Translations under genes and position numbers: made by a program
Shown here: piece by piece, positions 1 to 64,000 of the stretch
Layout of the letters: every line of letters starts with the position of its first letter
Numbering within the stretch: position 1 is the stretch's first letter
Notes under the pieces: generated by a model
What the model was told of the DNA's origin: nothing
Database searches by the model: none
Seen by the model: the letters and a program-made list of their open reading frames with translations, nothing else
DNA from: Lutibacter sp. Hel_I_33_5
GTDB taxonomy: Bacteria; Bacteroidota; Bacteroidia; Flavobacteriales; Flavobacteriaceae
DNA length: 64,000 nt
Reading direction: 5' to 3'
Assembly: GCF_007827455.1 (NCBI RefSeq)
Contig: NZ_VISM01000001.1
Location: forward strand, 2,971,001 to 3,035,000

Positions 1-1835
1 CTATTGGAAAATTACTATCTAAAGAATTAAATATTCCATTTTTTGATGCTGATGATTTTCATCCAGAAAGTAATATCAAAAAAATGTCTAATGGAAAGGC
101 TTTAAATGATGATGATAGGCAAGGTTGGTTAGAGTCTTTAAATGAGTTAGCAAAAAGTGAACTGGCAAAAAACAGTTGTGTTATTGCATGTTCTGCCTTA
201 AAACAAAACTATCGAGATATTTTAAGAAAAGACTTAGAAAGTGAGACTAAATGGGTGCATTTATCGGGTTCATTTGATCAGATTTATAAAAGAATGAAAA
301 GTAGAGTAGATCACTATATGCCTTCTGAATTATTGAAATCTCAATTTGATATTTTAGAACATCCAAAAGAAGCTTTACAAGTAGACATAACTAAATCAAT
401 TGTAGATATTGTTGATACTATAAAAAACGAATTAATGAATAAATCACAATTTGGATTATTTGGTTTAGGCGTTATGGGAAAAAGCTTATGTAGAAATTTA
501 GCTAATAAAGGCTTTAAAATTTCTATGTTTAATAGACACGTTGATAATCTTGAAGTTGAAATAGCTAAAAACTTTAAAACTGAATTTTCTGAATTATCAA
601 ACGCATCTGCCTTTGATGATATTTCTGCTTTTGTAAACTCTCTGCAACAACCAAGATGTATTATGTTAATGGTAAATGCTGGAAAAACAATAGATCATGT
701 AATTGAAGATTTATTTCCACATTTATCAGAAAATGATATATTAATTGATGGTGGAAATTCTAATTATAATAAAACTAAAGAACGTTTCGATTATTTAAAA
801 ACGAAAAGCATTCATTTTATTGGGGCTGGAGTTTCTGGTGGAGAAGAAGGCGCTTTAAAAGGACCTTCAATTATGCCAAGTGGAGATTTTGAAGCGTATA
901 AACAAGTGCAGCCTTTTCTAGAAACGATTGCTGCGAAAGACAAAAATAGTTTGCCATGTTGTACTTATATTGGTTCAGAAGGAAGTGGACATTTTGTAAA
1001 AATGGTTCACAATGGAATCGAATATGTTGAAATGCAATTATTGGCAGAAATAACATCTATTTTAGAAGCTTTAGGTCAAAATAATGATGAAATTTCGAAT
1101 ACGTTAGAAAGTTGGAAAACTACTACTGACAGTTACTTGTTAGATATCACAGCTACTATTTTTAGAAAAAAAGAAGGTGCTGATTGGTTGGTAAATAAAA
1201 TATTGGATAAAGCTGGAAATAAAGGTACAGGAAACTGGACAACAATTGCTTCTGCAGAATTGGATGTGCCAAGTACATTAATTGCTTCTGCTTTATTTTC
1301 GAGATATATATCTTTTTATAAGGATGAACGAATTCAGCTAAATAACAATTTTGAAAAGGCTAATAATTCGGCATTAAATATCTCAGTAAAAGAAGTGTTA
1401 GAAGCGTATCAATTTGCTAGGATTATCAATCATTATCAAGGTTTTAAATTAATTTCAGAAGCTTCAAATAAACATTCATGGAATCTGAATTTAAGTGAAA
1501 TATCAAGAATTTGGACGAATGGTTGCATCATTAAATCTACGTTAATGAAAGAACTTGTAGAGGTCCTTAAAAATACCACAAACATATTAACGAATCAAGA
1601 ATTAATTAATACCCTTAATATATACAAACCCTCTATAAAAAAGCTAGTATCAGCATGTGTTTTAAATGATTTATCTGTTCCTTCTTTAAGTGAATCGATT
1701 CAGTTTTTTAATGGAATTACAAATCCGAATTCTAACGCAAATGTAATACAGGCACAAAGAGATTATTTTGGAGCACATACGTATCAAAGAATAGATGATG
1801 CTTCAGGTAAAAGTTATCATACAAACTGGAATTAA
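1..1835 (+). CDS. Gluconokinase / 6-phosphogluconate dehydrogenase fusion (5' partial)
   Basis: The reading frame is open from base 3, so the start lies outside the window. The first part reads as a gluconokinase (GntK) that has lost its P-loop to the window edge; it retains FFDADDFHP, the RQGWL segment and the CSALKQNYRD motif. From the internal ATG at 435 a full-length 6-phosphogluconate dehydrogenase follows (about 466 aa): GLGVMG nucleotide fold, GVSGGEEGA, KMVHNGIEY, and the C-terminal QRDYFGAHTYQR...HTNW. One protein could therefore phosphorylate gluconate and oxidise the product to ribulose 5-phosphate. The usual GCIIRS phosphate site reads GCIIKS, and the preceding residues (IWTN) are also unusual. 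It is the first visible gene of an operon with the Nramp-like gene 15 bp downstream. The domain calls are secure; the physiological substrate in an alginate locus is inference. Confidence 0.9.
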   Translation, partial: IGKLLSKELNIPFFDADDFHPESNIKKMSNGKALNDDDRQGWLESLNELAKSELAKNSCVIACSALKQNYRDILRKDLESETKWVHLSGSFDQIYKRMKSRVDHYMPSELLKSQFDILEHPKEALQVDITKSIVDIVDTIKNELMNKSQFGLFGLGVMGKSLCRNLANKGFKISMFNRHVDNLEVEIAKNFKTEFSELSNASAFDDISAFVNSLQQPRCIMLMVNAGKTIDHVIEDLFPHLSENDILIDGGNSNYNKTKERFDYLKTKSIHFIGAGVSGGEEGALKGPSIMPSGDFEAYKQVQPFLETIAAKDKNSLPCCTYIGSEGSGHFVKMVHNGIEYVEMQLLAEITSILEALGQNNDEISNTLESWKTTTDSYLLDITATIFRKKEGADWLVNKILDKAGNKGTGNWTTIASAELDVPSTLIASALFSRYISFYKDERIQLNNNFEKANNSALNISVKEVLEAYQFARIINHYQGFKLISEASNKHSWNLNLSEISRIWTNGCIIKSTLMKELVEVLKNTTNILTNQELINTLNIYKPSIKKLVSACVLNDLSVPSLSESIQFFNGITNPNSNANVIQAQRDYFGAHTYQRIDDASGKSYHTNWN

Positions 1836-1850
1836 TCATAAATTAATAAT

Positions 1851-3122
1851 ATGGAAGCAACAGCTAAAAAATCATTACTAAAAAGAATTATAGCAATTAT
1901 TTTGGGTTTTGGTCCAGGTATTTTTGCCATTGGCTATACTATTGGTACAGGTAGTGTAACATCCATGATTGTTGCAGGAAGTAAATTTAATATGCAATTA
2001 CTTTGGGTATTATTTTTAAGCTGTCTTTTTTCGGGAGTTTTAATGTTTGCTTATGGTAATTATGCTTTGCTAACAGGTGAAACAGCACTTTATGGATTTA
2101 AAAAACATATAAAATATGGTGAAGTTTTAGCCATATTAATTATAGTCGGAATTACGTTTGGACAATGGAATTCTTTAATGGGTATTTTAGGAATTTCATC
2201 TAATATTATTTTTGAAATTTTAGTCCTAAATTTTGAAGGATTAAGTGATTTTAAATATGTAACAGTTTTATCTACGGCTATTATAATAATATTGATTTTT
2301 TACTTATTGATGTTAGTTGGTAAGTACACTTTCTTCGAAAAAATATTGGTCATATTTGTCACGTTAATGGGCTTTTCTTTCCTGTTTTCATTGTTTTTTG
2401 TACAGCCACTTTCTATCGATGTTGTAAAAGGTTTGGTGCCAACAATACCTGATGTTCCTGGTGGTAAAATGTTGGTCGCTGCTTTTGTAGGAACTACCAT
2501 GGCTGCTGCAACATTTTTATCTAGACCATTATTTGTAAAAGGAAAAGGTTGGACTATTAAAAACTTAAAACAGCAAAAACGAGATTCAATAACAGCAGCA
2601 GTATTAATTTTTGTAATAAGTGGAACTATTATGGCGGTTGCCGCTGGCGCATTATTTTATAATGGTAAAGAAGTTACGCATGTATTAGATATGGCAAATA
2701 CATTAGAGCCTGTTGCAGGAAAATGGGCAGTAACTATTTTCTTTTTCGGAGCATTAAGCGCTGGTTTATCATCCATTTTTCCATGTTTATTAATTGCACC
2801 TTTATTAGTTGCTGATTATCAATCTGGAACTTTAGATACCAATTCAAAACAGTTTAGAATTATTACAGCAATAGCGTGTTTGGTTGCTTTAATTGGCCCT
2901 GCATTTGGAGCAAATCCAATTCAAGTTCAAATATTATCACAAGTATTTAACGTATTTGTTTTGCCGATAGTAATACTCGGTATTATTTTGATGTTGCGTA
3001 ATAAAAAAGTAATGAAAGATTACAAAACAAGCTTGGGAGTTTATATAGGATTGTTTGCTGCATTATTCTTTTCTCTAGTAATCTCATACAATGGAATAGT
3101 TGCTCTAACAGAATATTTTTAA
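1851..3122 (+). CDS. Nramp-like membrane transporter lacking canonical metal ligands
   Basis: A 423-aa protein with about eleven hydrophobic segments. It is related to the Nramp (SLC11) fold: the N-terminal GPGIFAIGY segment is typical of TM1. However, the DPGN metal-binding motif expected right after it is I31-G32-T33-G34, and the MPH motif expected in TM6 is M217-A218-A219. The residues that coordinate Mn/Fe in characterised Nramp proteins are thus absent, so the default name 'divalent metal transporter' is doubtful. It sits between the GntK-6PGDH fusion (15 bp upstream) and a PL7 alginate lyase (17 bp downstream), in an evident operon. This suggests, without proving, transport of an organic acid or sugar acid. 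The ATG at 1851 starts just before the first hydrophobic helix. Confidence 0.8.
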   Translation: MEATAKKSLLKRIIAIILGFGPGIFAIGYTIGTGSVTSMIVAGSKFNMQLLWVLFLSCLFSGVLMFAYGNYALLTGETALYGFKKHIKYGEVLAILIIVGITFGQWNSLMGILGISSNIIFEILVLNFEGLSDFKYVTVLSTAIIIILIFYLLMLVGKYTFFEKILVIFVTLMGFSFLFSLFFVQPLSIDVVKGLVPTIPDVPGGKMLVAAFVGTTMAAATFLSRPLFVKGKGWTIKNLKQQKRDSITAAVLIFVISGTIMAVAAGALFYNGKEVTHVLDMANTLEPVAGKWAVTIFFFGALSAGLSSIFPCLLIAPLLVADYQSGTLDTNSKQFRIITAIACLVALIGPAFGANPIQVQILSQVFNVFVLPIVILGIILMLRNKKVMKDYKTSLGVYIGLFAALFFSLVISYNGIVALTEYF

Positions 3123-3139
3123 AATTAAAATTTAAAAGG

Positions 3140-4231
3140 ATGAATACAATAAATATTAAATCAGTAGTATTGATTTTAGGCGTTTCTCTAGTGTTTTTCA
3201 ATTGTAAAGAAACTTCAAAAAAACAGAATAAAAAAGAAATACAAAAAACGGTGTATGCAAGTGATGTTATTCCTTTTTTCGATAACTTTAAATTGATTTT
3301 AGGTGATGGTTCTAATGTTGGAAAACCAATTAATTTTGAAAATAAAGACTTCTTCTATATTGCAAAAAGCGATAATGAAGATTGGGTTGTTTTTAAAGCA
3401 CCAAATGCAGGAAGTACGCATGGAACTTCCAATAATACAAGAACAGAATTAGGACAAACAAAAAAGTGGTATCCTAAAACTGCGAATGATAAAATGACAG
3501 CGACACTTAAAGTGATGAATGTTTCTGCAACTGGAGATGCACGCGTTGCAGCTTCTCATTCTGTGGTAGTTGGTCAAATTCATAGTGCAGATGGACATGA
3601 AAATGAACCCCTAAAAATATTTTACAAAAAGTTTCCTGGTCATACAAAAGGTTCTGTTTTTTGGCATTATGAAATTAATACAGCAGGAGATGATAATTCT
3701 GGACGATGGGATTTTTCTACAGCAGTTTGGGGTGATGATTTTTCAGTTGTAGGTGATTCTGTAAATACCTATCCAAAAGAGCCAAAAGATGGAATAGAAT
3801 TAGGAGAAGAATTTAGTTATGAAATTGAAGTGAAGGATGGAATTATGAATTTAAAATTCACCAGAAAGGGACATCCAACTAAAACATTTACAAAAAACCT
3901 AATTGAAACTGAATATGCAACAAAAGCAGATATGCCAGAGCAAACACAAAAATTATTTGTACCAATTGGTCAAGATGGTGTAGAACGTAAAAATGCGTAT
4001 GCAGGAGAAGGTTGTTTTTTTAAGTTAGGTTCTTACAATCAAACAAATGGAAAATCTCCGGAAATAAATAAAAACTGGTGTTCTGGTGCAGAAACACATG
4101 GAGGAGATGTCAAAATGCAATATGAAGATGGAAATTATGCTGAAGTGTGGTTTAAAAAAGGTAGCATTTCTGTTAGTGAAAAAGCAGTATCAAATGAAGG
4201 CTATTTTAATAAAAACGATAAAGTAAAATAA
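3140..4231 (+). CDS. Alginate lyase, polysaccharide lyase family 7, lipoprotein
   Basis: A 363-aa protein. The N-terminus has a Bacteroidota lipoprotein signal ending VFFNC, with the lipidated Cys at residue 22. The three PL7 motifs are present in order: R-T-E-L at 101-104, Q-I-H at 146-148, and FFKLGSYNQ ending at Q301, a variant of the family's YFKAGxYNQ. In PL7 enzymes a QIH motif is usually associated with poly-G or MG preference rather than poly-M. The roughly 60 residues after the third motif form a C-terminal extension, including a Cys and a GGDVKMQYEDG segment, that I do not recognise. It is probably outer-membrane anchored and cuts alginate to oligomers. The SDR gene follows after 8 bp. 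Confidence 0.93.
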   Translation: MNTINIKSVVLILGVSLVFFNCKETSKKQNKKEIQKTVYASDVIPFFDNFKLILGDGSNVGKPINFENKDFFYIAKSDNEDWVVFKAPNAGSTHGTSNNTRTELGQTKKWYPKTANDKMTATLKVMNVSATGDARVAASHSVVVGQIHSADGHENEPLKIFYKKFPGHTKGSVFWHYEINTAGDDNSGRWDFSTAVWGDDFSVVGDSVNTYPKEPKDGIELGEEFSYEIEVKDGIMNLKFTRKGHPTKTFTKNLIETEYATKADMPEQTQKLFVPIGQDGVERKNAYAGEGCFFKLGSYNQTNGKSPEINKNWCSGAETHGGDVKMQYEDGNYAEVWFKKGSISVSEKAVSNEGYFNKNDKVK

Positions 4232-4239
4232 ACAATAGT

Positions 4240-5010
4240 ATGATGTCAATTAATAAATTAGAAGGTAAAAACGTACTTATAACTGCTGGAGCACAGGGAA
4301 TTGGAGAGTCAATTACAAAGCATTTTATTGATAGTGGAGCTAATGTTGCAATTCATTATTTTTCAAGTGCAGATACTGCAAACAAATTAGTAGAATACGC
4401 AACTAACAAAGATCAAAAAGCTGTTGCTATTAGTGGAGATTTAACAAAAGAAATTGATGCAAATAAATTGGTTGAAAAAACTATGGAGAGTTTAGGTAGT
4501 TTAGATATATTAATCAATAATGCTGGTTCTCTTGTTGCACGTAATCTTTTAAATGATATTAAAACTGATTTTTGGTATAAAGTAATGGATATCAATCTTA
4601 CTTCTATGATGTTTGTAACAAGAGCAGCTACACCATATTTATCAAAAAATGAGAATAGTAGTGTTGTTAATTTAGCATCGCTTGCGGGTAGAAAAGGAGG
4701 TCATCCAGGTTCGTTAGCATACGCTACAAGTAAAGGGGCTATTTTAACGTATACAAGAGCACTAGCAACAGAATTAGGATCTCAAGGAGTTCGTGTAAAT
4801 GCTGTAGCACCAGGGTTAATATTAGGAACATCGTTTCATAATACACACACTACAAAAGAATCTGCAGATAAAACCATTTCTGGAATTCCAATACAAAAAG
4901 CAGGTAATGCAGCTGATGTTGCAAGAGCTGTTTTATATCTAGCTTCAGAATATGATGGATTTATTACGGGAGCTACCCTAGATATTAATGGAGGCGTTTA
5001 TAATATGTAG
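4240..5010 (+). CDS. SDR-family oxidoreductase, possible uronate or DEH reductase
   Basis: A 256-aa short-chain dehydrogenase. Rossmann motif AGAQGIGES near residues 16-24, NNAG motif, and the catalytic Ser...YATSK set (S in NLASLAG, Y and K in AYATSK). The C-terminus ITGATLDINGG is typical of classical SDRs. It lies 8 bp after the PL7 lyase gene, in the operon with the Nramp-like gene and the GntK-6PGDH fusion. Its position suggests reduction of a uronate-derived keto sugar, for example 4-deoxy-L-erythro-5-hexoseulose uronate (DEH). A second SDR at 22357 competes for that role, so the substrate is uncertain. Two ATGs are adjacent (4240, 4243); either is possible. Confidence 0.85.
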   Translation: MMSINKLEGKNVLITAGAQGIGESITKHFIDSGANVAIHYFSSADTANKLVEYATNKDQKAVAISGDLTKEIDANKLVEKTMESLGSLDILINNAGSLVARNLLNDIKTDFWYKVMDINLTSMMFVTRAATPYLSKNENSSVVNLASLAGRKGGHPGSLAYATSKGAILTYTRALATELGSQGVRVNAVAPGLILGTSFHNTHTTKESADKTISGIPIQKAGNAADVARAVLYLASEYDGFITGATLDINGGVYNM

Positions 5011-5040
5011 TTAATTTTTAATTTTCTAAGAATTTATTTT

Positions 5041-5068
5041 TTGAAGTTGATTTTTATGCATACTTTTG
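5041..5068 (+). promoter_or_regulatory. Promoter of the PL6 alginate lyase gene
   Basis: TTG at 5041-5043 and TACTTTTG at 5061-5068 with a 17-bp spacer match the Bacteroidota TTG / TAnnTTTG promoter. The -7 element shares its TTTG with the first operator box, so the predicted start of transcription falls inside that box. Confidence 0.7.
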
Positions 5069-5090
5069 GTAAACCAATCTGGTAAACCAA
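5066..5090 (+). promoter_or_regulatory. Tandem GntR-type operator (2 boxes) upstream of PL6
   Basis: Box 1 is TTGGTAAACCAA (5066-5077) and box 2 is CTGGTAAACCAA (5079-5090). The boxes are separated by one base, giving a 13-bp centre-to-centre distance. The consensus TTGGTnnACCAA is the same as the known E. coli UxuR/ExuR box. The array ends 20 bp before the start codon at 5111. The likely ligand is the GntR protein encoded at 20122. Confidence 0.75.
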
Positions 5091-5110
5091 TATTTTTTAA
5101 AAACTAAAGT

Positions 5111-7693
5111 ATGTATAAAATTACGCTAGTATTGTTTTTATTTTCTATTTCTATAATAGGTCAAACAACTCATAATATTAATAAACCTGAAGATCTTACC
5201 AGTTTATCTTCTACGCTAGCTGCTGGGGATACAGTGATTTTGGCTGATGGAGTTTATACTTCAGATACAAGAATTAAATTTTCTCCAACTACTGGTACAG
5301 CAGCCTCACCAATAACATTTAGATCGGCAACACCTGGAGGTGTTATGTTTACCGGAGGTCTAAGAATGAGTATTGGAGGTGATCATGTAATTGTTGATGG
5401 TTTTCATTGGCAAGGAGGTTATGGGGCGAGTAATTTTATTGAGTTTAGAGATGGTTATGATTATGCTAATCATAGTAAAATCCAGAACTGTGTAATTAAT
5501 GGTTTAGAAATAAGTCCTGATGACAAAGTTGATGATGGAACTACTTCTATTACTAAACATAGATGGATTGTTTTATATGGTACTTACAACACGGTAATTA
5601 ATTGTTCTTTTATGAATAAAAAAAGTGCAGGAGCATTAATCCTTGTTGAGTTAGCGTATAACGCAACTCCAGATGATGATGTAACAAATACTCGTTGTAG
5701 TGAAGTGGGGCATACAATAACTAAAAACTATTTTTATAAATATTCAAAAATTGATTCATCTTTAAGTAATTCTGGAGATAGTGAAACAATTCGAGTGGGA
5801 ACAAGTGAGTTTCAGAATGTAAATAGTAACACAACTGTAAGTAATAATTATTTTGTAGAAGCTGATGGTGAAAATGAAATTATCACCAATAAAAGTAAAA
5901 ACAATAAATACATAAATAACACTTTTAGAAGAAGTAGAGGTTCTTTAGTGTTAAGACACGGGTCTAATGCAACTGTTGATGGTAATTATTTTTTAGGTGA
6001 AAATGTTGATGGTACTGGAGGAATTAGAATAACAGATAGTGACCATACAATTACAAATAATTACATTCAAGATTGTATTACGGTAGTAAGTCAAGCAAAA
6101 TGGAATAATGGAATCACATTTATAGGAGGAGGAGATAATGCTTCAGTTGCATGTACATCAACAAGTACATCTAATGGATATCAAAAATCAAATAACATAA
6201 CACTTTCAAATAATTCAATTGTAAATACAAATGCACCTTTATTTTATAATATAGATAAAGGTTCTAATGATGTAACTGGAACTGTTTCAAATAATTTAAT
6301 TTATTTTACTTCTGGGAATAATAATGTTACAAATGTTATAACTGGAGATACAGCTGGTTCTTATGCTAGTATTGGGGCAACATTAAATTATTCAGGAAAT
6401 GTATTTACTGGTAGTGTTTTAGGAATAACTAATTCAGGTTTTTCTGAAGAAACTGGTATTTCTGCCACTGCTACTAATGAAATATTCACATTCTCAGGTG
6501 CGGGTTCATCAGGAAAAGGAGCAAATTTAGGAACTTACAATCCTACAACTGATGATATGGTTGGGCATGGGATTGGAGCATGCTTTTTAAATAATTTAGG
6601 TAATAATATTACAGACGGCAACTGTACAATTCAGATTCCAGAAACATTAACTATTGGTAGTTTGCAATCATTAACATCAAATGCTGCAAGTTATGATGTC
6701 TCTGTTACTGCAAATGTAAGTTGGACAGCTAAATCAAATGATACTTGGATAACAATTGATAAAAGTTCTGGAACTAATAACGCTTTAGTTTCAGTTTCTG
6801 TCACAAAAAATGAAACCTCAAATTTAAGAACAGGTTCAGTAACTTTTACACAAGATGCAGGAGGTGATGATATAGTTAGAACACTAACCATAACGCAACA
6901 GGGAGCAGATTTAACAAGCATTTACAGTTTAATCAATACAGGAGCAAATAATGACCCTGTAACTATTCATTCTTTTTCCAAAGAAGAAGTAGGTGGTGGT
7001 AAAACTAATTCTGCTGCAAATACTTTAGATAAAGATAATTCAACCGTTTGGGCTGCAGATGATGGCGCTATTATTTCAGGAGATAACAAAGGTGATGGAG
7101 AATATATTATTTATGATTTTGGGAGTAATCATATGGTTAATTTAATACAATTTAGTACTACCAATAAGTCAGATTCTTTTGGATTTCAAATTTGGGCTTC
7201 TTCAACAGGAACAAATACTTCTGATTTCTCAAAAATTCTCCCTACTTCATCAGAATTATTATTAACTGCAACAAGTACAACAGATTTTAATCAATACGAA
7301 ATAAGCAATGGTGTAAACGTTCGATATGTAAAATTAATTGGTTTTGGTAGATTTAACAGTGCTGGAGATACAAGAAAAAGTGTTTGGAGCGCAGTAGGTG
7401 AAATAGAGTTTTATGGGCCTTCAAGTTTATCAATTGATAATTCAAATTCAATCAATGAAGTGTTGATGTACCCAATTCCAGCAAAAAATGTACTTCATAT
7501 TAAAAACTTAAATCAAAAAGTAAAAGAAATCAAATTATATTCTATTGATGGGAAAAAAGTTTTAGAGAAAAAATTAGTGTCTTCAGTCCAAAATTCAAGT
7601 TTAGATGTTTCTCATATAAAAAGCGGTTTATATATTGTTATTATTGATAATGGAGAAGGTTTATTCTCGAAACTTATCTCAATATCACATTGA
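5111..7693 (+). CDS. Secreted alginate lyase PL6 with BACON, F5/8-type and T9SS domains
   Basis: An 860-aa multidomain enzyme. Residues 1-17 are a signal peptide. About 20-500 form a PL6 (chondroitinase B-like) beta-helix beginning DLTSLSSTLAAGDTVILADG. Catalytic candidates are K261 (in ITNKS) and R282 (in LVLRHG), 21 residues apart as in the characterised PL6 enzyme AlyGC (K220/R241). About 515-598 is a BACON domain (SWTAKSNDTWITI). About 605-775 is a discoidin/F5/8-type module ending EIEFYG. The last 75 residues (MYPIPAKNVLHI...SGLYIVII) are a type A T9SS sorting domain, so the enzyme is probably exported through T9SS to the cell surface or medium. It has its own promoter and operator. BACON and F5/8 modules are likely carbohydrate-binding or spacer domains. 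Confidence 0.92.
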   Translation: MYKITLVLFLFSISIIGQTTHNINKPEDLTSLSSTLAAGDTVILADGVYTSDTRIKFSPTTGTAASPITFRSATPGGVMFTGGLRMSIGGDHVIVDGFHWQGGYGASNFIEFRDGYDYANHSKIQNCVINGLEISPDDKVDDGTTSITKHRWIVLYGTYNTVINCSFMNKKSAGALILVELAYNATPDDDVTNTRCSEVGHTITKNYFYKYSKIDSSLSNSGDSETIRVGTSEFQNVNSNTTVSNNYFVEADGENEIITNKSKNNKYINNTFRRSRGSLVLRHGSNATVDGNYFLGENVDGTGGIRITDSDHTITNNYIQDCITVVSQAKWNNGITFIGGGDNASVACTSTSTSNGYQKSNNITLSNNSIVNTNAPLFYNIDKGSNDVTGTVSNNLIYFTSGNNNVTNVITGDTAGSYASIGATLNYSGNVFTGSVLGITNSGFSEETGISATATNEIFTFSGAGSSGKGANLGTYNPTTDDMVGHGIGACFLNNLGNNITDGNCTIQIPETLTIGSLQSLTSNAASYDVSVTANVSWTAKSNDTWITIDKSSGTNNALVSVSVTKNETSNLRTGSVTFTQDAGGDDIVRTLTITQQGADLTSIYSLINTGANNDPVTIHSFSKEEVGGGKTNSAANTLDKDNSTVWAADDGAIISGDNKGDGEYIIYDFGSNHMVNLIQFSTTNKSDSFGFQIWASSTGTNTSDFSKILPTSSELLLTATSTTDFNQYEISNGVNVRYVKLIGFGRFNSAGDTRKSVWSAVGEIEFYGPSSLSIDNSNSINEVLMYPIPAKNVLHIKNLNQKVKEIKLYSIDGKKVLEKKLVSSVQNSSLDVSHIKSGLYIVIIDNGEGLFSKLISISH

Positions 7694-7804
7694 TTTTTAT
7701 TCGACATTGTAGTTTTCTATAACACATTACTCTAGATTTTTATTTTAAAATTAAGTCTTTAACTCCTTAATTAGTAGTTTTTTAAAAATATGCTTGATAA
7801 TATT

Positions 7805-7833
7805 TTGATATTAAAATAATTAATGTATTTTTG
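7805..7833 (+). promoter_or_regulatory. Promoter of the binding-protein / PL17 / kdgF operon
   Basis: TTG at 7805-7807 (within TTTTG) and TATTTTTG at 7826-7833 with an 18-bp spacer. The last four bases of the -7 element are shared with operator box 1, as in the PL6 promoter. Confidence 0.7.
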
Positions 7834-7868
7834 GTAAACCAAATTGGTAAACCAGATTGGACTACCAA
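7831..7868 (+). promoter_or_regulatory. Tandem GntR-type operator (3 boxes)
   Basis: Box 1 TTGGTAAACCAA (7831-7842), box 2 TTGGTAAACCAG (7844-7855), box 3 TTGGACTACCAA (7857-7868). The period is exactly 13 bp, with one base between boxes. Box 3 is the weakest because its left half-site is TTGGA. The array ends 33 bp before the ATG at 7902. It argues against the in-frame TTG at 7857 as a start, since that codon lies inside box 3. Confidence 0.78.
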
Positions 7869-7901
7869 TCTAAACACTTTATTAACTATAAATTTAATAT
7901 C

Positions 7902-8864
7902 ATGAAAAAAACATTACTTTTTATTGCTTTAATAGCAACTACATCATTTTTTGCTCAAACCGAACTTGTTAAAAACGGTACTTGTGACGATCACGGAACA
8001 GGATCAGATACATCAAATACTGGTGATAATGCCGATGCTTGGGATATGACTCCTAATAGCACATTAAATGGTGATATAACTAGTCCTTATAGGTATGATG
8101 CAGATGATAATCCAACTGGGTGGAGAAATGATGATTTAGAAACATATCTTGAAACTACATATGCTAGTGGAGGATCTGTAAACGAACAACCAGGATCTAC
8201 AAGTGATGGAACCTATAATGATACTGAAAAAACAAGAGGTGTTAAGTTATATGGCGTAACTCGTCGTCTATATCAAAGAGTAGTAGTTGAAGCAGGAGCT
8301 GAGTATACTTTTACTATTCAGTCTCGTTCTAGTGATTCAGGTACCCCTTCTGAGGTGTTTATGTTAAATGAAGCTATAACTACTGAAGTTGGTCTTGTTG
8401 TTGATGGAGTTTCTGATTCTAGAGTTGATTATTTTCATGAGATTAAAAATGATATGAATTCTAGCAGTGGTTCAGTAGGAAATAATACATTTACTACAAC
8501 GACTTTTGACTTTACAGCTTCAACAACTGATGTTATAATTTATGTGAGATCATTAAGTTCTACTAGTGATAAACAAGTGTATTTCGACAATATAAGTCTT
8601 GTTAAGAAGGTCACTGCTTCTGTAAAAGATGTTTTTGGAGCAAACTTTGGTATGTATCCAAACCCAACAAAAACTAATTTTAGTTTTTCTTCTAAAGCAA
8701 GTGTAGATTCTGTAGAGATTTTTAATGTAATTGGAAAAAGTGTTTCTAAAGTAAGCGCAATTAAAAATAATAGAATTAACGTTTCTAATCTTAAAAGTGG
8801 AATCTATTTTGTTAAATTTAACAGTGGTAAATCTAGTATTACTAAGAAATTAGTTAAACAATAA
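7902..8864 (+). CDS. Secreted putative alginate-binding protein with T9SS domain
   Basis: A 320-aa protein with an N-terminal signal peptide (MKKTLLFIALIATTSFFAQ) and a C-terminal type A T9SS sorting domain (MYPNPTKTNFSF...SGIYFVKF). The middle begins with an NGTCDD segment and ends VYFDNISLVKK. This layout is typical of galactose-binding-fold (CBM4/9-like) modules, and it resembles distantly the C-terminal modules of the proteins at 16652 and 17636. No catalytic motif is visible, so a substrate-binding role at the cell surface is the best inference. It is the first gene of an operon with PL17 and kdgF. I chose the ATG at 7902 because it directly precedes the signal peptide; the upstream TTG lies in the operator. 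Confidence 0.75.
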   Translation: MKKTLLFIALIATTSFFAQTELVKNGTCDDHGTGSDTSNTGDNADAWDMTPNSTLNGDITSPYRYDADDNPTGWRNDDLETYLETTYASGGSVNEQPGSTSDGTYNDTEKTRGVKLYGVTRRLYQRVVVEAGAEYTFTIQSRSSDSGTPSEVFMLNEAITTEVGLVVDGVSDSRVDYFHEIKNDMNSSSGSVGNNTFTTTTFDFTASTTDVIIYVRSLSSTSDKQVYFDNISLVKKVTASVKDVFGANFGMYPNPTKTNFSFSSKASVDSVEIFNVIGKSVSKVSAIKNNRINVSNLKSGIYFVKFNSGKSSITKKLVKQ

Positions 8865-8893
8865 TTAAGTATAAAAAACTTGGGTGTTAATCA

Positions 8894-11143
8894 ATGAGTT
8901 CAAATAAATTTTTTTTCATAATTTTTGTCTTCACATTTTCTTTTTCTTGTAAAAGTGAAAAGGAAATACAAACAAAGAATATCACGAATCAGCATCCAAG
9001 TTTAATTTTAACTTCGCAAGGAGTTAAAGATATTAGAGCACAATTAGGTTCTATTCCAATTTTTGATAAAACGTTAGCAAAAGTAAAAGCAGAAGTTGAT
9101 GCAGAAATAGCTTCAGGAATAGAAGTTCCAATACCAAAAGATTATTCTGGAGGTTATACTCATTCAAGACATAAACAAAACTGGTTCATTCTGCAAAAGG
9201 CAGGTGTTTTGTATCAAATTTTAGATGACGAAAAATATGCTAAATATGTCAAAGACATGTTGATGCAGTATGAAGCGATGTATAAAAAATTGCCATTACA
9301 TCCTAAAACAAGATCATATGCTAGAGGTAAATTATTTTGGCAATGCTTAAACGATTCTAATTGGTTAGTTTATGTAAGTCAAGCTTACGATTGTATCTAT
9401 AATTACTTAACAGAAGAAGAACGTAACAAATTAGAAACAAATTTATTTAGGCCATTTGCAGATCATATTTCAATAGACAGTCCACAATTTTACCAAAGAG
9501 TACATAATCATAGTACTTGGGGAAATGCTGCAGTAGGTATGATTGGTTTAGTGATGAATGACGAAGAGTTAATTCAACGTGCTTTGTACGGAATTAAAGG
9601 AGTCAACCTAAATACAAAAGAGAAAGATGATGATGGCGGATTTTTAAATAAAGATGGAAAAGCAGGTTTTTTAGCAAATATAGAAGAACCTTTTTCTCCA
9701 GATGGTTATTATAACGAAGGGCCATATTACCAACGTTATGCAATGTATCCTTTTTTAGTTTTTGCTGAAGGATTACACAATGTAAAACCAGAATTAAAAA
9801 TTTTCGAATATAAAAACAGCGTACTTCTTAAGTCCATAAATGCATTATTAAATTTAACGGACGCAGATGGAGATTTTTTTCCGTTGAATGATGGTCAAAA
9901 AGGAATGTCATATTATACAAGTGCGTTAGTTACCGCTGTAGATATTTCATATCATTATGGAAAACAAGATCCAGGATTATTAAGTATTGCAGAAAAACAA
10001 GATCGTGTTTTATTAGACGATTCTGGTTTAGCTGTTGCGCTTGGTATTAAAAATGAAAAAACGAAACCATTTAATAAAAAATCAATTAATCTTTCAGATG
10101 GGCAAGATGGAACAGAAGGAGGTGTAGGTATTCTAAGAAATGAAGATATTGAGCTTGTTTTTAAATATGCGGCTCAAGGGTCAAGTCATGGACATTATGA
10201 TAAGTTATCGTATTCTTTATATGAGAAAGGAGAAGAAATCCTTCAAGATTACGGTCTATCTCGCTTTGTAAATATTGAGCAAAAAGGTGGCGGAAATTAT
10301 TTAAAAGAAAATAAAACATGGGCAAAACAAACGATTGCACATAATACAGTAACGCAAAATGAAACTTCTCATTTTAAAGGTAAATACGAAATAGGAAGTG
10401 AGCATCATTCAGTATTGCATTATTTTTCTTCGGATAATGATAATATAAAAGTAGTAAGTGCTAAAGAAGACAATGCATATCCCAATACAGGAATCCTTCG
10501 AACTATGGCAGTAATTAAAGATGAAGATTTTGAAAAGCCATTTGTATTAGATGTTATGAAAATAAATTCTAATAAGGCAAATAAATATGATTTTCCATTT
10601 TACTATTTTGGTCAAGTGTTGCAAACTAATTTTGATTACAAAACACCAGAAGTATTAAAGTCTTTAGGAAATAAAAATGGATATCAACATTTATATGTAG
10701 AAGGTTCTGCAAATGTAAATAAAGAGAATTCTAAGTTTTCTTGGTTACATAATAATAAGTTTTATTCTTTAACAACAGTTACTAATAATAAAGATGAATT
10801 GCTTTTTACCAGAATTGGTGCAAACGATCCAGATTTTAATTTACGAAGAGATCCTGCTTTAATATTAAGAAGAAAAAATACTAAAAACACACTTTTTGTT
10901 TCTACAATTGAATCGCATGGTAATTATAGCCCAGTTACTGAATCTGCAGTAAATTCTAAAAGTAATATAAAAGAGTTAAAAGTAGTTTTAGATACTGATG
11001 ATTATACTGCTATAGAAGTTACTACTATAAAAGGTGGTGATACAAAACTATTTATTACCGCAAATAAATCAACAACATCAAAACACAGTCTAGAGATTAA
11101 CGATACTAATTACAAATGGACAGGTGCTTATTATTTTAAGTAA
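8894..11143 (+). CDS. Oligoalginate lyase, polysaccharide lyase family 17, lipoprotein
   Basis: A 749-aa protein with a lipoprotein signal (FTFSFSCKS). The N-terminal half is an alpha-helical alginate lyase domain with an N-H pair in RVHNHSTWGNA near residue 204 and the tyrosine-rich EGPYYQRY at 275-282, where the catalytic Tyr of PL17 is expected. The C-terminal half is a heparinase II/III-like beta domain with SSHGHYDKLSYSLY, which carries the metal-binding His. PL17 enzymes are exo-acting and release unsaturated monouronate from alginate oligomers, probably in the periplasm. The gene starts 29 bp after the binding-protein gene, and kdgF follows after 24 bp, which is the enzyme expected to act on its product. 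Confidence 0.94.
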   Translation: MSSNKFFFIIFVFTFSFSCKSEKEIQTKNITNQHPSLILTSQGVKDIRAQLGSIPIFDKTLAKVKAEVDAEIASGIEVPIPKDYSGGYTHSRHKQNWFILQKAGVLYQILDDEKYAKYVKDMLMQYEAMYKKLPLHPKTRSYARGKLFWQCLNDSNWLVYVSQAYDCIYNYLTEEERNKLETNLFRPFADHISIDSPQFYQRVHNHSTWGNAAVGMIGLVMNDEELIQRALYGIKGVNLNTKEKDDDGGFLNKDGKAGFLANIEEPFSPDGYYNEGPYYQRYAMYPFLVFAEGLHNVKPELKIFEYKNSVLLKSINALLNLTDADGDFFPLNDGQKGMSYYTSALVTAVDISYHYGKQDPGLLSIAEKQDRVLLDDSGLAVALGIKNEKTKPFNKKSINLSDGQDGTEGGVGILRNEDIELVFKYAAQGSSHGHYDKLSYSLYEKGEEILQDYGLSRFVNIEQKGGGNYLKENKTWAKQTIAHNTVTQNETSHFKGKYEIGSEHHSVLHYFSSDNDNIKVVSAKEDNAYPNTGILRTMAVIKDEDFEKPFVLDVMKINSNKANKYDFPFYYFGQVLQTNFDYKTPEVLKSLGNKNGYQHLYVEGSANVNKENSKFSWLHNNKFYSLTTVTNNKDELLFTRIGANDPDFNLRRDPALILRRKNTKNTLFVSTIESHGNYSPVTESAVNSKSNIKELKVVLDTDDYTAIEVTTIKGGDTKLFITANKSTTSKHSLEINDTNYKWTGAYYFK

Positions 11144-11167
11144 ATAAAAAAGAATAAATTATAAATA

Positions 11168-11542
11168 ATGAAACGATTTAGTGAAAAATACGTCATCACA
11201 AAAGATATAAAGTGGGAAGAACTTGGTGGTGGAGTCTCAAGAAAATTTTTAGGATACGATAATCAAATTATGATGGTTAGTGTGAAATTTGAGAAAGGAG
11301 CTTTAGGTTCTCCACATCAACATTTTCACACACAAGCTACCTATTGTGTTTCAGGTAAATTCGAATTTGAAATTGATGGAGTGAAGCAAGTTATAGAAGC
11401 GGGAGATGGCGTGTATATTGAACCTAACTTATTGCATAGTGCAGTTTGTTTAGAAGAAGGACAATTAATTGATACATTTAGTCCGGTAAGAGAGGATTTC
11501 TTAACAGGTGATGGTCCATCTTATTTTGGAGATAAATCTTAA
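11168..11542 (+). CDS. kdgF: KdgF-type cupin, unsaturated uronate to DEH
   Basis: A 124-aa single-domain cupin. Metal ligands are visible in PHQHFHTQATY (His50, His52 and nearby His/Gln) and at His90 in PNLLHSA. The pattern and length match KdgF, which converts the 4,5-unsaturated monouronate made by exo-lyases into 4-deoxy-L-erythro-5-hexoseulose uronate (DEH). There is no signal peptide, so it should act in the cytoplasm. It is the last gene of the operon with PL17, its logical supplier of substrate. Confidence 0.92.
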   Translation: MKRFSEKYVITKDIKWEELGGGVSRKFLGYDNQIMMVSVKFEKGALGSPHQHFHTQATYCVSGKFEFEIDGVKQVIEAGDGVYIEPNLLHSAVCLEEGQLIDTFSPVREDFLTGDGPSYFGDKS

Positions 11543-11736
11543 GAAAAACTGTTTTTTGATTTTAATATCAATTTATAATATCCTCTTATTTTTAAGAAAT
11601 TATTTATAGTAAGCATTAATAGTTTTTTAAGTCATAATAAGACTAATCTTTTAGATGATTAATGATTGTTAATCAATTTATTAACAATAAATTAATAAAA
11701 AACAACAAAATATTTTTTTTAACAAAACATTTCATA

Positions 11737-11744
11737 TATATTTG
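11737..11744 (+). promoter_or_regulatory. Promoter -7 element of the SusC operon
   Basis: TATATTTG matches TAnnTTTG and shares TTTG with operator box 1 in the same register as at 5061 and 7826. No clear TTG lies at the -33 position; the upstream sequence is a T-run followed by AACAAAAC. The predicted transcript start near 11750 gives a leader of about 300 nt. Confidence 0.6.
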
Positions 11745-11779
11745 GTAAACCAATTTGGTGAACCAGTTTGGTTTTCCAG
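11742..11779 (+). promoter_or_regulatory. Tandem GntR-type operator (3 boxes) upstream of SusC
   Basis: Box 1 TTGGTAAACCAA (11742-11753), box 2 TTGGTGAACCAG (11755-11766), box 3 TTGGTTTTCCAG (11768-11779), again with a 13-bp period. Similarity to the consensus falls from box 1 to box 3. Unlike the other two arrays it lies far from the gene, 276 bp before the SusC start. Confidence 0.75.
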
Positions 11780-11834
11780 TTAAAGAAATCAAACACCATT
11801 AATATATGAGATAAATTTGAATTAATTAAAAGCA

Positions 11835-12025
11835 AAAAGGATAGGTGCACGCCTATCCTTTTAAAAAAAAACTTCTTCTGAAGGAAGTATTAACCAATAC
11901 ATAATTTGTGAATTAAGTATTAAGTAGTATCAAAAATACGAAAATTAATTTTTCTGTATTTTTATTTTAAACTTTATTTAAGGATTATGTTAATTAAAAG
12001 AAAATTTACCCTAAGAAGGTAAATT
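11835..12025 (+). promoter_or_regulatory. Structured 5' leader of the SusC operon, three hairpins
   Basis: Between the operator and the SusC start lie three inverted repeats. A perfect 11-bp stem AAAAGGATAGG/CCTATCCTTTT (11835-11845 with 11852-11862, loop TGCACG). A 7-bp stem with one G-U pair at 11871-11888 (ACTTCTTCTGAAGGAAGT). A perfect 8-bp stem AATTTACC/GGTAAATT (12003-12010 with 12018-12025). The first ends in only four T and is followed by a run of A, so it is a poor terminator for + strand transcripts; it could be an attenuator or a structured leader. No known riboswitch is recognised. Confidence 0.45.
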
Positions 12026-12055
12026 AATTACATTTTTAAATATAAACAATTAATT

Positions 12056-15000
12056 ATGAAATTAAAATTTAAAATAACATTATTACTAGTAATGTTAGTA
12101 AACGTTTGCTTTTATGCACAAGGTAGCTATACCATTAAAGGTACTGTTACAGCTAAAGCAGATAATTCCCCTTTACCAGGAGTATCAATTCTGATCGTAA
12201 AAACATCAAAAGGTACTGAAACTGATTTTGATGGTAATTATGCCATTCAAGTAAAAAGTGGAGATGTATTGCAATTTCAATATTTGGGATTTGCAAGTCA
12301 AACAGTAATCATTAATAATCAAAAAACGTTGAATATTAGTCTAGTAGAAGATACTAGTTCTTTAGACGAAGTGGTTGTTATTGGTTATGGTACACAAAAA
12401 AAATCACACCTTACTGGAGCAATTTCTAAAGTTGTAAACGAAAGTTTAGATCAAATAGCAGTTGCTAGGGTAGACGATGCTTTAATTGGGCAAGTTTCTG
12501 GTGTTAATATTCAAGCAACCAATGCAGAAGCGGGTGCTGCACCAACTATTACAATTAGAGGTTTTGGATCTATTACTGCCAATTCTGGACCAGCAGTTGT
12601 TGTTGATGGAGTAATAGTAGATTCAAGTTTTCTTGGAAACTTAGATATGAATGATGTTGAGTCTTTTGAAGTATTAAAAGATGCAGCCTCTGCAGCTATT
12701 TATGGTAGTGAAGGATCTAATGGTGTTATTTTGATAACAACAAAAACTGGAAAGGATGGAGATACAAAATTCTCATATAACACGTTTACAGGTTATAAGT
12801 CAGCTTTTGGAAGTGATGATTATAGAAAAAGTGTAGCAGATTGGGCAGCAAAAGAGTTTGCAGCTACAGGTGCACTTTCAGAAACTACTCAATATGCTCA
12901 AAAAATAGTAGAAGTAACGGGTATAGATAGAGATTGGCAAGATGTTTTCTTTGATGGAGGCTTCATTACAAGTCATTCTTTATCAGCAAGTGGAGGTAAT
13001 AAAGATACAAAGTTTAATACGTCATTAAGATATCTTCATGATGAAGGTGTGGTAATAACAGATGATTACAAGTTGTATTCTGCGAAATTAAAAGTAAATA
13101 GTAAATTAACAGATAAATTAAAGTTTGGTTTAAGTGCTACACCTTCATATTCTAAAAGAAGAGCCTTACCTACTTCAATACACAATCCAACAAGACAATC
13201 GCCTTGGTTACCTATTTATCATACTGCAGAAACATTGCAATTTATTAATAGAGCTTCTTATCCAGATGTAGGTGTAGGTGATTATTTTTATGAAAACCAT
13301 TTAGTTGAATTAGATTTAGATGGTAATGGTAGTGATAGTAGACCACGTACTTCTGGTGATGCAAATCCATATGCTCAATATGTTGAAAGAGAGTGGTTTG
13401 AGCATCAGACTAAATTATTAGGATCTACATTTTTACAATACGAGATACTAGATGGTCTTACAGCTAAAACATCATTAGGTGTTACTATAGAGCAACGTAA
13501 AAGAACAAGATGGGATGGTACAAAACATCATTCTGCTGGAAATAGTAGAGCTCAATATATCTTAAATAATAGATTTAGAACGAGATTAATTTCTGATAAT
13601 ACATTATCATACAATACCAATATTGGTGATCATGATATTAGTATTTTGGCAGGTGTAACTGTACAAAAAAGAAAAAATGAAGTAAGTCAAATTACTGGAA
13701 CAGGGTATACTAATGACTTATTAAAAAACTTGCAAGGGGCTACAACATTAGTTTCAAATGGAGAGTTTAATATTGTGCAAAACAAAATAGGATATTTTGG
13801 TAGAATTAATTACGCATTTTCTGATAAATATTTAGTTTCGGCTTCATTTAGACGTGATGGTAGTTCTGTTTTTGGAATTGATTCTAAATGGGGTAACTTT
13901 CCAGCTGTATCATTAGGGTGGAATGTAACGAATGAAGATTTTCTTTCAGAATCTGAAACACTAAGTAAATTAAAATTAAGGGTTAGTTATGGTCTTACTG
14001 GATCAGAAAACTTTAATGTAGGTAGTGTTACAGTTAATGCTTGGCCTTATTTGGCACAGTTAACAAATACAAATGCTATTATTAATGGAGGTGTTACTGC
14101 TGGTAATTCACCACTAAATATTGCAAATCCTTTATTACAATGGGAAGCATCTGAAGAATTTAATCCAGGTATTGATTTTGGGTTTTTAAATAATAGAATT
14201 ACTGGATCTTTAGATTATTATAAAAGAACAAGTGATAAGTTATTATTAAACAACCCTGTTTCTTATGTTACAGGTTTTAATAATGGAATTGTAAATTTAG
14301 GAAAAGTAGCAAATAGTGGTATTGAACTTGAATTAAGAAGTAAAAATGTTGCCAACGAGAATTTCTCTTGGAATACTTCGTTAATTGCTTCTACAAACAA
14401 AAATGAATTACTTGATTATGGTGAGTCTGATGGAGCGTTAACTCAAGATGGATTTGGTAGAAATTCAGAATGGATCAATTCTGTAGGTAATCCTATCTCT
14501 TCTTTCTATGGGTATGTAGTAGATAAAGAATTAGCAGATGAATACTGGAACTCTCCTTGGATTCCAATTAACGGTAAATCAGAAGATATTATTGTTAAAG
14601 ATTTAAATGGAGATGGTATCATCACAAATGCAGATAAAACTATTTTAGGAGATCCCTATCCAGAAATTACTTGGAGTTTAACAAATGATTTCAATATTGG
14701 AAACTTTGACTTTTCTTTTATGATTCAAGGAAGTCAAGGAGCAGAAGTAAAAAATATTGGTGACCAATATTTCTATACTCACTGGACTGGTGCAACTACA
14801 GATGAACAAGCAGTTGTAACAGCAGGAATTATTCCAGATGCTTCATTTCTTCAACCAAGAATTCATACAAACGATATAATTTCTAGTGCAGGTTATTTTT
14901 CATTGAGAAATGTAAATTTAGGATTTACATTACCGGATGATGTTGTATCAAAATTAGGAATGCAAAGTTTAAGATTGTATGCGACGGGTCAGAACTTACT

Positions 15001-15139
15001 TTACATAACTTCTGATGACTATCATGGTTTTAATCCAGAGTATATTGATAGTAATAATACACCTACATCTTATGGAGCGCAAAGAGCTGGAACGCCTTTG
15101 TTTAGAACCATTTCGGTTGGTTTAAACGTTAATTTTTAA
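12056..15139 (+). CDS. SusC-like TonB-dependent receptor for alginate oligomers
   Basis: A 1027-aa outer-membrane protein. After a signal peptide (ending CFYAQ) comes a carboxypeptidase-D-like regulatory domain (IKGTVTAKADNSPLPGVSILI...DGNYAIQV), then the plug domain opening with LDEVVVIGYGTQKKSHLTGAI, and a long beta-barrel ending with the aromatic VGLNVNF. SusC proteins import oligosaccharides with SusD as lid, driven by TonB. SusD starts 18 bp downstream. The surrounding lyases point to alginate oligomers as substrate. It is the first gene of the five-gene operon 12056-20065, preceded by the operator array and structured leader. Confidence 0.95.
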   Translation: MKLKFKITLLLVMLVNVCFYAQGSYTIKGTVTAKADNSPLPGVSILIVKTSKGTETDFDGNYAIQVKSGDVLQFQYLGFASQTVIINNQKTLNISLVEDTSSLDEVVVIGYGTQKKSHLTGAISKVVNESLDQIAVARVDDALIGQVSGVNIQATNAEAGAAPTITIRGFGSITANSGPAVVVDGVIVDSSFLGNLDMNDVESFEVLKDAASAAIYGSEGSNGVILITTKTGKDGDTKFSYNTFTGYKSAFGSDDYRKSVADWAAKEFAATGALSETTQYAQKIVEVTGIDRDWQDVFFDGGFITSHSLSASGGNKDTKFNTSLRYLHDEGVVITDDYKLYSAKLKVNSKLTDKLKFGLSATPSYSKRRALPTSIHNPTRQSPWLPIYHTAETLQFINRASYPDVGVGDYFYENHLVELDLDGNGSDSRPRTSGDANPYAQYVEREWFEHQTKLLGSTFLQYEILDGLTAKTSLGVTIEQRKRTRWDGTKHHSAGNSRAQYILNNRFRTRLISDNTLSYNTNIGDHDISILAGVTVQKRKNEVSQITGTGYTNDLLKNLQGATTLVSNGEFNIVQNKIGYFGRINYAFSDKYLVSASFRRDGSSVFGIDSKWGNFPAVSLGWNVTNEDFLSESETLSKLKLRVSYGLTGSENFNVGSVTVNAWPYLAQLTNTNAIINGGVTAGNSPLNIANPLLQWEASEEFNPGIDFGFLNNRITGSLDYYKRTSDKLLLNNPVSYVTGFNNGIVNLGKVANSGIELELRSKNVANENFSWNTSLIASTNKNELLDYGESDGALTQDGFGRNSEWINSVGNPISSFYGYVVDKELADEYWNSPWIPINGKSEDIIVKDLNGDGIITNADKTILGDPYPEITWSLTNDFNIGNFDFSFMIQGSQGAEVKNIGDQYFYTHWTGATTDEQAVVTAGIIPDASFLQPRIHTNDIISSAGYFSLRNVNLGFTLPDDVVSKLGMQSLRLYATGQNLLYITSDDYHGFNPEYIDSNNTPTSYGAQRAGTPLFRTISVGLNVNF

Positions 15140-15157
15140 TTAGAAAAAATAGTAATT

Positions 15158-16630
15158 ATGAAATATATAAAATTATTAATTTTTGTTATAACAGGAGCAA
15201 TGTTTGTCTCTTGTGATACAGATGAGTTTTTAAACCCATTGCCAGATACTTCTATAGTATCAGAAAACTTTTTTCAATCTGATGATGATGTTTTATCTGG
15301 AATTATAGGTGTTTATGATGCTATACAAGGGGTAAATGAGAATACACAGTCAAGTTCTGTGAGATTTAATAGAGGTGTACAATTAGAATACCTTTTAACC
15401 GAACATCGTTCTGACAATACAAGAAGTAAAACACTTGAAGGGTCTAGAGCAGATTTTCATAGATATATAGTTGAGCCAGAGAATATTCAATCAGAAGATT
15501 ATTACCAATCTATGTATGAGATTATTTTTAGAGCAAATAACGTTTTAAAGTATGTTGACAATGCAGATGCTGCGAATATTAATAAATATACGGCCGAAGC
15601 TAAGTTTTTAAGAGCCTATGCATATTTTAACTTAGTACGATTATATGGAGATGTACCATTGTTAACTAGAGTAGCAAGTTCAGATGAAAAAGAACTTCTT
15701 TATACAAGAGTAGATGTTGCTAAAGTTTATGAGCAAATTGTTTCAGATTTAAAAGAGGGAGTTTCTTATTTAGATAATTCACATAAATCTAGAGCATCTA
15801 AAGCTGCAGCTCAAGGAATTTTAGCTAAAGTTTATTTATCACAACCATCTCCTAATTATTCTGGAGCTAAAGCATTATGTGAAGCTATAATGGGTAGTGG
15901 TTTTTCTTTACAATCAAACTTTAGTGATGTATTTTACAAAGAATTAAACAGCGAAATTATTTTTGCTATAGAGTATATTGCTGGAGACCCTAATGAAAGT
16001 CAAGGATTTTCATCAGAGTTTACATCTTTTAAACGTCAAGGTAGACAAGATGGTCTTAACATAGTTAATCCAAACCTTGCTGTAGACTTTATTGCACATG
16101 GAGGAAATAGAACGACAGCATCTTATGCAGCTTTTGGGGATGATGTTAATCTTCCTGTACCATTAGATGCAGAGATAATTAAATTCTTACCTTTTGGATC
16201 AAATATTTCAGATAGAAATCTTCCTACTTATGGTGAACAACCTGGAAATGCAGGTAACGATTGGATTATTTTACGATATTCAGATGTATTATTAATGCAT
16301 GCTGAAGCAATTATGCAAGGAAATCCTACAAATGATACAAGTGCAATAGATTCTTATATGAAGGTAAAAGTAAGAGCAGGATTTGACGCTGTAGCAGATC
16401 GTCCTTCAGCTTTAACTGTTGATGCTTTATTATTAGAAAGAAGAGTAGAATTAGCTTTTGAAAATCATCGATTCTTTGATTTAGTAAGGTTAGGTGTAGC
16501 ACATCAAGTATTAGGTGCACACGCTACATTAAAAGGATATACGAGCTATAATGTCAGAAGATTATTATTACCTATACCTTCAAGAGAAATTAATTTAAGT
16601 GAAGGTTTGTTGACTCAAAATCCGCAATAA
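15158..16630 (+). CDS. SusD-like nutrient-binding outer-membrane lipoprotein
   Basis: A 490-aa RagB/SusD family protein with lipoprotein signal MFVSC (Cys near residue 19). It shows typical SusD features: early FLNPLPDTSI, the TPR-like helical AKFLRAYAYFNLVRLYGDVPL, and the C-terminal LLLERRVELAFENHRFFDLVRLG and LLPIPSREI. It should form the lid of the SusC transporter encoded 18 bp upstream and bind alginate oligomers at the surface. Confidence 0.95.
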   Translation: MKYIKLLIFVITGAMFVSCDTDEFLNPLPDTSIVSENFFQSDDDVLSGIIGVYDAIQGVNENTQSSSVRFNRGVQLEYLLTEHRSDNTRSKTLEGSRADFHRYIVEPENIQSEDYYQSMYEIIFRANNVLKYVDNADAANINKYTAEAKFLRAYAYFNLVRLYGDVPLLTRVASSDEKELLYTRVDVAKVYEQIVSDLKEGVSYLDNSHKSRASKAAAQGILAKVYLSQPSPNYSGAKALCEAIMGSGFSLQSNFSDVFYKELNSEIIFAIEYIAGDPNESQGFSSEFTSFKRQGRQDGLNIVNPNLAVDFIAHGGNRTTASYAAFGDDVNLPVPLDAEIIKFLPFGSNISDRNLPTYGEQPGNAGNDWIILRYSDVLLMHAEAIMQGNPTNDTSAIDSYMKVKVRAGFDAVADRPSALTVDALLLERRVELAFENHRFFDLVRLGVAHQVLGAHATLKGYTSYNVRRLLLPIPSREINLSEGLLTQNPQ

Positions 16631-16651
16631 CAATATAAAACTTTATAAATT

Positions 16652-17599
16652 ATGAAAAATCAATTAAATATTTTCAAAAAAACCATAAAGCTCGTTTTAT
16701 GCTTATCAATTATGGTAGTATCGGTAAGTTGTGAAGATGCTTTTGAGTTTGATTTACCAGAAGCAGGATCTATAGCTGATACAAGTTTGCCAGTAGCAAA
16801 CTTTGCATATATACCAAATGCTGAGAATTTCAGGATAATAGAATTTAATAACTTATCAGCAGAATCTATCAATTATCTTTGGGATTTTGGTGGAGGAGAT
16901 ACCTCTACAGATAAAGATCCTAAATATACATTTGCTGCAGGAGAAGGGACATACCCTGTTACATTAACAGCAATTGATGGTAATGAAGCTTCGACTACAG
17001 TAACACTCGATGTAATTGTAGTAGATAAGTTTGTTCCAATCCCAGTAACTATAATAAATGGAGATTTTAATGACGGTCAAAATGATTGGAAATTCTCTTC
17101 ATTTACAGGAGGAACAACGAGTCCTTACAACTCTAGTTCTGACGGTTCTTTTACAAACTATGATGGATCTGATAATGGCGCAAAAACAAAAGGTGCTAAA
17201 TGGACTAAATCTACTTCAGCTGGTGTCTATTTAAGTTCAAATACTAGATTTGCTTACCAGGCTATTAATGTTTCTGAAACTACAGCAGATAGAACGGTAA
17301 AATACATTTTAGAATATGAATATGCTATTAAGACTCCTGCTGAACAGGCTGGTGTTGCCGCAGGTGGTAATAGAATTATTTCTGAAGTATTAGATGGTCA
17401 TTTTGACGATGGAAAAGATGCAATTGCAAGTACTCCATTGAAACAATTTATAGCCAATGAGGTAAAAGGTAAAACTGGACATACAACAGTTAAACAAGAA
17501 TTTACTACAAATGCTAGTGGTGAAGTTTCTATAGTGTTTTACGCTGTAACGGATGTTGATGTATATATTGACAATGTTAAAGTATATGCAGCAGATTAA
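16652..17599 (+). CDS. PKD-domain surface lipoprotein, putative alginate-binding
   Basis: A 315-aa lipoprotein (signal ending VVSVSC). About residues 45-125 form a PKD domain with the typical YLWDFGGGDTSTDKDPKYTF and GTYPVTLTA strands. From about residue 130 a second module begins IINGDFNDGQNDWKFSSF and ends VYIDNVKVY. That module is clearly homologous to the C-terminus of the next gene product, sharing SSSDGS, TNYDG, KTKGAKW and YILEYEYAIK. Its position after SusD makes it a surface glycan-binding protein of this locus. No catalytic motif is visible. The binding role is inferred from location and fold-like features. Confidence 0.8.
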   Translation: MKNQLNIFKKTIKLVLCLSIMVVSVSCEDAFEFDLPEAGSIADTSLPVANFAYIPNAENFRIIEFNNLSAESINYLWDFGGGDTSTDKDPKYTFAAGEGTYPVTLTAIDGNEASTTVTLDVIVVDKFVPIPVTIINGDFNDGQNDWKFSSFTGGTTSPYNSSSDGSFTNYDGSDNGAKTKGAKWTKSTSAGVYLSSNTRFAYQAINVSETTADRTVKYILEYEYAIKTPAEQAGVAAGGNRIISEVLDGHFDDGKDAIASTPLKQFIANEVKGKTGHTTVKQEFTTNASGEVSIVFYAVTDVDVYIDNVKVYAAD

Positions 17600-17635
17600 T
17601 TTTCAGAAAGTAAAAAAAATATAAAACTTATAATT

Positions 17636-19123
17636 ATGAATTTATTAAAAAAAGGAATATATACTTTGTTGATTGCAGGAGCTGTAATTTCTTGTGAAGA
17701 CGACAATGATATTTTTAGACCTGTTGAAAGTCAAAAAGGTTCAGGGCTTACTGAAATTTCATTTTCTAGCTTTACTGCAAAGGTAGGAGCTGATGCCAAT
17801 GGTGTTGAAGATGGAACTTATGTAACAGTACAACCATTAACTATAGGAGCATCTACAATTACAATAGATTTTGGTGCTGGTAGTTCACCAGTAACTATAG
17901 AACAAGGAGGTTCTGCATCTTATGATTATCCTAATAATGTTGCTTCTGCAACATATACTATAAACGTAACTGCTAATTCAGCGAGTTTAGGAAGTGTTAG
18001 TAAGACTGAAGATATAACAATTGTACATAAAGCTTCGGCTGTTGCTTCTGCACCAGCTTCACCTACTGTAGGTCTTGAAGAAGTATTATCTATTTATAGT
18101 GGAGGTATTGAACTTAATGATGCAACAATTTCTTATAGGTATTCAGCATCAGGAGCAGATTATAAAAAAGGAGCTGCTCAATACGCAGAAGTTACAACTG
18201 ATTCTGGTAATAAAGTTATTCAGTATTCTCGTCTTAGTCAAAGTGTTGGAGCATCTATTGGATTAGATGAAGTTGTTGTTGCAGATGCATTTGAGTCTGG
18301 AGTTGCGGCTACAAAAATTCATTTTGATGTTCACTCTGATTTTGCTGTAGGTATTGATAAATTAAAAATATCTTTAGTAAATGGTACTACAGAATATGTA
18401 TATAATAAAGATTTAACAGATGGTGAATGGGTTAGTTTAGACTTAGATTTAGCTACAGATTTTTCTGCACCCGTTGTAAAGTTTGATGAAATAAAATTTG
18501 AATTAGGAGCTGGAGGAACTGCAAAAGATGCTGCAAGTCTTAGTGTAGATAATGTTTATTTAGAAAAACCTATTACATCAACGATATTAAATGGTGATTT
18601 TGATGCCAAAACAGATCATTGGAGGTTTACAACTTTTACAGATGGAACTACAACTCCTTTTGGATCTAGTTCTGATGGTTCTTGGACTAATTATGATGGT
18701 ACCGATAATGGATCTAAAACAAAAGGAGCAAAATGGACTTCAAGTCAATCTGGAGGATATCTTGCAACTGCAAATACTAGATATGGATACCAAGCATTAA
18801 AATTAACACCTAATACAGATTATATTCTAGAATATGAATATGCTATTAAAGATGATACTGCTGATGACCCAATTGGAGGTAGAAGAATGGTAGGTGTAGT
18901 TTTAGATAGTCACTACACAGATGGAGCAGATGCTGTTAAAAACATTGGTTCTAATTTAGGAAGTCATGTAGGTACAATAGCTGAAGGGAAGTTTAATGCT
19001 ACAAGAGGTACTAAAGTTACACTTGAATTTACTTCAAATGATAACGGTGAAGTTGCTGTATTATTTTACGCAGTAACACCAAAGGATGCTTGGGTTGATA
19101 ATGTAAAAGTATATCTTAAGTAA
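17636..19123 (+). CDS. Surface lipoprotein with duplicated binding module (SusE/F-position)
   Basis: A 495-aa lipoprotein (signal ending AGAVISC). After an N-terminal Ig-like region (to about 130), a middle module (about 140-310, starting VGLEEVLSIYSGG) ends SVDNVYLEK. A C-terminal module (about 318-495, ILNGDFDAKTDHWRFTTF to WVDNVKVYLK) is paralogous to the module of the preceding gene. The middle module resembles carbohydrate-binding beta-sandwiches. The place after SusCD is that of SusE/SusF-like glycan-binding proteins. PL7 starts 9 bp downstream. No enzymatic signature is visible. Confidence 0.78.
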   Translation: MNLLKKGIYTLLIAGAVISCEDDNDIFRPVESQKGSGLTEISFSSFTAKVGADANGVEDGTYVTVQPLTIGASTITIDFGAGSSPVTIEQGGSASYDYPNNVASATYTINVTANSASLGSVSKTEDITIVHKASAVASAPASPTVGLEEVLSIYSGGIELNDATISYRYSASGADYKKGAAQYAEVTTDSGNKVIQYSRLSQSVGASIGLDEVVVADAFESGVAATKIHFDVHSDFAVGIDKLKISLVNGTTEYVYNKDLTDGEWVSLDLDLATDFSAPVVKFDEIKFELGAGGTAKDAASLSVDNVYLEKPITSTILNGDFDAKTDHWRFTTFTDGTTTPFGSSSDGSWTNYDGTDNGSKTKGAKWTSSQSGGYLATANTRYGYQALKLTPNTDYILEYEYAIKDDTADDPIGGRRMVGVVLDSHYTDGADAVKNIGSNLGSHVGTIAEGKFNATRGTKVTLEFTSNDNGEVAVLFYAVTPKDAWVDNVKVYLK

Positions 19124-19132
19124 GAAGTTTAA

Positions 19133-20065
19133 ATGAAGCGTTTTTTCAAAACATTTTGTTTAAGTTTAATACTATCAATATTTCTATTTGGTAGCGCTAG
19201 TTGTTTTTCACAAGACAACAGCGTTACTAAATCGGAAATAAAAGTTGATTCAAAAAAGAAAAAAAGAAAGAAAAAGAAAAAAAGAAAAAAAGTTAAACTT
19301 CCAAAAATTGATTTAAGTCATTGGAAAGTTACTTTGCCAGTTCAAAATGAAAAAGGGAAACCGTATGAAATTGGACCTCCAGAAATTTTAAATTTTGCAT
19401 CAAATGAAATTGCAAAGCCTTATATGTATATAGATTCATTAAAAGGAGCAATTGTATTTCATGCAATGCCAACAAATTCTAAAACTAGAAATACAAAGTA
19501 CACTAGATCAGAATTAAGAGAGCAAATGGTTCCTGGAGATAATAATACAAATTGGACCTTTAAGCAAGGTGGTTATATGAAAGCTAAAATTGCCATGGAA
19601 AAATCGACAAGAGATTCAAATGGTAAATATCATAGAACTATTATTATGCAAATTCATGGTAGGTTAACAAATGAACAAAGAGATTTAATAGGAGAAGATG
19701 ATAATAATGCACCGCCAATATTGAAAATATATTGGGATAAAGGAAAAATTAGAGTTAAGACTAAAGTGCTAAAAAACTTAAATGCTACTTATCAACAAAT
19801 GTTACATGAGGATGCTTGGGGAAATGATAGAGGATTTAATTTTGAACAAGAAGTAGGTTTTAGAAAATTTACATTAGAAGTTAAAGTATCAGATGGTAAA
19901 ATGGTAATCATTTTAAATAAAAATGAATACAAAGTGTATGAGAATATTCATATTAAGAAATGGGGAGTTTTTGAGAATTATTTTAAAGCTGGAAACTATT
20001 TTCAATCAAGAGATAAAGGATCTTTTTCAAAAGTGAAATTTTATCAACTAGAAGTATCTCATTAA
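19133..20065 (+). CDS. Alginate lyase PL7 with polybasic linker
   Basis: A 310-aa protein. A signal sequence (about 1-26) is followed by a striking lysine/arginine tract: 16 of residues 41-58 or so are basic. The catalytic PL7 domain starts IDLSHWKVTLPV and has R-S-E-L-R at 125-129, Q-I-H at 173-175, and YFKAGNYFQ at 283-291. The last differs from the family's usual NQ by F-Q. The QIH motif is usually linked to poly-G/MG specificity. It ends the SusCD operon. A weak lipobox-like S-A-S-C at residue 24 makes lipidation possible but doubtful. The polybasic tract could bind the polyanionic substrate or the outer membrane; that is inference. Confidence 0.92.
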   Translation: MKRFFKTFCLSLILSIFLFGSASCFSQDNSVTKSEIKVDSKKKKRKKKKKRKKVKLPKIDLSHWKVTLPVQNEKGKPYEIGPPEILNFASNEIAKPYMYIDSLKGAIVFHAMPTNSKTRNTKYTRSELREQMVPGDNNTNWTFKQGGYMKAKIAMEKSTRDSNGKYHRTIIMQIHGRLTNEQRDLIGEDDNNAPPILKIYWDKGKIRVKTKVLKNLNATYQQMLHEDAWGNDRGFNFEQEVGFRKFTLEVKVSDGKMVIILNKNEYKVYENIHIKKWGVFENYFKAGNYFQSRDKGSFSKVKFYQLEVSH

Positions 20066-20095
20066 ATTAGTTTTTATATATTTATAAATTAAACT

Positions 20096-20107
20096 CTGGT
20101 TAACCAA
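20096..20107 (+). promoter_or_regulatory. Single GntR-type operator box upstream of the gntR gene
   Basis: CTGGTTAACCAA matches the TTGGTnnACCAA box of the three arrays, 14 bp before the regulator's start codon. It suggests autoregulation. A second box in the 13-bp register (20109-20120) is not convincing. Confidence 0.65.
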
Positions 20108-20121
20108 TTAGTAAATAACAT

Positions 20122-20823
20122 ATGAAATTAGAAGTACTTACAAAAAACGAAAATTTAACGGTTCAGAACTCAATAATCATAGGTATTAGAGAGCTTATAA
20201 ATTATAAAAATTTAGAGCCTGGTGATAAATTGCCATCGGAGAGAATGCTTTCTGAAAAGTTTGAAGTAAGTAGGTCTAATTTAAGAGAAGCAATTCAAAA
20301 ATTAGAATTTTATGGATTGTTGATTTCTAAGCCTCAAAGTGGAACTTTTGTTGCAGATATTGGAGTGATTGCTTTAAACGGAATGATTGAAGATATTTTA
20401 CGATTAGAGGATCCAGATTTTAAATCTTTAGTAGAAACAAGAATTTTACTAGAATTAAAGACTGTAAGATTAGCAGCTTTAAGAAGAACTGATGAAGATT
20501 TAGCACAACTAAAAGAAGCTTTAGAAGCTTATAAAATTAAAGTAGAAAATGGTGAAGATGCTGTACAAGAAGATTTATTATTTCATTTAGCAGTAGCAAA
20601 AGCAAGTGGAAATAGTACAATGAATACCTTCATGTTAATTATTACACCAGAAATTATTACCAATTTTGAAAAGTACCATGTTTGTGACACAAATTTATCG
20701 CAAAAAGGAATAAATGAACATCAAGATATTTATGATGCAATTTTAAATCAAAATCCTAAATTGGCAAAACAAAAAATGAAAGTTCACTTTAAAACATTAT
20801 ACCAATATTGTTATAATATTTAA
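20122..20823 (+). CDS. GntR-family regulator, FadR/UxuR type (FCD domain), likely alginate-locus repressor
   Basis: A 233-aa protein. The N-terminal winged helix-turn-helix has the GntR signature PGDKLPSERMLSEKFEVSRSNLREAI (about residues 33-58). The C-terminal all-helical FCD ligand-binding domain has the usual metal-binding residues in EDLLFHLAVAKASGN, NEHQDIYDAI and KMKVHFKTL. FCD regulators of the UxuR/ExuR group sense uronate catabolites and bind TTGGTATACCAA-like boxes, and such boxes precede three operons of this locus and this gene. It most probably represses the locus and is released by an intermediate such as DEH, KDG or KDPG. The effector identity is inference. Confidence 0.92.
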   Translation: MKLEVLTKNENLTVQNSIIIGIRELINYKNLEPGDKLPSERMLSEKFEVSRSNLREAIQKLEFYGLLISKPQSGTFVADIGVIALNGMIEDILRLEDPDFKSLVETRILLELKTVRLAALRRTDEDLAQLKEALEAYKIKVENGEDAVQEDLLFHLAVAKASGNSTMNTFMLIITPEIITNFEKYHVCDTNLSQKGINEHQDIYDAILNQNPKLAKQKMKVHFKTLYQYCYNI

Positions 20824-20826
20824 AAG

Positions 20827-20862
20827 TTAATAAAGAAGAAAATGCACGTTTTTCTTTATTAA
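20827..20862 (+). terminator. Possible terminator hairpin after gntR
   Basis: TTAATAAAGAA (20827-20837) pairs with TTCTTTATTAA (20852-20862), with an inner AAAA/TTTT pairing around TGCACG. The stem is AT-rich and lacks a clear T-run behind it, so it is a weak candidate. Confidence 0.35.
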
Positions 20863-20982
20863 TATTGATAATACACTGAAGGAAGAATTAATTATTAGAT
20901 AATAGAAATTAAGTAATCTTATTGCCTAAGAGCACTTTGTACTTACTTTTTTAAATAATATTACAACTAATATAGTTTGTAA

Positions 20983-20993
20983 AACGTAACGTT
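20983..20993 (+). promoter_or_regulatory. Palindrome upstream of the ExuT-like gene
   Basis: AACGT-A-ACGTT, a perfect odd palindrome 26 bp before the start at 21020. It does not match the TTGGTnnACCAA box, so this operon may have a different regulator. No partner protein can be named. Confidence 0.3.
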
Positions 20994-21019
20994 ATACAGG
21001 TTAAAAACTAAATTTTAAG

Positions 21020-22318
21020 ATGAAAAAAAAGGGACTTAGATGGTGGGTTGTAGGACTTGTAGCATTAGCTGCTGTTATAAACTACATTGATAGGCAAGCT
21101 TTTGGAGCCTTATGGCCTGACATAGCAAAAGAGTTATTTCCAAATATGGATGCAGATGGAACAAAAACCATATATGGTACCATTTCTGCTATATTTATTC
21201 TGTCTTATGCTGCTGGTCAAACAATATTTGGAAAGATATTCGATTGGATTGGTACAAGAATAGGATTTGCATTGTCAATAGGAATTTGGTCTTTGGCAAC
21301 AATGGCTCATGCGTTTGCAAAAGGAATGTTAAGTTTCTCTATTTTTAGATCTATTCTAGGTATTGCTGAAGCTGGTAACTGGCCAGGAGCAGCAAAAGCT
21401 AACGCAGAATGGTTTCCAACTAAAGAAAGAGCTTTTGCACAAGGTATTTTTAATTCTGGAGCAGCAGTCGGTGGAATAGTTGCATATCCAATTATAGGAC
21501 TTCTTTCTGTTTATTTATCATGGCAAGCAATATTTGTTTGTGTAGGTTTGATTGGCTTTTTATGGTTATTACCATGGTTATATATAGTGAAATCACCTCC
21601 ACAAAAGCATCCATGGTTATCAGAAGATGAAAAACAATATATACTTTCTGGTCAACAAAATCAAGACATTGATAAAGATGGTAATTATGATGAAGGTTAT
21701 AACCCAAATACTAGTAAGCTACTTAAACACAAAGAAAGTTGGGGAGTTATCATTGCTTCTGCAGCAATAGACCCTATTTGGTGGTTGTTTATAGTATGGA
21801 TCCCTATATACCTTAATGAGGTATTTGGATTAGATGTCAAAGAAATTGCATTTTCTGCATGGGTTCCTTATGTTGGAGCTATGTTAGGAGCATGGTTTGG
21901 TGGTCTTTTAGCTCAAAATAGATTGGGTTCAGGTTGGTCAGTAGATAAAACAAGAAAAATGGTAATTACATTAGGTTGTTTAATTATGCTTCCTTGCTTC
22001 TTTTTGTTAAAAGCACCAGGATCTGCTATGAATGCAGTAATTATTATGGCTGTTTTATTATTTGGATTTCAAACAGCAATAGGTAACGTACAGACATTAC
22101 CTAGTGATATGTTTAGTGGAAAAGTAGTAGGAACTTTATCTGGATTTGCAGGAACAGCAGCTAAATTAGGCGCTTTTGGACTTACCGCATTAATACCTTT
22201 ACTAACTAAAGGAGGTAATTATACACCTGCATTTTTAATAGGAGGAGCATTGGCTTTAATAGCATTACTTGCAGTTTGGATATTATGTCCAAAAATTGAA
22301 CCCCTTAAAGAGAAGTAA
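21020..22318 (+). CDS. MFS transporter, ACS/ExuT family, probable hexuronate or DEH importer
   Basis: A 432-aa protein with 12 predicted transmembrane segments. Family features of the anion:cation symporter (ExuT) group: VINYIDRQAFGAL in TM1, FGKIFDWIGTRIGF in the TM2-3 loop, GIAEAGNWPGAAKANAEWFPTKERAFAQGIFNSG in the TM4-5 region. ExuT-like proteins carry hexuronates into the cytoplasm. In alginate loci of Flavobacteriia such transporters are assumed to import unsaturated monouronate or DEH. It is followed after 38 bp by an SDR, with which it forms an operon closed by the terminator at 23165. Confidence 0.9.
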   Translation: MKKKGLRWWVVGLVALAAVINYIDRQAFGALWPDIAKELFPNMDADGTKTIYGTISAIFILSYAAGQTIFGKIFDWIGTRIGFALSIGIWSLATMAHAFAKGMLSFSIFRSILGIAEAGNWPGAAKANAEWFPTKERAFAQGIFNSGAAVGGIVAYPIIGLLSVYLSWQAIFVCVGLIGFLWLLPWLYIVKSPPQKHPWLSEDEKQYILSGQQNQDIDKDGNYDEGYNPNTSKLLKHKESWGVIIASAAIDPIWWLFIVWIPIYLNEVFGLDVKEIAFSAWVPYVGAMLGAWFGGLLAQNRLGSGWSVDKTRKMVITLGCLIMLPCFFLLKAPGSAMNAVIIMAVLLFGFQTAIGNVQTLPSDMFSGKVVGTLSGFAGTAAKLGAFGLTALIPLLTKGGNYTPAFLIGGALALIALLAVWILCPKIEPLKEK

Positions 22319-22356
22319 AAAAATAAAAATAAAAAATAAAATAATAGTAAAACAAT

Positions 22357-23121
22357 ATGAGTAAAATAGACGGAAAACTAGCTGTAATTACAGGAGCTAC
22401 AGGAGGAATAGGATTCCAAGTAGCTAAAAGATTAGGGAGTGAAGGATATACTGTAATCTTAAATGGAATAGAAGATGAAGTAGGTGCAGAAAAAGTAGCA
22501 GAACTTACTGCTGCAGGAATCACTGCTGAATACTATGGTTTTGATGTAACTGATGAAGAACAAGTAACATCAAACATTAATAAAATAGGTGAGAAGTATG
22601 GAAAGATTGATTTACTAGTAAATAATGCTGGTGGATTAGGTGGTAGATCTAGATTTGAAGGTATGACAACTGAATTTTACAGATTTGTTATGGCGTTAAA
22701 TCTTGACTCAACATTCTTTGCATCAAGAGCAGCGATACCTTATCTTAAGAAAGGTACAAATGCATCAATTATTAATTATACATCTATTGCTGGTTGGAAT
22801 GCTGGTGGACCAGGAGCTGGAATCTACGGGACTTCTAAAGCTGGTGTACATGCAATAACTAGAGCGTTAGCTAAAGATTTAGCAGAATTTGGAATTCGTG
22901 TAAATGCTGTTTCACCAGGAACAATTGATACGCCTTTCCATTCACAAATAAAATCAACAAAACCAGAAGTTTTTGCTTCTTGGAAAAATAATATTTTGTT
23001 AGGTAGATTAGGGCAACCAGAAGAAGTTGCATCAGTAATATCATTTTTAGCAAGTGATGATGCGAAATTCTTAACTGCCGAAACAATCCAAATTGGTGGT
23101 GGCCAAGGTTTGGGAATATAA
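22357..23121 (+). CDS. SDR-family oxidoreductase, probable DEH reductase
   Basis: A 254-aa classical SDR: TGATGGIGFQ near residues 11-20, NNAGG, catalytic S in TSIAG, and Y-x-x-x-K in GIYGTSKAG, followed by GIRVNAVSPGTIDTP. C-terminus TIQIGGGQGL. The length and its neighbour, an ExuT-like transporter 38 bp upstream, fit the DEH reductases known from alginate-degrading flavobacteria, which make 2-keto-3-deoxygluconate (KDG) from DEH. Cofactor preference cannot be read with certainty. The paralogous SDR at 4240 is the alternative candidate for this step. Confidence 0.88.
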   Translation: MSKIDGKLAVITGATGGIGFQVAKRLGSEGYTVILNGIEDEVGAEKVAELTAAGITAEYYGFDVTDEEQVTSNINKIGEKYGKIDLLVNNAGGLGGRSRFEGMTTEFYRFVMALNLDSTFFASRAAIPYLKKGTNASIINYTSIAGWNAGGPGAGIYGTSKAGVHAITRALAKDLAEFGIRVNAVSPGTIDTPFHSQIKSTKPEVFASWKNNILLGRLGQPEEVASVISFLASDDAKFLTAETIQIGGGQGLGI

Positions 23122-23164
23122 TTTGAGTTAATTATTTATTGAGTTATTTGTAATTTAACACCTG

Positions 23165-23206
23165 TTAAGCGTTTTTATACTTGTATAAGAGCGCTTAATT
23201 TTTTTT
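23165..23206 (+). terminator. Strong rho-independent terminator closing the alginate locus
   Basis: A 15-bp stem with two G-U pairs (TTAAGCGTTTTTATA at 23165-23179 with 23184-23198), loop CTTG, followed directly by eight T. It lies between the SDR gene and the phosphofructokinase gene. Confidence 0.85.
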
Positions 23207-23235
23207 AAAATTTTATTAATTTCAAAAACTTAGTT

Positions 23236-24453
23236 TTGAAAAAATCTATTGCTATTATATGTGGTGGCGGACCAGCGCCAGGCATTAATACCGTTATAAG
23301 TACTATTGCAAAAACATTTTTAAAGGACGACTATAATGTCATTGGTGTTCATCATGGATATCAAGGATTATTATCTGATAATCCTGAATTGAAGTTTTTT
23401 GACTTTCAACATGCAGACCGAATTTTTAGTCGAGGAGGATCTACCTTAATTATGAGTAGATTTAAACCAAAGGATAGTGATTTTAAGTCTCAGTTTTTTG
23501 AGAAAAATAATGTAAAATTATTGGTAACTATTGGTGGAGACGATACTGCGTCTACAGCAAATAGATTAACAAAATACCTTAAAACACAAGAATTATCTGT
23601 TTCTCATATTCATGTTCCAAAGACTATTGATAATGATTTGCCTTTGCCAGATAGAAATCCAACCTTTGGTTTTCATACAGCTAAAGATGAAGGAGTAAGA
23701 ATAGGAAACACAGTTTACGAAGATGCCAGAACAAGTGAAAATTGGTTTGTAATGTCTACTATGGGGCGTTCCGCAGGTCACTTAGCATTTGGAATCGCTT
23801 CTGCATGTCATTTTCAAATGATGATTATTCCAGAAATGTTTAACAAAGCAGAAATTACATTTGATAAGATTATTAAATTAGTAGTTTCTTCAATTGTAAA
23901 ATCTAAAATTAAAGGGGTAGAATATGGTGTAGCATTAATAAGTGAAGGTGTTTTTCATTTTATGGATGAAAAAGAAATTTTAAGTTCAGATATTAATTTT
24001 ACATATGATGAACATGGACATCCAGAATTAGGAAATGTTAGTAAGTCGCACATATTTAATTACTTATTGCAAAAAAAGTTAAAAGAAATTGGATTAAAAG
24101 TTAAAACGAGACCTGTAGAGTTAGGGTATGAGTTAAGGTGTTGTAATCCAATAGCGTTTGATCTAACTTTATGTACTTTACTAGGTATTGGTGTAAAAAA
24201 ATTATATGATAATGGCATTACTGGCTGTATAGTAAGTGCTAATTCTAGAGGTGATATTACTCCATTATATTTAAAAGATTTTGAAGATGAAAAAGGAAAA
24301 ATACCACCTAGATTAGTCGATATAAATTCAGATATGGTTCAACTTTTTTTGAATAATCTTTTTTACATCCAAGAAAAAGATTTTACTGAAGCTAAAAAAT
24401 ACCTTTCTAATCCAGAAGACTATGAAATGGATAACATATTAAACTGGAAATAA
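23236..24453 (+). CDS. 6-phosphofructokinase, PPi-dependent type by signature
   Basis: A 405-aa PFK-family protein: N-terminal CGGGPAPGINTVIST, then GGDDT at 100-104 and PKTIDND at 128-134. The Asp at 103 and Lys at 129, where E. coli ATP-PFK has two Gly (GGDGS, PGTIDND), are the hallmark of pyrophosphate-dependent enzymes. It should interconvert fructose 6-phosphate and fructose 1,6-bisphosphate reversibly using PPi. The start is TTG: an in-frame stop lies at 23206 and there is no ATG between it and the family's N-terminus. It stands alone between the terminator at 23165 and a 476-bp gap. It is central metabolism rather than part of the alginate pathway. Confidence 0.9.
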   Translation: MKKSIAIICGGGPAPGINTVISTIAKTFLKDDYNVIGVHHGYQGLLSDNPELKFFDFQHADRIFSRGGSTLIMSRFKPKDSDFKSQFFEKNNVKLLVTIGGDDTASTANRLTKYLKTQELSVSHIHVPKTIDNDLPLPDRNPTFGFHTAKDEGVRIGNTVYEDARTSENWFVMSTMGRSAGHLAFGIASACHFQMMIIPEMFNKAEITFDKIIKLVVSSIVKSKIKGVEYGVALISEGVFHFMDEKEILSSDINFTYDEHGHPELGNVSKSHIFNYLLQKKLKEIGLKVKTRPVELGYELRCCNPIAFDLTLCTLLGIGVKKLYDNGITGCIVSANSRGDITPLYLKDFEDEKGKIPPRLVDINSDMVQLFLNNLFYIQEKDFTEAKKYLSNPEDYEMDNILNWK

Positions 24454-24929
24454 TAAATATACTTCTCCTCCTTTTACAGAAAATGTAACTATTCTCTGAT
24501 TTAAAAGGGTTAAGAGTAATGGAAATTGAGGATAGGTGTTAGATTTTGTTTCCTTTTCAGTAAATATAAATTAAATTTTCATAACATTCTTTAGGGATGG
24601 AATTATAAAATATTTTGTATTTAAAGTAATTTCTTCATGTAGAATATCTGGATTTGAATTTGATGAAACAGAATTCATCAATAAAATAGATATACAAAGT
24701 TTGTTTAAGTTTCAAATAATTTTTTTTAATGATTCAAATTAGATAAATAATTTATAATCCAACATTCTTCAATTAAAAACAACAAATCTTTCATATGATG
24801 CATGAAATGTATCATAGAGAAAATAATTAAAACAATAGGTTTATCCTTAATTTATGGTGTAGCAAATAATTTGTCAAAATACGATTTTATACACCTTTTT
24901 TTTTAATATAAAAACGAACTAAATTAAGT
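24454..24929. other. 476-bp intergenic gap with one inverted repeat
   Basis: No gene or gene remnant is recognised. The only clear structure is the inverted repeat TATGATGCAT/ATGTATCATA (24794-24803 with 24807-24816, 9 of 10 pairs), 114 bp before the sugar transporter. No TAnnTTTG promoter with a good partner is seen. The gap presumably holds the transporter's promoter. Confidence 0.4.
24794..24816. repeat. Inverted repeat upstream of the sugar transporter
   Basis: Arms of 10 bp with one mismatch around GAA. It could be an operator for a dimeric regulator or a short hairpin; neither can be decided from the sequence. Confidence 0.35.
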
Positions 24930-26309
24930 ATGAATAAGACTAAGTTTTTAATATTGATTACATCCATAACAGCATTAGGAGGTTTGCTATTTGGTTATGA
25001 TACAGGTGTAATAAACGGTGCTCAATTTTATTTAACAAAATATTTTCAGTTAGACGCCGCAACTCAAGGCTGGGTAGTTGGTAGTGCTTTATTAGGATGT
25101 TTGGTTGGAGCAGTAGCATCAGGACCTTTGAGTATTAAAATAGGAAGAAAACATTCTTTAATTATTTCTGCAATTTTATTTAGCATTTCTGCTTGGGGTT
25201 CTGGTTTGCCTAGCTTTATGACAGAATCTGTTTCTTTATTAGTTTTTTTTAGAATTATAGGTGGTTTAGGTATTGGTATTGCCTCTATGAATGCACCAAT
25301 GTATATTGCAGAAATTGCACCGGCAGAAAGAAGAGGTAATTTGGTTACTTTTTATCAACTAGCAATAGTTGTTGGTTTTTTTGTTGTTTTTTTAGCAACC
25401 TATTTTATAGGTAGTAGCTTATCTGAAACTGAAAATTTAGAGTTTGGTTGGAGACATATGTTTTGGTCAGAATTAATACCAAGTAGTTTGTTTTTGGCGG
25501 CATTATTTTTTGTTCCAAAAAGCCCTAGATGGTTATATTTAAAAGGAAGAAACAAGGAAGCTTTATCTGTTTTAACAAAAATACATGGAGAAGAAAAAGC
25601 AATAAAAGAAAGTAAAGAAATATTAAAATCGTTACAGATCGAAACGAAAAAAATAAAAATTAATTATCTTTCAAAAGCTGTTTTTAGTATAATTATAATT
25701 GGATCTGTTTTTTCTTTATTACAACAGTTTACAGGTATAAATGCAGTTTTATATTATGGAGCAGATATTTTTGAAAAGGCTTTAGGTTTTGGTAAAGAAG
25801 ATGTATTGAAACAACAAATATTATTAGCTTTTGTTAACTTAATTTTTACATTTGTTGCCATGGTAACTGTAGATAAAATTGGTAGAAAACCTTTAGTCTA
25901 CATTGGTGCAATTGGTATGTTAGTTGGTTTTTTGTTATTAGGTATAACAATACAACAACAATCGATAGGGTTCTTATCGCTTTTAGGGGTGTTAATTTTT
26001 ATTGGGTCATTTGCATTGTCTATGGGACCAGTAGTTTGGGTAGTTCTATCAGAAATGTTTCCAAATACAATTAGAAGTGTAGCAATGTCTGTTGCAGTTG
26101 CTGTACAATGGGGAGGTAATTATTTAGTTTCACAATCTTTTCCAATGGTAACAGCCAGTGAAGTAAATAATAATAATTTTTGGAATGGTTCTTTGCCTTA
26201 TTTTATTTTTAGCGCCTTTATAATTATTATTATATTATTTACTTATAAGTTTATTCCAGAGACTAAAGGGAAATCTTTAGAGGAGATTGAAATTCTTTGG
26301 GATAAGTAA
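24930..26309 (+). CDS. MFS sugar porter (glucose/xylose/galactose type)
   Basis: A 459-aa protein with 12 transmembrane segments and all the sugar-porter signatures: GYDTGVINGAQ in TM1, GRKHS after TM2, PMYIAEIAPAERRG after TM4, SPRWL before the central loop, QQFTGINAVLYYG in TM7, DKIGRKPL, and the C-terminal PETKG. It is a proton- or sodium-linked hexose or pentose importer of the XylE/GLUT group. The HTCS gene follows after 55 bp. With the GH3 enzymes nearby, glucose is the most likely substrate, by inference. Confidence 0.92.
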   Translation: MNKTKFLILITSITALGGLLFGYDTGVINGAQFYLTKYFQLDAATQGWVVGSALLGCLVGAVASGPLSIKIGRKHSLIISAILFSISAWGSGLPSFMTESVSLLVFFRIIGGLGIGIASMNAPMYIAEIAPAERRGNLVTFYQLAIVVGFFVVFLATYFIGSSLSETENLEFGWRHMFWSELIPSSLFLAALFFVPKSPRWLYLKGRNKEALSVLTKIHGEEKAIKESKEILKSLQIETKKIKINYLSKAVFSIIIIGSVFSLLQQFTGINAVLYYGADIFEKALGFGKEDVLKQQILLAFVNLIFTFVAMVTVDKIGRKPLVYIGAIGMLVGFLLLGITIQQQSIGFLSLLGVLIFIGSFALSMGPVVWVVLSEMFPNTIRSVAMSVAVAVQWGGNYLVSQSFPMVTASEVNNNNFWNGSLPYFIFSAFIIIIILFTYKFIPETKGKSLEEIEILWDK

Positions 26310-26364
26310 ACCTTATTAAAATAGTATTTTTATTAAATTAGCTTATTGATTAAGTGTTAGATTT

Positions 26365-29300
26365 ATGAGGAAGTTTTTATTTTATTATGTTGTCTTTTTT
26401 ACCATTTTTACTTGGTCACAAAAACCTACTCAAGAATTTAACTTTGTAAATATAAAAGAAGGTATTTCTAAAGTAGGTATAGCATCAATTATACAAGATC
26501 ATCAAGGATTTATTTGGATAGGTACTGATGGTACTGGATTATATAAGTTTGATGGAATAGAGTATACTTCATATAAACATAAACTTAAAGATTCAACAAC
26601 ACTTAGTAGTAGTCGAGTAAAAAGTTCATTTATTGATAGAAAAAATAGACTTTGGATTGGTACAGAAAATGGGTTAAATATTTATGATAGAAATTTAGAT
26701 AAGTTTAAAAGAATTTATTTAAATAAAGAAAATTCTAGTAACGAATTTATCTTATCAATTCAAGAAGATTCTTCTAATAATTTAATTATTGGGACAAATG
26801 GTTTTGGTTTATATAAATTAAATTTAAATAATTTTGAATGTCATAAAGTTTTAAATTCAACACTTACAGAAGATAATCAGCAAATAATTATAAATTCAAT
26901 TCAACATACCAAACAAGGTAAAACCTTTGTAGGTACTAATTTTGGTTTAAAAGAGATAGATGAAATTAATAACAAATTAATTCACTCTAGAATTTTCACA
27001 AATCATGTTAATTCTATTTCTAGTGGTATAGAGAATTTATTTTTAGACGATAAAAACAATTTATGGATTGGAACACAAATTAATGATGGTGTTTTAAAAT
27101 GTAAATTAAGTGATGATAGAAATAATAATATTATTGATGTAAAAAAACTGGACTTTACAACTAAAAAAATAATGACTATTGTTCAATTACCAGACAATAG
27201 TATTATGATTGGTACAGAAAATGATGGTCTTTTTCATCTAAACACTGATGGTAGTGTTATCAAAAATTATATTACAGATAGAGCAAAAGAAAATAGTATT
27301 TTACATAATTCTATCTGGGAATTATATGTTGATAGAAATAAAAGACTTTGGTTAGGTTATTATAATAGTGGTGTTGCTGTTAGTGATAAATTATATGATA
27401 AATTTAAAGACTTAAAAAGTATACCAAACAATAATAATTCTTTAAAAACTCCTTCAGTAATGGGAATGATTAAAGATAATACAAACAATCTTTGGATTGC
27501 AACTGATGGTGGTGGGATAGATGTTTTTAATTCTAAAAATAATATAATAACCCATATAAATACAAAAGATAAATCAATTTATAAAGGACTAACATCAGAC
27601 CATATACTTACACTTTTTAAAGATTCTAAAAATAATATTTGGGCTGGTAGTTGGGATAAAGGGATTTATCTTCTTAAAGAAGGTGAAAAGAAGTTTATAA
27701 ACTATAATATAGAAAACACTTCAGGTAGTTTAAAGTCAAATGCTATTTTAAGTTTTGCTGAAGATGATTCTGGTATAATTTGGATTGCTTCCTTTTTAGA
27801 AGGTCTTCATTCGTTCAACCCAAAAACAGAGAAATTTATTAAACATAGTTTAGCATCATATGTTAAAAATGATGTGTCAAATATTTATATAAGAAAAGTG
27901 CTTATTGATACTTCTAATAATTTATGGTTAGGAACTACTGCTGGTGTTTATAAGGTAGATAAAACAGGAAACGAAATTAATAAAGTTTCTTATTTAGGAA
28001 GTAAAATGACAGAAGAGTTTAATAATTTTTCTGACATCAGTTTTACGTTAACTATTTATGAAGATACTAAAAAAAATATATGGATTGGTACAAGAGGCGG
28101 TGGGTTATGTAAATACAAAAAAGAAAACAATACTTTTAAATGGTATAATAGTACAAATGGTTTAAACGAAGAGAATATAACAGCAATTGTAGAAGATAAT
28201 AATGAAAACTTATGGTTAAGCAGTAATTCTGGAATTACTAAGATGGATATTAAAAATCAAAAGTTTACTAATTATACAATAAGTGATGGTCTTCTTTCTA
28301 ATGATTTTAATTCTGATGCAGTTTTAAAAGATAAGGAAGGAGTTTTATTTTTTGGGAATTTTAAAGGAATAGATTATTTCAATCCAAATTCAATAAATAT
28401 AAACTCTCGAGTACCATCATTACATATAACAAAGTTTAAGTTGTTTAATAAAGATGTATTGCCAAACCATAAAGATTCTCCGCTCAAAAAAGTAATTTCT
28501 GAAACAAAAAGTATCACTTTAACACATAAACAATCTGTTTTTACAATTGATTATGCAGGAATAAATTTTACAAGACCAGAAAAAAACAGCTATGCTTATT
28601 ATTTAGAAGGATATGAATCTACATGGAATTATGTTGGTCAAAAAAGAAGTGCCACTTATACAAATTTAGATAATGGTGAATATGTTTTTAAGTTAAAAGC
28701 AGCAAATAATGATAGTGTTTGGAATGAAACACCAATAGAGTTAAAAGTAACAATTTTACCACCTTGGTGGAGAACAATGTGGGCTTTGTTATTTTATGTA
28801 TTACTATTTGTTTTAGGAATATACTTACTAAATTATTTAACACAGCGTAGAATAGAAGAAAAAGAAATGTATCGAAATGAACGCTTGCAGCAAGTTCAAA
28901 ATGAAGACCTTACAAAAAAAAAGTTGCAATTTTTCACCAATATATCACATGAGTTTAGAACTCCACTTACTTTAATAATAAATCCGCTAAAAGATATAAT
29001 TAAGAATAAAGAACTAAAATTACCTGAAGAGGTAAAAAACAAACACGCAATAATTTATAAAAATACAGATAGACTTTATAGGTTGATAAATGAATTGATG
29101 GATTTAAGGAAGCTACAGCTTAATAAAATGAAAGTTAAAGCAGAGAAAATTAACTTGATAGATTTTTCTAAAAACATATCATATTATTTTAAAGAAGAAG
29201 CATTAAGTAAGAATGTTCTCTTAAGTGTAGATGCAGATATTCATAATATAGAAGTTTGGGCTGACCCAAAAATGTTAGAGAAAATTATTTTTAATTTATT

Positions 29301-30531
29301 GTCAAATGCAATAAAAGCAACACCAAGTGGAGGTGCAATAAATATTGAATTATTGTCTACAGATGAATTATATAAATTCCCAGCACTTAAAAATGAAGAA
29401 CCAATAAAAGCTATAGAAATTTTAATTTCTGATACAGGTGAAGGTTTAGATAAGAATCAAACGGAAAAAATATTTGAACGATTTTATCAGATAGAAGGTC
29501 AAAACAAAACATATGTTGGTGGTACAGGAATTGGTTTAGAAGTTGTAAAAAACTTTGTGCATCTCCACAAAGGAAAAATAGAAGTTAAAAGTAAAGTAGG
29601 TGAAGGAACAACTTTTAAAATACTATTACCAATGGGTAATTTACATTTTGATGAAAATGAAATTGTTTTAAATTCTGAAAACCTATACAAGAGTAAAGAT
29701 GATTTTTTATCAGTAAATCTAGTATCAAAAAATTTAAATAAAGAGCTAACAGGAGATAGTAAAACTAAAACTGTTCTAATCGTTGAAGATAATATAGAGC
29801 TCCAAGATTACTTAAAAAATGAACTTTTAAAAGAATATAAAGTTTACACAGCAAATAATGGTAAAGAAGGTTATAATATCGCAAAGAAATTTTCTCCAGA
29901 TGCAATAATTACTGATGTGGTGATGCCAGAAATGGATGGTTTTGAGTTTTGTAGTTTAATTAAAAATGACGCTTCCACAAGTCATCTACCAATACTAATG
30001 TTAACTGCAAAATCATCTGTAGAAAACCGAATAGAAGGTATAGAAAAAGGTGCAGATGCTTATATGGTTAAGCCATTTGATATAAATTTATTAAAATTAA
30101 GATTGTCTCAACTTATAAAAAGTAGACAGTTAATCTTTGATAAATATTTTAGTTCTATTAGTGGTTCCGAGGATTTGGTAAACTCAAACTCTGTAGATAA
30201 AGATTTTATTCAAAAACTTTTAAATTATATAAATGAAAATATTTCTGATCCTAATTTAAGCGTAGAAGAGTTGGCTTCTCAATTGTTTTTGAGTAGAAGT
30301 CAGTTATACAGAAAGATTAAGGCAATTACAGGCCAAACCGTTAATGAGTTTATTCGAAAAATTAGATTAGAACGTGCTAAAAAAATATTAGACAGTGGAA
30401 GTGCAAACATTAGTGAAGTCTGTTTTAGTGTTGGCTTTTCATCTCCATCATACTTTTCTAAATGTTTTAAAGCGCACTTTGGTATTCTACCTTCAGAAAT
30501 AGTTGTAAAATATGACGTTGAAAATGGTTAA
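26365..30531 (+). CDS. Hybrid two-component system regulator (HTCS) of the second PUL
   Basis: A 1388-aa protein combining all parts of a signalling system. Signal peptide 1-18. Periplasmic two-component-propeller repeats (many WIGT/WLG blades) to about 690. Y_Y_Y domain about 725-800 (YAYYLEGYESTWNYVG). One transmembrane helix about 806-826. HisKA with phospho-acceptor His862 in ISHEFRTPL. HATPase with DTGEGL and GGTGIGLEVV. Receiver domain with the acceptor Asp1184 in ITDVVMPEMDG. C-terminal AraC helix-turn-helix about 1285-1385. Such proteins sense specific oligosaccharides in the periplasm and activate the neighbouring SusCD operon, which starts 482 bp downstream. The inducing sugar cannot be read from sequence. 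Confidence 0.95.
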   Translation: MRKFLFYYVVFFTIFTWSQKPTQEFNFVNIKEGISKVGIASIIQDHQGFIWIGTDGTGLYKFDGIEYTSYKHKLKDSTTLSSSRVKSSFIDRKNRLWIGTENGLNIYDRNLDKFKRIYLNKENSSNEFILSIQEDSSNNLIIGTNGFGLYKLNLNNFECHKVLNSTLTEDNQQIIINSIQHTKQGKTFVGTNFGLKEIDEINNKLIHSRIFTNHVNSISSGIENLFLDDKNNLWIGTQINDGVLKCKLSDDRNNNIIDVKKLDFTTKKIMTIVQLPDNSIMIGTENDGLFHLNTDGSVIKNYITDRAKENSILHNSIWELYVDRNKRLWLGYYNSGVAVSDKLYDKFKDLKSIPNNNNSLKTPSVMGMIKDNTNNLWIATDGGGIDVFNSKNNIITHINTKDKSIYKGLTSDHILTLFKDSKNNIWAGSWDKGIYLLKEGEKKFINYNIENTSGSLKSNAILSFAEDDSGIIWIASFLEGLHSFNPKTEKFIKHSLASYVKNDVSNIYIRKVLIDTSNNLWLGTTAGVYKVDKTGNEINKVSYLGSKMTEEFNNFSDISFTLTIYEDTKKNIWIGTRGGGLCKYKKENNTFKWYNSTNGLNEENITAIVEDNNENLWLSSNSGITKMDIKNQKFTNYTISDGLLSNDFNSDAVLKDKEGVLFFGNFKGIDYFNPNSININSRVPSLHITKFKLFNKDVLPNHKDSPLKKVISETKSITLTHKQSVFTIDYAGINFTRPEKNSYAYYLEGYESTWNYVGQKRSATYTNLDNGEYVFKLKAANNDSVWNETPIELKVTILPPWWRTMWALLFYVLLFVLGIYLLNYLTQRRIEEKEMYRNERLQQVQNEDLTKKKLQFFTNISHEFRTPLTLIINPLKDIIKNKELKLPEEVKNKHAIIYKNTDRLYRLINELMDLRKLQLNKMKVKAEKINLIDFSKNISYYFKEEALSKNVLLSVDADIHNIEVWADPKMLEKIIFNLLSNAIKATPSGGAINIELLSTDELYKFPALKNEEPIKAIEILISDTGEGLDKNQTEKIFERFYQIEGQNKTYVGGTGIGLEVVKNFVHLHKGKIEVKSKVGEGTTFKILLPMGNLHFDENEIVLNSENLYKSKDDFLSVNLVSKNLNKELTGDSKTKTVLIVEDNIELQDYLKNELLKEYKVYTANNGKEGYNIAKKFSPDAIITDVVMPEMDGFEFCSLIKNDASTSHLPILMLTAKSSVENRIEGIEKGADAYMVKPFDINLLKLRLSQLIKSRQLIFDKYFSSISGSEDLVNSNSVDKDFIQKLLNYINENISDPNLSVEELASQLFLSRSQLYRKIKAITGQTVNEFIRKIRLERAKKILDSGSANISEVCFSVGFSSPSYFSKCFKAHFGILPSEIVVKYDVENG

Positions 30532-31013
30532 GAACCATTAGTTAATTTACTTCTTTTTCTATTATAAAACAATCCGAAAATGTATTTTTGTACTTGAGTT
30601 TAACTTCTTTTAAACTTGTTGTTTTTAAGTTCTCAAATGTGATGCGCTAATTATTGTTATTTAATTAAGTATTTGCATTCCTTATTATTAAGTTTTTTTA
30701 GCTGTAAAATTTGTCGCATATAATGGAACAAATGTTGTAATTGGGGTGTTTTTTATATAAAGAGCAACAATTGTAATATATCCTGTATCGTTTGTTATAC
30801 TTTTCTAGAGATTATTCCGATAGTTTTGAGAGAGATAAATATTTTAAATGAAAAGCAAAAACTCGAAAAAGAGATTAGTATTAGAAATTGTTTTGATAGC
30901 ACTTATGCTATTCTTTATGGTTTTTATTTTCTTTTAAAGAAATGTTTTTATTTAAATGCTATCACCAAAATTAAGTTTAACAGTAACCAAATTTTTATTA
31001 ACCAATTTTATAA
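30532..31013. other. 482-bp HTCS-SusC intergenic region, probable HTCS target
   Basis: No convincing gene. A TATTTTTG at 30583-30590 matches TAnnTTTG but has no good TTG partner and lies 424 bp before SusC. Close to SusC are two direct ACCAA half-sites (about 30987 and 31001) resembling half of the alginate operator, which may be chance. The activator HTCS would be expected to bind here. Confidence 0.35.
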
Positions 31014-34000
31014 ATGATGATAAAATTTAAAATCGCGATTCTAGCATGTTTACTTTTTAGTTTACAAAGTTTAAGTTCGCAAAACAAAACAATTACGGGT
31101 GTTGTTTCCGATTCTTCTGGAACACCATTGCCAGGAGTGTCTGTTTTAATAAAAGGGACATCAAAAGGAACTGATACAGATTTTGATGGAAAATATTCCC
31201 TATCTGTAGCTAGTTCAGGTTCTGAATTAGTTTTTTCTAGTATTGGAATGAAATCAAAAACTATTTTAGTAGGAGATAGGACAAAAATTGATGTTGTTCT
31301 AGAAGAAGATACACAATCTTTAGATGAAGTAGTAGTAGTTGGTTATGGTTCAAAGAAGAAAAGTTTAGTTACCGGAGCTATTTCAAGTATTAATAGTGAG
31401 CAAATTAAAAGTTCTTCTAATCAAAGAGTAGAACAAGTATTACAAGGTAGAACTTCAGGAGTTACAGTTTCATCTTCTTCAGGATCGCCAGGTTCTGGAG
31501 CTAAGATAAGAATTCGTGGTGCGGGTTCTAGTGGTGTTTCTTCACCATTATTTATTGTAGACGGAATGAAAGCTTCTTCTATTGCAGATATAGCGCCGAG
31601 CGATATTTCAAATATAGAAATATTAAAAGATGCAGCTTCTGCAGCTATTTATGGAACAGAAGGTGCAAATGGTGTTGTTATTATAACTACAAAAAGAGGT
31701 AAAAAAGGAGGTGTAAAAGTTTCTTTTAATTCTCAAACTACAATTCAATCATTAAGAACTAATATTGAATTAATGGATTCGTCTCAATTTGTTCAATATA
31801 TGCAAGAAGCTGGTAATGCTAGTGTTGTAGATAATGGATATTCTACAAATTGGATTGATGAGAGTTTTTCATCAGCAATAATGAAAAGAAATGATATTAG
31901 TTTATCTGGTGCTACAGAGAAATTTTCTTATTATACTTCAGCATCACTTCTAGATCAAGATGGTATTATTACAGGAGATAATTCTTCTTTTAAAAGATCT
32001 ACTTTTAGAGTAAACTTAAAAGCTGATATTACAAAATGGTTAGAAGCAGGAGTAAATACTACGTATTCGTCTTCAGATAAATCAGGTATTCCAGAAAATA
32101 GTGATACAAGAGGTGTAATTCAAAACGCACTTATATTAGATCCTTTAACACCAGTAACTTATCCAAATGGTCAAGTTCCTCAATCTGTAAGAGATAATGC
32201 AACAAATAATAATGTACCATTGTTAACAGATAATAATGGTAATGTTTATGGATATCCAAGTTATTCTACTGGAGAAGTAATCAATCCTGTTGCATATGCA
32301 AACAGAATTAATAAAAGCACGGTAGATTCTTATCAATTTTTAACCTCAGCATATTTAAAATTTAAATTATTTGATGGATTTAACTTTACAACTAGGTTAG
32401 GATATGATAAAAATGAATGGGATACAAAAACAACAATAAATCCCTATTATGTTACATCAGAAGCTGCAAATACAGCATATACTGGTTCTCAAAATGTAGT
32501 AGAGTCTGAAAGATGGTTATGGGAAAACTTTGCTTCTTATGAAAAAGCAATTGGTGAACATAATTTTAAATTATTAGCAGGTTATTCTGCTGAAGAAACA
32601 AGAATAACAACTCCAATATCTAGGAGTGGTTCTTCTGCTATCGCTAATTTTGTTGGCTTTGATTTTGATTTACCAGACTTTAATACTCAAGTAAACTTAA
32701 TAGACCCTTCTCCAGATAATATGGTTTCTATTTTTGGTAGATTTTCATATGATTATGCAGATAAATATTTATTTGAAGCTTCACTTAGAAGAGATAAGTC
32801 AGATAAATTTCCAACAGCAAATAAAGCGGGTACTTTTCCTGCATTTTCAGTTGGTTGGGTTGCATCAAAAGAAGATTTTTGGAATGATGATTCTAAAATT
32901 GATTACCTTAAACTAAGAGCAAGTTGGGGTCAAAACGGAAGTAGAAGTAATTTAAGAGGTAATTCAGATAAAACATTTATCACTTCTACCATTAATGGAC
33001 AACCAATTGATTATTTAGGTAATGTTGGTGCTCAAATTACAGGGTATTCTAATTTAAATTTAGTTTGGGAAACATCTGAACAATTAGATTTAGGTGTAGA
33101 TTTAAGAGCTTTGGATAATAGATTAAAGTTTTCTGTAGATTATTATAAGAAAACAACAAGAGATGCAATTGTTAGTAATGGAGCATTAATAACGCCAGGT
33201 TCAGCTGGTTTTGTTTCTAATGAATTTAATGCAGGTACTATTGAAAATAAAGGTTTTGAATTTGAACTTGGATATGGTGATAGTACAGAAAAAGGATTAA
33301 GATATCAAATTAGTGCAAATTTATCTACTTTACAAAATAAAGTAACAGAAATTCTTTTTGTACCAGAAGGTACATCTCTTGTTGGAGCTTCTGCGCCTCA
33401 AAACCCAGATGGAGTTACAAGGTTTACAGAAGGATTACCATCTTGGTATTTTTATGGATTTAAAACAAACGGAATAGATCCTGCGACAGGTGAAGTAATA
33501 AAAGTTGATACAGATGGTGATGGTAACATTACAAATGCAGACAAAACTAAAATAGGTACACCACATCCAGATGTTTTATTTGGAGGAAATATCAGTTTAG
33601 GTTATAAAGCTTTTGATTTTAATTTACAATTTCAAGGAACAGTAGGAAATGATATCATATCAACATATCATCAACCATCAAGGCCTATTACAAATAAGCC
33701 AGTTCATTTTTTCACTAATAGATGGCAAAAAGCTGGAGATGTTGCTAGTTTTCCTGGAGCTGCTAATGTTATAGGTTCTTATGATACTGATTTAGTTGTT
33801 GAAGATGGATCATTTATGAGAATAAAGCAAATTCAATTTGGGTATACATTTTCAGAAAAATTAATAAGTAAAATACGTGTTAAAAATTTAAGAGCATATA
33901 TTTCTTTTGATGACTTTTTTACTTTTACAAGTTTTAAAGGGTTAGATCCAGAGATTGGTAACTTTAACTTTAATTCTTTAGGTGTAGATAGAGGGTTTTA

Positions 34001-34046
34001 CCCTACAGCTGCAAAAGCAGTATTCGGACTTTCTTTAGACTTTTAA
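31014..34046 (+). CDS. SusC-like TonB-dependent receptor (second PUL)
   Basis: A 1010-aa outer-membrane receptor: signal peptide (ending SLSSQ), carboxypeptidase-D-like domain (ITGVVSDSSGTPLPGVSVLIKGTSKG), plug starting LDEVVVVGYGSKKKSLVTGAI, then the barrel ending VFGLSLDF. Two ATGs are adjacent at 31014 and 31017. SusD follows after 18 bp. It belongs to a different locus from the alginate SusC, judging by its own HTCS and GH3 neighbours. The probable substrate is a beta-glucan oligosaccharide or beta-glucoside. Confidence 0.94.
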   Translation: MMIKFKIAILACLLFSLQSLSSQNKTITGVVSDSSGTPLPGVSVLIKGTSKGTDTDFDGKYSLSVASSGSELVFSSIGMKSKTILVGDRTKIDVVLEEDTQSLDEVVVVGYGSKKKSLVTGAISSINSEQIKSSSNQRVEQVLQGRTSGVTVSSSSGSPGSGAKIRIRGAGSSGVSSPLFIVDGMKASSIADIAPSDISNIEILKDAASAAIYGTEGANGVVIITTKRGKKGGVKVSFNSQTTIQSLRTNIELMDSSQFVQYMQEAGNASVVDNGYSTNWIDESFSSAIMKRNDISLSGATEKFSYYTSASLLDQDGIITGDNSSFKRSTFRVNLKADITKWLEAGVNTTYSSSDKSGIPENSDTRGVIQNALILDPLTPVTYPNGQVPQSVRDNATNNNVPLLTDNNGNVYGYPSYSTGEVINPVAYANRINKSTVDSYQFLTSAYLKFKLFDGFNFTTRLGYDKNEWDTKTTINPYYVTSEAANTAYTGSQNVVESERWLWENFASYEKAIGEHNFKLLAGYSAEETRITTPISRSGSSAIANFVGFDFDLPDFNTQVNLIDPSPDNMVSIFGRFSYDYADKYLFEASLRRDKSDKFPTANKAGTFPAFSVGWVASKEDFWNDDSKIDYLKLRASWGQNGSRSNLRGNSDKTFITSTINGQPIDYLGNVGAQITGYSNLNLVWETSEQLDLGVDLRALDNRLKFSVDYYKKTTRDAIVSNGALITPGSAGFVSNEFNAGTIENKGFEFELGYGDSTEKGLRYQISANLSTLQNKVTEILFVPEGTSLVGASAPQNPDGVTRFTEGLPSWYFYGFKTNGIDPATGEVIKVDTDGDGNITNADKTKIGTPHPDVLFGGNISLGYKAFDFNLQFQGTVGNDIISTYHQPSRPITNKPVHFFTNRWQKAGDVASFPGAANVIGSYDTDLVVEDGSFMRIKQIQFGYTFSEKLISKIRVKNLRAYISFDDFFTFTSFKGLDPEIGNFNFNSLGVDRGFYPTAAKAVFGLSLDF

Positions 34047-34064
34047 TAATAAATAATTAATATT

Positions 34065-35609
34065 ATGAAAAAAATAATAAAAACTACAATTGTAGTACTT
34101 TTTCTAGGGATTTTTGCTTGTAGCGAAGATTTTACAGAGAACCTAAGATTAAATGTGCAAGATTTAGAAGCATTTTTTCTTGAAGAAGCTAATGTAGAAT
34201 CAGCTGTAACAGGAATTTATGACCTAATGCAATTTAATTACGGTAGAGATTGGCATAGTGTCTTTTTGGTAAAACTTTTGCCTGGAGATGATGCAAATGC
34301 AGCAGGAGGTAATTCAGAAGATCAACCTCAATTACAATCTATAGATGATTTTGATAATGTATCACCTTCAAATGTTTCAATTTCTAGTGTATGGGATCAT
34401 TTTTATAGAACAATTGCTTTATCTAATTTGGTTATTGAAAACATAAAAGATTCTAATTTAAGTAACAAAAATACTGCTTTAGCAGAAGCAAAATTTTTGA
34501 GAGCTTGGTCTTATTTTGAATTAACAACCATGTTTGGTGATATTCCATTACGTTTAACTGTACCTACAAGTACTGAAGAGTTTGGAATTGCAAAATCTTC
34601 TAGAGCAGATATTTATAATCAAATTGAATTAGATTTAAATGATGCGATAGGTTCTTTACCAGATAAAAGCGTATTGGGTACAAGTTATAAAGTCTCAAAA
34701 GGAGCAGCACAAGCCTTAATGGGGAAAGTTTTAGTGTTTCAAGGTAAATATGGAGATGCTATTCCATTCTTTAGTAGTGTGATTAATAATCCAGCTCACG
34801 ATTTAGAAGCTACTCCAGCTGATGTATGGAGTATTAATAGCGAATTTGGAAAAGAATCATTATTTGAAATTGGATTTGTTTCAACTTCAGCAAGAGATTG
34901 GGGTAATATTGCTTGGGGAGGTAGAACTGAAAGTAATCTTCATATTCAATTAATGGGACCAAGAGGTGATGGAATTTTTGATGTTGCTGCAATTAATTTA
35001 TTAAACGGTTGGGGTTTTAACTTACCAACAAAAAAATTAATGGATGCATTTGACACCGCTGGAGATACAAATAGAAAAAGAGCAACAGTAATGACTGAAG
35101 CTGAACTAATTGCTGCTGGTGGAGGTGTAGATCAATCTAAAGCAACTGGTGGAGCAGTTTGGGATTATGAAGGAGGAATTAGAGTGAAATATGGAACCAA
35201 AGCTGAAGATACAAGTGCAGGTGGAGTAAGAGAGTTAAATTACTCTACAAATTTTAGATTATTTAGATATGCAGAGGTTTTGTTATTAGCTGCAGAAGCT
35301 TATAATAAAGCTGGAGGTCAAGATTCAGCTGCAAGAATTGAGTTAAATAAAGTTAGAAAAAGAGCTGGTTTAGCTGATGTTTCTACTACATTATCAGGAG
35401 ATGCTTTATTTGAAGCAATTGTAGCAGATAAATTTTTAGAATTGGCTCATGAAGGACAACGTTTTTGGGATTTAGTTCGTTGGAGTAAAGCTAGTACTGA
35501 ATTAGCCGGTACTAATTATTCGCCTACAAATAACTTATTTCCAATTCCTATCACAGAAATTGATAAAAATTCAGAATTAACAACAGCTGATCAAAATCCT
35601 GGATATTAA
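34065..35609 (+). CDS. SusD-like nutrient-binding lipoprotein (second PUL)
   Basis: A 514-aa RagB/SusD family lipoprotein (signal ending GIFACSED). Characteristic segments: AEAKFLRAWSYFELTTMFGDIPLRL, LLLAAEAYNKAG, FLELAHEGQRFWDLVRWSKA, and the C-terminal LFPIPITEIDKN. It forms the lid of the SusC encoded 18 bp upstream. The terminator at 35643 follows it and separates it from the FG-GAP gene. Confidence 0.94.
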   Translation: MKKIIKTTIVVLFLGIFACSEDFTENLRLNVQDLEAFFLEEANVESAVTGIYDLMQFNYGRDWHSVFLVKLLPGDDANAAGGNSEDQPQLQSIDDFDNVSPSNVSISSVWDHFYRTIALSNLVIENIKDSNLSNKNTALAEAKFLRAWSYFELTTMFGDIPLRLTVPTSTEEFGIAKSSRADIYNQIELDLNDAIGSLPDKSVLGTSYKVSKGAAQALMGKVLVFQGKYGDAIPFFSSVINNPAHDLEATPADVWSINSEFGKESLFEIGFVSTSARDWGNIAWGGRTESNLHIQLMGPRGDGIFDVAAINLLNGWGFNLPTKKLMDAFDTAGDTNRKRATVMTEAELIAAGGGVDQSKATGGAVWDYEGGIRVKYGTKAEDTSAGGVRELNYSTNFRLFRYAEVLLLAAEAYNKAGGQDSAARIELNKVRKRAGLADVSTTLSGDALFEAIVADKFLELAHEGQRFWDLVRWSKASTELAGTNYSPTNNLFPIPITEIDKNSELTTADQNPGY

Positions 35610-35642
35610 AACATAGAAATTGTTTTTAGTGTAATTAATTGT

Positions 35643-35681
35643 AAAAAAGCAGTGTACAGGTTTTAGTATACTGCTTTTTTT
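35643..35681 (+). terminator. Terminator after the second SusD
   Basis: AAAAAAGCAGTGTAC pairs with GTATACTGCTTTTTT (15 bp, one G-U) around an 8-nt loop, ending in a run of T. The flanking A-run means it could also work on the opposite strand. Confidence 0.8.
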
Positions 35682-35703
35682 ATATTTGTTTATTATAATT
35701 AGA

Positions 35704-38700
35704 ATGATGCATAAAAAAAGTTTAAAATTATTATTGTTATTAACTGTTATTAGTTGTGTTACTGATAAAAATATGTTGGATGATACCACAGTTTTTACCA
35801 AGCTAAAATCTATTAAAACAAATATTACGTTTAGTAATAATTTAACAGAAACAGATTCCTTAAATTATTTTAAATACACATCTATTTATATGGGAGGTGG
35901 TGTTTCTGTTGGAGATATAAATAATGATGGTTTAGTAGATGTTTTTTTTACAGGAAATCAAGTTAATAATAAGTTATATTTAAATAAAGGAAATCTTCTT
36001 TTTGAAGATATCACGGATAGTGCAAATATTTTTGGTGATAATAGATGGTATACAGGTGCTACAATGGCAGATGTAAATAATGATGGATATTTAGATATCT
36101 ATTGTTCTGTTGCTGGTAAAAAAGGTGTAAAAAACAATCAACTTTATATAAATAATAAAGACAATACATTTACAGAAAAAGCGAAAGAATATAAAATTGA
36201 TGACATTGCAAATTCTGTGCAAGCTACTTTTTTCGATTATGATAATGATGGAGATTTAGACCTTTATGTTGCTAATTACCCAATTGGACATCCTTCAACT
36301 TCTAATATGATTTATAAATATCGAATGGAAAATGTTAAGGATAATGAAACAGATAAATTATATAGAAATGATGGAGGTTTTTTTACAAATGTATCTGAAG
36401 AAGCAGGTGTGAAAAACTATAGTTTTTCTCTTGGTATAACAGCTGCCGATATAAATAATGATGGTTGGCAAGATTTATATGTTTCTAATGATTATAGTAT
36501 ACCCGATTTTTTATATCTAAACAATCAAGATGGGACGTTTAAAGAAGTTGTAAAAGAAGCAACTTCTCAAACTTCTTTTTACGGAATGGGAATTGATATC
36601 TCAGATGTTAATAATGATGGACTTTTAGATGTTTTTCAAGTAGATATGGATTCTAATAATAACCGTCGACAAAAAGCAAACATGGCAAGTATGAATCCTA
36701 AACTGTTTTTTGAAACTGTTTTTTATGGTTTTCATTATCAATATATGCATAACTGTATGCAATTAAATTCTGGTATTAGTAAAAAAGGAGTTCCTAAATT
36801 TTCTAATATTTCTAGATTAACCGGTACCTCATCTACAGAATGGAGTTGGGGACCATTATTTGCTGATTTTAATAATGATGGATTTAAGGATTTATATGTT
36901 ACAAATGGTACAAGAAGAGAAGTAAATAATAAAGATTTCTTTAATAAAATAGGTTCTAAAGAATATGATAAATATTCTTATTTAGAAAAGACAAAAATGA
37001 TACCGAGCGAAAAAACAGATAATTTTATGTTTAAAAACTTAGGTGGACTAAATTTTGAATCTACAGGTGAAAAATGGGGGTTAAAGCATAAAGGATTTTC
37101 AAATGGAGCTGCTTATGCTGATTTAGATAATGACGGGGATTTAGAAATTATTATTAATAATATAGACGAACCAGCTACAATTTTTCAAAACAACAGTTCA
37201 AAAGATAATAATTATTTAAAAATAAGGTTAAATGGAAATTCAAAAAATAAATTTGGCTTAGGTACTAGGGTTTATACTTCAATAAAAGGGGTAACTCAAA
37301 TGCAAGAACTAACATCTACAAGAGGCTTTCAATCTTCGGTAGCTCCAGAAATTCATTTTGGTTTAAATCAATCATTAAAAGTTGATAGTTTAAAAGTAGT
37401 TTGGCCAAATGGAAATTCACAATTGTTAACCAATTTAAATGGAAATCAATTACTTACATTAAACTATAAAGATGCTAAACCTTTTGAGAATGAGCGTTTA
37501 GAAAGTAATAAAAAGTTGTTTTTATCAGAAAATGAAATTATAAAATATAAACATAAAGAGAATGTTGTAAATGATTTTGATATTCAAGTTTTACTTCCAC
37601 ATAAAATGTCAACTTTAGGACCCGCATTAGCTGTATCTGATGTGAATAATGACGGCTTTGATGATTTTTATATTGGAGGTTCATTTGGTAAATCACCTAG
37701 TATGTATTTACAACATAAAGGAGGATTTATAAAAAATAAAATTCCTTCAATAGAAAAAGATAAACTTTCGGAAGATTTAGGCGCATTATTTTTTGATGCT
37801 GATAAAGATGGAGATAATGATTTGTATGTTGTTAGCGGAGGTTATGAATTTGCAGAAAAATCAAATATGTTACAAGATAGATTATACTTGAATGATGGTA
37901 AAGGTAACTTTGAAAAAACCACTAATAGTTTACCTAAATTTAATAGTAGTGGGGCTAAAGTTTACGAATTAGATTACGATAAAGATGGAAAGCAAGATCT
38001 TTTAGTTTTGGGTAGACAAATTCCAGGTAAATATCCATTACCAGCAACAAGTTATTTACTTAAAAATGTATCAACAAATTCCGAAGTAAAATTTAAAAAC
38101 GTTAAAATTCCTTCATTTAAAGAGCTAGGAATGGCTACTTCAGCTGTTATTACCGATTTTAATAATGATGGTTGGCAAGATTTTATTATAGTAGGTGAGT
38201 GGATGCCTATACGTGCTTTTCAAAATAACAAAGGTGTTTTTGACGAAGTTTCTAATTATATGGGATTAACGAATGATACGACAGGTTGGTGGTGGAGTAT
38301 TAACCAAGGTGATTTTGATAATGATGGAGATATCGATTATATTTTGGGTAATAATGGTTTAAATTATAAATACAAGGCAACACAAAACGAAACCTTTGAT
38401 ATCTATGTGAATGATTTTGATAAAAATAATAAAAATGACATTGTTTTAAGTTATTATAATGAAGGGAAACAATATCCTCTACGAGGCAGAGAATGCTCTT
38501 CTCAACAAATACCTGGGATAAAAAATAAATTTAAAGATTATAAAGGTTTTTCTCAAGCTACTTTAATTGATGTTTATGGGAAAAAAAATCTTGAAAATGC
38601 ATTGCATTATCAAGTGAAATCTTTTGCAAGTATATATCTCGAAAATAAAGATGGAAAGTTTATAATTCATAAACTACCTATAGAAGCTCAATTTTCTAGT

Positions 38701-38988
38701 GTCAATCAAATATTAGTGAAGGATTACGATAATGATGGAAATTTAGATGTATTAATTGCGGGTAACCTTCATAATTCTGAAGTTGAAACTCCTAGAAATG
38801 ATGCAGGATATGGATTGTTTTTAAAAGGGAAAGGAAATGGATTTTTTAATTCAATTACTCCATTAGAAAGTGGGTTTTATGTGCCTGGAGACGTTAAGGA
38901 TATGGCTGAAATTATAATAAATAAAAATCGTTTTGTACTGGCGGCAAAAAATAATGATGATATTCAATTTATTAAAATACTTAAGTAA
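35704..38988 (+). CDS. Large FG-GAP/VCBS repeat lipoprotein with ASPIC/UnbV domain
   Basis: A protein of about 1095 aa with a lipoprotein signal (LLTVISC). It has many FG-GAP/VCBS-type blades with calcium-loop-like D-x-N-x-D-G motifs (DINNDGLVDVFF, DVNNDGYLDIY, DYDNDGDLDLY and others), suggesting one or two beta-propellers. An ASPIC/UnbV-type segment is in the middle (NKFGLGTRVY...LKVVWPNG). There is no glycosidase motif. Proteins of this kind often accompany SusCD pairs in Bacteroidota as surface-exposed accessory proteins of unknown function. The ATG at 35704 (or 35707) directly precedes the signal; an upstream in-frame TTG at 35686 lies next to the terminator and is unlikely. It ends at the shared terminator 38990-39033. 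Confidence 0.85.
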   Translation: MMHKKSLKLLLLLTVISCVTDKNMLDDTTVFTKLKSIKTNITFSNNLTETDSLNYFKYTSIYMGGGVSVGDINNDGLVDVFFTGNQVNNKLYLNKGNLLFEDITDSANIFGDNRWYTGATMADVNNDGYLDIYCSVAGKKGVKNNQLYINNKDNTFTEKAKEYKIDDIANSVQATFFDYDNDGDLDLYVANYPIGHPSTSNMIYKYRMENVKDNETDKLYRNDGGFFTNVSEEAGVKNYSFSLGITAADINNDGWQDLYVSNDYSIPDFLYLNNQDGTFKEVVKEATSQTSFYGMGIDISDVNNDGLLDVFQVDMDSNNNRRQKANMASMNPKLFFETVFYGFHYQYMHNCMQLNSGISKKGVPKFSNISRLTGTSSTEWSWGPLFADFNNDGFKDLYVTNGTRREVNNKDFFNKIGSKEYDKYSYLEKTKMIPSEKTDNFMFKNLGGLNFESTGEKWGLKHKGFSNGAAYADLDNDGDLEIIINNIDEPATIFQNNSSKDNNYLKIRLNGNSKNKFGLGTRVYTSIKGVTQMQELTSTRGFQSSVAPEIHFGLNQSLKVDSLKVVWPNGNSQLLTNLNGNQLLTLNYKDAKPFENERLESNKKLFLSENEIIKYKHKENVVNDFDIQVLLPHKMSTLGPALAVSDVNNDGFDDFYIGGSFGKSPSMYLQHKGGFIKNKIPSIEKDKLSEDLGALFFDADKDGDNDLYVVSGGYEFAEKSNMLQDRLYLNDGKGNFEKTTNSLPKFNSSGAKVYELDYDKDGKQDLLVLGRQIPGKYPLPATSYLLKNVSTNSEVKFKNVKIPSFKELGMATSAVITDFNNDGWQDFIIVGEWMPIRAFQNNKGVFDEVSNYMGLTNDTTGWWWSINQGDFDNDGDIDYILGNNGLNYKYKATQNETFDIYVNDFDKNNKNDIVLSYYNEGKQYPLRGRECSSQQIPGIKNKFKDYKGFSQATLIDVYGKKNLENALHYQVKSFASIYLENKDGKFIIHKLPIEAQFSSVNQILVKDYDNDGNLDVLIAGNLHNSEVETPRNDAGYGLFLKGKGNGFFNSITPLESGFYVPGDVKDMAEIIINKNRFVLAAKNNDDIQFIKILK

Positions 38989-38989
38989 T

Positions 38990-39033
38990 AGTTTTATTCT
39001 CTTTAACCAAGATTTGATTAAAGAGAATAAACT
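38990..39033. terminator. Bidirectional terminator between convergent genes
   Basis: AGTTTTATTCTCTTTAA (38990-39006) pairs with TTAAAGAGAATAAACT (39018-39033), 16 pairs with one bulged T. It separates the FG-GAP gene (+) from the GH3 gene (-). Confidence 0.75.
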
Positions 39034-39043
39034 ATATAAAGAA

Positions 39044-41296
39044 CTATTCTTTTAAGTAAAATGTTTCTTTTAATCCTTGCGCAGAATTTGGTCCAACCCA
39101 AATATTAAATTTTCCTTCTTCAGCAGATTTTATTAATTCATGGTTCACAAATTCTAAATCTTTAGAAGAAATAGTAAAAGTAATCTCTTTTGTTTCTCCA
39201 CTTTTTAAGTAAACATGTTTAAACCTTTTTAGTTCTTTTATTGGTCTTGTAATACTACCTACAATATCTTGAATATAAAGTTGAACAATTTCTTTACCAT
39301 CTTTTTTACCAGAGTTTGTTATATGTGTTTTTATTTCTAATTCTTCATTGAATTTTATTTTCTTTTTTGATAATGATAAGTTATCGTATTTAAAAGTAGT
39401 ATAAGTTAACCCAAAACCAAAAGGGAAATGAGGTGTAAACCCTACGTCTAAATAATGAGAATCATTACCTAAAGAACTTTGCCATGCAGCAATTGGGATT
39501 TTATCCATAGGAATAAATGAAATACTATCTGCAGGCCTACCCGTATTTTTATGATTATAAAAGAATGGAAGCTGTCCAGCTGTTTTTGGCCAAGAAACAG
39601 GTAACCTTCCTTCTGGCGAGCTTATACCATGAATAACTTCATATAATGCTTCACCACCCATTGTTCCTGGATGCCAACCCATTATAACAGCATCTACTTT
39701 GTCAATAATATTTGTTAAAGTGATTGGTCTACCTGCCATTATAATTAAAATGATAGGTTTATTTGTCTTTGCAAGTTCGTTAATTAATTCTTCTTGAGCT
39801 CCTGGAAGATCTATATTTGCTCTACTGTGAGCTTCACCAGATAAAATTGCTTCTTCTCCTCCAAAAAACAAAATAACATCAGATTTTTTAGCAGAACGAA
39901 TTGCTTTTTTATACCCTTTTTTAGAGGCATCTCTACTATAATTTAACCCTTTTGAAAAGGAAAAATTTACTTTGGAGTTTTTATATGCAGTTAGAGGTGT
40001 ATTGGTATGCTCTTTTTCTCCATCAAAAGACCAAGTACCTAGTTGTTCATGTGGAGCATCTGCTAAAGGACCAATAATTGCAACTTTTGTTTTTTCTGAA
40101 AGTGGCAGTATAAATTTGTTGTTTTTTAATAAAATAGTGCTTTCTATTGCTGCTTTTTTGGCTACTTTTAAATGGTTTTCTGAATAAAAATCACCTGTAT
40201 GATTTTTATTTCTATGTGGATTTTTAAAAAGACCTAGCCTAAATTTAATTCGTAAAATATTTCGAACAAAGTCATTTAATTCTTTTATGCTAATTTTCTT
40301 TTCATTAATTAATGTCTTTAAATGATGTTCATAAGCTTCACTAGTCATTTCCATATCTAAACCAGCTTTTGCAGCTAATTCACCAGCATGTTTTTCATCA
40401 CTAGCGTAACCATGTGCTATCATTTCTGTAACAGAATCCCAATCACTAACCACAAATCCATCAAAATTTAATTCATTCCTTAGAACATCTTTTAATAGAA
40501 ATTTATTTCCAGTTGCTGGAATACCATTTATTTCATTAAATGAACTCATTACAGTTGCTGCACCTGCATCAATTGCAGACTTAAATGGAGGTAAGTAGAT
40601 GTTTCTTAATAAAGGCTCACTTAAATTTACGGTATTGTAATCTCTACCGCCAATGGCAGCACCATAAGCAATATAATGTTTTGCGCAAGCAGCAATTCTA
40701 TAAGGATTAGTTAAATCGTCACCTTGAAAACCTTTAACATATGCTTTTCCTAAAATTTTCGCTAAATAAGGATCTTCTCCTGGAGATTCAGCTATTCTTC
40801 CCCATCTACTATCTCTTGCGATATCCAACATTGGAGCAAATGTCCATCGTATTCCTGTTGCGGAAGCTTCAAATGCAGCAATTTCTGATGATTTTTCTAC
40901 TATTTTAGAATTCCATGTTGCTGCTAATCCTAACGGAATTGGAAATATAGTCTTAAATCCATGAATAACATCTCTACCAAATATTAAAGGAATACCATTT
41001 GGACTTTCTTCAACAGCAATTCTTTGAAGTTCATCAACAAATTCTAAATTCATTATATTTAGAAAAGCGCCAACATTTCCTTTTCTAACTGATTCTTTTA
41101 AATCTTCAGGTAAAACTTTTGCTCTGCTAGAAACTCCTCTTAAATTTGTTTGACCAATTTTTTCCTCTAAAGACATTTTAGAAATTATGGATTCAATTTT
41201 CTGTTGATGAGTTGTATCTTTTATAAAAACATTTTTATTTTCTTTACAACTTAAAATAGTTAAAATACTTATTAGTAAAAGAGTTGTTTTTTTCAT
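39044..41296 (-). CDS. Beta-glucosidase-like glycoside hydrolase family 3 (BglX type), lipoprotein
   Basis: A 750-aa lipoprotein (signal ending LTILSCKEN). GH3 N-terminal barrel: IFGRDVIHGFKTIFPIPLGLAATWN, WTFAPMLDIARDSRWGRIAESPGEDPY, AKHYIAYGA, and the nucleophile Asp285 in FVVSDWDS. Then the GH3 C-terminal alpha/beta domain (ILLKNNKFILPLS, GEAHSRANIDLPG) and a fibronectin-III-like end (IVQLYIQDIVGSITRPIKEL). The family removes glucose or related residues from the non-reducing ends of beta-glucans or beta-glucosides. It starts 8 bp downstream of the SMP-30 gene and is probably co-transcribed with it. Confidence 0.93.
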   Translation of the reverse strand: MKKTTLLLISILTILSCKENKNVFIKDTTHQQKIESIISKMSLEEKIGQTNLRGVSSRAKVLPEDLKESVRKGNVGAFLNIMNLEFVDELQRIAVEESPNGIPLIFGRDVIHGFKTIFPIPLGLAATWNSKIVEKSSEIAAFEASATGIRWTFAPMLDIARDSRWGRIAESPGEDPYLAKILGKAYVKGFQGDDLTNPYRIAACAKHYIAYGAAIGGRDYNTVNLSEPLLRNIYLPPFKSAIDAGAATVMSSFNEINGIPATGNKFLLKDVLRNELNFDGFVVSDWDSVTEMIAHGYASDEKHAGELAAKAGLDMEMTSEAYEHHLKTLINEKKISIKELNDFVRNILRIKFRLGLFKNPHRNKNHTGDFYSENHLKVAKKAAIESTILLKNNKFILPLSEKTKVAIIGPLADAPHEQLGTWSFDGEKEHTNTPLTAYKNSKVNFSFSKGLNYSRDASKKGYKKAIRSAKKSDVILFFGGEEAILSGEAHSRANIDLPGAQEELINELAKTNKPIILIIMAGRPITLTNIIDKVDAVIMGWHPGTMGGEALYEVIHGISSPEGRLPVSWPKTAGQLPFFYNHKNTGRPADSISFIPMDKIPIAAWQSSLGNDSHYLDVGFTPHFPFGFGLTYTTFKYDNLSLSKKKIKFNEELEIKTHITNSGKKDGKEIVQLYIQDIVGSITRPIKELKRFKHVYLKSGETKEITFTISSKDLEFVNHELIKSAEEGKFNIWVGPNSAQGLKETFYLKE

Positions 41297-41304
41297 GATT
41301 TGAT

Positions 41305-42270
41305 TTATTTACTTTGTTGATAAAAGTTGCTTTTTACACCTTTAACATCTGTTTTAACTTTAAATATAGAGCCAGCTAAAGGGTATTTTTTTAATTCTTC
41401 ATCTGTCATATCTAATCTTGCAGAAGTAATATAAAGTATGTCTAAATTTTTGCCTCCAAAAGCACAAGAAGTTATGTTGTGTGCCGGTACTTCAATTTTA
41501 GAAATTATTTTGCCTGTTTTTGGGTTGAATCTAATTACTGCATTTCCATTCCACATACATACCCAAAGCATATTTTCTTCATCTATAGTCATTCCATCAG
41601 GAAAACCTAAAGAAGTTGGTATTTGTACAGCAATTTTTGGATTGGAAATTTCACCGGTTTCATTATTATAATCATACCCTTTAATTTGAGAAGTAGGAGT
41701 GTCTATATAATACATCGTTTTTTTATCAGATGTCCATACTATTCCGTTAGATATAGTAACACTGTCTATTTTTTTCACAAAAGAACTATCTGAGTTAATT
41801 GTATATAAGTTTGCTTTTCCTTTTTCTTGATTAAGATGCATTGATCCAACCCAAAATCTTCCAGAAGGATCGCATTTTCCATCATTTAACCTACTTTTTG
41901 GTAGCGCTTCGGACATATCAATAAACAGGTTGTTTTTGCCAGAATTTATATTCATTTTATAAACCCCATCTTCTAAAGCAATAAGCGCTTCTTCTTTTGT
42001 GAAAGGGACTACTGTTCCTATTCTTGACTTAGTGCTTATAACTCTGTTTTGTTTTGTTTTGGGATTATAAATGTTTAATTTTTTTCCTTCTATATCAACC
42101 CAGTATAGCTTTTGAGTTTTATAATTCCAGAGAGCACCTTCACCTAAACTGGCTTTTACTTTATATTCTAAACTGGCTAAATTTTTAATGTTTGTGACTT
42201 TTTTTGTTGTTGATACATTGCAATTTATAAGTGAAATAAAAATGCAAAAAAGGACTGTTTTTTTTATCAA
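41305..42270 (-). CDS. SMP-30/gluconolactonase family lipoprotein
   Basis: A 321-aa protein, lipoprotein signal ending SLINCN. SMP-30/gluconolactonase/LRE beta-propeller signatures: LGEGALWNYKTQKLYWVDIEG, NDGKCDPSGRFWVGSM (metal-binding Asn/Asp), SNGIVWTSDKKTMYYIDTPT, and FPDGMTIDEENMLWVCMW. The metal-ligand positions appear intact. Members hydrolyse sugar lactones such as glucono-delta-lactone, but specificity is broad. Its place before the GH3 gene suggests processing of oxidised glucose. Gluconate so formed could feed the GntK-6PGDH fusion at the window start; that link is inference. Confidence 0.9.
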   Translation of the reverse strand: MIKKTVLFCIFISLINCNVSTTKKVTNIKNLASLEYKVKASLGEGALWNYKTQKLYWVDIEGKKLNIYNPKTKQNRVISTKSRIGTVVPFTKEEALIALEDGVYKMNINSGKNNLFIDMSEALPKSRLNDGKCDPSGRFWVGSMHLNQEKGKANLYTINSDSSFVKKIDSVTISNGIVWTSDKKTMYYIDTPTSQIKGYDYNNETGEISNPKIAVQIPTSLGFPDGMTIDEENMLWVCMWNGNAVIRFNPKTGKIISKIEVPAHNITSCAFGGKNLDILYITSARLDMTDEELKKYPLAGSIFKVKTDVKGVKSNFYQQSK

Positions 42271-42300
42271 TGTGGATAGTTTATTTTTTTAAAAAATCAA

Positions 42301-42326
42301 ACAGTGCAAAAATAAAATCACACTGT
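42301..42326 (-). promoter_or_regulatory. Inverted repeat flanking the SMP-30 promoter
   Basis: ACAGTG (42301-42306) and CACTGT (42321-42326) form a perfect 6-bp inverted repeat, extended by TCA/TGA beyond one mismatch. The -7 element lies between the arms. It may be an operator, or a hairpin at the 3' end of the preceding GH3 transcript unit's neighbour; an operator seems likelier. Confidence 0.4.
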
Positions 42327-42334
42327 CTGAACAA
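42307..42334 (-). promoter_or_regulatory. Promoter of the SMP-30 - GH3 operon
   Basis: On the minus strand TTG (42334-42332), a 17-bp spacer, and TATTTTTG (42314-42307) match the Bacteroidota consensus. The start codon at 42270 is 36 bp downstream. Confidence 0.65.
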
Positions 42335-42355
42335 TTAACTCAACTTAACTCAATA

Positions 42356-44575
42356 TTAATTAATTTTAATTTTTAATTTTTTAGATATATCATTAGATGC
42401 ATTTCCAACATATATATTGTAATCTCCCTTCTCTATTGTCCAGTCAGATATTTTTTCATTGTAGTATGCTAATTTGGAGGCATCAACAGTAATTGAGACT
42501 GTTTCTTTATTACCTTTATCTAAATAAACTTTCATAAAACCTTTTAACTCTTTAACGGCTCTTTTTACGTCAGAATTTTCTTTACCAACATAGACTTGAA
42601 CTACTTCAGCTCCTTTCATATCACCGATATTAGAAACATCACATTTAATAATAATTTTATCATTTTCAGAATATGATTTTCTATCTGAAGTAATGTTAGA
42701 TAATTCAAAATTTGTATAAGACATACCGAAACCAAAAGCATATTGAGGTTCAATATTTTTTGTGTCATGCCAACGATAACCAACTAAAATATCTTCTTTA
42801 TAATGCTGTGTAAAGTTTACACCAGGATAAGAAGTATCTCCAAAAGAATGTGCAGCATTGTCTTCTAATTTTTTTGGAAATGAGAATGGTAGTTTTCCAG
42901 ATGGATTTACATCACCACTAACAACATCTGCAATTGCCGTACCTGCCATGCTACCTAAATACCAAGTTTGTATTAGACCTTGTACATTTGGTAAAAAACT
43001 CATATCAACAGCATTACCCGTTAATAAGAGCATTCCTAAATTAGGGTTAACGTTTTTAAGTTCTTTAATGAATTTTTCTTGTTTGTAGGGTAGTTTATAA
43101 GATCTTCTGTCATCTCCTTCACAATCTTGTAAATGACTTTTATTTAATCCTCCAACATATAAAACGATATCTGCTTTTCTGGCAGTATTAATAGCTGCTA
43201 TTCTTAAAGAATCTTGATTTAATTTTGCAGGCATAATTACATCATACATAGATGGACCTGTTTCATATCCCATAGAGTGTATAACTGTGGCGTTTTTAAA
43301 TCGTCTCTTAATCCCTTCTAAAGGAGAAATTTCAAACTTAGGTTTTAATTCAGAAGAACCTCCACCTGCCGTCATAGAACGAGTAGCATTTTCTCCAATT
43401 ACAGCAATTGTTATATTTTTATTATCTTTAATTGGGAAAAAATTGTCTTCATTTTTTAATAAAACTATTCCTTCAGTAGCTACTTTTCTTGCTACCTGAT
43501 GATGTTCTTTTGTATTTACGTTCCCTAATGGACGATTTTTACTCATGTTAGTTCTATACATTAATCTTAAAATTCTACGAACTTTTTTATCAACTAAATC
43601 TTCACTTAGTTCTCCTTTTTTTATTGCTTCTAAAAAAGGATTAGCAAGAAAATATTGATCATAATGGTTTGCTGTAGTTGTACCTAAACCATCAGTACCA
43701 GTACCCATTTCTAGATCTAAACCATATGTAGCAGCTTCTTTAGTTGTATGGGCAGAACTCCAATCACTAATTACAACACCATCATACTTCCAATCTTTTT
43801 TAAGGATTTTTGTTGTCAGAATTTTATGATGCGTAGTATATTGACCTCTAAATTTATTATAAGCCCCCATTATTGCCCAAACGCCAGCTTCTTGTACAGA
43901 TGCTTTAAAAGCTGGTAGATAAATTTCGTGTAATGCTCTATCACTTACTTCTACATTTACTTTATCCCTCCATTTTTCTTGATTATTTAAAGCATAATGT
44001 TTTACACAAGCTGCAACACCATTTTTTTGTACATTTTTAATATAAGGTACTACTAAAGTTGAAGCCAAAAATGGATCTTCTCCCATATATTCAAAATTTC
44101 TTCCATTCATTGGTGTTCTATATGTATTTACTCCAGGACCAAGAAGAACGTCTTTCTTTCTGTATCTGGCTTCTTCTCCTAAACTAAACCCATATTCACC
44201 AGCTAATTTGGGGTTAAAAGAGGCGGCTAAACATGTTAAAGCTGGAAAAGCAGTAATAGAATCATTTGTCCAGCCTGCATAATCCCAAGAATCCCAACTA
44301 ATTTCTGCTCTTACACCATGTGGTCCATCAGCCATCCAAATTTCTGGAATTCCTAACCTGCCAACACCTTTTGTGCTAAATTTAGATTGCGCATGCGTCA
44401 TTGCTACTTTTTCTTCTAATGTTAATAATGATAATACACTATCTATTTTTCTTTCTATTTTTATTGAGTTTGAAGATGTTGAATTTCTATCTTTATTTTC
44501 AGAGCATGAAAAAAAGATAAACAAGGATAATGTAATTGAAAAAATTGTAATTAAGTTTTTGAAACTTGTTTTCAT
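42356..44575 (-). CDS. Glycoside hydrolase family 3, lipoprotein
   Basis: A 739-aa lipoprotein (signal ending LFIFFSCSEN). GH3 features: MADGPHGVRAEISWDSW, LLGPGVNTYRTPMNGRNFEYMGEDP, VKHYALNNQE, nucleophile Asp271 in VVISDWSS, then VLLKNEDNFFPI and the loop AGGGSSELKP. A fibronectin-III-like domain ends the protein. The first domain differs from BglX-type GH3 and resembles the plant-type/thermostable beta-glucosidase group. It is a second exo-acting enzyme of the same locus with possibly different linkage preference. It is separated from the SMP-30 - GH3 operon by 85 bp that contain the latter's promoter. Confidence 0.93.
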   Translation of the reverse strand: MKTSFKNLITIFSITLSLFIFFSCSENKDRNSTSSNSIKIERKIDSVLSLLTLEEKVAMTHAQSKFSTKGVGRLGIPEIWMADGPHGVRAEISWDSWDYAGWTNDSITAFPALTCLAASFNPKLAGEYGFSLGEEARYRKKDVLLGPGVNTYRTPMNGRNFEYMGEDPFLASTLVVPYIKNVQKNGVAACVKHYALNNQEKWRDKVNVEVSDRALHEIYLPAFKASVQEAGVWAIMGAYNKFRGQYTTHHKILTTKILKKDWKYDGVVISDWSSAHTTKEAATYGLDLEMGTGTDGLGTTTANHYDQYFLANPFLEAIKKGELSEDLVDKKVRRILRLMYRTNMSKNRPLGNVNTKEHHQVARKVATEGIVLLKNEDNFFPIKDNKNITIAVIGENATRSMTAGGGSSELKPKFEISPLEGIKRRFKNATVIHSMGYETGPSMYDVIMPAKLNQDSLRIAAINTARKADIVLYVGGLNKSHLQDCEGDDRRSYKLPYKQEKFIKELKNVNPNLGMLLLTGNAVDMSFLPNVQGLIQTWYLGSMAGTAIADVVSGDVNPSGKLPFSFPKKLEDNAAHSFGDTSYPGVNFTQHYKEDILVGYRWHDTKNIEPQYAFGFGMSYTNFELSNITSDRKSYSENDKIIIKCDVSNIGDMKGAEVVQVYVGKENSDVKRAVKELKGFMKVYLDKGNKETVSITVDASKLAYYNEKISDWTIEKGDYNIYVGNASNDISKKLKIKIN

Positions 44576-44898
44576 AAAAGAATTTATTAGTAAATGTTTA
44601 TTTGCTTTAAAGTTTTGATAAAATTACTTTCCTGGCTGTGTTTTTAGTAAAACGAATGTGGCTAAGATTAAAACAATTGTTGCAAAAATTATTTTAAAGA
44701 CTGTAATAACTTAAAAGAAGCTTAAAATGTTTATTATTTTTCAAAATTTTAAAAGACATTTATCGTCTCATTTTAATTGAAACTTTTATTGTTTTAAAAC
44801 TTACTCTTTTTAGAAAAATAAAACATGTTGTATTTTCTTATCATGTTACTTTTTTGAATAAGAAAACAAAGGGCTACTAAATGAAGTTAAAATAAAAT
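44576..44898. other. 323-bp intergenic gap between GH3 and mnmE
   Basis: AT-rich sequence that should hold the GH3 promoter (minus strand). I found no exact TAnnTTTG element with a TTG partner; AATTTTTG (minus strand, near 44683) is one mismatch away. No gene, strong hairpin or repeat is recognised. Confidence 0.3.
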
Positions 44899-46299
44899 CT
44901 ATTTCCCGATACAAAACGAAGAAAAAATATGCCCAAGAATATCCTTGTCAACATCATATTCTCCAGTAATGTTTCCTAAATGACGTAAACATTCTCTAAT
45001 ATCAATAGAAAATAAGTCGGTAGAGATTTCTAAGTCAATACCTTCCTGAACAGAAGAAATGGCTTGTAAAGCATTGTTTAAGGCTTCAAAATGACGAGAA
45101 TTAGAAACAATGGTTTCATTATTACTTAATGCGCCAATATTTACTAAAGAAGTTAATTCGTTTTTCAATTCTTCTATACCTGTTTTTTGTTTTGCCGAGA
45201 GTAGTATTAAATCTTCAATTTCCGATTGTAAGATAGAAGAATCATGACAAGATAATGTATCTACTTTATTAGCAATAACAAGCAATCTTTTATTAGGGAA
45301 ACGTTCTTTAATTGTTTCAATTTCTTGTGAAAAATCTTCACTAGAATGGATGTACGTGTTTGAGTCTATTAAAAAAATGATTAGTTGAGCATTGTCAGCT
45401 TTTTCATAGGCTTTTTTTATCCCAATACTTTCAATTACATCTTCTGTTTCTCTAATTCCAGCGGTATCAATAAATCTAAAAGCAACACCGTCTATAATAA
45501 TTTCATCTTCTATTGCATCACGAGTCGTTCCAGCAATATCAGAAACTATGGCTTTTTCTTCATTTAATAGCGCGTTTAGCAAAGTAGATTTACCAACATT
45601 AGGTTCACCAATAATAGCAACAGGAATACCGTTTTTCATGGCGTTTCCAAATGAAAAAGAGTCAATTAAACGTTTTAAAACAAACGTTATTTTTGATACT
45701 AGTTCTTTAAACTTAGTTCTATCAGCAAATTCTACATCTTCACCAGAAAAATCAAGCTCTAGCTCAATTAAAGCAGCAAAATCTAATAATTGAGCGCGTA
45801 ATTCTTTTAATTCGTTGGTAATACCGCCACGCATTTGCTGAATTGCCATTTGATGACTTGCAGCCGAATTCGAAGCAATTACATCTGCAACAGCTTCAGC
45901 TTGAGATAAATCCATCTTGCCATTTAGAAAAGCACGCATGGTAAATTCACCATTATCTGCCATTCTACATCCTTTTTGTAAAAATAACTGAATAATTTCT
46001 TGTTGAATAAAACTAGAACCATGGCATGATATTTCAACCACATTTTCTCCGGTATAAGAATTCGGATTTTTAAAAACAGAAACTAAAACTTCGTCTATAA
46101 TTCGATCATTATCAATAATATGACCTAAATGAATCGTATGTGTTTTTTGCTTTAAAAGCGATTTTTTTGCTGAAACTGATTTAAAATTATGGCTTACAAC
46201 ATCAATAGCATTTTCACCAGAAAGTCTAATAATAGCAATGGCACCAACTCCAGAAGGAGTAGCCAAAGCAATAATGGTATCGTTAAAATTATCTTGCAA
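44899..46299 (-). CDS. mnmE: tRNA uridine-5-carboxymethylaminomethyl(34) synthesis GTPase MnmE
   Basis: MnmE works with MnmG to modify U34 of certain tRNAs. The N-terminal formyl-THF-binding domain starts NDTIIALATPSGVGAIAIIRLSG. The inserted G domain has GEPNVGKST (G1), DTAGIRET (G3) and NKVD (G4). The C-terminus is CIGK, carrying the essential Cys. From the TTG at 46299 the protein has 466 aa, the usual family length. An in-frame ATG at 46356 would add 19 hydrophobic residues not found in the family, so I prefer the TTG, but the ATG cannot be excluded. It diverges from the DUF4870 gene. Confidence 0.95.
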   Translation of the reverse strand: MQDNFNDTIIALATPSGVGAIAIIRLSGENAIDVVSHNFKSVSAKKSLLKQKTHTIHLGHIIDNDRIIDEVLVSVFKNPNSYTGENVVEISCHGSSFIQQEIIQLFLQKGCRMADNGEFTMRAFLNGKMDLSQAEAVADVIASNSAASHQMAIQQMRGGITNELKELRAQLLDFAALIELELDFSGEDVEFADRTKFKELVSKITFVLKRLIDSFSFGNAMKNGIPVAIIGEPNVGKSTLLNALLNEEKAIVSDIAGTTRDAIEDEIIIDGVAFRFIDTAGIRETEDVIESIGIKKAYEKADNAQLIIFLIDSNTYIHSSEDFSQEIETIKERFPNKRLLVIANKVDTLSCHDSSILQSEIEDLILLSAKQKTGIEELKNELTSLVNIGALSNNETIVSNSRHFEALNNALQAISSVQEGIDLEISTDLFSIDIRECLRHLGNITGEYDVDKDILGHIFSSFCIGK

Positions 46300-46416
46300 A
46301 ATAATAGTATTTAAACACAGCAAATATACATAGTAAATTAAGTACTTAGAATTCATTTTTGTAACAAAACAAGAAATTAAGCGTCAAATTAATGTAGCTA
46401 AACAATAACAACACAG

Positions 46417-46755
46417 ATGAAAGAAAATAAACAACTACTCGTTTTAACCCATTTAAGTCAACTTTTGGACTTTGTAACCGGAATTGGAGGATTTATAGTT
46501 CCATTAATTTTATGGATTACAAAAAAGGATGAAATTAGAAATATGGATCAACATGGAAAAGCAATTTTAAACTTTAGAATTTCAATGTTTATCTACGTAT
46601 TATTATGTATTCCTGCGGTATTATTATTCGGATTAGGGCTTCTTGGGTTTTTAGTAATCGGAATTTTTTACTTAATATTTCCAATTATGAATGCTATAAA
46701 AGCAAGCAATAATGAAACACCTAGTTATCCGTTTAGTATCAATTTTATTCACTAA
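46417..46755 (+). CDS. DUF4870 (Tic20-like) small membrane protein
   Basis: A 112-aa protein with three hydrophobic helices and the DUF4870 pattern: LTHLSQLLDFVTGIGGFIVPLILWITKKDE, MDQHGKAILNFRISMFIY, then the glycine-rich LLFGLGLLGFLVIGIFYLIFPI. Cytoplasmic-membrane protein of unknown function. A strong terminator follows at 46788. Confidence 0.85.
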   Translation: MKENKQLLVLTHLSQLLDFVTGIGGFIVPLILWITKKDEIRNMDQHGKAILNFRISMFIYVLLCIPAVLLFGLGLLGFLVIGIFYLIFPIMNAIKASNNETPSYPFSINFIH

Positions 46756-46787
46756 ACATAACTTCTATATATTTGAATTAATGAATT

Positions 46788-46814
46788 ATCGCTCTTTTTA
46801 AGGGCGATTTTTTT
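46788..46814 (+). terminator. Terminator after the DUF4870 gene
   Basis: ATCGCTCTT/AAGGGCGAT, a 9-bp stem with one T-G pair and loop TTT, followed by seven T. Confidence 0.85.
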
Positions 46815-46912
46815 ATGGCGTTTCCTTTCAGGTCAGGCTTTTCGCACTCGCTTTTTGTTCATGCTTCACAAAAGAGCTCAAACAAAGCTTCAATCCTTAA
46901 CGCGGGCTTGTA
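46815..46912. repeat. Flavobacteriia-type structured intergenic repeat
   Basis: About 98 bp of higher GC content than its surroundings. It opens with GGCGTTTCCTTTCAGGTCAGG and CTTTTCGC and closes with GCTTCAATCCTTAACGCG, around a variable inner region that can fold imperfectly (GCTTTTTGT against ACAAAAGAGC). From memory this resembles a dispersed element common in Flavobacteriia, with conserved ends GGGCGTTcCCTTtCGGGTCGG and GCTtCAATCCCTAACGC around a variable hairpin. A single copy is seen here, so the repeat status rests on that recollection. No transposase is attached. Confidence 0.5.
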
Positions 46913-46934
46913 AATAAAGGGTAGAGTAGTGGTG

Positions 46935-47372
46935 CTAATGAATTGCTTGTCTAATAAAGTCTTCGTATTCGTAGAAAAATAATTCTAGTTTCGGCATGGT
47001 ATCAACATAGAATTCGTAACAATCTCTCCAAGTATTTTTATTGTGAATGCTAAATTTTTTATCAAAAGGAATATAAATTCTTTTGATAACTTTTCTATTA
47101 TCTAGTTCATATGCTTCATTAAAAATTACTTCAGGAAGTTCGGTTTCTAATAATGCTTTTAAAGACAATAATTGATCGTACAGAAGTTCATTAGCGATTT
47201 CGTCAGGATGCTCTATATCTAAACACACCATTGCTTTTTTTCTATCAGCAACAAATTTAAAAGCAAAACCTTTAATTCTAGTGTGATAGAGTAGCCATTT
47301 TTTAGGAAACGACTTTCCAAAACTAGTCCAAAATTCTTTTCGTAGCTGTGCAGCTTCTTCTTTAGAGAACAT
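46935..47372 (-). CDS. DUF4268 domain protein
   Basis: A 145-aa cytoplasmic protein (EEAAQLRKEFWTSFGKSFPKKWLLYHTRIKGFAFKF). This matches the DUF4268 family, of which some members are found in nuclease-like proteins; function here is unknown. It is the last gene of the minus-strand run USP - SulP - miaE - DUF4268. 55 bp with a GATAACT tandem repeat separate it from miaE. Confidence 0.75.
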   Translation of the reverse strand: MFSKEEAAQLRKEFWTSFGKSFPKKWLLYHTRIKGFAFKFVADRKKAMVCLDIEHPDEIANELLYDQLLSLKALLETELPEVIFNEAYELDNRKVIKRIYIPFDKKFSIHNKNTWRDCYEFYVDTMPKLELFFYEYEDFIRQAIH

Positions 47373-47402
47373 CTACTCTTAGATTAAAAGGTTTTCATTT
47401 TT

Positions 47403-47423
47403 GATAACTGATAACTGATAACT
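47403..47423. repeat. Short tandem repeat, three GATAACT units
   Basis: Three perfect 7-bp units (47403-47409, 47410-47416, 47417-47423) between miaE and the DUF4268 gene. Confidence 0.7.
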
Positions 47424-47427
47424 GAAA

Positions 47428-48009
47428 TCATCCGTGAATTTTAGCAGAATTTCCTCTTTCTTTCATCATTTCTGCTTCAAACTCTAAAAGAGCATTCCAT
47501 TTTTCATCTACAATTGCTCTATCTTGATATTGTCTTGCAAATCCTAAAAATAACGTATAATGATTTGCTTCAGAAATCATTAAATCTTTATAGAATTTAG
47601 ACAATTCTTGGTCTTCCATATTTTCTGAGAAAACTTTAAAACGCTCGCAACTTCTAGCTTCAATTAAAGCAGCTATTAATAATCGTTGTACTAAAGCATT
47701 AGTTCTGTCTTTTGTTTTTGTGAAGAATTTTTGAAGTCTTATAGCGTAATCATTTTTTTGCTCTCGACCTAAAACCATTCCGCGATTTGCCATAAAATCG
47801 TGTACCATTTTAAAATGCTGCATTTCTTCAATAGCAATTTCACTCATTGCTTTAACAAGCTCAGTTTCTTCAGAATAATTAATTATGATAGAAACTGCAT
47901 TTGATGCTGCTTTTTGCTCTAAAAAAGCATGATCTGTTAATATTTGCTGTAAGTTATCTTTAGCAATATCTGCCCAAGAAGTTTTTGTTTCAAATTGTAA
48001 TCCTAACAT
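47428..48009 (-). CDS. miaE: tRNA 2-methylthio-N6-isopentenyladenosine-37 hydroxylase MiaE
   Basis: A 193-aa diiron protein. The ferritin-like ligand motifs are visible: DHAFLEQKAAS, EIAIEEMQHFKMV (E-x-x-H), EARSCERF and EANHYTLF. MiaE hydroxylates ms2i6A37 in tRNA to ms2io6A using O2. The start is 3 bp after the SulP stop codon, so the genes are tightly linked, though no functional link is known. Confidence 0.93.
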   Translation of the reverse strand: MLGLQFETKTSWADIAKDNLQQILTDHAFLEQKAASNAVSIIINYSEETELVKAMSEIAIEEMQHFKMVHDFMANRGMVLGREQKNDYAIRLQKFFTKTKDRTNALVQRLLIAALIEARSCERFKVFSENMEDQELSKFYKDLMISEANHYTLFLGFARQYQDRAIVDEKWNALLEFEAEMMKERGNSAKIHG

Positions 48010-48012
48010 CTT

Positions 48013-50217
48013 TTATTTTTTTGTACTAATAGTCTTCGTTAAACGAACACCAAAATCTGCTAAAGATTTTATCTCTTTTACGCTAGCTAATCTTTCTTTA
48101 CCAATGATTAAAAGCCCGTTATTAATAGCTTCTATATGATAGTATTGATTGCTTTCAAAAAATAAAACGAGCTCATCATTAAAAAATGATCTTATTTTTT
48201 CTTCATTTTTACCAGATAAGAAAAAGCGTTTAGAAAAATCGGGATGATTCTCAATATTAATGTCGTTATAACCTGCAAAATGATAAATGTATTCGAAAAT
48301 ACCTTCTTTATCTAACGTAAATTTAGGGATTTCCTCTTTCTGAATATCAATATAAAGCATGGTGGCTTTAATCACTTGTTTTGCAATCATCTCACCTTCA
48401 GAAAATTGAATATCAAAAAGAGAACAGTTTTCGTTTGATAAAATATTTGATACTTTATCTATTTTTCTTGTTTTAAAATAACCAAACTGTGGTAATTGGG
48501 TAACTTCTTCTAAAGGAAAAGCATCATAATTCCAATGCATTTCTTCACTAATTTTCTGAATAGATTTTTGTCGTTTTGTTAAAACTCCCTTAACAGGTAT
48601 CATTTGTTTAGGTAAGGTTTTACGTAATGCAAAAGGATGCTCGCTTCCAGATTTAGAATCATCTAAACCAATAACTTCAAAATGACCACCTTTACGTTTA
48701 AAGCTCTCAGCATAATTACTCATGTTTTCCATTACAGAATGATCTACAAAATCACATAGAGAAAAATCAATTATTGCTTCTTCACTTTCCGGTATTTGAT
48801 CCAATTTAGATTTTAGTTTTGTGTAGTTTAAAAAACTAGAAAAGTTCTTTACACTTACATAATATTTCTCGTCTTCTTTAAACATTAAAACATTCGGTTT
48901 TAAGGTATTCTTAAAAAAGAGTAATGCATTTTTATTAATGATGATATGAATGATAAATGTTATAAGTATACCTATAAGTATTCCTGTAATTAAACTAGTT
49001 GAAATGGTTGTAAATAAGGTGATTAAAAAAATAATTAACTGTTCTTTTCCTATTTTAAAAACCTTTCTTATATTTTCTGGAGAAGCTAATTTATAACCTG
49101 TATAAACTAATATTGCAGCTAAAGCAGGAAGTGGTATTTTTCTTAATTCTGATGCAAATAAAAGTATAAATAATATTAAGAAAGTTGCATGGAAAAAGTT
49201 AGCAGATCTATTGGATGCTTTGTTGTTTACATTCACCGAACTTCTTGCAATAACAGTAACAACATTTAGGCCTCCTAAGAAGCCGCTAATTACAGTTGCT
49301 AATCCTAAAGCTCTAATATCTTTATTTACGTTAGATCTTCGTTTTAAAGGGTCTAATTTATCAACAGCTTTAATGCTTAGTAAACTTTCTATACTTGCAA
49401 TTAAAGTAATTGCAATGACAGCATTTATAAATTCCATTTGGTAAACTTTTCCAAAATCGGGAAAAGCAAAGTTTGATAAAATGTCATCTGGTAAATTAAT
49501 TAATAAGCTTTTATCTATTGGATAATCGCTGGCTGAAAACATTTCAAAATAGTAATATAAACCCACACTTAGCACTACAATCCACATGGGTGCAGGTATT
49601 AGTTGAAAATATCTATTTCTTATCTTGCTATAAAAAACCATAATTAATAAACTAATAACACCTATTGAGCCTGCATAAAACATGCTTAAATCATCGGTTT
49701 TAAAAAAGTTTACAATTCCTTCTGGTACTTGAATTAATAAATCAATAATGCTCCCTTTTGCTTCTAGGTTTCCTAGCATTACGTGAATTTGTTTTGCGAA
49801 AATTCCAATACCAATTGCTGCTAACATCCCTTGAATGGCTGAGGCTGGAAAGAAATCACCTAAAGACCCTAATCTTAAAAACCCTAAAATTATCAACAAA
49901 GCGCCAGAAACAACAATGGCTGCAAGCGTAAAGAGAAAACCTTGGTGCATATCACCAGCTCCTAAAGTGGTAATAGCGGCAAGAATAACGACTACTAATC
50001 CGTTTCCTGGTCCCGTAATAGTTACGTTAGATCCACCTAGTAATGAAGCGACAATACCACCTACAATTGCGGCAATAACCCCAGAAATTGGCGGAGCACC
50101 AGAAGCAAGTGCTAACCCGAGTCCTAAGGGTAGTGCGATTAGTGAAACCACAAAACCAGAAAATAAGTTTTTTGGAATGTCGCCTACAAATGTTTTAAAG
50201 TTGCTTTCTTTTTTCAT
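48013..50217 (-). CDS. SulP-family anion transporter with C-terminal STAS-like region
   Basis: A 734-aa protein. The N-terminal 430 residues carry the SulP core (GFVVSLIALPLGLGLALASGAPP, ALLGGSNVTITGPGNGL and some 12-14 helices). About 440-550 is a STAS-like domain (EEAIIDFSLCDFVDHSVMENM). The remaining 180 residues contain an extra soluble domain (FSEGEMIAKQVIKATMLYI...) that I do not recognise. SulP proteins move sulfate, bicarbonate or dicarboxylates; the substrate cannot be told. The start ATG overlaps the stop of the upstream stress-protein gene (TAATG), suggesting translational coupling. Confidence 0.9.
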   Translation of the reverse strand: MKKESNFKTFVGDIPKNLFSGFVVSLIALPLGLGLALASGAPPISGVIAAIVGGIVASLLGGSNVTITGPGNGLVVVILAAITTLGAGDMHQGFLFTLAAIVVSGALLIILGFLRLGSLGDFFPASAIQGMLAAIGIGIFAKQIHVMLGNLEAKGSIIDLLIQVPEGIVNFFKTDDLSMFYAGSIGVISLLIMVFYSKIRNRYFQLIPAPMWIVVLSVGLYYYFEMFSASDYPIDKSLLINLPDDILSNFAFPDFGKVYQMEFINAVIAITLIASIESLLSIKAVDKLDPLKRRSNVNKDIRALGLATVISGFLGGLNVVTVIARSSVNVNNKASNRSANFFHATFLILFILLFASELRKIPLPALAAILVYTGYKLASPENIRKVFKIGKEQLIIFLITLFTTISTSLITGILIGILITFIIHIIINKNALLFFKNTLKPNVLMFKEDEKYYVSVKNFSSFLNYTKLKSKLDQIPESEEAIIDFSLCDFVDHSVMENMSNYAESFKRKGGHFEVIGLDDSKSGSEHPFALRKTLPKQMIPVKGVLTKRQKSIQKISEEMHWNYDAFPLEEVTQLPQFGYFKTRKIDKVSNILSNENCSLFDIQFSEGEMIAKQVIKATMLYIDIQKEEIPKFTLDKEGIFEYIYHFAGYNDINIENHPDFSKRFFLSGKNEEKIRSFFNDELVLFFESNQYYHIEAINNGLLIIGKERLASVKEIKSLADFGVRLTKTISTKK

Positions 50218-51044
50218 TATTTAACAATTAAAACATCGGTTGGTAATTCAGATAAAATGTGCTCAAGATCATGTGGGAAAATACGATCAATCAAACTTAA
50301 TTTTGAAGGTGCATTCATAATTAGTAAATCTGCTCTTTTTACTTTTGCGTAATGTCCAATAGAGTATCCTCTTTTACCAAAAATACTTTGAGTTAGGATA
50401 TTAATATTACTACAATCAATACCTTTAAGGATATTTTTAACTCTTAAATCTTCACGTTTTTTTAATCGTTCTTTTTCGATATTTACTTTTCTAAGAGATG
50501 TATCATCGTTGACTTTTGTATCAACTTCTGTTTGATTAATCTCTTCTACAATCGTAATTTTTTTACAACTTATTCGATTGGAAAATCGAAAAGCAAAATC
50601 AATTGTTTCTTTTGTTTTGTCATCTTTTAATCCATTAACTACTATGTGGTTACATTGTAGTTTGTTAACCGATGGTTTAATCATTAATAAGACAGAGCAA
50701 GGAGCTTTTCTGGTAAGTTTTCTAGCGATGGAACCTACATAATATTTTAATAAGTTTTCCTTCTGTAATGCACCTAAAATTAATAAGTCAATACTTTCTT
50801 CGGTGCAAGTATTTAAAATCACATCAACTGGATTTCCTTCTTTCCAAATGGTCTTAAAAGATGTATTTAATGTGTCAGCTTCTTCTAACAATAAAGATAG
50901 CTTATCTTGATTTTCTTTTGTTTTTTTTCCAACATGTACGCCAACCAATTCTGCATTTAGCATATTAGAAAGTCGAATTGCTTCAAATAAATTGGCTTTT
51001 AAATTAGGTGAAAAAGCAATCCCAATTAAAATTTTTTGAATCAA
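50217..51044 (-). CDS. Universal stress protein with two UspA domains
   Basis: A 275-aa protein with two UspA-like halves: ILIGIAFSPNLKANLFEAIRLSNMLNAELVGVHVG in the first, and HIVVNGLKDDKTKETIDFAFRFSNRISCKKITIVE in the second. Each half ends with a G-S/A-type nucleotide loop region (YYVGSIARKLTRKAPCSVLLM, then ADLLIMNAPSKLSLI). It directly precedes and overlaps the SulP gene, so it may regulate or sense for that transporter. It diverges from the antiporter gene over 61 bp. Confidence 0.87.
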   Translation of the reverse strand: MIQKILIGIAFSPNLKANLFEAIRLSNMLNAELVGVHVGKKTKENQDKLSLLLEEADTLNTSFKTIWKEGNPVDVILNTCTEESIDLLILGALQKENLLKYYVGSIARKLTRKAPCSVLLMIKPSVNKLQCNHIVVNGLKDDKTKETIDFAFRFSNRISCKKITIVEEINQTEVDTKVNDDTSLRKVNIEKERLKKREDLRVKNILKGIDCSNINILTQSIFGKRGYSIGHYAKVKRADLLIMNAPSKLSLIDRIFPHDLEHILSELPTDVLIVK

Positions 51045-51105
51045 AATATTTTATATTTTTAAGATTCCGAATATAAAGGTTTATTATTGTTAAAAAAATA
51101 TAATT

Positions 51106-52923
51106 ATGATTGAATTAGCAGGTATTATAATTTTAGGGATTTTAGCGCAATGGGTAGCTTGGAAATTCAAAATTCCAGCAATTCTTCCATTAATATTAAT
51201 TGGTCTTTTAGTAGGGCCAATTGCTGCTGAATTTTTTAGTGATGATGGTCAAAAATGGATAGAGCCAATTTGGAATGGAGAAAAAGGATTGTTTCCAAGA
51301 AATGGCTTGTACTACTTTGTTTCTCTAGCCATTAGTATTATTCTTTTTGAAGGTGGTTTGACCTTAAGAAAGAGTGAGATTGCTAATGTTGGTCCAGTTA
51401 TTACTAAATTAATAACACTAGGTTCTGCGGTAACTTTTGTTATTTCTGCAATATTAGCTCATTATATATTTGATTTAGGTTGGGAAATCTCCATGCTTTT
51501 TTCAGCATTAATTATAGTTACAGGTCCAACGGTGATTTCACCTATACTAAGAAATGTTCCACTAAAGAAAGATGTAGCCACAGTATTAAAATGGGAAGGA
51601 ATTTTAATCGACCCAATTGGAGCCTTGGTAGCCGTATTGGTTTTTGAATTTATAAGTGTTGGTGGTGGAAGTGGCTTTACTAAAACAGCATTAATGGAGT
51701 TTGGTAAAATTATTTTATTCGGAACTACCTTCGGATTTACCTTTGCACACGCACTGATATTTATTATCAATAAAAAGCTAGTCCCTCATTATTTATTAAA
51801 TGTAGTTTCTTTATCTGCTGTATTGTTAGTTTTTGTGCTGTCAGATTTATTTGCTCACGAATCAGGTTTACTTGCGGTTGTAGTAATGGGAATGGTGATG
51901 GCAAATAGTAAGTTAAATAGCTTTGATGAGCTTCTATACTTTAAAGAATCGTTATCAATTTTATTAATATCAATCCTTTTTATTTTGCTAGCAGCAAACA
52001 TGAATATAGATGAACTTTTATTAGTTTTTAATTGGAAGGCATTGCTACTATTTTCTTGTGTTGTCCTCGTTATACGACCGTTAGCAGTATTTTTAAGCAC
52101 CTATAAATCAACCTTAAAACTAAACGAAAAACTATTTATAAGTTGGGTTGGGCCGCGTGGAATTGTTGCAGCTGGTATCGCTTCTTTATTTGGAACAAAA
52201 TTAATGCAACAAGGAGTTCAAGGAGCAGAATATATTACGCCACTTGTATTTATGATTGTATTAGGAACTGTATTGTTAAATGCCACTACGGCAAGAATAT
52301 TTGCAAAAATTGTAGGTGTTTTTCTTAAAAATTCTGATGCTATTGTTATCGTAGGTGCTTCAAAAGCATCGAGAGTGATTGCTGGTTATTTATTAAAAAA
52401 TAATAGGAGAGTGGTGTTGTTAGATCAAAATAAAGAATATGTAAACAAAGCAAAATCAGAAGGAATAGAAGCGTTTAATATTGATATTTATAATGATAGT
52501 TTAGAAGGAAATATTGAGTTAAATGATGTTGGTTATTTAATCGCCATGACGGGAAGTGATGTAGTAAATGACTATGCAGTACATCAATTATCAGATATTT
52601 ATGGAGAGCATGGAGCATTTCGATTAGCATCTTCCGTTGAGGTACGTACTAAGGAAGTTGAAAATAATGATATTTTGTTTACTCAGAAAGATGACTATAT
52701 CAATTTAAATGAAAGTGCGCGTGATTTTCCTCAAATAAATGAAGTCCAAATAACTTCTGTAGAAGATTATACAACCAAACTTCAAAAAATAAATGATGAA
52801 TTAAAGTCGATTCCATTATTTATTAAATCTGGAGATACTATTGATACTATTCCGAGAAAACCTATAAATAAAGTATCAGAAAATGATGTTATTGTTTATT
52901 TAGGAAAGAAATTAGAGATCTAA
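51106..52923 (+). CDS. CPA1-type Na+/H+ (or K+/H+) antiporter with TrkA-N domain
   Basis: A 605-aa protein. The first about 405 residues are a cation:proton antiporter with the core ALIIVTGPTVISPIL and VLKWEGILIDPIGAL motifs, and WVGPRGIVAAGIASLFG near its end. From about 408 a TrkA-N (RCK) NAD-binding domain follows (AIVIVGASKASRVIAGYLL, DQNKEYVNKA, AMTGSDVVNDYAV). It exchanges Na+ or K+ for protons at the inner membrane with nucleotide control. The stop codon overlaps the convergent dnaX by 12 bp. Confidence 0.9.
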   Translation: MIELAGIIILGILAQWVAWKFKIPAILPLILIGLLVGPIAAEFFSDDGQKWIEPIWNGEKGLFPRNGLYYFVSLAISIILFEGGLTLRKSEIANVGPVITKLITLGSAVTFVISAILAHYIFDLGWEISMLFSALIIVTGPTVISPILRNVPLKKDVATVLKWEGILIDPIGALVAVLVFEFISVGGGSGFTKTALMEFGKIILFGTTFGFTFAHALIFIINKKLVPHYLLNVVSLSAVLLVFVLSDLFAHESGLLAVVVMGMVMANSKLNSFDELLYFKESLSILLISILFILLAANMNIDELLLVFNWKALLLFSCVVLVIRPLAVFLSTYKSTLKLNEKLFISWVGPRGIVAAGIASLFGTKLMQQGVQGAEYITPLVFMIVLGTVLLNATTARIFAKIVGVFLKNSDAIVIVGASKASRVIAGYLLKNNRRVVLLDQNKEYVNKAKSEGIEAFNIDIYNDSLEGNIELNDVGYLIAMTGSDVVNDYAVHQLSDIYGEHGAFRLASSVEVRTKEVENNDILFTQKDDYINLNESARDFPQINEVQITSVEDYTTKLQKINDELKSIPLFIKSGDTIDTIPRKPINKVSENDVIVYLGKKLEI

Positions 52924-54591
52924 TTCAAAAGATTGACGAAGTTTCTCCATTAATGGATTTTTCTCTTTCAATTTATTGTATTTTTCTAAAGGCGTATAGG
53001 CAAACTTTTTCTCAACGGTTTCACTTACTTTTGTAGAAATATCTAGACCGTAATTGTTTAGACTTTCCCTTAAGAACTGAATTAACTTAGGTTTTGCTCG
53101 TAACAATTGATCTTGCATTAACGAGTTGGGCAAGGTTAATTCGATACTAAAATTATCTAATAGTATGGGTTCTCCAGAAGCTAAAATAGACGCTAAACTT
53201 TTTTCTCCTTTTTCAGTTAGTTTTTCTTGATATTTAACCCAGTATTTTTCTAACTCTTTTTGTGTAAAAATATCTTTTGGGTGATTATCATAATTGATAT
53301 CAATAGATTTTTTCTCTACATCTTTTTTAAGATGAACACTTTTTAAAGATAATGAAGACGTCCTTTTTGGAGCGTTCTTTAAAACAGGTTTTACAACAAC
53401 TGGTTTCGGTTTTTCTAATATAGGTTTAGGTTCTTCAACAATAGAAGCTTTAGGTTTTAAAGATTTTGCTGCCGGAGAAAGAGACGTAAAAAAAGTTGCA
53501 GGAATTATGTAGTTAGCTGACTTTTTTTTTTCTCCATCAAAAGTGATAGAGGCAATTTGCATTAAAGTAAGTTCTACAAGTAGTCGTTGATTTTTACTCG
53601 CTTTGTATTTTAAATCGCACTCATTTGCTTTGTTGATGGCTTGTATTAAAAAGGTAATATTCGCCTTAGAAGATTGCTCTAAGTATCTCTTTTTTGCTGA
53701 ATCTCCAACTTCTAGCAGTTCTGTGGTCAATTTATCTTTTGCAACCAATAAGTCTCTAAAATGACTTGCTAGTCCGTTTATAAAATGATGTCCTTCAAAC
53801 CCTTTTGATAAGATTGAGTTGAATTCAACTAAAACATCCGGAATTTTATTAGTAAGTAATAAATCAGTCATCTTAAAAAAAGAATCATAATCTAACACAT
53901 TTAAATTTTCTGTTACAGCTTCTCTTGTTAGATTATCACCAGAAAAACTAACCACTCTATCAAATATTGATAATGCATCACGCATTGCGCCATCTGCTTT
54001 TTGAGCAATAATATGCAGCGCATCATCTTCAGCAGTAATTTTCTCTTTCTCGCAAATAACTTTTAAATAGTTTTTTGCATCTAAAACACCAATTCTTTTG
54101 AAATCAAAAATTTGACAACGTGATAAAATTGTCGGTATTATTTTATGCTTTTCAGTAGTAGCTAAAATAAAGATAGCATGTGCTGGCGGTTCTTCTAAGG
54201 TCTTTAAAAAAGCATTAAAAGCTGCTTGAGATAACATGTGTACCTCATCAATGATATAAACCTTGTATTTTCCAACTTGTGGCGGAATACGTACCTGATC
54301 TGTTAAACTTCTAATATCATCCACAGAATTATTAGATGCAGCATCTAATTCAAAAATATTAAAAGCAAAATCATCATCGTTTGATGGATTGTCCTGCTGA
54401 TTAATTTTTTTAGCTAAAATTCTAGCACATGATGTTTTTCCAACCCCACGTGGCCCTGTAAATAATAATGCTTGTGCTAAATGGTTGTTTTTTATAGCGT
54501 TTTCTAACGTATTTGTTATGGCTTGTTGCCCAACAACATCCTCAAAATTTTGAGGTCTGTATTTACGTGCAGAAACTATAAAATGCTCCAT
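52912..54591 (-). CDS. dnaX: DNA polymerase III subunit gamma/tau
   Basis: A 559-aa clamp-loader ATPase. N-terminal ARKYRPQNFEDVVGQQAI, Walker A GPRGVGKTSC, Walker B YIIDEVHML, the LKTLEEPPAHAIFILATTE segment, and sensor residues LSRCQIFDF. The four-cysteine zinc module usual between Walker A and DAAS is absent (INQQDNPSNDDDFAFNIFELDAAS); I believe this is normal for Flavobacteriia. The C-terminal tau region is proline- and lysine-rich. No strong slippery heptamer for gamma/tau frameshifting is seen. Convergent overlap with the antiporter gene. Confidence 0.95.
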   Translation of the reverse strand: MEHFIVSARKYRPQNFEDVVGQQAITNTLENAIKNNHLAQALLFTGPRGVGKTSCARILAKKINQQDNPSNDDDFAFNIFELDAASNNSVDDIRSLTDQVRIPPQVGKYKVYIIDEVHMLSQAAFNAFLKTLEEPPAHAIFILATTEKHKIIPTILSRCQIFDFKRIGVLDAKNYLKVICEKEKITAEDDALHIIAQKADGAMRDALSIFDRVVSFSGDNLTREAVTENLNVLDYDSFFKMTDLLLTNKIPDVLVEFNSILSKGFEGHHFINGLASHFRDLLVAKDKLTTELLEVGDSAKKRYLEQSSKANITFLIQAINKANECDLKYKASKNQRLLVELTLMQIASITFDGEKKKSANYIIPATFFTSLSPAAKSLKPKASIVEEPKPILEKPKPVVVKPVLKNAPKRTSSLSLKSVHLKKDVEKKSIDINYDNHPKDIFTQKELEKYWVKYQEKLTEKGEKSLASILASGEPILLDNFSIELTLPNSLMQDQLLRAKPKLIQFLRESLNNYGLDISTKVSETVEKKFAYTPLEKYNKLKEKNPLMEKLRQSFELDL

Positions 54592-54807
54592 TTATTTTTT
54601 ATAAAATTGAATAACAAATGTAGGTATCTACTTAATTTTTTACAAGAATGATTCTTAACAAAATACTAAAGTTGTAAACAATTGTATGAAGTTTTATATT
54701 ATTACGACAAAGTGAATATAAGTTGTTTGTTAAACTTAAAAGTTCGAAAGTAGTATCAGGAATTTAAAACTCTTGATACTATTTTTATCATTTTAAATTA
54801 CTTATTG

Positions 54808-55455
54808 ATGAATTATATAAAACGTATTTTCCTTTGCTGTTTTGCAATTACCTTATTTTCTTGTTTTAGTTTTACTGAAAAGAAAGCTAAAAAACCGATT
54901 TCAGAATTCACGATTCAAAAAGATACAAAAGTCGCTTATTTTGCAAGTGGCTGTTTTTGGTGTGTAGAAGCGATTTTTGAAAGTGTAGCTGGTGTAGAAG
55001 AGGCAGTTTCTGGATATGCGGGAGGATTTACCAAAAAACCAACTTATAACACTATTGGTACAGGAGCAACTGGACATGCAGAAACTGTTGCCGTATATTA
55101 CAATCCTAAAAAAGTATCTTTTAAAACCTTAGTGGCTGTGTTTTTTGGTTCACATGACCCTACTACAAAAAATGGACAGCATCCAGATTATGGATCACAA
55201 TATAGATCGATTGCATTTTATGAAAATGAAGATGAAAAAGCAATCATAAATAATGCAATTACGTATTTAAACAAAGAGGTGTTTGATAATAAAATTGTTA
55301 CCGAAGTAACAAAATTTAAGAAATTTCATAAAGCGGAAGAATATCATCAAGATTTTGAGCGTAGAAACCCAAATCAAGGATATGTAAGAGCGGTTTCTAT
55401 TCCTAGGTTAAATCGATTTAAAAAAAAGTTTCCTGAGCTTTTGAAGAATAAGTAA
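54808..55455 (+). CDS. msrA: Peptide methionine sulfoxide reductase MsrA, lipoprotein
   Basis: A 215-aa protein with a lipoprotein-type signal (ITLFSCFS). Catalytic motif GCFWCVEA near residue 49, then GYAGGFTKKPTYNTIGTGATGHAE and HDPTTKNGQHPDYGSQYRSIAFY, all diagnostic of MsrA, which reduces methionine-S-sulfoxide. The secretion signal suggests it repairs envelope proteins. The ATG at 54808 is chosen over the in-frame TTG just before it. Confidence 0.95.
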   Translation: MNYIKRIFLCCFAITLFSCFSFTEKKAKKPISEFTIQKDTKVAYFASGCFWCVEAIFESVAGVEEAVSGYAGGFTKKPTYNTIGTGATGHAETVAVYYNPKKVSFKTLVAVFFGSHDPTTKNGQHPDYGSQYRSIAFYENEDEKAIINNAITYLNKEVFDNKIVTEVTKFKKFHKAEEYHQDFERRNPNQGYVRAVSIPRLNRFKKKFPELLKNK

Positions 55456-55506
55456 TATATTTTTTTTGGGGAGAGGTATTTCCTAAGATGGTGTTTAAAG
55501 TGGTTT

Positions 55507-55923
55507 TTACCTTTCAAATTCTGTTATAAATCCATCAGCAGCTAAGCCATTGTCAATTTTTAAACTAGTTGCACTTAATAATATTATAACACCTCTTTCC
55601 GTGTTGTTTATAAATAAAGTTTCTTGTTTATCATTTTGCTCAACTTGAATATCATATTTTCCACTATCAAGTCCAGAATAAATATCTTCTGGTCCAGTTG
55701 AAATAATATTATTTTCAACAATCAAAGTATTATTATTTAAATTAAAAATCCATTCAACTTCTCCATGGTTATAATCAATATTTATTCCTTGTAAGCCACC
55801 TCTTACATTTTTTAAAGTCCAGCTTCCACTAAGAGTTTCAGTTTGAGTTGAATTATCACTATTGCAGTTGGTAAAAAAAACTAAACTCAAAATCATTAAT
55901 AAACTTAATTTTCTAATTCTCAT
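55507..55923 (-). CDS. Small lipocalin-like lipoprotein
   Basis: A 138-aa lipoprotein (signal ending VFFTNC). The mature part begins LSGSWTLKNVRGG, typical of Bacteroidota lipocalin-like proteins, and has alternating beta-strand-like segments. Function unknown. No operon partner is evident. Confidence 0.6.
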   Translation of the reverse strand: MRIRKLSLLMILSLVFFTNCNSDNSTQTETLSGSWTLKNVRGGLQGINIDYNHGEVEWIFNLNNNTLIVENNIISTGPEDIYSGLDSGKYDIQVEQNDKQETLFINNTERGVIILLSATSLKIDNGLAADGFITEFER

Positions 55924-56110
55924 ATTTTTCAGGCTATATTTTATAGATGTTGAATTTCAAAAAAGGTTGCGTAAAATACTGCAAACAGTTATTAAATCAA
56001 CTTTTATTAATTATAGGTAAAAGCAATGTTGCCAATACATAATAACATATTTAATAAAAATAAATGTTATTTGGTTATTAATAATTCTATTACTAAAATA
56101 AATTTAGCAC

Positions 56111-56138
56111 AAAAAAAAGCGCCGATAAATCGGCGCTT
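56111..56138 (-). terminator. Terminator of the 271-aa secreted protein gene
   Basis: Perfect 10-bp GC-rich stem AAGCGCCGAT/ATCGGCGCTT (56117-56126 with 56129-56138), followed on the minus strand by eight T. Confidence 0.85.
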
Positions 56139-56219
56139 CATATGTACCCTTAATACATGTTTATTTATAAATCCAAGATAGGTTTATAAACTACTAGAGA
56201 GTAGTGAGGGGAAATATTT

Positions 56220-57035
56220 TTATTGGTCTTCTAACAAAATGTATTGTACATTCATTGTATAAGACCCTGGTTCTGCATAACTTTTATTTCCAGAGTTCGG
56301 TAATCCACCCGCTAAAACAGAAGATGCATTTGCAGATGCTGTTACATTTTGTGCAACGGTAGCATCTTCATTATAGGCATTTGGAAATACTGCTGGATAG
56401 CTAGGTAAAATTCTATAATCTATTTCATAAGAAAAACTTCCATCAGAAAGATAGCTACCAGCTTCCATATAACTGTATTTATCTCCTTGAGCAACACCAC
56501 TATGGCCTGCTAAATATTTTCCACTTTTTGATGGAGGAGAAGGTAAGCCGTCTTCAGAAACGTATAAGCTATTACTAGCACTCGTTCTAAATTCGTTTGA
56601 AAAGTTTCTGCTATAATCAGCATAAGGGCCAACACTTTTTTCAGCACCTTTGTTAACGTTACTTTGTTTAATTTCTAATAAACTTAAAGGAAGGTCTGCA
56701 ACAGAATTTGTTGTTGGACCATAACTTTCTTGTTGATTCCAAAAAGTTTTTTCGTTTGTGTTTTTGTTGGTAGATCTTCCAACTGCATATAAATCCCACT
56801 TTACAGTAGAAGTTACTTTTAACACCGTTGCTTTGTTTTTCTCAATACCCTTGTAGTATTTAGATTTTTCATCAAAAACAAAGTTAATTTGTTCTGGTGC
56901 AGTCATGTCCATCTGTAAAACAGGTTGCATGTCTAGTACAAAAGAAACTCCGTTATTGTTGTTCTTTTGAGCGTTTGTAATAGCACATATGCTTAGGAAA
57001 CATATAGTTACTATAAATTTAGTTACATTTTTCAT
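56220..57035 (-). CDS. Secreted protein of unknown function
   Basis: A 271-aa protein with a signal peptide (ending AITNAQ). The mature protein is rich in Asn, Ser, Tyr and Gly, with beta-strand-like segments (INFVFDEKSKYYKGIEK, VKWDLYAVGR, FSYEIDYRILPSYPAVF, and the terminal YTMNVQYILLEDQ). The strong terminator and isolated promoter region make it a single-gene unit. It might be a surface or pilus-like subunit given its composition, but no family is recognised. Confidence 0.7.
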   Translation of the reverse strand: MKNVTKFIVTICFLSICAITNAQKNNNNGVSFVLDMQPVLQMDMTAPEQINFVFDEKSKYYKGIEKNKATVLKVTSTVKWDLYAVGRSTNKNTNEKTFWNQQESYGPTTNSVADLPLSLLEIKQSNVNKGAEKSVGPYADYSRNFSNEFRTSASNSLYVSEDGLPSPPSKSGKYLAGHSGVAQGDKYSYMEAGSYLSDGSFSYEIDYRILPSYPAVFPNAYNEDATVAQNVTASANASSVLAGGLPNSGNKSYAEPGSYTMNVQYILLEDQ

Positions 57036-57222
57036 AATAAATAATGATTAAGGATTACTAATTTTATTTACAGACAAAAGCCAATGCTTTCATCCATTTT
57101 ATATTAAATTTTATAAATTGTTTGCTAACTCTTGTAGGGATTGAGTTAGTTAAAATTGCATACTGTAGGGATGATGCAATCTATGTTGTTGAACTTGGTT
57201 TAATCTTAACTAGAGGGTAGTT

Positions 57223-58239
57223 TTATATTTTTTCTATCCAGTTCAATATGGTGTCCGACGCTCGTTTATCTATATTGTATAACATAGAATTTGTTAAAGT
57301 TCCAGACGTTAGGTAATGATTCAAATTTGAGATTACCTTTACTGTAATGTAGGGGTTGTTGTAATTTTTTAAGCGCTTAACTTCTGCCAGCGGGTTAATA
57401 TATTGATCGTTACTCCCAATAATATATATCGTTGGAATTTTTAGCGTTTTGTATGCTATTTCATAGTCTTCTTTAAATAAATTTATGTGTGTGTTACTCC
57501 AAAAATTGACATCATTTATATTAAATCCTTTTAATTTAATTGCATCTAAACCTTTGTTTCTAAGTTTGGTGTCTGTAATGTTTAGGTTTTTGTTCTGATG
57601 TGTGATGTATAATAAAGTATCTAGTAAATTAATGGTTTCTAGATATGTTTTGTTTTTTATTTGATATTGCTCAAGCGTTTTTATTTGATATTTAGAAGCA
57701 TCTGCAAAATTCTTTACAGGTGATGCAATCTGAATTAAAAAGTCTACTTGAGATTTTGGTAAAATAGTATATGCTGTAACTGCCGCCATACCACCTAAAC
57801 TGTGACCTAATAAGCCAATTTGCTTGTCTTGATACGTGTCTACAGATTTTAAATGATTGATAGCGAAAGCAACATCATGTGTTAAGTTTAATATGTTTGA
57901 GGTGAATTTTCCTTCAGATTTTCCAACACCACGTTCATCAAAGCGATACACAGCAATATTGTTTTTAAGGAGTTTTTTGGTGAGTTTATAATGTGAGTTT
58001 CGTGTATCTTTTCCAGATCCTGGAACAATAACAACTATTTTTTTATAATCAGTTTTTGGGGTGATAAGTGTGCCAGATAGCCAAAGATTATCGTGAGAAT
58101 TGTGAAAATTAATTTCAGAAAAGCTGAAATCAATTTCAGGAGTGATTTCTTTTTCGTGAGAAAAAACATTTTGAGCGTTACTAGATAGTACACTAAAAAT
58201 TAAAAAAAAGATTAAAAAAATGTTCCTATTTAAGGACAT
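57223..58239 (-). CDS. Secreted alpha/beta hydrolase
   Basis: A 338-aa protein with a signal peptide (ending SSNAQ). Alpha/beta hydrolase fold: oxyanion region VIVPGSGKDTRNSHY, DERGVGKSEG, nucleophile Ser in GLLGHSLGGMAAV, acid Asp in TIYIIGSNDQYI, and His in SNLNHYLT. It belongs with serine aminopeptidase/esterase-like hydrolases. Substrate unknown; export suggests a periplasmic esterase or peptidase. Confidence 0.85.
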   Translation of the reverse strand: MSLNRNIFLIFFLIFSVLSSNAQNVFSHEKEITPEIDFSFSEINFHNSHDNLWLSGTLITPKTDYKKIVVIVPGSGKDTRNSHYKLTKKLLKNNIAVYRFDERGVGKSEGKFTSNILNLTHDVAFAINHLKSVDTYQDKQIGLLGHSLGGMAAVTAYTILPKSQVDFLIQIASPVKNFADASKYQIKTLEQYQIKNKTYLETINLLDTLLYITHQNKNLNITDTKLRNKGLDAIKLKGFNINDVNFWSNTHINLFKEDYEIAYKTLKIPTIYIIGSNDQYINPLAEVKRLKNYNNPYITVKVISNLNHYLTSGTLTNSMLYNIDKRASDTILNWIEKI

Positions 58240-58410
58240 TACCTAAAAAATTTAAAACCATTAAAATATTAAACTAGGGGTTTAACTTTTAAGATAAAGA
58301 GGGTTCTATCTTGTACTATTTTAGGGAATTATGTTGATAGTTGTAGAGGATACTATCGTTTTTTAGGAGGTGAAATAAAATAAAAAATTTTAAATCTGGC
58401 GCAAAAGTAC

Positions 58411-58442
58411 AAAAAAAGCATTGTATAACACAATGCTTTTTT
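58411..58442 (-). terminator. Terminator of the first acyl-CoA synthetase gene
   Basis: GCATTGT/ACAATGC stem (58418-58424 with 58430-58436) extended by A-run/T-run arms, loop ATAAC. On the minus strand it ends in a T-run. Confidence 0.8.
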
Positions 58443-58462
58443 AAATTTTATTTCAGTAAAAA

Positions 58463-60235
58463 TTAATCGCAGTAAATCTTATCGTATAAATCTTGATAGA
58501 TTTTTCTAATAGTTGCGCGTTTCATTTTCATGGTTGGCGTAAGGTGTCCAGCATCAATAGACCATTCTTCAGCAGTTAATTCAAACTTTTTAATGGTTTC
58601 CCATTTTCCAAATTTACTATTGCACACATTAACTTCTTTTTCAATTCTATCAATTACTTTCTTGTTGGTAATCAGGTCTTTATTGTCACCTAATTTGATA
58701 TTTTGTCTTTTTGCCCAATCTCTTACAAATTCAAAATTTGGTTGTACAATTGCTGCAGCCATTTTCTGACCTTCACCAATCACCATAACTTGTTCTATAA
58801 AACGAGATTGTTTTAGTTCTCCTTCTAATAAAGGTGGAACAATATATTTTCCTCCAGAGGTTTTAAACATTTCTTTGGTTCTACCAGTAATTTTAAGGAA
58901 ACCATCTTTATCAATTTCTCCTTTATCACCAGTATGAAAATAACCATTTTTAATAACCGAAGCTGTTTTTTCTGGATCTTTATAATAGCCTTGCATAATA
59001 TTAGGTCCTTTCGCTAATATCTCACCATCTTCGGCAATTTTAACCTCAACACCATCAATAACTCTACCTACAGTTCCAATTCTAAATCCGCCATTTTCTT
59101 CACAGTTTACAGTAATTACAGGAGATGTTTCTGTTAATCCATATCCTTCCATAATTGGCATACCTGCTGCTGTAAAAACGCGAGTTAATCGCTGTTGAAG
59201 TGCTGCAGAGCCTGAAACCATTAATTTTAATTCGCCACCTAAAGCGGCTTGCCATTTAGAGAAGATTAATTTTTTAGCGATACTTAATCTTTTTTCATAC
59301 CACCAACCATTGGCTCCATAAGGTTCATATTTTAAACCTAATTCAATTGCCCAGAAGAATAAACTCTTTTTTATACCAGTTAAATCAGCTCCCTTAGCGT
59401 AAATTTTATCATATATTTTTTCATATAATCTTGGAACTGCCGTCATTACCTGTGGCTTAATTTCTTGCGCATTTTCGCTTAATTTTTCTATCGATTCTGC
59501 GAAATATATTTCTACACCACAAGATTGATATATGTATAATATCATACGTTCAAAAATATGACAGACAGGTAAAAAACTTAACGCTTTAGAATCTCCTCTG
59601 TCTAAAGGGACACGTATTGTGCTACTTAGAACATTACTTACTATATTATTATGAGAAAGCATAACACCTTTTGGTCTTCCCGTAGTTCCGGAAGTATAAA
59701 TTAAGGTTGCTAAATCTTCTGGTTGTACATTTTCTTTCCGTGCTTCAACATCATTTTGATTACTTTCATCTTTACCAGACTCTAATAATTCTTTCCAACT
59801 TTTTTCACCAGCAACATCATCAAAAGTATAAATTTCTTTTAGCTTGGTATTTCCTTTTATTTGATTCAACTTTTCTAAAATAGTAGTATCAGATACGAAA
59901 CAATAAATAGCTTCAGAATGATTTAAAACATATTCATAATCTTCTTTAGAAATTGTAGGATATATTGGAACATTTTGAGCACCAACTTGTAAAATACCAA
60001 TATCACAAATATTCCATTCTGTTCTGTTATTTGTTGAAATAACAGCGATTTTATCGTTAGGTTGTACACCTAAATTTAATAAAGCTCTACTTATAGCATT
60101 GGCTTTATCAATATACTCTTGTGTGGAAATGGATTCCCATTTTCCATTATATTTAGTGCTAAAAGCTTTAGATAAATTATAATTTTCTTGTTGATAATAT
60201 GGAAAATCGAATAATCGTTTAATTTCTATTGGCAT
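58463..60235 (-). CDS. Long-chain acyl-CoA synthetase (AMP-forming)
   Basis: A 590-aa adenylate-forming enzyme: LIYTSGTTGRPKGVMLSHNNIV, MEGYGLTETSPVITVN, GEILAKGPNIMQGYYKDPEKT, YFHTGDKGEIDKDGFLKITGR and the C-terminal catalytic-lysine region near MKMKRATIRK. It activates long-chain fatty acids to acyl-CoA. It is a close paralogue of the gene 74 bp upstream (60310), arising by tandem duplication. Confidence 0.92.
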   Translation of the reverse strand: MPIEIKRLFDFPYYQQENYNLSKAFSTKYNGKWESISTQEYIDKANAISRALLNLGVQPNDKIAVISTNNRTEWNICDIGILQVGAQNVPIYPTISKEDYEYVLNHSEAIYCFVSDTTILEKLNQIKGNTKLKEIYTFDDVAGEKSWKELLESGKDESNQNDVEARKENVQPEDLATLIYTSGTTGRPKGVMLSHNNIVSNVLSSTIRVPLDRGDSKALSFLPVCHIFERMILYIYQSCGVEIYFAESIEKLSENAQEIKPQVMTAVPRLYEKIYDKIYAKGADLTGIKKSLFFWAIELGLKYEPYGANGWWYEKRLSIAKKLIFSKWQAALGGELKLMVSGSAALQQRLTRVFTAAGMPIMEGYGLTETSPVITVNCEENGGFRIGTVGRVIDGVEVKIAEDGEILAKGPNIMQGYYKDPEKTASVIKNGYFHTGDKGEIDKDGFLKITGRTKEMFKTSGGKYIVPPLLEGELKQSRFIEQVMVIGEGQKMAAAIVQPNFEFVRDWAKRQNIKLGDNKDLITNKKVIDRIEKEVNVCNSKFGKWETIKKFELTAEEWSIDAGHLTPTMKMKRATIRKIYQDLYDKIYCD

Positions 60236-60309
60236 GTGTTAAAATTTGAAGTATTGCAAAGTATGAAATTTACCTTGATTTAACAAATGACAAAAAGTTA
60301 ACTTGTTTA

Positions 60310-62073
60310 TTATAGATTATATATTTTTTCGAAGAGTTTTTTATACTTTTCTTTAATAACTTTTCGTTTGACTTTTAAAGTAGGAGTGAGGTGCCCATCA
60401 TCTATTGTCCATTCATCCGGAGTTATTTCAAATTTCTTTATTTGTTCCCATTTTCCAAAATGTGTATTGCAGCTATCTATTTCTTTCTGAATTCTTTGGA
60501 TTAATTTCTCATCTGATGTATAATCATGTATAATATGATTATTTCGATTAGACCATTCTTCAACAAACTCAAAATTGATTTGAACTAATGCTGCTGGCAT
60601 TTTTTGACCTTCGCCAATTACCATAACTTGTTCTATAAATCGAGATTGTTTTAATTGACTTTCTAAAGCCGTAGGCGCAATATATTTACCTCCTGATGTT
60701 TTAAATATTTGTTTTTTTCGATCCGTTATCGTTAAAAAACCATCATTATCAACTTTACCAATATCTCCTGTATGTAAATAACCATTGATGATAGTTTCTT
60801 TTGTCATCTCTTCATTTTTGTAATAACCCAACATAACATTATCACCTTTTATTAAAATTTCACCATCATCAGCAATTTTAATCTCAACATTATTTAATGG
60901 TTTTCCTACTGTGCCAATTTTTAAACCATTATTTCTTAAATCATTTAATGTTCCTGCTGGTGACGATTCAGTCATTCCGTAACCTTCAAAAACATCAATT
61001 CCTGCGGCTGTAAATATTCTAATTAATCGATGTTGTAAAGGCGCAGAACCCGAAACCATAAATTGTAAATTGCCTCCTAATGCTTCTTGCCATTTAGAAA
61101 AAATGAGCTTTCTAGCAATATTAAGTTTAAAATGATACCAAGCACCATTTTTATGATAAGGTTCATATTTTTCAGCCAATGCTAGTGCCCAAAAAAACAA
61201 TCCTTTTTTGACACCTGTTAACTGACTTCCTTTGTCAACAATTTTATCAAATATTTTTTCTAATAACCTTGGTACCACTGCTAAATAATGTGGTTTTACC
61301 TCTCTTATTGTATCTCCAATTTTTTCGATACTTTCTGCAAAATAGACTTCAAAACCCATTTGCTGATTATAGTATGAGGCTGTTCTTTCAAAAATATGAC
61401 AAATAGGTAAGTAGCTAATAATTCGTTTATTATTACCTCTTAAGTCTAAGGATAAGCTAGTTGTGTGAACTGCAAAAACAATGTTTTTATGACTTAACAT
61501 AACTCCTTTTGGTGTTCCTGTAGTACCAGATGTGTAAATAATAGTTGCTAAGTCTTCTGGCTTTACATTGTCTTTTAATGTTGCTATTTTAGTTGAATAG
61601 TCTTCATTTTCTCCAATCTCTAAAAATTTGTTCCAACTATATTCATTATTAGATATTTCTAGAGAAAAAATATTTTTTAATTGTGTTTTGTCTACTATAG
61701 ATTTTACTTTTTTATATAATTCATCATTAGAAACAAAACAATACGTAGCATCAGAATGATTTAAAATATACTCATAATCTTTTTCTGCTAAGGTTGCATA
61801 TAACGGAACATTTTGTGCCCCAATTTGTAGAACTCCTATATCTAAACTATGCCAATTTGGGTTGTTGTTTGCAGAAATAACCGCTATTTTATCATTTGGT
61901 TTTACTCCTAGTTTCAATAAAGAACTACTTACTTTATTTATACTATTTATATATGCTTGCGTAGAAATTGATTTCCAGGTTTTATTTTCTAAGTAATTAA
62001 AACATTTTTCTTGTGGAAAGTTTTTTAATTGATGATAAGGAAAATCAAACAGGCGTGTAATTTTTGAAGACAT
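60310..62073 (-). CDS. Long-chain acyl-CoA synthetase (AMP-forming), paralogue
   Basis: A 587-aa adenylate-forming enzyme with IIYTSGTTGTPKGVMLSHKNIV, FEGYGMTESSPAGTLN, GEILIKGDNVMLGYYKNEEMT and YLHTGDIGKVDNDGFLTITDR. It is alignable over its full length with the neighbour at 58463, including identical stretches such as KQSRFIEQVMVIGEGQKM. It is divergent enough that the two may differ in chain-length preference or regulation. The genes may be co-transcribed. Confidence 0.92.
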   Translation of the reverse strand: MSSKITRLFDFPYHQLKNFPQEKCFNYLENKTWKSISTQAYINSINKVSSSLLKLGVKPNDKIAVISANNNPNWHSLDIGVLQIGAQNVPLYATLAEKDYEYILNHSDATYCFVSNDELYKKVKSIVDKTQLKNIFSLEISNNEYSWNKFLEIGENEDYSTKIATLKDNVKPEDLATIIYTSGTTGTPKGVMLSHKNIVFAVHTTSLSLDLRGNNKRIISYLPICHIFERTASYYNQQMGFEVYFAESIEKIGDTIREVKPHYLAVVPRLLEKIFDKIVDKGSQLTGVKKGLFFWALALAEKYEPYHKNGAWYHFKLNIARKLIFSKWQEALGGNLQFMVSGSAPLQHRLIRIFTAAGIDVFEGYGMTESSPAGTLNDLRNNGLKIGTVGKPLNNVEIKIADDGEILIKGDNVMLGYYKNEEMTKETIINGYLHTGDIGKVDNDGFLTITDRKKQIFKTSGGKYIAPTALESQLKQSRFIEQVMVIGEGQKMPAALVQINFEFVEEWSNRNNHIIHDYTSDEKLIQRIQKEIDSCNTHFGKWEQIKKFEITPDEWTIDDGHLTPTLKVKRKVIKEKYKKLFEKIYNL

Positions 62074-62102
62074 AAATAAAATTTCTTAAATATAAGAAAA
62101 AG

Positions 62103-62131
62103 AAAAATGTTAGCCATTGGCTAACATTTTT
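62103..62131 (-). terminator. Terminator of the pentapeptide-like gene
   Basis: Perfect 13-bp stem AAAAATGTTAGCC/GGCTAACATTTTT around ATT. T-runs occur at both ends, so it can act in either direction. Confidence 0.82.
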
Positions 62132-62154
62132 ATAATTTTATTAGAGGTGCTTTC

Positions 62155-62934
62155 TTAGTTGTTACTCATTAAGTGTTTGCTAAAACTTCTTCCATTTATT
62201 TTGGTGTATTTCGTATCAATATCATAGCCTACATTCATGTTTTTGATATTAAACTCGCCAGTAACCTGTGTATATTTAAGGTTTAAATCTTCTTCGAATT
62301 TTGTATTGTTGAAAGAAACACCATCAGAGAACTTTGTGTACTTAAAAGTTGTAGTTTCTTTAAAAATTGAATTTGCAAAACTCACATTCCTATTAAATTT
62401 AGCATATTTAAAAGTTGCTGGTTCATTAAAGGTTGTATTGCTAAAAGAAATATTTCTATCAAATTTCGCATATTTAAAAGTGTTGTCTCTTTCAAATTTA
62501 GAGCCAGAAAAATCCGTGTTTTTTTCGAATTTAGAGTATTTAAACATGGCTTTTTGTTCAAAAACACAATCTTTAAAAATTACTTCATCTTCAAAACTTG
62601 CTATAAATGTATACCCTGAATCTTCATCAGGTATATAGGCTAATACATCATCTTCAAATGTACAGTTTACAAAAGACACCTTAGATTCTATTAATTTTTT
62701 AATTTCATTGCTACCATTATTATTCCACCATCTTTTTCTTTTTGGTAGATTTGGTAAGGCTTCGTCCATATATGTTAAATCTAATACGCCAGTAATTGTT
62801 GCGTTTTGTAAAGAAACGTTTTTACCTTTTTTTAGATCCTGTAAAATACTAGATGCATCCACAGTTTTTTGTGCAAAAGCAAACGATGTTATTAAAAAGA
62901 AGCAAAAGCTTAAAAGTGTAATTTTATGTTTCAT
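62155..62934 (-). CDS. Secreted pentapeptide-like repeat protein
   Basis: A 259-aa protein with a signal peptide (ending FAFAQ). From about residue 85 it consists of tandem repeats with Phe every five residues (for example TFKYAKFDRNISFSNTTFNE, a 20-residue period repeated about four times). This is a degenerate pentapeptide repeat, expected to fold as a right-handed square beta-helix. The N-terminal part (SILQDLKKGKNVSLQNATITG) is similar to other secreted pentapeptide-like proteins of Flavobacteriia. Function unknown. Its promoter mirrors that of the GIN-domain gene. Confidence 0.82.
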   Translation of the reverse strand: MKHKITLLSFCFFLITSFAFAQKTVDASSILQDLKKGKNVSLQNATITGVLDLTYMDEALPNLPKRKRWWNNNGSNEIKKLIESKVSFVNCTFEDDVLAYIPDEDSGYTFIASFEDEVIFKDCVFEQKAMFKYSKFEKNTDFSGSKFERDNTFKYAKFDRNISFSNTTFNEPATFKYAKFNRNVSFANSIFKETTTFKYTKFSDGVSFNNTKFEEDLNLKYTQVTGEFNIKNMNVGYDIDTKYTKINGRSFSKHLMSNN

Positions 62935-62963
62935 GTTTGTAAGTTTTTATTAATTCTATTGTA

Positions 62964-62990
62964 AAGACAAAACACTTTTTAAATTGTGAC
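62964..62990 (-). promoter_or_regulatory. ECF-sigma-like promoter of the pentapeptide-like gene
   Basis: On the minus strand GTCACAA (62990-62984), 15 bp, GTCTT (62968-62964). The start codon at 62934 is 29 bp downstream. The spacing and both elements are identical to the divergent promoter at 63027. Confidence 0.65.
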
Positions 62991-63026
62991 AGTTTTAAAT
63001 GAAAATTAAAATAAATTATAAAAACC

Positions 63027-63053
63027 GTCACAAACTAAAATCACTTATGTCTT
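63027..63053 (+). promoter_or_regulatory. ECF-sigma-like promoter of the GIN-domain gene
   Basis: GTCACAA (63027-63033), 15 bp, GTCTT (63049-63053). Together with the minus-strand copy it makes a 13-nt inverted repeat (62984-62996 with 63021-63033, 12 of 13 pairs). Confidence 0.65.
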
Positions 63054-63095
63054 TTGTATAGAACTATACAAACAAACTAATTAAAAATAAATATT

Positions 63096-63842
63096 ATGAA
63101 ATTTAAAATGATTACTTTTTTGTTGTGCTTACTGTTTTTAAATAACAATATCAATGCACAGAAAACTATTAAACTCACAAATAAATTTGATAAAATTATT
63201 GTAAGTCCGCATATAGAAGCAGAGTTTATAAAAGGAAAAGAAACAAGTGTCCAGATTGAAGATATTAATGTTCCTGTAGAAAAGTTTAAATACGAGTTAA
63301 AAAATGGGACGCTTCAAGTATATTTAGAAGGTGCTAAAACTTATACAAAAAGTAAAAAGATAGTTTATAGAAATAGAGAACGAAAAGTACCATTATATAA
63401 AAATAGAGTTGCAAAAGTAATTATTACGTATGCAAATGTCGATACATTTTCATTGCGAGGAGAAGAGAAAAATACGTTTACTTCTGCATTAGATCAGGAA
63501 AAATGTACGTTGCGTATTTATGGAAAGTCAGAAGTAACTATTAATGAAATTGATGTGGAAAAATTAAATGTTTCTATTTACGGTGAAAGCTTTTTGAATA
63601 TTGAAAAAGGGACAATTAATAGACAAAAAATAACTGCTTATGGAGCAAGTAAAGTAATGGCTTTTGATGTTGTTACAAACGACACTAAAATAACAGCTTA
63701 CGGTGACGGAACATTTCAACTTAATGCTACCGATAGAATTAAAGTTAGTTCTTATGGAGAAGCAACCGTATTGTATAAAGGAGGGGCAGAACTAAAAAAA
63801 GGATTAATAATTGGTGAATCTAAAATTAGAAAATTATTATAG
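63096..63842 (+). CDS. GIN-domain (DUF2807) secreted protein
   Basis: A 248-aa protein with a signal peptide (ending NNINAQ). The mature part is the head GIN (DUF2807) beta-helix domain: KFDKIIVSPHIEAEFIKGKETSVQI, VAKVIITYANVDTFSLRGEEKN, and repeated IYGxS/AYGxS turns (RIYGKSEV, SIYGESFL, TAYGASKV, SSYGEATV). Such proteins are putative envelope or adhesin-like proteins, often controlled by ECF sigma/anti-sigma pairs in Bacteroidota, which fits the promoter seen here. Function unknown. Confidence 0.88.
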   Translation: MKFKMITFLLCLLFLNNNINAQKTIKLTNKFDKIIVSPHIEAEFIKGKETSVQIEDINVPVEKFKYELKNGTLQVYLEGAKTYTKSKKIVYRNRERKVPLYKNRVAKVIITYANVDTFSLRGEEKNTFTSALDQEKCTLRIYGKSEVTINEIDVEKLNVSIYGESFLNIEKGTINRQKITAYGASKVMAFDVVTNDTKITAYGDGTFQLNATDRIKVSSYGEATVLYKGGAELKKGLIIGESKIRKLL

Positions 63843-63861
63843 TCACTTTCTTTTACATTTA

Positions 63862-63903
63862 AAAACCACAAACTCCTGAATTTATTCAGGAGTTTGTGGT
63901 TTT
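63862..63903. terminator. Bidirectional terminator between convergent genes
   Basis: Perfect 20-bp stem (63862-63881 with 63884-63903, AAAACCACAAACTCC... against ...GGAGTTTGTGGTTTT), 2-nt loop. It separates the GIN gene from the partial minus-strand gene. Confidence 0.9.
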
Positions 63904-63912
63904 ATAAAGTGA

Positions 63913-64000
63913 TTATTTTTTCTTCTCAATCCACAACCTAGCATTCTCAAATGCTTCTAACCAAGGTGAAACTTCGTCTTTTCTTCCTGCTGGATAATTT
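63913..64000 (-). CDS. 3' end of an unidentified minus-strand gene
   Basis: An open frame reads from the window edge to a TAA at 63913, giving the C-terminus NYPAGRKDEVSPW... ending RLWIEKKK. The 3' terminator right behind it supports a real gene. I do not recognise the family from 28 residues. Confidence 0.6.
   Translation of the reverse strand, partial: NYPAGRKDEVSPWLEAFENARLWIEKKK

Follow-up and report, generated by a model that had tools for sequence, protein, structure and literature searches.

Tandem 13-bp operator arrays, probably bound by an AusR-type repressor, lie in register with alginate promoters of Lutibacter sp. Hel_I_33_5

Alginate promoters of Lutibacter sp. Hel_I_33_5 carry tandem arrays of 12-bp palindromic boxes which, judged from sequence, very probably serve as operators for the AusR-type GntR/FCD repressor encoded in the same locus. 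Sequence comparisons established the box unit, an undrifting 13-bp step, joint occurrence with the regulator gene and a constant placement relative to the promoter; cooperativity and graded repression by the arrays are what we infer from this layout. The window analysed was a 64,000-nucleotide stretch of contig NZ_VISM01000001.1 (positions 2,971,001 to 3,035,000), with the following features (box mismatches scored on 10 fixed bases).

5061..5068, plus strand: predicted -7 element TACTTTTG (TAnnTTTG) running into the first box, probable transcription start at about 5073
5066..5090, plus strand: two-box operator array before the lyase gene (motif match), boxes 5066-5077 (0 mismatches) and 5079-5090 (1)
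5111..7693, plus strand: secreted lyase with a T9SS tail (Pfam Chondroitinas_B), which we take to be PL6
7826..7833, plus strand: -7 element TATTTTTG running into the first box (from sequence); on this reading transcription would start at about 7838
7831..7868, plus strand: three-box operator array (motif match), boxes 7831-7842 (0 mismatches), 7844-7855 (1) and 7857-7868 (1)
7902..8864, plus strand: 320-aa protein with a T9SS tail, encoded by the first gene after the second array; the listed TTG start at 7857 falls within the array, and translation probably begins at the ATG at 7902
8894..11143, plus strand: oligoalginate-lyase-like enzyme (Pfam Hepar_II_III_C, Alginate_lyase), presumably PL17; 655 bits against NCBIfam NF042990, under the cut-off of 1400
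11737..11744, plus strand: -7 element TATATTTG running into the first box (from sequence); on this reading transcription would start at about 11749
11742..11779, plus strand: three-box operator array before the susC gene (motif match), boxes 11742-11753 (0 mismatches), 11755-11766 (1) and 11768-11779 (2)
11780..12055, plus strand: 276-nt leader between the third array and the susC start codon
12056..15139, plus strand: SusC-type TonB-dependent receptor (domain searches)
15158-16630: SusD, behind the SusC-type gene
20077..20084, plus strand: -7-like element TATATTTA of the regulator gene, beginning 19 nt upstream of the CTGGTTAACCAA box
20096..20107, plus strand: single box CTGGTTAACCAA before the regulator gene, which the -7 reading would place at about +8 to +19
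20122..20823, plus strand: AusR-type GntR/FCD protein, sole FCD match in the genome
C1:2965580: two-box array 5.4 kb before the window (double-box scan)
C1:2461155: three-box array outside the window (double-box scan)

The three arrays of TTGGTnnACCAA boxes had been proposed in a first-pass annotation, and the sequence bore out both their positions and the step of exactly 13 bp throughout. Only the first box of each is a perfect TTGGTnnACCAA. The computed turn between successive boxes is ~86 degrees round the helix, in agreement with the ~85 degrees estimated earlier. A genome-wide scan, which the annotation had proposed, was performed on the 3.1-Mb genome using a 25-base double box and up to 3 mismatches. 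Eight forward matches were obtained as compared to none for the reversed control, and these make up five arrays, three in the window and two outside. Lone boxes by themselves are unremarkable: with at most 2 mismatches allowed, the window has 65 single boxes, whilst 100 shuffles averaged 40.6 and reached at most 58.

Conservation was examined in 80 loci, kept of 368, with close relatives of the regulator gene; none is named Zobellia, and as these loci share descent the counts are non-independent. When boxes with at most one mismatch were paired within 60 bp, spacings of 13 bp (102 pairs), 26 bp (34), 39 bp (2) and 33 bp (1) were observed. Four of five control palindromes gave no pair at all and the fifth a single pair at 1 bp. 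At least one multi-box array was present in 76 of the 80 loci, with 125 arrays being intergenic (5 from the window's own genome) as compared to 2 in coding sequence. The annotation had asked for orthologous promoters to be compared, and the arrays are conserved at the orthologous genes, contrary to an outcome that it had named as refuting. Box number and quality, by which it had expected repression to be graded, vary by promoter, with the pattern being kept across genera (susC mostly 2-4, regulator 1-2). Arrays at susC contained 1, 2, 3 or 4 boxes in 1, 23, 44 and 4 cases, respectively (n = 72), whilst those at the AusR gene contained 1 box in 21 and 2 boxes in 26 (n = 47); these classes omit 8 arrays that had either no candidate gene or two of them.

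Presence of the arrays followed presence of the regulator gene. At least three tandem matches were found in 35 of 37 genus genomes with an AusR-like gene, leaving two with fewer, as compared to 1 of 51 without (n = 88). The exception (i.e. G048) has 7 tandem matches and no AusR hit, and its genome is 83% complete. This comparison supports, at the sequence level, the earlier proposal that the arrays belong to the linked FadR-type GntR gene. A genome-wide search detected one FCD-type GntR gene in the window's genome, at 20122-20823, within the alginate locus, whose product has a GntR HTH and an FCD domain. Identity as UxuR (69.1 bits, NCBIfam cut-off 442), ExuR (62.3 bits, NCBIfam cut-off 396) or NanR (114.5 bits, curated cut-off 260) was rejected. 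The closest solved sequences include PdhR, whose model gave 97 bits for a cut-off of 330. The operators of UxuR/ExuR and PdhR (GntR/FCD) are similar TTGGT...ACCAA palindromes which, to our knowledge, occur as single palindromes only, whereas here they are in tandem.

Arrays were also in a constant position relative to the promoter. The TAnnTTTG rule and the -12 to -5 position of the -7 element were taken from an excerpt of PMC9723704. Six of the 147 oriented arrays could be assigned to either of two genes and were dropped; in the 117 oriented multi-box arrays, the TA of the -7 element was present in 113 and the full TAnnTTTG in 96. Of the 72 susC arrays, 70 had a TAnnTTTG whose start lay exactly 5 nt ahead of the first box. 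The first base of the box was T in 99% of first boxes as compared to 52% of second boxes, a bias that is expected if the first box doubles as the -7 element. On this reading of the promoter, boxes occupy fixed slots, with slot 1 running from about -7 to +5, slot 2 from about +7 to +18 and slot 3 from about +20 to +31. The two central bases were alike at a frequency of 0.69 for the same slot in different arrays, 0.59 for different slots in different arrays and 0.53 within an array. Recent tandem duplication as the cause of the constant step is unsupported, as boxes within an array are no more alike (0.53 vs 0.59), indicating that the 13-bp step is not merely the leftover of such an event.

The regulator gene differs in its layout. 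Mainly slot 2 is kept in AusR-gene promoters, 45 of the 47 arrays have a TAnnTTTR that begins 18-20 nt ahead of the last box, and the -7-like element is usually A-ended. The CTGGTTAACCAA box just upstream of the GntR gene in the window was absent from the first-pass annotation.

The proposed explanation is that a dimer on slot 1 would block RNA polymerase from the -7 element, and that dimers on slots 2 and 3, each turned by ~86 degrees, may stabilise the slot-1 dimer by contact or act as roadblocks. Alginate breakdown products would free the repressor from the boxes, as published for AusR. Promoters of susC, mostly with two to four slots filled, would be repressed hardest, and the regulator gene, which retains chiefly slot 2 after its usually A-ended -7-like element, would be subject to only mild self-repression.

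This repressor-operator system is not new in kind, an AusR-type system being already known from Zobellia. Dudek et al. reportedly described AusR in 2020 as a GntR protein that represses the alginate utilization system of Zobellia galactanivorans. According to published accounts of Zobellia AusR (PMC8286568, PMC7874173, PMC8073546), it binds promoters via one, two or three copies of the operator, as stated in PMC7874173, and alginate breakdown products prevent its binding. In these accounts it is likewise a repressor of the GntR family whose locus contains PL7 and PL17 lyase genes, and its one-to-three operator copies are matched at the alginate promoters here, by sequence only; the genus is different and the likeness is drawn from published descriptions rather than from protein or operator sequence. 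In NanR of Escherichia coli, a GntR protein of FadR type, three repeats are bound cooperatively and a 32-residue N-terminal extension mediates the cooperativity (excerpt of PMC8012715). In that work several NanR dimers sit on the tandem repeats of a single operator, about half a turn apart, and the assembly is weakened by a sugar. A defined repeat spacing is present here as the 13-bp step, although the NanR repeats are GGTATA less than half a turn apart whereas 12-bp palindromes at 13 bp are found here. The annotation had regarded tandem packing as not known for FadR-type GntR proteins; the excerpts on AusR (PMC7874173) and NanR (PMC8012715) indicate otherwise. At the sequence level, what the present comparison appears to add is the fusion of the first box to the -7 element, the fixed slots and a box number that goes with the gene.

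Other readings of the arrays were considered. An unlikely though credible one is that separate AusR dimers bind with no cooperativity, extra boxes raising occupancy or local concentration and 13 bp being the closest sterically allowed packing. Single boxes do occur and persist, chiefly in front of the regulator gene (21 of 47 arrays), and the 20122 product seems to lack an N-terminal extension as long as that of NanR, its alignment starting at residue 22 as compared to 40 in NanR, i.e. 18 residues shorter before the HTH, with a local alignment start being a crude measure. Steric packing alone, however, sets a minimum and leaves wider steps free, yet only 1 of 139 pairs within 60 bp was not at a multiple of 13. 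It is quite improbable that a different regulator acts on the arrays, e.g. the 51-57% identical AusR paralogue of some genus genomes. Full-length AusR and such a paralogue are both present in 10 among the genus genomes listed, and one genome (i.e. G004) that was counted among the 37 through a 51% paralogue has 9 matches. That genome, however, also holds two N-terminal AusR stretches (41 residues, 93% identity), and the single FCD match in the window's genome argues against a second regulator there.

A binding unit in the other register, ACCAA-n-TTGGT at the box junctions, is highly improbable. The inverted repeats that the annotation had noted at these junctions hold between good boxes, and across the 80 loci 54 of 63 exact ACCAAnTTGGT sites sit within arrays. 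The remaining 9, however, are all in open frames of at least 1 kb, with no isolated intergenic copy in these loci, whereas 24 intergenic single TTGGTnnACCAA-type boxes were found; past the last box, T- or A-rich bases follow with no extra TTGGT half-site. The isolated-copy counts and these bases leave ACCAAnTTGGT unsupported as the unit. Chance or low-complexity matches can be virtually discounted: the sequence is AT-rich and 90 lone degenerate boxes lie in coding sequence of the compared loci, but this reading is contradicted by the reversed control (0 vs 8 matches), the fixed spacing and the conservation of the arrays along with the regulator gene.

Within the long susC leader lies a structured element which is conserved and may be an antisense RNA of 80-100 nt. 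Its predicted parts are as follows.

11832..11926, minus strand: candidate antisense RNA of ~95 nt (leader comparison, structure pattern)
11835-11862, minus strand: terminator-like hairpin, then a minus-strand T run; further stems lie at 11871-11888 and in the 5' part
11931..11938, minus strand: -7-like element, TATTTTTG on the minus strand, with no -33 element

Alignment of the element took in 51 of 67 leaders. The 10 bases past the hairpin on the minus strand contained 8 or 9 T in 51 of 51, and at least 7 T in the 10 bases past the G+C stem were found in 51 of 51 leaders on the minus strand as compared to 3 of 51 on the plus strand, for a selection pattern that already demanded four T on either side. 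A sense-strand terminator is less likely, given this difference. A -7-like element was present in 40 of 60 leaders by the mismatch rule alone (40 of 57 in an earlier tally of the 67, nine having been dropped by name and one by mismatch number), with a predicted RNA length of 79-102 nt in 40 of 60. A TTG 17-23 nt upstream, as a -33 element, was found in 0 of the 40 antisense promoters (shuffle mean 3.7), which counts against an antisense promoter. No Rfam match reached the gathering score across the window, and two matches at the leader were far under it (E 2.4 and 3.9). DonS-type cis-antisense RNAs of Bacteroides, as excerpted from PMC7366714, are 78-128 nt long and lie at susC homologues of polysaccharide loci. 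Their length and their terminator opposite the susC strand are both matched here by prediction; the excerpted examples concern Bacteroides and host-derived glycans, whereas the present element lies in a marine flavobacterial alginate leader and has neither an Rfam match nor a -33 element. The case is evenly balanced that alginate susC operons of marine Flavobacteriaceae are doubly controlled, by promoter-fused 13-bp AusR arrays and by an undescribed family of ~80-100-nt antisense RNAs. Such an RNA would start in the susC leader on the opposite strand, end at the conserved terminator hairpin, just short of the AusR array, and damp leaky or excess susC expression, like DonS in Bacteroides. If expressed, it would extend a control principle of gut Bacteroides to marine flavobacteria.

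Alginate is a main sugar of brown algae, and loci of this kind let marine bacteria use it. With fixed slots tied to the -7 element and a box number that goes with the gene, the published one-to-three operator copies become a measurable layout, in which spacing, box number and autorepression are directly testable.

The first-pass annotation had described three operator arrays with a 13-bp step in the window, and these were found at exactly 5066-5090, 7831-7868 and 11742-11779. Only the first box of each array is perfect; every subsequent box deviates from the ten fixed bases at one or two positions. A genome-wide motif scan, proposed in the same annotation, was performed with a 25-base double box (up to 3 mismatches) on the 3,101,420 bases of the single contig and returned 8 forward matches as compared to 0 in a reversed control. 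These matches represent five arrays (i.e. the three in the window and two elsewhere on contig C1 of the genome, G000). The sites beyond the three window arrays are as follows.

L123 10580-10604 (G000:C1:2965580, 5.4 kb upstream of the window), two-box array ahead of a second Chondroitinas_B-type lyase
L124 8156-8193 (G000:C1:2461155), three-box array preceding a T9SS-tailed protein with an F5/8-type C domain
Window 20096, single box directly upstream of the GntR gene

Downstream of the lyase at C1:2965580 are a PfkB kinase, a protein matching M23 below threshold and a PL7-type lyase; given this array, the alginate locus begins upstream of the window. The F5/8-type gene behind the C1:2461155 array is distant from the alginate locus and is likely to be an unlinked predicted target of AusR. 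The window lyases, for which the analysis gave Pfam and NCBIfam names, are presumably PL6 and PL17 enzymes. A 335-aa reading frame has a listed TTG start at 7857, within an operator array; its start is likely the ATG at 7902.

The product of 20122-20823 is a GntR HTH plus FCD protein and the sole FCD match in the genome. Its scores against the models of LldR (123 of 311 bits), NanR (114 of 260), PdhR (97 of 330), UxuR (69 of 442) and ExuR (62 of 396) each fell short of the curated cut-off. PdhR and NanR were among the solved sequences nearest to this protein.

Conservation was examined in the best 80 of 368 relatives' loci (1.54 Mb), obtained by a protein scan of named genomes; these loci are related by ancestry and do not count as independent. 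Boxes differing from the motif at no more than one base were spaced by 13 bp in 102 cases, 26 bp in 34, 39 bp in two and 33 bp in one, whilst five control palindromes gave one pair altogether, at 1 bp. When neighbouring boxes with up to 3 mismatches were admitted, 125 multi-box arrays were intergenic (five in G000) and two lay within genes. In this comparison, of a kind suggested in the first-pass annotation, the arrays were conserved and accompanied the regulator gene: a multi-box array was present in 76/80 loci, and among 88 genus genomes at least three tandem matches occurred in 35/37 that encode an AusR-like protein (E ≤ 1e-40; G004 enters this set through a paralogue at 51%) versus 1/51 that lack one, this lone genome being 83% complete.

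AusR was accompanied by one or more AusR-like paralogues (51-57% identity) in G021, G029, G034, G037, G047, G051, G067, G076, G077 and G079; G004 had only a paralogue plus AusR pieces, and G062 a broken 58% piece. Operator specificity may thus have diverged in these genomes.

A stricter pattern matched three genomes in a sample of 295 from the class: G000, a congener and a member of a different family. The last of these, G239, encodes AusR homologues at 55% and 50%, one of them ~0.3 kb from a 13-bp array (one array, in locus L137, is at G239:C10:205529-205553). As judged by eye, neither of its two 13-bp arrays is fused to a -7 element, indicating that the 13-bp step goes with the protein rather than with the promoter layout alone.

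The main -7 element of Flavobacterium psychrophilum, according to PMC9723704, is TAnnTTTG at -12 to -5. Among 117 oriented multi-box arrays, TA preceded the first box by 5 nt in 113 and the full TAnnTTTG was present in 96; T occupied -27 in 97% and -26 in 92%, relative to the box. The window carries three such elements.

5061-5068, -7 element TACTTTTG
7826-7833, -7 element TATTTTTG
11737-11744, -7 element TATATTTG

This fixed distance would place box slots 1, 2 and 3 at about -7, +7 and +20; we infer the transcription starts, and hence these positions, from the -7 elements. With genes behind arrays classed by best BLAST hits to window proteins and L123/L124, TAnnTTTG started exactly 5 nt ahead of the first box in 70/72 susC arrays, and TAnnTTTR started 18-20 nt ahead of the last box in 45/47 regulator-gene arrays. 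Box base 1 was T in 99% of first boxes versus 52% of second boxes, a sign that two readers use the first box. The susC arrays had 1, 2, 3 or 4 boxes in 1, 23, 44 and 4 cases, and regulator-gene arrays had 1 or 2 in 21 and 26, the first box often being half lost; these numbers would fit graded repression with mild autorepression.

The constant step could reflect either fresh duplication or constraint. Likeness at the central two bases was 0.53 within one array, 0.59 between different slots of different arrays and 0.69 for the same slot. As boxes within an array are no more alike than those across arrays and slots, the 13-bp step points to constraint. The other register, ACCAAnTTGGT, occurred 63 times, 54 of them within arrays; all nine others sit in open frames of at least 1 kb.

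The array-to-start-codon distance was at least 100 nt in 67/72 susC leaders, and 51 of these 67 share the hairpin AAAAGGAYRGGTGCACGCCYATCCTTTT (up to 8 mismatches); none of 1,340 mononucleotide-shuffled leaders matched with fewer than 10 mismatches. Seven of the 16 leaders missing the pattern still scored 48-56 bits with a model built from the 51. This model exceeded 42 bits in only 14/37 AusR-bearing genus genomes, a point against the antisense reading considered below, and in 0/51 without AusR, several of the latter having weak matches of 30-39 bits. A pattern search found one copy in G000, and Rfam had no match at gathering score.

The conserved structured element is possibly an antisense RNA. 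The predicted window example is as follows.

11832-11938, minus strand, candidate antisense RNA with a terminator hairpin and a -7-like element, lacking a -33 element

Of the 10 bases following the hairpin on the strand opposite susC, 8 or 9 were T in 51/51 leaders (sense-strand mean 5.1). A minus-strand TAnnTTTG was located at an offset of 30-60 nt within the stretch searched in 40/60 leaders, as compared to a first-order Markov expectation of 2.5 (largest of 500 runs, 7). The predicted RNAs are 79-102 nt long, and their 5' parts on average fold better than shuffles (mean z of -1.8 for the 40, with 30 below -1 and 3 above 0). For the window RNA, z is -3.8. Against the antisense reading, TTG was present 17-23 nt upstream of the -7-like element in 0/40 (shuffle mean 3.7). 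The conserved block also extends past this element as TTTYYG and, with the missing TTG, suggests that the element may have a role other than that of a promoter. A second stem follows the hairpin. Across the 51 aligned leaders, changes on both sides were seen in 5/15 predicted pairs, for four of them in just one sequence; a DNA palindrome could also produce symmetric stem changes. The antisense arrangement, here a sequence prediction, resembles that of the DonS-type antisense RNAs which PMC7366714 describes for susC genes of Bacteroides. In the open-licence papers searched, including PMC7366714, PMC11697453 and PMC9723704, no description was found of an antisense RNA of this kind at alginate loci of flavobacteria.

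Published papers describe AusR as a GntR repressor of Zobellia alginate genes whose binding is prevented by alginate breakdown products and occurs via one, two or three copies of the operator (PMC7874173); NanR, according to PMC8012715, binds three tandem repeats cooperatively as three dimers. Tandem packing, which the first-pass annotation considered unfamiliar for FadR-type GntR proteins, has thus been published, and the window arrays belong to a known kind of system. A literature search with the box pattern as text returned no paper, although such a search says little. The array finding is real and was well read, and a system of similar kind is already published; its interest comes mostly from the fusion of box slots to the promoter and from the element in the leader.
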